Below are positions 1 through 20,471 of a DNA stretch of 20,471 nucleotides, in pieces. The translations under genes were made by a program, and so were the position numbers. The notes below the pieces were generated by a model that was not told the origin of the DNA, searched no databases, and saw only the letters and a program-made list of their open reading frames with translations. Source of the DNA: a virus. The stretch's first letter is position 1. Each line of letters starts with the position of its first letter. The DNA is taken from positions 1 through 20,471 of IMG/VR virus record IMGVR_UViG_3300030329_004632; one strand, written 5' to 3'.

Positions 1-179
1 CGGATAAGCTCACAGATATGCCGCCCCCCTGCGTTAAAGAAGTCGGCGGAGATCCTATGTCATTGCAATGTATGTGGGCTTTGTGCATTCGTACAGGTGA
101 AACAGACAAGCAACGATGTGAGCCATCTAAGTTGACCGATCAGCTACTGAGTGCTTATAGTTGTTCTGAATCCCAATAG
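1..179 (+). CDS. C-terminal part of an unknown gene (5' end outside window)
   Basis: An open frame runs from the window edge (first full codon at base 3) to TAG at 177-179, about 58 residues. The visible protein begins DKLTDMPPPCVKEVGGDP and ends in SYSCSESQ-like polar sequence with several cysteines (PPPC, LQC, ALC, RC). I do not recognise it. It sits directly before a membrane/coiled-coil gene and an endolysin-like gene, so it may belong to the lysis cassette; a PPPC stretch would fit a spanin-type protein but this is only a guess. A promoter for the next gene appears to lie inside its last codons. Confidence 0.6.
   Translation, partial: DKLTDMPPPCVKEVGGDPMSLQCMWALCIRTGETDKQRCEPSKLTDQLLSAYSCSESQ
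132..161 (+). promoter_or_regulatory. Sigma-70-type promoter for the lysis cassette
   Basis: TTGACC (132-137) and TATAGT (156-161) are separated by 18 bp. Each box differs from consensus at one position. The predicted start of transcription falls about 20 bases before the ATG at 191. The promoter overlaps the 3' end of the preceding gene. Two other good promoters in this window also have an 18 bp spacer. Confidence 0.55.
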
Positions 180-190
180 TTGGAGTAACC

Positions 191-481
191 ATGGAAATAA
201 AGGATTTAGCTATACCTGGACTCACCATGGTTTTTGCTGCTGGTGTATCGTTTGCGTCATTTGAGTCTGCTGCCAAGGATGTAGAAGACGTTGAAAAACG
301 AGTAAATGTTCTCGAATCCAATGCCAGCAAACAAGAGGTAGTCGATGTCAAGATCGAAGGTATTGAACAACGTCTTGATAAGATGGAAGATATTGTTCAG
401 AAAATGCTGGATATTCAACAGAAACAAGCGGTTAATGTCGCGCAAATCTGCCAAGCAACCAACGCAAATTGTAGTAACTAA
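191..481 (+). CDS. Small membrane protein with coiled coil, holin-like
   Basis: This 96-residue protein has one N-terminal hydrophobic segment (about residues 7-25, LAIPGLTMVFAAGVSFASF) followed by a charged heptad-rich region (about 27-80) that should form a coiled coil. The tail contains two cysteines. One membrane span plus a coiled coil is common among small phage lysis accessory proteins, but I do not recognise a named family. It is the first gene after the promoter at 132-161 and lies one base before the peptidase gene. It could be a holin, antiholin or spanin-like partner; the sequence alone does not decide. Confidence 0.75.
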   Translation: MEIKDLAIPGLTMVFAAGVSFASFESAAKDVEDVEKRVNVLESNASKQEVVDVKIEGIEQRLDKMEDIVQKMLDIQQKQAVNVAQICQATNANCSN

Positions 482-482
482 A

Positions 483-1070
483 ATGCGCCCTGATATCCTT
501 GATTACGCGGCCTCGCTTGGTCACACTGTTTTCGAATCTGGTGAGTACAACCTCAACATTATTGGTATTCGAAACTCGCAACACGAGCCCAACAGGTTTG
601 ATGATACGATTCACTGTGTCTACAAAGACGAAGACGGTGATTGGATTCAAAAGTCGTGGCCTTGCACTACGGAGCCGGGTAAGTACTGGCTTGAAAATCC
701 TACCAATGTCAAAGGTACCGCAGTGTTGGTTCCTGGTCAGTATCGCTCAGTTTGGAAGATTGATAAGCATCAAGGAAAGTACTACGCTCTGTGCCAGCGC
801 AACGGCACCGTAAAGGTATACCGTGATGACAATTTGGATGAAATCATTGATTGTGATCCTGAAACAATCACTGAGGGCTTTTATGGAATCAACATCCACA
901 AGGCCGGTGCTCATTCGACTCAAATCGATCGATGGTCCGCAGGATGCCAGGTGTTTGCAAACGAGTCCGATTTCGATGAGTTCATGGCTATTTGCGGCAA
1001 AGCTCGTGAGAAATGGGGCAACGCCTTTTCTTATACGTTGATTCTTGAGCACGAGAAAGGCTCTGATTGA
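483..1070 (+). CDS. YkuD-like L,D-peptidase/transpeptidase-fold protein, probable endolysin
   Basis: With the start at 483 the protein is 195 residues and opens MRPDILDYAASLGHTVFESG. The C-terminal half carries the arrangement of the L,D-transpeptidase (YkuD) active site: GINIH with His139, then thirteen residues, then SAGC with Cys155. This H-x13-SxGC spacing fits that fold, in which Cys is the nucleophile. The rest is weakly conserved, so the assignment rests on the motif and on context beside holin-like genes. The frame is open further upstream with an in-frame ATG at 435 inside the previous gene; 483 is preferred because it follows the upstream stop by one base and the extension looks like shadow sequence. 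Neither start has a strong Shine-Dalgarno. Its likely role is cutting peptidoglycan cross-links during lysis. Confidence 0.7.
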   Translation: MRPDILDYAASLGHTVFESGEYNLNIIGIRNSQHEPNRFDDTIHCVYKDEDGDWIQKSWPCTTEPGKYWLENPTNVKGTAVLVPGQYRSVWKIDKHQGKYYALCQRNGTVKVYRDDNLDEIIDCDPETITEGFYGINIHKAGAHSTQIDRWSAGCQVFANESDFDEFMAICGKAREKWGNAFSYTLILEHEKGSD

Positions 1071-1378
1071 TGGAGGCGCTGGTCGATTCACTATTAGCGG
1101 ACGGCCACCTCGGAGTTTTTGCTGCCTTCCTTGTCTATCAATTTGTAATGATGCAGAGGCGTCTGGATAAGCTTGTTGAAGGGTTCCAAGAACAACTTGA
1201 CGAGATACGAAAAGAATACGACCTTCGATCGGAAAAAATGAGAGAGCGATACGACAGAGTAATAAATGAGTATAGAAATAGAGAAGACACTCAGTCTAAA
1301 GACTTTTTAATTACTCGAACTAAAGTTCATAATGATATTGTGTCTAAGCTTGATAGAATTTTAGACAGAGAAAAATAG
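1070..1378 (+). CDS. BhlA/UviB-like holin candidate
   Basis: ATG at 1070 overlaps the TGA of the peptidase gene by one base (TGATG), so the two are probably translationally coupled. The 102-residue product has a hydrophobic segment at about residues 12-29 (HLGVFAAFLVYQFVMMQ) and then a long, highly charged coiled coil (about 30-100). One N-terminal span followed by a charged coil resembles the BhlA/UviB bacteriocin-holin type. Placement right after the endolysin-like gene supports a holin role. The family call rests on architecture rather than on specific residues. Confidence 0.65.
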   Translation: MEALVDSLLADGHLGVFAAFLVYQFVMMQRRLDKLVEGFQEQLDEIRKEYDLRSEKMRERYDRVINEYRNREDTQSKDFLITRTKVHNDIVSKLDRILDREK

Positions 1379-1384
1379 ATTGAA

Positions 1385-2035
1385 ATGAACTGCGTTGTTG
1401 GATCAGATACAGACTGTGAACTTAAGGTTGGTTCGTCGATTCGTATTTACGATGAAGAGCCAGCCGAAAAGGAGGCCAAACCCGTGGCAAACGAAACTAA
1501 AACAGAAAAACCAGCCCCTGCACCTGCTCCTGTAGAGCAACCAGCCCCTGCGCCTGCACCTGAACCAGCGCCTGAACCAGCCGTGGTAGAAACCGTTGCT
1601 GCACCGGCTGTGCCAGAACTCGTTGAATCAGTGGGCGTATCTCAAGACATCACGGCTGCCGCTGATGCTGCCAAGTCCCTCGGTGGCGACTATGCGCCCA
1701 TGGTTGCCATTGCGTTGGCAGGAATGGCTATTGCAGGCGGATCAAAAGCCTGGAGCTACTACCGTGATCGAGCAGAGCAAAAGCATGAACAAGAAATGCA
1801 GAAGCTCAAAATGGAAGCTCAGTCACAGGGCATGGACGGGCAACAGCCCCCACCTTGTCAGGCCGCAAACACAAAGATGCAGGCCGAAGTAGATGCATTG
1901 AAGTCTAAGCTCAGTGCAGTTGAAAAGAAAACATCGATGATCTCTGCTGACTTTGATGGTGAAGATGTCGAGCGTCAAATCAAGCGCATGAAAAAGCGCA
2001 TCGATGAGTTGTTTGAGATTACTGATCAAAAATGA
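1385..2035 (+). CDS. Pro/Ala-rich single-span membrane protein with coiled-coil tail
   Basis: The frame from ATG 1385 codes for 216 residues. Residues 1-35 include two cysteines; about 40-66 is a Pro-Ala-Glu repeat (EKPAPAPAPVEQPAPAPAPE); about 103-120 is hydrophobic and glycine-rich (APMVAIALAGMAIAGG), probably a membrane span; 126-213 is charged and heptad-like. I do not recognise the family. The layout of rigid linker, span and coil suggests a protein bridging a membrane and another layer, perhaps a spanin-like or virion protein. The ATG at 1385 has little ribosome binding sequence, while an in-frame GTG at 1484 (Val34) sits behind a perfect one, so the main product may be 183 residues. 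Confidence 0.7.
   Translation: MNCVVGSDTDCELKVGSSIRIYDEEPAEKEAKPVANETKTEKPAPAPAPVEQPAPAPAPEPAPEPAVVETVAAPAVPELVESVGVSQDITAAADAAKSLGGDYAPMVAIALAGMAIAGGSKAWSYYRDRAEQKHEQEMQKLKMEAQSQGMDGQQPPPCQAANTKMQAEVDALKSKLSAVEKKTSMISADFDGEDVERQIKRMKKRIDELFEITDQK
1471..1486 (+). promoter_or_regulatory. Strong internal ribosome binding site with in-frame GTG
   Basis: GGAGG at 1471-1475, preceded by four A residues, lies 8 bases before GTG at 1484-1486. The GTG is in frame with the membrane protein gene that starts at 1385. This site is far stronger than the one at 1385, so it either marks the true start or makes a second, shorter product lacking the first 33 residues. Confidence 0.5.
1511..1570 (+). repeat. 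Two imperfect 30 bp tandem repeats coding Pro-Ala
   Basis: CCAGCCCCTG occurs at 1511 and again at 1541, each opening a similar 30-base unit. The repeats encode the PAPAPAPVEQ and PAPAPAPEPA segments of the membrane protein linker. Shorter CCTGAACCAG units follow. Such repeats can change length by slippage or recombination. Confidence 0.7.
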
Positions 2036-2397
2036 TTGAACTCGCTTTAATTTTTTTCGGTACGTTTGTTGTTCTTCCTGCAGGGCTGAGTTTTGCGGTA
2101 GACGGTGACGGAAGTTCTCGAAAGAAGAAAAAAGCGCCCGTCGTGGAAGAGCCAGTAATCGAAGAGCCCATACCTGATCCTGAACCCATCCTTGTGGCAC
2201 GACTTAGGTCGACAAAAAAGACTGTCGTAATCGTCGTGCCAGAATGCTCTGATGAGGAATCCGAAACAAGGTTGCGTGCTGCCAGTCTTGATTACTTGGA
2301 AAAAGTTACCGGATTACCTGACGAGACTGTATTTGAAGTGAAGGATTGTGGCGACGAAGGTATGGTAGACATTCAAATCGTCGAAACGATAGAATAA
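2032..2397 (+). CDS. Small protein with N-terminal signal or membrane anchor
   Basis: The 121-residue product starts at an ATG overlapping the previous stop by four bases (ATGA). Residues 3-22 (ELALIFFGTFVVLPAGLSFA) are hydrophobic and could be a signal peptide or anchor. RKKKK and an acidic proline-rich stretch (VVEEPVIEEPIPDPEPI) follow, then a compact alpha/beta-like C-terminal half with two cysteines. No family is recognised. It is the last gene of the plus-strand cassette, so a cell-envelope role near lysis is plausible. The polybasic run right after the hydrophobic part fits an anchor better than a cleaved signal. Confidence 0.65.
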   Translation: MIELALIFFGTFVVLPAGLSFAVDGDGSSRKKKKAPVVEEPVIEEPIPDPEPILVARLRSTKKTVVIVVPECSDEESETRLRAASLDYLEKVTGLPDETVFEVKDCGDEGMVDIQIVETIE

Positions 2398-2403
2398 GTA
2401 AAT

Positions 2404-2481
2404 CTGCACCCCCCACCCGGTAGGAATCGCCCATGCTCACGTCCCGAGTATGGGAACAAGCGATGTGGGTGGGGGGTGCAG
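2404..2481. terminator. Long two-part hairpin between convergent operons
   Basis: CTGCACCCCCCACCC (2404-2418) pairs perfectly over 15 bases with 2467-2481. Inside, CCCATGCTC (2431-2439) faces GAGTATGGG (2447-2455), a 9-base stem with one G-U pair. The element fills most of the 92-base gap between two convergent genes, so a two-way terminator is the simplest reading. Neither side has a long T-run, so it is not a textbook intrinsic terminator. Confidence 0.6.
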
Positions 2482-2489
2482 AGGGACGT

Positions 2490-3092
2490 TTAGACTTTCT
2501 TTGCTGGTGCGACACCTTGAGTCGGTGCGATTGCATCATTAAGCATGTCCAAAACCTTCATAAGACCTTCTGGGGGTCCATCATCGCGAGCGACGACCTT
2601 CACGTCGTACTTGGCGCTGTTGTCGCTCTTACGGCTATTCTCGCTGTGGTTAGCCACAGAGCCGTGAACAGTAACGTCACAGCTAAATAGACCCGCGTTG
2701 TACTTTGCGTGCGCCGTAAGCTCTGCTTTCGTGTCAGATGTCGTTTTGGCTGAAGTCGATGATTTCACTTCCATGGTGAAACGAACTTCTGCTTCTTTGA
2801 CCGACAAGCTTGGCGTGTTGATGATGGCGAGCAGTGGGACTTGGAGGTCCACCTTCTCCATCGTTGTTGTGCCATCAGCAGCCTGAACAGGCTTGTTGAA
2901 AGCAAAGTCAACGGTGCGTGCCGTAAGGTTGCCCTTTCCATCGTCGTTAAGACCAACGTCATTAATAAAGTCACTGGAAGCTTTAGCCAGCAGTGTCTGA
3001 GCACTACACGCGGCCTTGAGTGGGCCTCCAATAAGTTGGTCCATGGGAAGACCACCGAACTGGTCTGACATCTTTACGAGTTGATCTGGCAC
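2490..3092 (-). CDS. DUF2589 family protein
   Basis: This 200-residue protein carries the features I associate with DUF2589: an opening SDQFGGLPMDQLIGGPLKAAC block (residues 9-29), a central segment with KVDLQVPLLAIINTPSLSVKEAEVRFTMEV (about 80-109), and a closing block containing NSAKYDVKV and PPEGLMKVLDML (about 162-185). The family has no established function that I know of. Translation probably starts at GTG 3092, since AGGAG lies 6 bases upstream; an ATG seven codons in has no such site. It follows a second, shorter DUF2589-like gene closely, suggesting that the two products act as a pair. It is the last gene of this minus-strand operon, ending at the hairpin. Confidence 0.75.
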   Translation of the reverse strand: MPDQLVKMSDQFGGLPMDQLIGGPLKAACSAQTLLAKASSDFINDVGLNDDGKGNLTARTVDFAFNKPVQAADGTTTMEKVDLQVPLLAIINTPSLSVKEAEVRFTMEVKSSTSAKTTSDTKAELTAHAKYNAGLFSCDVTVHGSVANHSENSRKSDNSAKYDVKVVARDDGPPEGLMKVLDMLNDAIAPTQGVAPAKKV

Positions 3093-3101
3093 CGTTTACT
3101 C

Positions 3102-3596
3102 CTATGGGATCAGCTTGATTAGCTGGTCATCGATTCTTGCATAACCCTCTGGAGGCTCGCTGCCCTTGAAGATCAACTTGAGTTTAGCAGCATTGTTCTC
3201 TTTTTTGAACCATGATGGCGTATTGGCACATGGCCGAACCATCAGCTTGCCTTTTTTCTTGTCCGCAGTGAGGCCAGATATTTCAACAGACATTTCGACT
3301 TCGAGCGTATCCACACGAAGACTTTGGCCAGTCGTGAGGGACTGGAGCGGCACCGGAATTCTTTTTTGTACCAGTACTCCATCTTCCCATGTTGGGAGTT
3401 CCATGACGACCATACGAGGTGCATATATGTGTCTTCCGTCGTCATCCGTAATGGGTTCACCTTTTTCATTGAGTTTCAACTCCCAAAACTCTTGATTGGT
3501 GATTGAGTCAAGTTCATGACGTTCAGCAATATCCGTTGCCGCTATAACTGCTGATTGAATCGAATGTACGATGTCGTCTAAAGAATGATCAGCCAT
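3102..3596 (-). CDS. DUF2589-like partner protein
   Basis: The 164-residue product begins MADHSLDDIVHSIQSAVIAA and has the same overall plan as the next gene's DUF2589 protein: an N-terminal helix, VPLQSLTTGQSLRVDTLEVEMSVEI in the middle (about 80-106) and a terminal PPEGYARIDDQLIKLIP. It looks like the shorter paralogue that often accompanies DUF2589. It lacks the long Ser/Thr-rich insert of its neighbour. The start overlaps the FmdB-type gene by 8 bases, and its stop lies 9 bases before the next start, so the three are probably one transcript. Function unknown. Confidence 0.65.
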   Translation of the reverse strand: MADHSLDDIVHSIQSAVIAATDIAERHELDSITNQEFWELKLNEKGEPITDDDGRHIYAPRMVVMELPTWEDGVLVQKRIPVPLQSLTTGQSLRVDTLEVEMSVEISGLTADKKKGKLMVRPCANTPSWFKKENNAAKLKLIFKGSEPPEGYARIDDQLIKLIP

Positions 3597-3777
3597 CTTT
3601 TTTCAAACCATAGTTGTCTCTTGCCCAACCTGAACCTTTAAGTGAAAAGTTTGTTGCGCTTATTTTTCGTGTCATTTCACAAAGACACTGCAAGCAAGTG
3701 GGGCTCGGATCCCCAAATGCTTGCAGTACTTCTTTCTTCGCACCACAGTCTTCACAAACGTATTGGTACAGCGGCAT
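3589..3777 (-). CDS. FmdB-type zinc-ribbon protein
   Basis: The 62-residue product matches the FmdB zinc-ribbon family: MPLYQYVCEDCGAKKEVLQ, a Cys-x2-Cys pair at 8 and 11, a second cysteine cluster CLQCLC at about 28-33, then the typical RKISATNFSLKGSGWARDNYG tail (about 37-57). The family is thought to bind zinc and has been linked to regulation, but its molecular role is not established. No clear ribbosome binding site is seen; the gene lies 5 bases after the preceding stop and may rely on coupling. A phage copy placed in a DUF2589 operon is unusual. Confidence 0.8.
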   Translation of the reverse strand: MPLYQYVCEDCGAKKEVLQAFGDPSPTCLQCLCEMTRKISATNFSLKGSGWARDNYGLKKDG

Positions 3778-3782
3778 CGTTA

Positions 3783-4436
3783 TCAGTCGTTAAACACGAC
3801 GGGTTCAGGCTCTGGCTCGCCCGTCACCGCATCAGTTTTGACTGTAGCGGTTGTATTTGAGTTATCGACGAGAGCGGTAACCAGTTGCTCAATCATCCCA
3901 GCCAAACGTGAATCGTCGGTTTGACGGTTCGTCAATGCATCCAAAACTTCTTGGGGCACTGGGTTTGTTTGCACGTTGACAGTGGTAGTGACTGGTACAC
4001 CGTTGCGATAGCTCAAGTCTTCTGAGTTGTCAGCATCAACAAATTTAACGACCAAGTAGACACGCTCAATGTTGTCAGCATCATGATCGATTTTTGTTTC
4101 ATAGTTCAGAAGTTTCCAGTTTCCGTTCGGCTGACTGTTGCGAATGGTTTTAGACATTCCAGCTATTGTAGCGTTGAGCATATTCGCCCATGTTGGCTCA
4201 GTCACTTTGCCTTGAAGATTGTGCAAAGGCCATGAAGTATCTCCAAGTCGTGTACGAAATCCTTCGCAGTTTAGTGCTTCGTCATCGCCAATCTTTTGCT
4301 CTTCAAAAACCTCATTGAGAACACGCAACAAAAGCGACGTTTGGTTAATCTTTGGAATTTCGCCTTCTTTTGTTTGTGGCTTTGCTCGTTCACCAAATGG
4401 ATTCTTAGCTTGCTTCGCTTCTTCAAATAGACTCAT
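3783..4436 (-). CDS. Unknown protein with acidic C-terminal tail
   Basis: The 217-residue product starts behind AAAGGAG six bases upstream. The N-terminal third is polar with basic patches, the centre contains NGNWKLLNYETKIDHDADNIERVYLVVKF-like beta-rich sequence, and the last dozen residues are acidic (GEPEPEPVVFND). I do not recognise the family. An acidic, flexible tail next to recT recalls the tails of single-strand DNA-binding proteins, but the tail lacks the usual DDDIPF ending and no OB-fold signature was identified. It lies 12 bases after the HNH gene stop and upstream of the FmdB-type gene, in the same operon. Confidence 0.6.
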   Translation of the reverse strand: MSLFEEAKQAKNPFGERAKPQTKEGEIPKINQTSLLLRVLNEVFEEQKIGDDEALNCEGFRTRLGDTSWPLHNLQGKVTEPTWANMLNATIAGMSKTIRNSQPNGNWKLLNYETKIDHDADNIERVYLVVKFVDADNSEDLSYRNGVPVTTTVNVQTNPVPQEVLDALTNRQTDDSRLAGMIEQLVTALVDNSNTTATVKTDAVTGEPEPEPVVFND

Positions 4437-4447
4437 TACGTTCTCCT

Positions 4448-4669
4448 TTACTTACGTGAACGATTTGTTTTTTTACTTTCAACTCGCAGATTTTTCTTTG
4501 AGTTGTTTTCAGGGTTTCCATCTTTGTGATGGACATCTTTGCCGTCGCCTTTCCTAACTCGTTTCAGCATAGTCATGATTCGTCGAGCACGATTACGACC
4601 AGCACGCCTTTTCTTTTGTTCAGGCTTACTGTGGTACGTTTTGTACTCTTTCTTGTAATCACGAGCCAT
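4448..4669 (-). CDS. Small HNH-motif protein
   Basis: This 73-residue, very basic protein has the HNH core DVHHKDGNPENNSKKNLRV (about residues 45-63), with His47-His48 and the Asn-rich loop expected for an HNH nuclease. The rest is a lysine/arginine-rich N-terminus and a short basic tail. At this size it is a minimal HNH domain, like small phage HNH proteins that nick or cut DNA; the usual last metal-binding residue is not obvious. AAGGAG lies four bases before the ATG, directly after the recT stop. It may act with RecT and the exonuclease, or be a remnant homing enzyme. Confidence 0.7.
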   Translation of the reverse strand: MARDYKKEYKTYHSKPEQKKRRAGRNRARRIMTMLKRVRKGDGKDVHHKDGNPENNSKKNLRVESKKTNRSRK

Positions 4670-4677
4670 GCTTCTCC

Positions 4678-5496
4678 TTAGTCTTCGATAAGTGTTTCTT
4701 CTTTATCCGTTTGTTGAACAAGTTCATCCAACTGATCAGACAAAACATTCATAGTATTCACTTCATGTACTTCACTAACGTCGACCACATTGAGTTCTTC
4801 AGTAGATGCATCTTGCATACCATCGTGCTCGTAGGCGCTCGTAGTGGTGTCGTCCATTGATACGATGCCGCGAGCAAACGCATATCGAAGCCCAGTCTTG
4901 AGGGCCATTTCAATCGGCCACTGACCCCATGGTGATTGGTTTTTGTTGCGCTTATACGAGTCCGAGTTGGCTCGACGCTTCTCGATGTCGGCTTTGCGAA
5001 TTACGACGAAGTCTTTGCTTCCGTCTTTGTAGTGAGCAACAACGTATACAGCTACCAGAGTGTCCCAGGATTGCTCCGCGCTAAGGTCTGGAACATGCTC
5101 CAGGCTTGGCTCAGTTCCTTCTATGACGTGAAACGTATCGCTTTCAAACACCGCCTTGGTGCGAAGACGAACACCACTTCGAGCAGCGAGCTTTGAAAAG
5201 CCCCGATGCGATACTTGCCATTGCAGACTCTTTCCGCGAGGCAAAAGGTATACGTCTGGCAGTGGCCCACCGGGCATAAGTCCCGTCATGGCGGACAAGG
5301 CGACCGCTTGCGCTACCGATGCCGGGTCACAACCATACAATCGGTCGTTAGTTTGAGCAGCCTGACGGAATGCCAGTGCGACTCGTCCTGCAGCCTTTGC
5401 TCCTTCTTCCGTACCTGCCATTGCTTGGAGGAAGTCAGTTGCTTTAGATTCGACAACGTTGCGAAAGTGATGTGCTGGGTGAAGAGCGTTGCTCAT
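4678..5496 (-). CDS. recT: RecT-family single-strand annealing protein
   Basis: The 272-residue product has RecT features: DPASVAQAVALSAMTGLMPGG-type sequence (about 57-78), the LPRGKSLQWQVSHRGFSKLAARSG-type core (about 85-108), and the PWGQWPIEMALKTGLRYAFA region (about 189-208). RecT coats single-stranded DNA and anneals complementary strands, working with a 5'-3' exonuclease. The C-terminus is acidic and divergent. AGGAG lies seven bases before the ATG. It overlaps the YqaJ exonuclease gene by 4 bases (ATGA), the classic exonuclease/annealase pair. It is slightly shorter or similar in length to usual RecT proteins, with no sign of damage. Confidence 0.9.
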   Translation of the reverse strand: MSNALHPAHHFRNVVESKATDFLQAMAGTEEGAKAAGRVALAFRQAAQTNDRLYGCDPASVAQAVALSAMTGLMPGGPLPDVYLLPRGKSLQWQVSHRGFSKLAARSGVRLRTKAVFESDTFHVIEGTEPSLEHVPDLSAEQSWDTLVAVYVVAHYKDGSKDFVVIRKADIEKRRANSDSYKRNKNQSPWGQWPIEMALKTGLRYAFARGIVSMDDTTTSAYEHDGMQDASTEELNVVDVSEVHEVNTMNVLSDQLDELVQQTDKEETLIED

Positions 5497-6407
5497 TTGG
5501 ATTCTCCTGTGTATTGAAATCTGAATGTTCTTGTTGGTTCGCCAAGCTTAACGTAACTCTTGGCAAGTTCTGGGTGATCAGCCTCGAATGCAGTCCGATC
5601 GAATCGGCTACGTGGCTTGCTCTGTGACCACGTTGCTACACCACTGATACCATAAGCGGTGCCTATTTCTTCTTTGATTTTGTTTTCAAGCAATCTTTTT
5701 TTATCATCAAGCTCGGCGCATTGTGCGCGAACTTGTCTCAATTGTTGGGCAAGATCAAGGTGCGATTCTGATGGCTCAATAAACTCTTTTGATTCTTGCT
5801 CAAACAGTTTTGCCAATGAGCGAGAGCAAGACGTTGAGCCGTCAACCTCTGGAGGTGTACCGCCTCGAATGTGACGGTCATACCACTCCCTGACATAGTC
5901 AATCATTTTGCTTTCGACCTTGGAGTCCCGATGAATGATGAATGATCGATACTCATCGTTCATGGTAGCAAAGGCGGCCAAGTCACAACGATCGTCATCG
6001 GTCACTGCCATCTGCCAAATGCACTGAGCAGCGTAGTAGGGGGGAACAGCGTTGCCTCCTGAAATCCCCCACTTGTGATCAAACTTGCGAGTAGACTTGA
6101 TTTCAAGCAACCACTTTCCTTGCTCAGAATCTACAAAGAAATCAGGACGAGCGTGCATCCAAGACTCTGGGCCGATCAATGGTTCGGCCTCGTATTCTGG
6201 TCCCTTTTTGATCATCACGTTGTTTAGGTGGGCATAGTGCGCGCCAATGGCTGGTTCGAGGATGTGTCCTCGTTGAGTAGCTGCTGATGATGAACTTTCG
6301 GTAAGACCATGGGCTCTGGCCCAGACGTCCCACGGGCTGCTCCAGGGTGACAATCCTAAGATTGCACCCACGCTACTGCTTCCGATAGTTGGTAGATTGT
6401 CGTTCAT
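5493..6407 (-). CDS. YqaJ-type phage recombination exonuclease
   Basis: The 304-residue product shows the YqaJ/lambda-exonuclease-like nuclease fold: IGSSSVGAILGLSPWSSPWDVW (residues 8-29), RGHILEP with Glu51, HARPDFFV with Asp89, LLEIKST with Glu102 and Lys104, and YYAAQ with Gln128. These are the expected metal-binding and catalytic residues of this PD-(D/E)xK nuclease. The C-terminal half has a coiled segment. The enzyme would resect double-stranded DNA ends to give single strands for RecT, encoded just downstream with a 4-base overlap. It is the first gene of the leftward operon and lies next to the operator region at 6427-6466, which probably controls it. Confidence 0.9.
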   Translation of the reverse strand: MNDNLPTIGSSSVGAILGLSPWSSPWDVWARAHGLTESSSSAATQRGHILEPAIGAHYAHLNNVMIKKGPEYEAEPLIGPESWMHARPDFFVDSEQGKWLLEIKSTRKFDHKWGISGGNAVPPYYAAQCIWQMAVTDDDRCDLAAFATMNDEYRSFIIHRDSKVESKMIDYVREWYDRHIRGGTPPEVDGSTSCSRSLAKLFEQESKEFIEPSESHLDLAQQLRQVRAQCAELDDKKRLLENKIKEEIGTAYGISGVATWSQSKPRSRFDRTAFEADHPELAKSYVKLGEPTRTFRFQYTGESK

Positions 6408-6426
6408 TAGTGGTTTTTTCCTATGT

Positions 6427-6466
6427 TTGACTGTAGAGTATCACGATGTGATGATATTTACATCAC
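6427..6466 (+). promoter_or_regulatory. Promoter with overlapping operator half-sites
   Basis: TTGACT (6427-6432) and GATGAT (6450-6455) are 17 bp apart and point toward the Cro-like gene. ATCAC at 6440-6444 and GTGAT at 6448-6452 form an inverted repeat with a 3-base gap. GTGATG (6448-6453) and CATCAC (6461-6466) form a second one with a 7-base gap, sharing the middle half-site. A repressor bound here would cover the -10 box. No clear leftward promoter for the exonuclease was found, though one should lie in the same gap. Confidence 0.55.
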
Positions 6467-6498
6467 TTCAACCGGACATTTTCTGACTGGATTTTTTT

Positions 6499-6735
6499 AT
6501 GGACATTCGCTCGTACCGAGAAAGCCAACCTTCTTTCAACAGTCGATTTGGCTTTTGTAAGTGGATCAATGAAACTCTGATGCAAAATGGTCTGAGTATT
6601 TCAGTACCGTACTTGCGTGACTTGGAGTCAGGCAGGTCGATTCCTTCGCTAAGGTTAGCCCTCGCCGTTGAAGACTTCACAAACAAGAAAGTTACTGTTC
6701 GAGATTGGGAAGGTCTTCGCAGGCGTAGATACTAA
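6499..6735 (+). CDS. Cro-like helix-turn-helix regulator
   Basis: The 78-residue product resembles small Cro/C1-type proteins: WINETLMQNGLSISVPYLRDLESGRSIPSLRLALAVEDFTNKKVTVRDWEGL (about 22-74), where ISVPYLRDLESGR is the recognition-helix region and the VTVRDW ending is typical. It is the only plus-strand gene between 2.4 kb and the right end and is divergent from the exonuclease gene, so it probably binds the half-sites at 6440-6466 and controls both directions. The ribosome binding site is weak (GGA followed by a T-run). Its stop overlaps the convergent gene's stop by four bases. No C1-type partner repressor is visible. Confidence 0.65.
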   Translation: MDIRSYRESQPSFNSRFGFCKWINETLMQNGLSISVPYLRDLESGRSIPSLRLALAVEDFTNKKVTVRDWEGLRRRRY

Positions 6736-6941
6736 GCTTCAGCGGGCATTGCGGTTTTGATGACACACATCATGCTTGCGTACATTTGAGCCAACTCGAA
6801 CTCATTGGTTAAAATCTGATCGAGTTGTTGAGCAGTGTTTGCTTTGCATACAAACTCATCATCATCATCACGAATGACAAAACCGTCATTGGTTTCAATC
6901 ATTGACCAGCCGTTTGGTAGTTTTTTCAAAACATCGATCAT
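6732..6941 (-). CDS. Small unknown protein after the helicase
   Basis: The 69-residue product begins MIDVLKKLPNGWSMIETNDG and includes an acidic turn, FVIRDDDDEFVCKA, then a helical C-terminal half with several methionines. The frame is open further upstream inside the helicase gene, but ATG 6941 lies one base after the helicase stop (TAAAATG) and the upstream part is shadow sequence. The ribosome binding site is weak, suggesting coupling to the helicase. No family is recognised. A beta-hairpin followed by a helix is all the sequence suggests. Confidence 0.6.
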   Translation of the reverse strand: MIDVLKKLPNGWSMIETNDGFVIRDDDDEFVCKANTAQQLDQILTNEFELAQMYASMMCVIKTAMPAEA

Positions 6942-6942
6942 T

Positions 6943-8313
6943 TTATTGGCACCCGAGTTTTGTGTAGAGCCTTTGTCGTTTTTGGGCGAGTCCAAACATT
7001 GCTCCACTGCTGTCAACGCAATCAATAACAACCGGATCTTTTTTCTCTGGGTGTGGTCGCATGACCCTACCGATGCGTTGCTGTATTCTTCCGAGAGCTT
7101 TTGTCGGAGTCGTGAGTACAACAGTGTCGAGTGATGGTAAATCAAGCCCCTCATCAGCGACTGTAGTTGCACAAATGACTTGTATTTCTCTTTTACCTGC
7201 ACGTTCAAGAACCTCTGCTCTTTGTTTTTTCGTCATCTTGCCTACTAACGGCTCTGCGACAATCGTATGAGAACGCAGGGAATCTGCGATCCATTTACAG
7301 TGATCAACCCGATCGGACAGTACGAGAATCTGTCGGCCCTCTGCACATGCGTCCAACACCCTATCGAGAATCAAGTTGTTGCGATCATGGTCATTGACCA
7401 TTCTTGTAATCAACTTGGGCCAATCTATATGGTGGTTTGGTCCACCGTAGTTTGTATGCAGCCATTCGATTCTTGGAGGCACAACGTGACCAGACTTCGT
7501 AAGCTCCGCATTCGTTATTTCATAAGATGCTTGTCCGAAATGCCACCACAAAATCGAGGTCAAACCATCAGGACGATTTGGAGTAGCAGTTAGTCCAAGC
7601 CTGTATCTGGCAGGCATGCAGAACATGACTGAGCAGAAGGTGTGGGCTGGGACATGGTGTGCTTCATCGACGATGCAGAGTCCAAACTGGCGTCCGAACT
7701 GGTATCGCTCGGTAAATGACATTCGTTCAAGTGTTTGGAAAGTTGCAACAACAATCCGTCCAGAGTCGTCTTTCTTACCCGCGCCATATTGAGTTGCCTT
7801 TTCGTTGAGCATGGATTCGATTCGATTCATCCACTGTACAGCAAGATCGTTGGTGTGAACCAAAACAAGAGCCTTGGTCCGGAACTGAGTCATTGCCGCA
7901 ACACCGATAGCAGTTTTACCGGCACCGCATGGAGCAATGATTACACCCTCGCCACCATCTGCGTACCAAGAGTCCAAAGCTTTCATTTGGTAGTCTCGAA
8001 GAGAAAAGCCACTTGCAAGCTCCAGTGGTTTCGCTTCAGGCATTGTTCGCACATCTACCATTTCGCCCAGGTTCATTTGAGACGCAGCTTTTCGAGGTAC
8101 AGCAAGCCCGCCACCCCAAGGGTGGTCAAACGGAATCCTATGACAAGCGTTGATATGCTGATCAGGAATCGGGACATACTTGCCTTTTTTCCTCATACCC
8201 ATGGCAATGCTGTACTCTGGATTTTGAATCTTAAATCGGCTCAGGGCCTGCTCTTCGTTGTTGTTTCCAGGTGCCAGGAATACCCCTCCACCCAATGCTA
8301 CAAGTGACATCAT
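6943..8313 (-). CDS. SF2 DEAH-box helicase, UvsW/XPB-like
   Basis: The 456-residue product has all main superfamily 2 motifs: FSLRDYQMKAL (103-113, Q-like region), Walker A APCGAGKT (127-134), DEAH (216-219), TATP (243-246), the DEGLDLP region (387-393) and motif VI QQRIGRVMRP (411-420). The order and the RDYQ lead-in resemble phage UvsW and XPB-type enzymes, which remodel branched DNA during replication and recombination. A 100-residue N-terminal extension precedes the helicase core. ATG 8313 overlaps the VapE-type gene stop by four bases; a second ATG at 8310 has better spacing from AAGGA and could be the real start. Confidence 0.88.
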   Translation of the reverse strand: MMSLVALGGGVFLAPGNNNEEQALSRFKIQNPEYSIAMGMRKKGKYVPIPDQHINACHRIPFDHPWGGGLAVPRKAASQMNLGEMVDVRTMPEAKPLELASGFSLRDYQMKALDSWYADGGEGVIIAPCGAGKTAIGVAAMTQFRTKALVLVHTNDLAVQWMNRIESMLNEKATQYGAGKKDDSGRIVVATFQTLERMSFTERYQFGRQFGLCIVDEAHHVPAHTFCSVMFCMPARYRLGLTATPNRPDGLTSILWWHFGQASYEITNAELTKSGHVVPPRIEWLHTNYGGPNHHIDWPKLITRMVNDHDRNNLILDRVLDACAEGRQILVLSDRVDHCKWIADSLRSHTIVAEPLVGKMTKKQRAEVLERAGKREIQVICATTVADEGLDLPSLDTVVLTTPTKALGRIQQRIGRVMRPHPEKKDPVVIDCVDSSGAMFGLAQKRQRLYTKLGCQ

Positions 8314-9644
8314 GCTTCCTTACTTTTAATCGTTAGTATTTCACTTTTTGTCCAGACATACTTGCGTTTGCCTGCAATCATTACTCTTTTCTTTTCATAG
8401 TTTAGTTCTCGAAGTATTTCCGATATTCTCATTTCATCCCTTCGATTCATACGCGCCCGCTCAATCTTCAAGCCTTCTTCCATGACCATCGTCATCGTTA
8501 CGTGTCCGTGTTGAAGCATCAGGAAGTTGGTAATCGGCTCAACCCATGGGTCGTCTTGTCGATAGATTTTACTTGAGTCATGCCTCTTCAGATCCATATC
8601 TTTGTCGAGGTACCAAGTTTCTCCGGCTTTGTAAGCAACGATCGCTTCAGCCCACAACTGATCTCGGTTTTCTTGAACCCAATGAAGGTTGACTTCGTTG
8701 ACTTTGATTGGCCAGTATCGACGTGATCCAGTCATGTCGTTGATGAACTGTGATTCATTTGTTGTTCCTGCGAACACAACGTGCCGTTTGATCGTGATTG
8801 CGTGACGACCATAGGCTGGACGAAAGTTGTCCTCTTGAGCACTCAAGAATGCTTTCGTTGCGCTGTTTGCTGAACGACGAACCGAGTCAAGCTCCGCTAC
8901 CTCATAGATCCAAGCACGCGCGATTTGGCTGTACGAGTTTGCAGAGCCGATGTCGAGCGGGGTGTCTGCGAAGTATTTATCGGTCGCGAGGGTACGAAAC
9001 AGTGTGCTTTTACCAGCCCCTTGATCGCCTGCCAAGATAAGAACACAGTCCGCTTTGCAGCCTGGTTTGTAGGCTCTTGCGATGGCTTGAATCAACCACT
9101 TCTCTGCCATTTTCCGATTCAACTCAGTGTCAGGACAATCGGTTGCCTCCACAATCCAAGATGCCAAACGAGGCGTTCCATCCCAGTGAATCGCGTCCAG
9201 CCATTCGATGAGTGGGTTGCGCTTGTTCTCTTCTCCAATCAGTTGAGTGGTTGCGCTTACTGCTGCTTCTGAGTACTCCAGACCATAGGCTCTCGACACC
9301 CACAAGCTGATGCGCGTATCGTCTGTGTCGCGGTAGTCCCGGTCATCCAGTTGAAGTGTGTTCGTGAAGCTGTTGAGCCATACTCGACCCCTCCATCGAC
9401 GGTCGCGACGAAGAATAATGTAGAGGTTGTTTTTGTTCTTCCGAAACCTACCGGTGGGTTGCCCGTTCCGATCTGTAAACTGATCCATGAGGTCGGTGAT
9501 TCGACCGTCTGTTTCATTTTCTGGGAGGGTTGCTTCTTCGGGTAGTTGATTGGGCTGATTGACGCAGTGTTCGTTTTCGGCAGCATGCAAAAGGTCAGCG
9601 AGTCTTCTCTGTCCAGCGGCGAGGACTTCATCTAAATCAGCCAT
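8310..9644 (-). CDS. VapE-type (virulence-associated E) replicative helicase
   Basis: The 444-residue product has a P-loop ATPase core with Walker A AGDQGAGKST (205-214), Walker B-like YEVAELD (247-253), a sensor region VFAGTTNESQF (290-300) and TGSRRYWPI (305-313). These match the VapE family of phage and island helicases that act with a primase. A disordered N-terminus (1-70) and a C-terminal winged-helix-like part (about 370-444) flank the core. GGAG sits seven bases before ATG 9644, and the start overlaps the primase gene by 8 bases. The frame is open upstream to 9851, but that part is shadow sequence of the primase gene. Confidence 0.85.
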   Translation of the reverse strand: MADLDEVLAAGQRRLADLLHAAENEHCVNQPNQLPEEATLPENETDGRITDLMDQFTDRNGQPTGRFRKNKNNLYIILRRDRRWRGRVWLNSFTNTLQLDDRDYRDTDDTRISLWVSRAYGLEYSEAAVSATTQLIGEENKRNPLIEWLDAIHWDGTPRLASWIVEATDCPDTELNRKMAEKWLIQAIARAYKPGCKADCVLILAGDQGAGKSTLFRTLATDKYFADTPLDIGSANSYSQIARAWIYEVAELDSVRRSANSATKAFLSAQEDNFRPAYGRHAITIKRHVVFAGTTNESQFINDMTGSRRYWPIKVNEVNLHWVQENRDQLWAEAIVAYKAGETWYLDKDMDLKRHDSSKIYRQDDPWVEPITNFLMLQHGHVTMTMVMEEGLKIERARMNRRDEMRISEILRELNYEKKRVMIAGKRKYVWTKSEILTIKSKEA

Positions 9645-10704
9645 CGTTTGACTCCAGCGGTACGCGGTAAAGGGTGTGTTTGGGAAGTTGGTCGCAGATG
9701 ATTGCTGCGTAGTCATCGCCGGAAGCATCTGAATCGGTTGCAATAAAAATCTTGAGATCAGTTGGGATGTTGATCTTAGCAAGAGACTTGTAGCTGCCGG
9801 ACGTGCCAGCGACGATCGCAAGTCGCAACGACTCACGGTGTGCCTGCTCACATGCTCTCATAAAATCAGTGATGCCCTCACAGATCAACATTCCGTCCAA
9901 CGAAGACAAAAGCCCGCCTCGCATCATTCGTTGTGCAAGTGTGTTCGCCATGAGCAGACCACCGGCCTCGTATCCTATCGGCCACCGGGTCTTAGAGGAC
10001 GATGGTTGCCGTCCGCGAGCGTAAGCTACACTGCGGCAGTGTATGCTTGCGAAAGTGCCGTCAGGCTCAAAGCAGGGTGCTGCAACACGGTAGATGCCGC
10101 CCCATTGATGTGTGAACCAATCTGGATACTTGTAGTCGTTTGGCAGTGGCAGAATACGGATACACTCTGTTGTGTCGAGCAACTTTGGTGAGAACCGTCG
10201 CTGTATCATCCACTTGCTCAACTGTTCTGCAAAGCTTGCAGGTTGCTCAAGTGCTGTCTCAACAGTAGTGCTTGCTGCCCAAAGACTTTGAAGTTCTTCT
10301 TCTGGTGGTCGAACATAGCCTTTAGTCGGCATGGGTGTGACCACTGGACGCTTTGAAGGGTCAGGCTGAATGTGTGACGGCACACCAGACGGAGTGCAGT
10401 ATCCTTGTTCAGCAAACCAATCCCGAACCACAGACTGTTGGTTCCGGTCGAGATTACCCAGCTTCTGCTGAAAGAAGTGAAACGCTACGAAGTCAACCAC
10501 GTCGCCCTTGGCACCACAACGATGACACTGCCACGCTACCTCTGTTCGATTGAACCCAACAGGGCCTCGCTTCTTGTCATTGGAGCCTCGCTCCAGCATG
10601 CCGCACGAGGGGCACGGATAAATCGATGTGCCGTTGCCTCGGCTGTATGAAAGCTCTGCTGCTGCTTGTGTTATGCGTGCGTTCTTCGCGCTTTGAATCC
10701 ACAT
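9637..10704 (-). CDS. DnaG-like primase with zinc finger and TOPRIM domain
   Basis: The 355-residue product carries a zinc-binding module with Cys31, Cys34, Cys60 and Cys63 (CPSC...CHRCGAKGDVVDF), as in DnaG-type primases. The C-terminal TOPRIM domain shows LICEGITDF with Glu276 and IATDSDASGDD with Asp324 and Asp326, the metal-binding residues of primer synthesis. The middle is a less conserved catalytic region. It would make RNA primers for replication, with the VapE-type helicase encoded next by an 8-base overlap. CAGGAG lies five bases before ATG. Three hairpins lie upstream at 10735-10796. Confidence 0.85.
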   Translation of the reverse strand: MWIQSAKNARITQAAAELSYSRGNGTSIYPCPSCGMLERGSNDKKRGPVGFNRTEVAWQCHRCGAKGDVVDFVAFHFFQQKLGNLDRNQQSVVRDWFAEQGYCTPSGVPSHIQPDPSKRPVVTPMPTKGYVRPPEEELQSLWAASTTVETALEQPASFAEQLSKWMIQRRFSPKLLDTTECIRILPLPNDYKYPDWFTHQWGGIYRVAAPCFEPDGTFASIHCRSVAYARGRQPSSSKTRWPIGYEAGGLLMANTLAQRMMRGGLLSSLDGMLICEGITDFMRACEQAHRESLRLAIVAGTSGSYKSLAKINIPTDLKIFIATDSDASGDDYAAIICDQLPKHTLYRVPLESNDG

Positions 10705-10734
10705 GGTAACTCCTGACAGGTTCCCGAAAGAGCA

Positions 10735-10796
10735 CCACCGGTTTTCCGGTGGGCTCAGTCAGGAGCCCAACTTTTGGGGGGATCAATCCCCAAAGG
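10735..10796. other. Three consecutive hairpins upstream of the primase gene
   Basis: CCACCGG/CCGGTGG (10735-10752) has a TTTT loop. TGGGCTC/GAGCCCA (10750-10769) has a 6-base loop and shares three bases with the first. CTTTTGGGG pairs with CCCCAAAGG (10771-10796) with one wobble pair. They fill the gap between the regulator stop and the primase start, so on the minus strand they form its 5' leader or the end of the upstream message. No clear T-run follows, so they may be a regulatory leader, a processing site or an initiation site rather than a terminator. Confidence 0.65.
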
Positions 10797-10826
10797 GCTT
10801 TATTGTGTAGTCGGTCTAATCACCTT

Positions 10827-11165
10827 CTACAAACTGTTTTTTGGCGGCACTATCATCCCATCGATGCGGTCTGCGTCCTGTCCAATGATGCTGTAGTGCA
10901 TTTTTAGATCAGGGGTAATCGTCAGCACAACCTTCATCCCGGTCATGCGATACACACGATTCATCCATGACACCACAGTATCCAGGGTTGGGGCCTTGGC
11001 CTCACGCTTTAGGATGCTGCGGAGCCGTGAACGACTGGTGCCGTAGATGTAGGCCATCTTGGAGTGCTTGCCCTTTTGCAGGCCACCCATGGCTTGTGTC
11101 ATCTGGAACACCAGTTGGTACGTGTCGATTCGCTCGTAGTCTTCGATTTCATCGAAGTCATTCAT
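10827..11165 (-). CDS. XRE-like helix-turn-helix DNA-binding protein
   Basis: The 112-residue product contains MAYIYGTSRSRLRSILKREAKAPTLDTVVSWMNRV (about 37-71), which reads like a phage or antitoxin-type helix-turn-helix: a first helix, GTSRSRL recognition region and a supporting helix. A beta-rich C-terminus (VVLTITPDLKMHYSIIG) may mediate dimerisation. The N-terminus is acidic. No toxin gene is adjacent, so a transcription regulator is more likely than an antitoxin. Its start overlaps the previous small gene by 8 bases. It may act on the hairpin region or on the leader at 11335-11731. Confidence 0.6.
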   Translation of the reverse strand: MNDFDEIEDYERIDTYQLVFQMTQAMGGLQKGKHSKMAYIYGTSRSRLRSILKREAKAPTLDTVVSWMNRVYRMTGMKVVLTITPDLKMHYSIIGQDADRIDGMIVPPKNSL

Positions 11166-11334
11166 TTAGGCCCATAGCCTGCCATCTTTCTTGGAGAATG
11201 ACATTCATTTGATCCATGAAGTCGTCTATTGGTAGTTGGCGATCGATAAGATCACGCACCTTTTTTGCGTACACAGGGTTTGTGGCTTCTAATTCTTCCC
11301 ACGCTCGATCTAAATCTTCTTTAGTTTTAATCAT
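11158..11334 (-). CDS. Small unknown helical protein
   Basis: The 58-residue product begins MIKTKEDLDRAWEELEATNPVY and is predicted all-helical from its charge pattern. AAGGA lies about seven bases before ATG 11334. The frame is open 16 codons further, but the upstream part has no ribosome binding site. It is the first gene after the long non-coding region and overlaps the regulator gene downstream. No family is recognised. Confidence 0.55.
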   Translation of the reverse strand: MIKTKEDLDRAWEELEATNPVYAKKVRDLIDRQLPIDDFMDQMNVILQERWQAMGLNE

Positions 11335-11711
11335 TGTTCTTTCCTTGTTGTTTGTTTGTTTGTAAAAGTCCCGTTGCCGCAATACTTACTCACACGGGAC
11401 AGGCGAGTGTCGAGGATGCGCCCAATAGCGCAGGAGAGTCACAGGGCATGAAACAACCTCTGTGACAACCCTCCCGTGGTCAGTTGCGACTGCCTTTGCA
11501 CGCGAGAGTGTGTAGGGCGTATTTCATCCCTTCAATTGATATACTGGCGAAGTGATTGTCTTTCCTGAAAAAGTTTTCGAAAAAAGTTCAAAAAACCCCT
11601 CCATTGTTATTTCCCGAAACCAGAGGGAAAATGCAACGGTTGTTGCGAAAAAAAGTTGATTTCCTCACAGTAAGTACTGGGGCAGTCCACGCTCGGCGTG
11701 ACAGACTTTCT
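11335..11711. other. Non-coding leader or origin-like region
   Basis: No convincing gene lies here. It holds hairpins GTCCCGT/ACGGGAC (11368-11400), TGCGC/GCGCA (11417-11432), GTCACAG/CTGTGAC (11438-11466), CAGT/ACTG (11481-11492), TTTCCC/GGGAAA (11610-11630) and GCAAC/GTTGC (11633-11646). A-tracts recur, with a GAAAAA(AA)GT motif four times in the same direction (11567, 11579, 11647, 11712). The first, second and third A-tracts are 12 and 10 bp apart, so the DNA may be bent. A leader of the replication operon or a replication origin would fit; neither is proved. Confidence 0.5.
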
Positions 11712-11762
11712 GAAAAAAAGTGAAAAAAGGTGGGGCCACCGCCCCGCTGTAACGGTGGCCCC
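11712..11762 (-). terminator. Rho-independent terminator
   Basis: CGGTGGCCCC and GGGGCCACCG (11732-11741 with 11753-11762) form a perfect 10-base GC-rich stem with an 11-base loop. On the minus strand it is followed by CC and two T-runs of 6 and 7. It lies seven bases after the stop of the gene ending at 11769, so it ends the large leftward transcript of small genes and separates it from the replication block. Confidence 0.88.
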
Positions 11763-11768
11763 GGTGGC

Positions 11769-12263
11769 TTACTTAGCCGCGTCTTCCCCTTCCCCAAGGA
11801 ATGAAACGTCTTCGTCAGCCACCAACATCGGCTCGCGAACGGCCTCGACTACTGCCACCTCGAAGGTGATGTTTCCATCACGAGTCTTCTTCGGAAGCTT
11901 GTCAAAGACCTCTCGGTCAAGCATCGCCAGAGCATCCCCAACGCCCATTTCTTCAAGGAGTTCGGACTCCTTGTCTTTGTTGGAGTTGAGAGCCATGGTC
12001 ACTGCATCCAGCAGCACCTTGGCGGTTTGCTCACGGGTGAACCCGGAACGCTTGGCGAAGAGGGCCAGAGCAACCTTCCATGGGATTGTGGAGGTAGCCT
12101 TGACTGGCTTTGACTTCTTGCCTCGCTTGAGTTTACCAGCGACCTTGACGACGAGGTTCACGTCGATCTCAGTGTTGTTGTCGATGTCACGTTTTGCAAT
12201 CGTGACGGCTTTAGTTGGAATCGCCTTTGTAAGGGCGATGATTTCTTGTGATGTGAGTTCCAC
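11769..12263 (-). CDS. Conserved phage protein of unknown function
   Basis: The 164-residue product begins VELTSQEIIALTKAIPTKAV. It has a basic loop, KLKRGKKSKPVKATSTIPWKVALALFAKR (about 44-72), then helices and an acidic C-terminus. I have the impression of a recurring phage family with a KLKRG...PWK-AL pattern but no known function. The start is GTG 12263, chosen because AGGAG lies six bases upstream; an ATG at 12311 would overlap the upstream gene and has no such site. It is the last gene before the terminator. Confidence 0.65.
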   Translation of the reverse strand: MELTSQEIIALTKAIPTKAVTIAKRDIDNNTEIDVNLVVKVAGKLKRGKKSKPVKATSTIPWKVALALFAKRSGFTREQTAKVLLDAVTMALNSNKDKESELLEEMGVGDALAMLDREVFDKLPKKTRDGNITFEVAVVEAVREPMLVADEDVSFLGEGEDAAK

Positions 12264-12286
12264 AGCACTCTCCTGTAGTGGATTGT

Positions 12287-12790
12287 TCAAGCTCCCGAGA
12301 TTGGGAACCAACGCATTTTTCGTTCTCCTTTGTACGTGACTCGTACTTTCTGAAGCCCTTGCTCTTTTAGGGCCTTTGCTACTTTCATTTCAGTCAGTCG
12401 CTGCTGTTCCTCCCACCCTTGTGGGTCAACGAACTCAGCAACAGCGTCCGTTGTAATGTCGTACCTTCGGAAGGAAGGTGGGTTGATGTCTAAGTACTCT
12501 TTGACTTTGTCTCGAAAATCCTCTGGCAAGTTCGTCCCATAAATAAGCTGGGGCTCAATCTTCTTTGACGCTGCCATGATGCCGGACTTCAGTTCTTCTT
12601 TAGAGCATACGACTCGATACTTCTGGGCTAAGTAGACGGACACTTCTGAAAAGTCAGGCTCAGTCATCTTCTTTCCTTTGTAGTACTGAACCCCATCCCG
12701 AGTACAACTGAACTTGCCTTCAAGTTTTTGGTCGCTCTTTATTGCCAGGTAGACTTTGTATGAGCCTTCGGCGTTTTCAATATCGGTCAT
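12287..12790 (-). CDS. Unknown phage protein, possible winged-helix C-terminus
   Basis: The 167-residue product starts MTDIENAEGSYKVYLAIKSD. The middle is mixed helix and strand; the end, KVAKALKEQGLQKVRVTYKGERKMRWFPISG, resembles the winged-helix tail found in some phage replication and regulatory proteins. No family is recognised firmly. It overlaps the previous gene by 14 bases, with a G-rich site six bases before ATG. Confidence 0.6.
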   Translation of the reverse strand: MTDIENAEGSYKVYLAIKSDQKLEGKFSCTRDGVQYYKGKKMTEPDFSEVSVYLAQKYRVVCSKEELKSGIMAASKKIEPQLIYGTNLPEDFRDKVKEYLDINPPSFRRYDITTDAVAEFVDPQGWEEQQRLTEMKVAKALKEQGLQKVRVTYKGERKMRWFPISGA

Positions 12791-12920
12791 GATTGACCCC
12801 CGTTCGTTTTGTGTGCCATTGTTTGGTAACTTTGTTTAAAGAGTGGTTGAGATAAAGCGACCAGAAGACCCAGTTCGCTTGACCAACCAGTCGGATTAGT
12901 GAAGTTTGTTCATCCGTCAT
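12777..12920 (-). CDS. Short unknown protein
   Basis: A 47-residue product, MTDEQTSLIRLVGQANWVFW..., starts at ATG 12920 inside the end of the previous gene (11-base overlap) and ends 14 bases into the next gene. The middle has an aromatic, mildly hydrophobic stretch. The ribosome binding site is weak (GCAAGGC at a long distance). The tight overlaps on both sides support a real, coupled gene, but a false frame is possible. Confidence 0.45.
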   Translation of the reverse strand: MTDEQTSLIRLVGQANWVFWSLYLNHSLNKVTKQWHTKRTGVNHDRY

Positions 12921-13209
12921 TGTCTTGCTTCTGCCTTGCTCGTTCGGCAAGAGCATCCCAGTCCACCCTTGAGTGTCCATCACGCTTCTTCCGGTACAGC
13001 TTCTTGAGTGGAATGCCCTTCTTTCGGGCGTATGAAGCCTTGACTCCAATAAAGCTCCGCTCTTTTTGAGTGTCTTCAAACCCAAGCTTCTCAAGTACCT
13101 CTTCATATGATTCGGATGTCTGCCAAGCATCCACAAAGGATGGCCAGGTCCACTCTCTTTTCTTGTTTGTTTTCCGAAGCTTCCGAAGTTTCGTTACGTT
13201 TTCAGCCAT
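12910..13209 (-). CDS. Small basic unknown phage protein
   Basis: The 99-residue product is highly basic. WTWPSFVDAWQTSESYEEVLEKLGF (about 20-44) looks like a helix-turn-helix-type region, followed by RKKGIPLKKLYRKKRDG, suggesting DNA or RNA binding. No named family is recognised. AGGAG is six bases before ATG. It is the first gene after the promoter at 13234-13263, with a leader of about 20 bases. Confidence 0.65.
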   Translation of the reverse strand: MAENVTKLRKLRKTNKKREWTWPSFVDAWQTSESYEEVLEKLGFEDTQKERSFIGVKASYARKKGIPLKKLYRKKRDGHSRVDWDALAERARQKQDNDG

Positions 13210-13233
13210 TACATTCTCCTGTATGGTTTTTGA

Positions 13234-13263
13234 ATCTTAATGGGGTTAACCCATGTCTGTCAA
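13234..13263 (-). promoter_or_regulatory. Sigma-70-type promoter with a palindromic spacer
   Basis: On the minus strand TTGACA (13258-13263) and TAAGAT (13234-13239) are 18 bp apart. The spacer contains the perfect palindrome GGGTTAACCC (13243-13252), well placed for a repressor or activator. It overlaps the stop of the preceding gene and would drive the genes from 13209 leftward. Confidence 0.65.
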
Positions 13264-13445
13264 GTCTGTTGTTTCTTTTGACGTTCTCGTCTTTGATTGT
13301 CGATTCGCGTTCGGGCTTTTGATGCCAGCGCATGAAGACCTTGCTTCTGCGCTTCTCTCATTACAGTTCGAGGGTCGTACCCTTCGTCCACAAGCTTGGA
13401 CCAGGGCACTCTCCTCTTGTGCAGTCGTTCGTCACTCAGGTCCAT
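13260..13445 (-). CDS. Small basic unknown protein
   Basis: A 61-residue product, MDLSDERLHKRRVPWSKLVDEGY..., rich in Arg and Lys, ending in ARTRIDNQRRERQKKQQ. It may bind nucleic acid. The ATG at 13445 overlaps the previous stop by one base (TGATG) and follows GGAAGG. A GTG one codon earlier is less likely. Confidence 0.55.
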   Translation of the reverse strand: MDLSDERLHKRRVPWSKLVDEGYDPRTVMREAQKQGLHALASKARTRIDNQRRERQKKQQT

Positions 13446-13645
13446 CACTTACCTTCCTTTTTGTGTCTTCCAATACTCAAGCACTTGCGAACGTATGAAA
13501 GTTGGCGTTTCGCTTTGTCTAGCTCTCGGTCAATGTCAGTCCATTTCCGAGTTCGCTTTTTCTGAAGTTGATCAACTAAGTCCGACAATCGTTGTGCTTC
13601 TTCTTCCAACTCTTTGCGTGTGTGGTTTTTGCCGTCCTTGATCAT
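13445..13645 (-). CDS. Small coiled-coil protein
   Basis: A 66-residue, strongly charged product with heptad-like sequence throughout (ELEEEAQRLSDLVDQLQKKR), probably one long helix that dimerises. It ends in KKEGK. GGAGGTAAGTAATG joins it to the previous gene, whose TAA overlaps its ATG by one base. No family is recognised. Confidence 0.6.
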   Translation of the reverse strand: MIKDGKNHTRKELEEEAQRLSDLVDQLQKKRTRKWTDIDRELDKAKRQLSYVRKCLSIGRHKKEGK

Positions 13646-13875
13646 TACTTACCTCCATTGAGTGCGAGCCACTCGCGGCCCGCGTCTGTAATCGTCACTT
13701 GCCATGTTTCGGTTACGTCTCCTCGATACCCGGATTTGACCGGCCACCAGTCAGACGTGACTAAACGATGCTTCTCCAGTATCTCTACCGTCCTTCTGAT
13801 TCGTCCGTTGTATTGATGTTCAGGGTCAGACTGGGCCATCTTGAGAACACGAAGCTGTGCCTTGCTCAGGTCCAT
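13645..13875 (-). CDS. Winged-helix-like small protein
   Basis: The 76-residue product, MDLSKAQLRVLKMAQSDPEH..., reads as a compact winged helix: LSKAQLRVLKMAQ, RRTVEILEKHRLVT as recognition helix and wing ETWQVTITDAGREWLAL. This pattern is usual in MarR-like and phage DNA-binding modules. It could be a regulator of the small-gene block. It ends NGGK at the junction with the next gene. A longer frame upstream is shadow sequence. Confidence 0.6.
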   Translation of the reverse strand: MDLSKAQLRVLKMAQSDPEHQYNGRIRRTVEILEKHRLVTSDWWPVKSGYRGDVTETWQVTITDAGREWLALNGGK

Positions 13876-14066
13876 CACTCTTCTCCTTCGTCCTGCGCTG
13901 GTGGCAGTGACGGGTTCCAGCTTGGTGGAACGATAAGGTCCATGACTGCCTCGACTGTGCAATCAAACATAAAGTCGTCAATCGCTTCATCCGACGAGAA
14001 GGGGCCATGCGCCTCAAACCCGTCTACTATGTTTCCGACCAAAACAATCTTTAGTGGCTCATCCAT
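13875..14066 (-). CDS. Small acidic unknown protein
   Basis: A 63-residue acidic product, MDEPLKIVLVGNIVDGFEAHGPF..., with a hydrophobic first strand and many Asp/Glu. Small acidic phage proteins often inhibit host enzymes or mimic DNA, but nothing here proves it. The start follows GGAGGTGAGTGATG, and it ends EGEE. Confidence 0.55.
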   Translation of the reverse strand: MDEPLKIVLVGNIVDGFEAHGPFSSDEAIDDFMFDCTVEAVMDLIVPPSWNPSLPPAQDEGEE

Positions 14067-14077
14067 CACTCACCTCC
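14064..14077 (-). repeat. Junction motif GGAGGTGAGTGATG
   Basis: Exact copy of the 14-base junction joining the 259-residue gene to the acidic 63-residue gene. Variant forms occur at 13443, 13643, 13873, 15351 and 15718. Confidence 0.8.
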
Positions 14078-14845
14078 CTGCTGCTCATTGCGTTTGTCCA
14101 GTACATCTTCATAGGTGTCGCAAAGGTCAGGCCGTTGAGCAATCGCAGCAGCTTTCAGACGTGCGAAGTGGTAGTCCAAGTCGTATAGATTGGTTGCCTC
14201 TTCAAGCTCCCAGTCATCTATGTGATCCAGTTTGCCTTGGATGATTGTTTGGCACAAGCTCCTAAGCTCTTTGACTAAGTTTAATACTGACCGCGCTTCT
14301 TGCTTTACTGAGTCAAGCTCTTCCATTCGATACTCGTTGTAGTAGTCGAGTCTGATACGCCTTGGTTGGCGCTCTCGGATGAGCATCTGGTAGGCGAACA
14401 GATTGATACGATCAGTTGGTATCTTAAACTCTACGCGATGACCTCCACGCAAGTGTTCGCCCTTTGATGGTGCGATAAACTGTACGACTATATGATCGGA
14501 GAAGTCATTGTTGACACCCCTAACTACTTGGTCGATAGCCTCGTTCGCCAACATGCAGATGACAAACTGACGCCCCTTCTCACAACGCTCATTGGTTGGT
14601 TGACACGAACCTATTTCTGAGCGCTTGCCCACCAGTTCCCAATCGGCCCAGGGGTACACACCATACTCGTCGGCTTGACCGAATGGCGGCTCTTGATACC
14701 AGTTGGACTTACCCCAGTGACTGTCAATGGTGATGTGTACTTGTGACACCCAGTGACCTTCAGACCTGCGTGTGATCTCACTGTGAATGTACTGACGTAG
14801 ATTGTTGATTGGCGTGCTGTCTTGTTCTGTCGATGCTTCAGGCAT
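14066..14845 (-). CDS. Unknown protein of 259 residues
   Basis: The product begins MPEASTEQDSTPINNLRQYI. It has a mixed N-terminal half with aromatic, beta-rich segments (VSQVHITIDSHWGKSNWYQE), a central region DHIVVQFIAPSKGEHLRGGHRVEFKI, and a helical charged C-terminus ending QQGGE. I do not recognise it. The frame is open upstream to 15034, but ATG 14845 is preferred because it overlaps the previous stop by 8 bases and has AAGGA upstream. The C-terminal GGE is encoded by the ribosome binding site of the next gene. Confidence 0.6.
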   Translation of the reverse strand: MPEASTEQDSTPINNLRQYIHSEITRRSEGHWVSQVHITIDSHWGKSNWYQEPPFGQADEYGVYPWADWELVGKRSEIGSCQPTNERCEKGRQFVICMLANEAIDQVVRGVNNDFSDHIVVQFIAPSKGEHLRGGHRVEFKIPTDRINLFAYQMLIRERQPRRIRLDYYNEYRMEELDSVKQEARSVLNLVKELRSLCQTIIQGKLDHIDDWELEEATNLYDLDYHFARLKAAAIAQRPDLCDTYEDVLDKRNEQQGGE

Positions 14846-15353
14846 TGTCGTTTTTCCTTTTTTGTTCTGGCCACCAATACGGGGCCTCTGTTGTTTTGTT
14901 CCACTGGGCGAACCCAGCCTTCTCACCGATGTAGAACCGTCGATACGATTCAAAGACATCGTCACTCTTGTACTTGTCAGGCATGCACAACGGGTGTGCT
15001 GTGACCTTTCGAGACTTGAAGTAAGGACCACCAAGCCAAGTCACGTCTTTGATTACTTTGCGGCAGTGACGAATGACGGCCTCGGACTTGTGGACCTTGC
15101 CGTACCGCTCAGTGTACTCGTTGGCTAAAGCCATGCCGTGCTCCCACAGCCACAGGAAGTTGCCCGTGGTCTTACGAGCCCACACAGAGCACGGGTGGTT
15201 GACGTGAGCAGACTTGTAGGGTGTCTGCCCACCCAACTCGTTGATGACCGTAGCGAGCATCTGTGCGCTCTCCAGGGTCATCTTTACTACGTGCCGGTCA
15301 CACTGCATGCGTGCTGCGATGCCGGGGTCAGGGTGAAGTACAAAGATGTTCAT
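14838..15353 (-). CDS. Conserved phage protein (CD-HVVKM type), function unknown
   Basis: The 171-residue product, starting MNIFVLHPDPGIAARMQCDR, has a signature I associate with a recurring phage family: MNIF-L--DP--AA---CD-HVVKM-LE-AQML, then THVNHP-like SAHVNHPCSVWARKT and NFLWLWEHGMALANEYTERYGKVHKSE. Conserved His/Cys/Asp residues suggest an enzyme or metal site, but no function is known to me. ATG 15353 has GGAGG seven bases upstream and overlaps the previous stop by one base. The frame is open five codons further, but those encode the upstream gene's end. Confidence 0.7.
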   Translation of the reverse strand: MNIFVLHPDPGIAARMQCDRHVVKMTLESAQMLATVINELGGQTPYKSAHVNHPCSVWARKTTGNFLWLWEHGMALANEYTERYGKVHKSEAVIRHCRKVIKDVTWLGGPYFKSRKVTAHPLCMPDKYKSDDVFESYRRFYIGEKAGFAQWNKTTEAPYWWPEQKRKNDNA

Positions 15354-15511
15354 CACTTCACCTCCCACAATGAGTCAAGGTACAGTTTGTGTTTTTCGTA
15401 TCGTACAAGCGCCCAAAGTTCGTCTATGACGACCTGCATGTCGTCGTCTTCGTCGTGTAGTTCGTCAATGGTTTCTACTTTGGTTAGTATTTCAGATAGC
15501 AGTTGTTCCAT
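15353..15511 (-). CDS. Small acidic helical protein (52 residues)
   Basis: MEQLLSEILTKVETIDELHD... is acidic (EDDD in the middle) and all-helical, ending WEVK. It starts at the exact junction GGAGGTGAGTGATG and ends in GGAGGTGAAGTGATG before the next gene, with one-base overlaps on both sides. Function unknown. The junctions and coding character support it. Confidence 0.65.
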   Translation of the reverse strand: MEQLLSEILTKVETIDELHDEDDDMQVVIDELWALVRYEKHKLYLDSLWEVK

Positions 15512-15522
15512 CACTCACCTCC
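15509..15522 (-). repeat. Junction motif GGAGGTGAGTGATG
   Basis: One of three exact copies of this 14-base junction in the window; the others are at 14064-14077 and 15864-15877. It codes the last residues GGE, stop and next start, with GGAGG six bases before ATG. Confidence 0.8.
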
Positions 15523-15720
15523 AAACAGTTCGCCGTGAATCTGACCCACCAACTCATCCGCTGCGTGGTTCCAACTGTCGTCGCACTGGTCCCAATGCGC
15601 GGCCAGTTGCTCCTTGATGAAGTCCACGATCGCTGACTTGTGGCCTCGGGCGTCAGGACGCAACTCGCTCACGAGAATCTGCGCTACGAGTTCTCGGTTC
15701 TCTTTTGTGTTCTTAGCCAT
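15511..15720 (-). CDS. Small unknown protein ending in GGE
   Basis: A 69-residue product, MAKNTKENRELVAQILVSEL..., helical, with WDQCDDSWNHAADELV in the centre and the ending ELFGGE. The start at 15720 follows GGAGG with six-base spacing; an ATG one codon earlier (15723) is possible but too close to the site. No family recognised. Confidence 0.6.
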   Translation of the reverse strand: MAKNTKENRELVAQILVSELRPDARGHKSAIVDFIKEQLAAHWDQCDDSWNHAADELVGQIHGELFGGE

Positions 15721-15744
15721 CATTCACCTCCTTCGGTTTTGGTT
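15718..15744 (-). repeat. Junction repeat, copy B
   Basis: This 27-base unit differs from copy A (15864-15890) at two positions and encodes TKTEGGE followed by stop and start. The two copies flank the 48-residue gene, so recombination between them could delete or swap it. Confidence 0.75.
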
Positions 15745-15866
15745 AGGGCAAGGTCAATAAGTTCCGCTGCATCGCCAAGTGAATCTTTCCAATCAGGTTT
15801 CGGGTCATCCGAGATAGCATCGAGCATGCTGGTCAAGATGGCTTCAAGTTCCTCTGTTGTGAGCAT
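15720..15866 (-). CDS. Small acidic protein (48 residues)
   Basis: MLTTEELEAILTSMLDAISD... is acidic and helical and ends LTKTEGGE. It starts behind GGAGGTGAGTGATG and overlaps neighbours by one base on each side. Its last codons share a 27-base near-repeat with the end of the upstream gene (TKAEGGE), suggesting duplication of the junction. No function known. Confidence 0.6.
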   Translation of the reverse strand: MLTTEELEAILTSMLDAISDDPKPDWKDSLGDAAELIDLALTKTEGGE

Positions 15867-15890
15867 CACTCACCTCCTTCGGCTTTGGTT
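15864..15890 (-). repeat. Junction repeat, copy A
   Basis: A 27-base unit, with 25 matches to the copy at 15718-15744. It holds the end of one gene (TKAEGGE), the ribosome binding site GGAGG, the stop and the next start codon. Confidence 0.75.
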
Positions 15891-16111
15891 TGGTTTCTCT
15901 TGGCTTCTCTCAATGCTTCAGCAGCAGCGATGCCGGCTTGAATGAAGAAGTCCTCTGCGCTTTCGTGGTGTACAACTTCATCCCAGTCAGGAACCACGTG
16001 GTAGAACTTCTCACCACCCTCCAGGCGGGTCAGTTGTTCTTCGGTAACAGCAACGGGTGTGGGCTCACTGAGCGTCCACGTTTCGCCGTCGTCAAGTACA
16101 TATACAATCAT
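15866..16111 (-). CDS. Small unknown protein (81 residues)
   Basis: The product starts MIVYVLDDGETWTLSEPTPV and ends RNQTKAEGGE. The N-terminal half looks beta-rich and the C-terminal half helical (AEDFFIQAGIAAAEALREAKR). AGGAG lies seven bases before ATG 16111. The open frame continues far upstream but only as shadow. No family recognised. Confidence 0.6.
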   Translation of the reverse strand: MIVYVLDDGETWTLSEPTPVAVTEEQLTRLEGGEKFYHVVPDWDEVVHHESAEDFFIQAGIAAAEALREAKRNQTKAEGGE

Positions 16112-16158
16112 TTCTGTTCTCCTGTGTTTGTAACGTATGCCATTTAAGTCAGTAGTGG

Positions 16159-16175
16159 CGGTCAGATTATGACCG
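16159..16175. promoter_or_regulatory. Inverted repeat over a stop codon, possible operator
   Basis: CGGTCA (16159-16164) and TGACCG (16170-16175) form a perfect 6-base inverted repeat with a 5-base loop, containing the stop of the gene ending at 16167. CATAAT lies within it on the minus strand, but no well-spaced -35 box was found, so an operator is only a possibility. Confidence 0.3.
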
Positions 16176-16448
16176 GCTTTGCTCACGAAGAAGGTCAACC
16201 AATCCGTCAACCTCCCAGTCATCAAGCTCCACAGGGATGCGAACATCCTTGTCTTGTCGGTGAGCAGAAAGAACCTCGATGTGGGCAGCAAGGCCAACGT
16301 CGTTCTCTGCCGGAAGGAAGCGACCGAACACATCGATGATATGCTCCTCCACCAACTCGCCTGTCTCTTCGTCTTCAATCTCTCGAACCAACTCCACTGA
16401 TACGTTGCACGCCTCAAGCGGAAGGTCACGGTCTATGTTTCGTTTCAT
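16167..16448 (-). CDS. Acidic unknown protein (93 residues)
   Basis: The product MKRNIDRDLPLEACNVSVEL... is acidic, with EDEETGELVEEHIIDVFGRFLPAEND in the middle and DDWEVDGLVDLLREQ near the end. AGGAG lies five bases before ATG. It looks soluble and mixed alpha/beta. No family recognised. Its net negative charge would fit an inhibitor, but nothing specific supports this. Confidence 0.65.
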   Translation of the reverse strand: MKRNIDRDLPLEACNVSVELVREIEDEETGELVEEHIIDVFGRFLPAENDVGLAAHIEVLSAHRQDKDVRIPVELDDWEVDGLVDLLREQSRS

Positions 16449-16523
16449 GGTTGCTCCTGTTTGTTTGGGTTGGGGAGGTATGTTGCTGCCCGCCCCTCAC
16501 TATGAAGGACGAGCAAGTATTGG

Positions 16524-17429
16524 TCAGCGAATCAGATTCATGAACCATTCAGGTGTACCGTTGACAATACAAGTCAGGTGTTGAATCACAGACGCTGGCG
16601 GTTGATGCTGCTTACGCCATTGAGACGCACTCGGCTTTTGATGATGCTTGATAGCAAACAACAGAATCTCAGCTTCCGCTTGGATTCGGTCCCGCGTCTT
16701 CGGGCCTTTTGAAAAAGTGTCCTGACATTCACGGTGCAAAGATTCCTTAGCCCGTGTTCGGGCTTCCAGCTTCTCCATGAAGGACGCCCAATCGAAATAC
16801 ATTGGAACACCACTTTCGCGTTTTGAAAGCACCAGTCGCAGAATCGATGACTCGTACCACCTGCTCCAAATACTCTCTGACCACTGCTCGAAAAACTCGG
16901 ACTTCAACGGGTCGAAGTGATCGTCAAGGTCTGACTCGCAGTATTCGTATGCAACGTAAGGTCCGTTGAACAACTCTTCGATGTCGATGTCGGATGTACC
17001 AAAAAACTCATTCAGGTGTTCGGCCATACTTTCCATACGAAAGTTGTAATCAATCCAATGTCCAACTTTGCGAATGATGGTTTGCTCATATTGATTACAC
17101 AAACATGCAAGGCATGTCGGTACGTTCTCACCATCCTCTTCGATGGCAATCGCGACCGCTTTTGCCGACGTGGGGATCTTGTCTCGGAAGCTGAAGAAGT
17201 CGGCGCTAATGACTGGCATGTATTCTTCAACATAATCACCGGGCTTTATCCAATGAGAGCAGTTCGAGCTTGGCCTTCCAGACATGTAGCTGTAGCAAAG
17301 AACCTTGTGCTCGGACGGTTCAACCTTACGAAGCCCACCAAGGTTACCTGCAATGGCGTGCTTAAGGATGATGTCACTGAGGGTTTCTGATGGCGCTGGG
17401 GCGTTTGCTTTGAGCATTGTTGAGTCCAT
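16524..17429 (-). CDS. Unknown 301-residue protein
   Basis: The largest unknown gene of the small-gene block. The N-terminal part contains several Cys/His residues (CYSYMSGRPSSNCSHW, then TCLACLCNQYEQ), which could bind a metal. The centre is acidic and aromatic (EYCESDLDDHFDPLKSEFFEQWSESIWSRWYE), and the C-terminus is helical and basic, ending PEWFMNLIR. AAGGAG lies eight bases before ATG 17429. No family is recognised. It could be a regulatory or host-interaction protein. The spaced Cys-x2-Cys pattern at CLACLC is worth testing as a zinc site. Confidence 0.65.
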   Translation of the reverse strand: MDSTMLKANAPAPSETLSDIILKHAIAGNLGGLRKVEPSEHKVLCYSYMSGRPSSNCSHWIKPGDYVEEYMPVISADFFSFRDKIPTSAKAVAIAIEEDGENVPTCLACLCNQYEQTIIRKVGHWIDYNFRMESMAEHLNEFFGTSDIDIEELFNGPYVAYEYCESDLDDHFDPLKSEFFEQWSESIWSRWYESSILRLVLSKRESGVPMYFDWASFMEKLEARTRAKESLHRECQDTFSKGPKTRDRIQAEAEILLFAIKHHQKPSASQWRKQHQPPASVIQHLTCIVNGTPEWFMNLIR

Positions 17430-17461
17430 TTACTCTTCTCCTTCATTCGGTTGAATGTTGT

Positions 17462-17644
17462 TTAGTTTCTGTAGTCGAACTTAGTTTGATCCCAGTTATC
17501 CAAAATCTTCATTAGTTTTATCTGAGCTTTTTTGGACGCGGCTCTTTCCTCTGGAGTCATCCTTTCTGCTTTGATAAGGATTGCCTCGGCTACCTCGTCG
17601 TTGGTCCCGTGGGCGATTATGTAATCAAGTTCTTGGTCAGTCAT
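17462..17644 (-). CDS. Small unknown helical protein (60 residues)
   Basis: The product begins MTDQELDYIIAHGTNDEVAE and is all-helical and charged, ending NWDQTKFDYRN. CAGGA lies six bases before ATG 17644. An ATG twelve codons earlier lacks a binding site. No family recognised. Confidence 0.55.
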   Translation of the reverse strand: MTDQELDYIIAHGTNDEVAEAILIKAERMTPEERAASKKAQIKLMKILDNWDQTKFDYRN

Positions 17645-17692
17645 GTTGGTTCCTGTGTTGGTGAAGCGGTAGTGCTTCATTAGGGAGTACGA

Positions 17693-17720
17693 AGCCCAGC
17701 CGGTAGGTCCGACATGGGCT
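17693..17720. other. Hairpin in a small intergenic gap
   Basis: AGCCCA (17693-17698) pairs with TGGGCT (17715-17720), with a short CGG/CCG stem inside. It lies between two genes and has no T-run on the minus strand, so a processing or mRNA-stability element is as likely as a terminator. Confidence 0.35.
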
Positions 17721-17727
17721 GTTGATT

Positions 17728-17919
17728 TTATTCCTCTCCCTTGAAGGGCACGATGGCCCCATCCTTCTCGATTGTGAACATATGCATGCCGTCATGGCCG
17801 GACTGAGAGTGCATTGCGTGGACAACCAAGTTGCCGTCCACCACCTGGACCTCAACCTCTGAGTCTTCAAAGCACACCCACACCGTGTCTTTGTCGTTGC
17901 TCTTTACTGTGATGCTCAT
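17728..17919 (-). CDS. Small beta-rich protein (63 residues)
   Basis: The product MSITVKSNDKDTVWVCFEDS... alternates hydrophobic and polar residues and has HAMHSQSGHDGMHMFTIEKDG, with clustered His and Met that could bind a metal. AAGGAG is five bases before ATG, and the start overlaps the previous stop by three bases (ATGA type). No family recognised. Confidence 0.6.
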   Translation of the reverse strand: MSITVKSNDKDTVWVCFEDSEVEVQVVDGNLVVHAMHSQSGHDGMHMFTIEKDGAIVPFKGEE

Positions 17920-18077
17920 GACTGCTCCTTCGCCTTGCGTCGTTTCTCAAGTTCCTCTTTTGCAGCACATCCAATCCACACCGCCATGTTGATGGTGTTC
18001 TCCTTGCGAAAGTGTGGTGCGGTATCAACTGCGTGCTGGAGTTGTTCGTCTGTCCACTTGCTCATTGGTTCAAGCAT
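17916..18077 (-). CDS. Small helical protein (53 residues)
   Basis: The product MLEPMSKWTDEQLQHAVDTA... ends EELEKRRKAKEQS. It has an amphipathic helical pattern and a basic tail. AGGAG is five bases before ATG 18077, which overlaps the upstream gene's end by 16 bases. The stop overlaps the next ATG. Function unknown. Confidence 0.65.
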   Translation of the reverse strand: MLEPMSKWTDEQLQHAVDTAPHFRKENTINMAVWIGCAAKEELEKRRKAKEQS

Positions 18078-18259
18078 GATTGCTCCTGAATGACCTTCAG
18101 GTCACATGATTGGCAAATAATGTTGCGCTTGTGGTCGAAGGGCTTGACCAGCCATTCGGTGCCGAGTGGGCTGTACCAGGGTTCAATGATGACACCGGTC
18201 TTGGTGCCGTAGTGCTTGGTTTGGACGACGACTACGTCGCCGGGTTTGATGTTGTTCAT
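18062..18259 (-). CDS. Small SH3/KOW-like domain protein
   Basis: A 65-residue product, MNNIKPGDVVVVQTKHYGTK..., opens with a KPGDVVVV...GTKTGVI pattern typical of small SH3-like or KOW barrels that bind nucleic acid or proteins. The C-terminus has Cys residues (ICQSC). AGGAG lies six bases before ATG 18259. The frame is open to 18487 upstream but that part is non-coding shadow. Role unknown. Confidence 0.6.
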   Translation of the reverse strand: MNNIKPGDVVVVQTKHYGTKTGVIIEPWYSPLGTEWLVKPFDHKRNIICQSCDLKVIQEQSCLNQ

Positions 18260-18564
18260 GATGTGCTCCTGTTGTTTGAAATGTTGCCGATGGGTGGTAC
18301 TGCCCCACCTTGCAGGGCTAATCCCTGCTGCCTGATCCGTTATTCCCGTTGCCGGGTTTGGCGTGAACGAGCGACCTTGGCTGGGAGGTCTTCCCAGTTT
18401 GACTGACCAGATACAGGTGACGAGTCTGTCTGGTTCTGAATAGCCCCGGAGGTGGTCACCCTCTGCGATAGCTATCTCCAAGCGCATTACTTTTATGCTT
18501 CATCGACATATGTAAAAGAGTAGCGGTTTTGATTAGCAGACCGCAAACTGCTCCCTCTCCCGGA
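18260..18564. other. 305-base structured region between the SH3-like gene and ardC
   Basis: It carries hairpins GGTGG/CCACC (18293-18309), GCAGGG/CCCTGC (18312-18328), CCCG/CGGG (18345-18356), CTGGGA/TCCCAG (18381-18397) and ACCAGA/TCTGGT (18406-18434). No strong gene lies here. On the minus strand it follows ardC and leads into the SH3-like gene, so it may be a long 5' leader or a small RNA. No known riboswitch pattern was recognised. Confidence 0.5.
18340..18459 (-). CDS. Possible 39-residue protein in the ardC-SH3 gap
   Basis: A frame from GTG 18459 reads VTTSGAIQNQTDSSPVSGQS... and ends RSRQTRQRE. It looks somewhat coding-like, but the GTG has GAGG directly before it without normal spacing, and the hairpins of the region overlap it. 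A leader peptide or chance frame are both possible. Confidence 0.22.
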   Translation of the reverse strand: MTTSGAIQNQTDSSPVSGQSNWEDLPAKVARSRQTRQRE

Positions 18565-19515
18565 TTACTTGGCGGCCATGCTGCGCTCGGCCTCTTCGGC
18601 CTTGGCGAGCACCAGCTTGGCAGCCTTCTCGGCCTTGGATGCCGCAGACACGATGGCCTTGGGGTCATCCTTGAGTACCTTGAGCCAGTGGCTGAGGTAT
18701 GATGCGTGGTCGGCGCGTGGCTCGTCGGGCTGGCTGATGCCAGCATCGCAGCAGAGGAACGCTGCACCAAGCTCGGCGACCAACTCCTCGAAGGCGTAGG
18801 CATCCTTGTAGCTGCCCTTGCGCTCCTTCTGGAAGCGGTTCAGCCGGGACTTGTGGCCCGTGCTGTGTACGGCCTCGTGGAAGGCGGTCGAGAAGTACTC
18901 GGCCTCAGTCTCGAACTGCTCGAACAGTGGCAACTGAATGTGGTCGTCCGCTGGGCGGTAGAACGCTGAGTCACCGCCGTGGCGAATCTCAACTTCGGTA
19001 GCCCATGCGTCGAGGATGACCTTGGCGTCCTCGAAGTTGTCGCCAGCCTGAGAGCCATCGTGGTCCTCGACCGTAGGCTGTGGCCCCGGAGCATGCACGC
19101 TGCCCTCGGCCCAATCAATCTGGCAGGCGTTGAACACCGTGTACAGCTTGAGCCGTGCATAGGTCACGGGCTCACCATTCGCGTCAAGCTGAGGCTTGCC
19201 GGTCTTGGCGTCCTTGTAGGGCAGGAACAGCCACTTCACAATCTTGGTGCCTTTCTCGCCCTTGCGAACTTGGCCGTCCTTGGCCTGAGCACCTCTGTAG
19301 GTGTGCCACTCGTGAGACCAGAAGCCCTGCTCTTGAGCGGAACCCCAGAGCAACAGGACGTTGATGCCGTTGTAGGACTTGCCGCTGCCTCCGCTGACGG
19401 GGCGAACGAGTGCGCCTCCCAGCTTCTTCCAGCCGCAGCGCCATGCTGGCGTGCCCGCTTCGATGGAAGCAATGAGAGTGTCGGCAATGACTTGGTATGG
19501 GTTGAACTTTGCCAT
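18565..19515 (-). CDS. ardC: ArdC-family antirestriction protein
   Basis: The 316-residue product has the ArdC plan. The N-terminal single-strand DNA-binding domain has IEAGTPAWRCGWK (18-30), the SYNGINVLLLW region (47-57) and GEKGTKIVKW (86-95). The C-terminal zincin-like metallopeptidase domain has AFHEAVHSTGH (211-221), with zinc ligands His213 and His217, catalytic Glu214 and a downstream glutamate in EELVAELG (243-250). ArdC proteins protect incoming single-stranded plasmid or phage DNA from restriction. The gene is visibly richer in G and C than its neighbours (one sampled 60-base line is 63% GC, against 43% near 1.2 kb), suggesting transfer. CAGGAG lies upstream of ATG and a strong promoter at 19548-19577. 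Confidence 0.88.
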   Translation of the reverse strand: MAKFNPYQVIADTLIASIEAGTPAWRCGWKKLGGALVRPVSGGSGKSYNGINVLLLWGSAQEQGFWSHEWHTYRGAQAKDGQVRKGEKGTKIVKWLFLPYKDAKTGKPQLDANGEPVTYARLKLYTVFNACQIDWAEGSVHAPGPQPTVEDHDGSQAGDNFEDAKVILDAWATEVEIRHGGDSAFYRPADDHIQLPLFEQFETEAEYFSTAFHEAVHSTGHKSRLNRFQKERKGSYKDAYAFEELVAELGAAFLCCDAGISQPDEPRADHASYLSHWLKVLKDDPKAIVSAASKAEKAAKLVLAKAEEAERSMAAK

Positions 19516-19547
19516 GATGAAGAACTCCTGTTGAATGTTCTGAAACG

Positions 19548-19577
19548 GTTATACACCTGTTTGGTTTCGACTGTCAA
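19548..19577 (-). promoter_or_regulatory. Strong sigma-70-type promoter for ardC
   Basis: On the minus strand TTGACA (19572-19577) and TATAAC (19548-19553) are 18 bp apart; only one of twelve box positions differs from consensus. The start codon lies about 30 bases downstream. It supports independent early expression of ardC. Confidence 0.72.
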
Positions 19578-19652
19578 GAAAGTTTCTGTCTGTCCACGTC
19601 ATCAATGGTATGAACAGGTCTGTCACTAAGGGGAAAGGGAAGGGGGCAGCCG

Positions 19653-19955
19653 CTATTGCGGCCACCACCCAAAGCCCTGCTCATTGTCAGGGATACCCTG
19701 CGCTCGGCGTTGCTTAGCCTCACGCTCGGCTTGCTCAGCAGCCTTAGCTGCGTCACACTCTGCAAGCAGTTCGTCAGCGCCCTCTACAATGTGGCTCTGA
19801 ACAAGCGCCGCGATACTGGCGGCATCCGATACCATGGGAACCTCGACAACAATCAAGTCGCCCCACAGTAGAAAACTGGTCCTCCGCTCTCTGGCAAGTG
19901 CGTCACGAGCGGACTGCGCTTGCTCACGAGTGGGTGCAACGGCAAGCGTTTGCAT
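19653..19955 (-). CDS. Unknown protein with unclear start
   Basis: From ATG 19955 the product is 100 residues, MQTLAVAPTREQAQSARDAL..., with a hydrophobic strand (FLLWGDLIVVEVPM), then a long Ala/Glu-rich helix (CDAAKAAEQAEREAKQRRAQ) and the tail GFGWWPQ. The ATG has only a weak binding site. The same frame stays open for 26 more codons with coding-like sequence (VIITSFFLVQHWDGNG), and GGAGG at 20003-20007 lies five bases before ATC 19997. So the true start may be non-AUG. It is GC-rich like ardC. Function unknown. Confidence 0.6.
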   Translation of the reverse strand: MQTLAVAPTREQAQSARDALARERRTSFLLWGDLIVVEVPMVSDAASIAALVQSHIVEGADELLAECDAAKAAEQAEREAKQRRAQGIPDNEQGFGWWPQ

Positions 19956-20035
19956 GCCATTGCCATCCCAGTGTTGGACAAGGAAGAAAGAAGTGATGAT
20001 GACCTCCGGGGTTTGTGGTTGTTTGATTAGCTCTC

Positions 20036-20055
20036 ACCCTACAGAACGATAGGGT
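20036..20055. other. Small hairpin before the unclear start
   Basis: ACCCTA and TAGGGT (20036-20041 and 20050-20055) form a perfect 6-base stem with an 8-base loop. On the minus strand AGGGT overlaps a GGGTGAGAG purine tract, so it could mask a ribosome binding site. Confidence 0.35.
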
Positions 20056-20080
20056 TTGAAACCGTGGACATGGGTCACCG

Positions 20081-20471
20081 CTACGCCCGACTAAGGACGC
20101 AGCGGTTCAGGTTGGTTTCTTTGACCCCGGCGTACTCGCCGTGGCCTTTGATGGTGGCGACCAGTGTGTAGGTCTCACCCTCAGTCACGTCGTCGCCGTC
20201 GTTGGTCCGCGCTCCACCGGATGCGAACCACTTGAACACGTTCCCGGCCTCGTCAGTCATGGAGACCAACTCAGTGGTGCCCCAGTCATTCTCGAAGGTT
20301 CGAGTGTTCACCACAGTGACGGTCAGTGCCTCGTGAGCCGTGGCACCCTTGCGCTTGTCCGCTGCACTCAGCTTGCGGCCAATCTTGTCACCGGCTGCAC
20401 CGAAGTGGGTGCTGGTGGCCTTCAGGGCCTCGCGCTGCTTGCGGCGGGTCTCACCCTTGACGGCTCGGTTG
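20081..20471 (-). CDS. Partial gene, C-terminal part of a phage or plasmid protein
   Basis: The frame is open from the window edge to the stop at 20081, giving about 130 residues. The visible part has a basic start (KGETRRKQREALKATSTHFG), then TRTFENDWGTTELVSMTDEAGNVFKWFASGG, an acidic loop and TYTLVATIKGHGEYAGVKETNLNRC. The last part has a beta-rich, OB-fold-like feel (a compact barrel with a GEYAGV loop), resembling small phage or plasmid accessory proteins that may bind nucleic acid. The codons are GC-rich, matching ardC. The true start lies outside the window. Confidence 0.65.
   Translation of the reverse strand, partial: NRAVKGETRRKQREALKATSTHFGAAGDKIGRKLSAADKRKGATAHEALTVTVVNTRTFENDWGTTELVSMTDEAGNVFKWFASGGARTNDGDDVTEGETYTLVATIKGHGEYAGVKETNLNRCVLSRA

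What the first reader, a model, noticed from the sequence alone, without database searches (positions are those of the whole stretch)
2490..4436. DUF2589 pair with FmdB zinc ribbon and an unknown acid-tailed protein in a phage operon
Two DUF2589-like genes, one FmdB-type zinc-ribbon gene and an unknown 217-residue gene follow recT in one leftward operon with small gaps and overlaps. DUF2589 has no established function that I know of. Finding the long and short forms together, in a phage and next to a recombination module, makes this the best candidate for an undescribed system. They could form a complex that modifies or protects the cell or the phage, but the role is unknown.
Basis: partly seen in the sequence, partly recalled or inferred. 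Interest (0 to 1): 0.68.

Follow-up and report, generated by a model that had tools for sequence, protein, structure and literature searches.

The report
Paired DUF2589 genes beside a lysin
Two related proteins of unknown function, always encoded side by side in this phage family and in many bacteria, turn out to sit next to enzymes that cut the cell wall (or other toxin-like enzymes), which suggests an undescribed helper pair for getting such enzymes to work or out of the cell.

Summary
In detail: two DUF2589 genes (A 2490-3092, B 3102-3596), a zinc ribbon (3589-3777) and an unfamilied acid-tailed gene U (3783-4436) follow recT leftward. The proposed four-protein system does not. In about 110 distinct viral A loci, U always stays on recT's strand (61/61). 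The zinc ribbon occurs in 30/57 well-flanked loci and in no bacterial locus. A and B are a constant unit: 57/57 viral loci and 78/80 bacterial loci across six or more phyla. The recurring third partner is a cell-wall-lysis gene. In this window it is an overlooked endolysin-like Cys-His protein (483-1070, +), convergent to A-B. In a rearranged phage group it lies on the same strand as B-A, with recE/recT/U on the other strand. In Flavobacteriia it is close to A on the same strand. Other bacteria carry unrelated peptidoglycan hydrolases there (52/80 loci within 3 kb), or an astacin, a YopT-like protease or a colicin DNase. Nearly all lack export signals. Best reading: A+B is a heteromeric accessory of swappable lytic or toxic enzymes; here it serves the lysin, probably by helping it reach or breach the envelope. 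The linkage is shown; the mechanism is inferred.

The parts
2490..3092 (-). DUF2589 type A, 200 aa (GTG start). Core: N-terminal helix, beta strands, C-terminal helix, plus a Ser/Thr-rich insertion with an amphipathic beta hairpin (about residues 111-160)
   Evidence: Pfam PF11655 E 4e-44; conserved columns in A3; weak AF2 model pLDDT 57; S/T and beta-moment profile
3102..3596 (-). DUF2589 type B, 164 aa: same element order as A without the insertion
   Evidence: Pfam PF11655 E 2e-14; AF2 model pLDDT 81; no PDB fold match at E<=0.001; adjacent to A in 57/57 distinct phage loci with full flanks and 78/80 bacterial loci
483..1070 (+). Endolysin-like gene 'lys', 195 aa from the ATG at 483 (the longer ORF opens at 345). 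Cys-His motif H139-x12-S152-A-G-C155, spacing as in YkuD L,D-transpeptidases; no export signal
   Evidence: phrog_33083 endolysin E 6e-15, phrog_3000 E 1.5e-35; H139, S152, G154, C155 at least 95% conserved; same-strand relatives near DUF2589 A in 8 Flavobacteriia-type loci; arrangement-2 phage version has an N-terminal PG_binding_1 domain
2403..2482 (.). Perfect 16-bp inverted repeat between the convergent A-B and lys transcription units, terminator-like
   Evidence: the repeat finder; no T-run, so the terminator scan did not list it
191..481 (+). Small protein with N-terminal hydrophobic segment and coiled coil, next to lys; possible holin or spanin
   Evidence: KD maximum 1.75 over 19 residues; weak PHROG matches only; inference
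1067..1378 (+). Small protein with N-terminal hydrophobic segment and coiled coil, overlapping the end of lys; possible holin or spanin
   Evidence: KD maximum 1.62 over 19 residues; Rz-like spanin E 0.03; inference
1385..2035 (+). Acidic/proline-rich protein with one hydrophobic segment and coiled coil
   Evidence: Rz-like spanin E 0.003, weak
2032..2397 (+). Small N-terminal-membrane-anchor protein, last gene of the rightward lys unit
   Evidence: KD maximum 2.17 over 19 residues
3589..3777 (-). FmdB-type zinc ribbon Z, 62 aa; present in 30/57 distinct phage loci and in no bacterial locus, so an optional neighbour
   Evidence: Pfam Zn_ribbon_8
3783..4436 (-). U, 217 aa, acidic C-terminal tail; assigned to the recombination module, not to the DUF2589 pair
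   Evidence: no family; same strand as recT in 61/61 loci, within 1.2 kb in 56; alignment A9
4448..4669 (-). Small HNH-like protein, optional
   Evidence: HNH_3 E 1e-6, phrog_4590 E 3e-17
4678..5496 (-). RecT annealing protein
   Evidence: PF03837 E 6e-29; phrog_148 E 9e-39
5493..6407 (-). YqaJ/RecE-like exonuclease
   Evidence: PF09588 E 3e-17; phrog_434 E 2e-63

Best explanation
DUF2589 A and B are two paralogous subunits that work together, probably as a hetero-oligomer. They serve as a soluble accessory for a separately encoded lytic or toxic enzyme that lacks its own export signal. In this phage the partner is the endolysin-like Cys-His protein at 483-1070. The pair most likely acts late, helping the lysin reach or disrupt the cell envelope, possibly through A's Ser/Thr-rich amphipathic beta hairpin inserting into membrane. 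In bacteria the same pair, with a conserved protein S of about 91 aa, is combined with many alternative enzymes. SHOWN: constant A-B pairing; recurrent linkage to peptidoglycan hydrolases of at least seven unrelated kinds and to other toxin-type enzymes; cargo without signal sequences; A-B separates from recombination genes but stays with lys in a rearranged phage group. INFERRED: physical A-B complex, contact with the enzyme, membrane action, late expression, role of S.
For: A-B adjacency: 57/57 distinct phage loci with full flanks, 78/80 bacterial loci. Genome-wide searches usually find an adjacent pair and nothing else, e.g. 7/7 positive genomes of one family have exactly two neighbouring copies. 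Linkage to lytic enzymes: 52/80 bacterial loci have a peptidoglycan-hydrolase-like gene within 3 kb, 48 on the same strand, often under 100 bp away; 7 more have only an astacin or C58 protease. Pfam tally of near genes against far genes in the same loci: GH19 6, GH108 4, SLT 3, pesticin 2, GH24 2, astacin 4, C58 3 against none listed. A colicin-type DNase at L185. Six gammaproteobacterial genomes found separately: three show pesticin-like genes by eye beside the DUF2589 region. lys lies within 3.5 kb in 43/57 phage loci (25 convergent, 18 same strand) and on A's strand near it in all 8 Flavobacteriia-type loci. The A tree puts phages beside marine gammaproteobacteria and away from Flavobacteriia, so the lys-DUF2589 pairing arose or was re-formed on separate branches. 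In arrangement 2 B-A lies among late structural-looking genes, flanked by small membrane proteins and the PG-binding lysin. lys is endolysin-like. Cargo and A/B lack N-terminal signals; only the MltF type has one.
Against: Guilt by association only; no interface or activity was tested. 12/57 phage loci (Z-B-A arrangement) have no lys within their flanks. In arrangement 1, including this window, A-B is transcribed toward lys from the recombination operon, which is usually early. About a quarter of bacterial loci have no recognised enzyme nearby. The phage lys region already has small membrane proteins that could be holin and spanin, so a pore from A-B is not needed. The AF2 model of A is poor (pLDDT 57) and the B fold matches nothing solved. 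The cargo seeds were drawn from the same loci, so the 52/80 figure is not an unbiased rate; the independent control is.
Confidence: 0.5

Rival explanations
1. A and B are virion or late structural proteins (for example part of a tail or cell-contact structure) that carry or position a virion-associated peptidoglycan hydrolase; the bacterial clusters are domesticated relatives.
For: In arrangement-2 phages B-A follows structural-looking genes on the late strand; A and B are very conserved (about 90%) while U and Z drift (about 56-64%); beta-rich predicted fold.
Against: Bacterial loci lack phage structural genes around the pair; arrangement 1 puts the pair in the recombination operon; no match to PHROG structural families or solved virion folds.
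Confidence: 0.17
2. The pair and S form a toxin-antitoxin or bacteriocin-type module: the neighbouring enzyme is the toxin and A/B/S hold it inactive or provide immunity.
For: Neighbour enzymes are typical antibacterial or host-acting toxins (pesticin, colicin DNase, muramidases, C58, astacin); S is present in 79 bacterial or plasmid loci and missing from this phage group, where lysis is wanted.
Against: One conserved core with many unrelated enzymes does not fit specific inhibition; A and B stay constant while the enzyme changes.
Confidence: 0.15
3. One reading: A, B, zinc ribbon and U act together, linked to recombination, to modify or protect phage or cell.
For: Conserved order U-Z-B-A after recT in arrangement-1 phages; Z-B-A without recT in 12 loci keeps Z near the pair.
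Against: U is on recT's strand in 61/61 loci; in arrangement 2 recE/recT/U are on the strand opposite to B-A; Z is absent from 27/57 phage loci and all bacterial loci; no defence-family match.
Confidence: 0.06
4. DUF2589 pairs are unrelated in function to the neighbouring lytic enzymes; both are mobile accessory genes that collect in the same islands.
For: Patchy distribution (7/199 and 19/297 genomes); several loci on plasmids; about a quarter of loci lack an enzyme.
Against: Enzymes are usually co-directional and often under 100 bp away; the same lys family is paired with the pair in phages and Flavobacteriia on separate tree branches.
Confidence: 0.12

Closest known systems
Pfam DUF2589 (PF11655)
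   Same: A and B both score well above the family cut-off
   Different: The family has no function. Its organisation as A/B pairs with S and swappable enzymes was not found described: the term occurs in 1 paper of the 5.39-million library, for Archaeoglobus AF0414-AF0417 (PMC3949148)
Phage lysis cassettes and type 10 secretion (holin-endolysin-spanin used for protein release, e.g. PMC10847048, PMC10109510)
   Same: A signal-less phage-type peptidoglycan hydrolase beside accessory genes, in phages and, domesticated, in bacteria
   Different: A and B have no transmembrane helices and no similarity to holins or spanins; the enzyme family is swapped freely, including proteases and a nuclease
Polymorphic toxin systems (PMC3482391)
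   Same: Constant part with interchangeable toxic enzymes such as C58 protease, metallopeptidase, colicin-type nuclease, lysozymes
   Different: The enzyme is a separate gene, not a C-terminal tip; no known trafficking domain found; immunity gene not identified
YkuD-type L,D-transpeptidases and phrog_33083/phrog_3000 endolysin-like proteins of crAss-like and P2-like phages
   Same: lys shares the phrog families, 48-51% identity with homologues in those phages and the H-x12-S-x-G-C spacing
   Different: No Pfam match, Ala in place of the usual His before Gly-Cys; fold not modelled

Membership tests
DUF2589 (PF11655) | Profile score above 23 bits over the whole domain | tested here: met
   A 151 bits, B 54 bits, full profile length
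FmdB-type zinc ribbon (Zn_ribbon_8) | Profile score above 34.4 bits, two CxxC pairs | tested here: met
   40.2 bits, CEDC and CLQC
Phage lysis cassette / T10SS | Peptidoglycan hydrolase without signal sequence | tested here: inconclusive
   lys matches an endolysin PHROG, has a PG_binding_1-fused relative and no N-terminal signal; hydrolase activity not tested
Phage lysis cassette / T10SS | A and/or B act as holin with transmembrane helices | tested here: not met
   Maximum 19-residue hydropathy 0.98 (A) and 0.94 (B)
Phage lysis cassette / T10SS | Separate holin and spanin genes beside the hydrolase | tested here: inconclusive
   Small membrane proteins at 191-481, 1067-1378, 1385-2035, 2032-2397; only weak spanin matches
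YkuD L,D-transpeptidase (lys) | Conserved catalytic H...S-H-G-C motif | tested here: inconclusive
   H139, S152, G154, C155 conserved with right spacing, but Ala replaces the motif His and Pfam gives no match
Beta pore-forming toxin (A) | Amphipathic Ser/Thr-flanked membrane hairpin in a solved pore-forming fold | tested here: inconclusive
   Hairpin-like profile at 111-160, but AF2 model poor and no PDB sequence match
Polymorphic toxin system | Variable toxin tip fused to a conserved N-terminal carrier | tested here: not met
   Enzymes are separate ORFs beside A/B
Known anti-phage defence systems | Match to a PADLOC-DB model | tested here: not met
   None for A, B, U, S, lys; the zinc ribbon only E 0.006 to Cas8b

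The most novel reading that the evidence does not exclude
DUF2589 A+B(+S) is the core of an undescribed, widely distributed carrier or release machine for interchangeable lytic and toxic enzymes (lysozymes, muramidases, proteases, nucleases) in bacteria, and phages use a reduced A+B form to deploy their endolysin.
Probability: 0.3. Interest if true: 0.85.

Novelty: categorically new. Interest (0 to 1): 0.62.

Why it matters
DUF2589 is a function-less family found here in at least six bacterial phyla and in a recurrent uncultured phage group, yet it is mentioned in one paper of the library searched. Showing that it is a near-obligate pair linked to a swappable lytic or toxic enzyme turns it into a testable module: either a new way for soluble enzymes to cross the envelope, or a new kind of lysis regulator shared by phages and bacteria.

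Tried and rejected
Four-protein complex with U and zinc ribbon: rejected on linkage. Defence system: no PADLOC match. Known fold: no PDB sequence match for A at E<=10; for B only three chance-level matches (E 0.8 or more). Foldseek with the B model gave no PDB hit at E<=0.001 and one BFVD hit (unnamed viral protein A0A516L4Y6, E 6e-8, probably a homologue). The A model (pLDDT 57) was too poor to search with. U against PDB: only designed helical proteins, chance. Cultured phages: no DUF2589 pair like this one; only an unannotated fecal scaffold, MT839761. A phylum survey of Actinobacteria failed on the handle format and was not repeated. Short N-terminal-only DUF2589 matches (97-115 aa frames) in some Bacteroidota were seen and not resolved. 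Cargo labels in the tree script were partly assigned by hand; the verified count is the one.

Full report
Observation. The four minus-strand genes are present as described, downstream of YqaJ-exonuclease and RecT genes. A and B are both DUF2589; Z is an FmdB-type zinc ribbon; U matches no family. The record is a 35,167-base uncultured virus contig from IMG/VR with a 10-N gap just beyond the window. The order E-T-(H)-U-(Z)-B-A recurs in more than 100 viral loci. A and B are far more conserved (median about 90% identity) than U (56%) or Z (64%).

The pair is the unit. Homologues of A at 45-55% identity were fetched from 80 bacterial genomes (Proteobacteria, Thermodesulfobacteriota, Bacteroidota, Bacillota, Actinomycetota, Verrucomicrobiota and others). 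An iterated profile finds a B-type DUF2589 gene on the same strand close to A in 78 of 80 (the exceptions are L204 and L250). Surveys of whole genomes give 7/199 positive genomes in one gammaproteobacterial family, each with exactly two adjacent copies. In Bacteroidota 19/297 are positive, several with only one member recognised by Pfam, beside a diverged B-like gene seen by eye. The usual bacterial order is B-A-S, S being an uncharacterised protein of about 91 aa found in 79 bacterial or plasmid loci and in no arrangement-1 or -2 phage locus.

What travels with the pair. In the phages there are three arrangements. Arrangement 1, including this window: E-T-(H)-U-(Z)-B-A leftward with lys convergent 0.5-1.9 kb away. 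Arrangement 2: B-A-lys on one strand, E-T-U on the other. Arrangement 3: Z-B-A with neither lys nor recT near. Among 57 distinct A loci with at least 3.5 kb on both sides, B is on the same strand in 57, lys is within 3.5 kb in 43 (25 opposite, 18 same strand), Z in 30. U is on recT's strand in all 61 loci that have both. So U belongs to the recombination module, Z is optional, and the pair keeps company with lys more than with recT. No FmdB gene is found beside bacterial pairs.

The lysin. The plus-strand gene at 483-1070 was not in the finding. It matches an endolysin PHROG (E 6e-15) and phrog_3000. It has homologues in crAss-like, Bacteroides and Pseudoalteromonas phages at 48-51% identity, and carries a conserved H-x12-S-A-G-C motif. 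From general knowledge of the YkuD family, this has the spacing of the L,D-transpeptidase motif with one substitution. In arrangement-2 phages the homologue has an N-terminal PG_binding_1 domain. In eight Flavobacteriia-type loci its homologue lies on A's strand, in most within about 30 bases. The A tree groups the phages as one clade (95/89) next to Vibrio, Agarivorans and Shewanella. Flavobacteriia sit across a supported split, so lys is combined with the pair on separate branches.

Bacterial partners. Within 3 kb of the pair, 52 of 80 bacterial loci have a peptidoglycan-hydrolase-like gene: GH19 20, GH108 10, lys 8, and SLT/MltF-type, pesticin, GH24, muramidase or PGBD-muramidase 2-3 each. 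48 are on the same strand; seven further loci have only an astacin-like or YopT-like (C58) protease. One has a colicin-type DNase. Pfam tallies of genes near (150) and far (150) from the pair in the same loci show these families only near. The seeds for the 52/80 count came from the same loci, so searches are the cleaner control; in the non-redundant set the same seeds gave 32 near hits and 1 far. The hydrolases, proteases and DNase have no N-terminal hydrophobic segment, except the MltF type; A, B and S have no transmembrane segment.

Structure. B is modelled with fair confidence (pLDDT 81): long N-terminal helix, beta strands, C-terminal helix. It matches no solved structure at E<=0.001. A has the same element order plus an insertion (residues about 111-160) with Ser/Thr-rich flanks (up to 52%) and a strongly amphipathic beta pattern. 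Its model is poor. That insertion resembles membrane hairpins of beta pore formers, but this is a lead, not a test.

Interpretation. The evidence supports an undescribed module: a constant A-B pair with an interchangeable lytic or toxic enzyme that lacks its own export route. In the phage the natural role is to assist the endolysin at lysis. How it does so (membrane perforation, escort, storage, timing) is inferred. Rivals are a virion-associated hydrolase holder, a toxin-immunity arrangement, or co-location in islands without functional link. The weak points are the twelve phage loci without lys nearby, the recombination-operon location of the pair in this window, and the lack of any biochemical test.

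Literature. 'DUF2589' occurs in one paper of the library, as AF0414-AF0417 of Archaeoglobus, up-regulated on lactate (PMC3949148); 'PF11655' in none. Subscription papers and preprints were not searchable, so novelty is provisional.

Noticed in passing
window 18565-19515 (-): ArdC-like anti-restriction protein (phrog_7245, E 1.5e-79), a phage counter-defence candidate.
   Followed up: partly
genome 18000-25000 (window 18000-20471 and L173 1-7000): GC rises from about 0.48 to 0.57-0.62 and falls back at about 25 kb, with a 10-N scaffold gap at 20472-20481; a foreign insert or a mis-joined scaffold.
   Followed up: no
window 2403-2482: Perfect 16-bp inverted repeat (TCTGCACCCCCCACCC / GGGTGGGGGGTGCAGA) with a 48-base loop between the convergent operons; no T-run.
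   Followed up: partly
L206:3173-3562 and relatives in 14 non-redundant loci: A small secreted-type protein family (about 130 aa, N-terminal signal-like segment) recurs near bacterial DUF2589 pairs; function unknown.
   Followed up: partly
L422-L425: Short frames (97-115 aa) in Bacteroidota genomes match only the first 40-50 positions of DUF2589, possibly N-terminal pieces or decayed copies.
   Followed up: no
L194:8289-8615, L394:2117-2500 and similar: A small protein of about 108-140 aa resembling Mu Mor-type activators by eye sits next to DUF2589 pairs in Vibrio and other gammaproteobacteria, suggesting phage-like regulation; the resemblance was not tested.
   Followed up: no
L287 (194.6-kb viral contig) and L332: Two viral contigs carry the bacterial-type A, S and B set, unlike the window's phage group.
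   Followed up: no
L248, L253 and L178: TolC-like or HlyD/peptidase-ABC exporter genes lie beside some bacterial DUF2589 pairs, hinting at type I secretion there.
   Followed up: no
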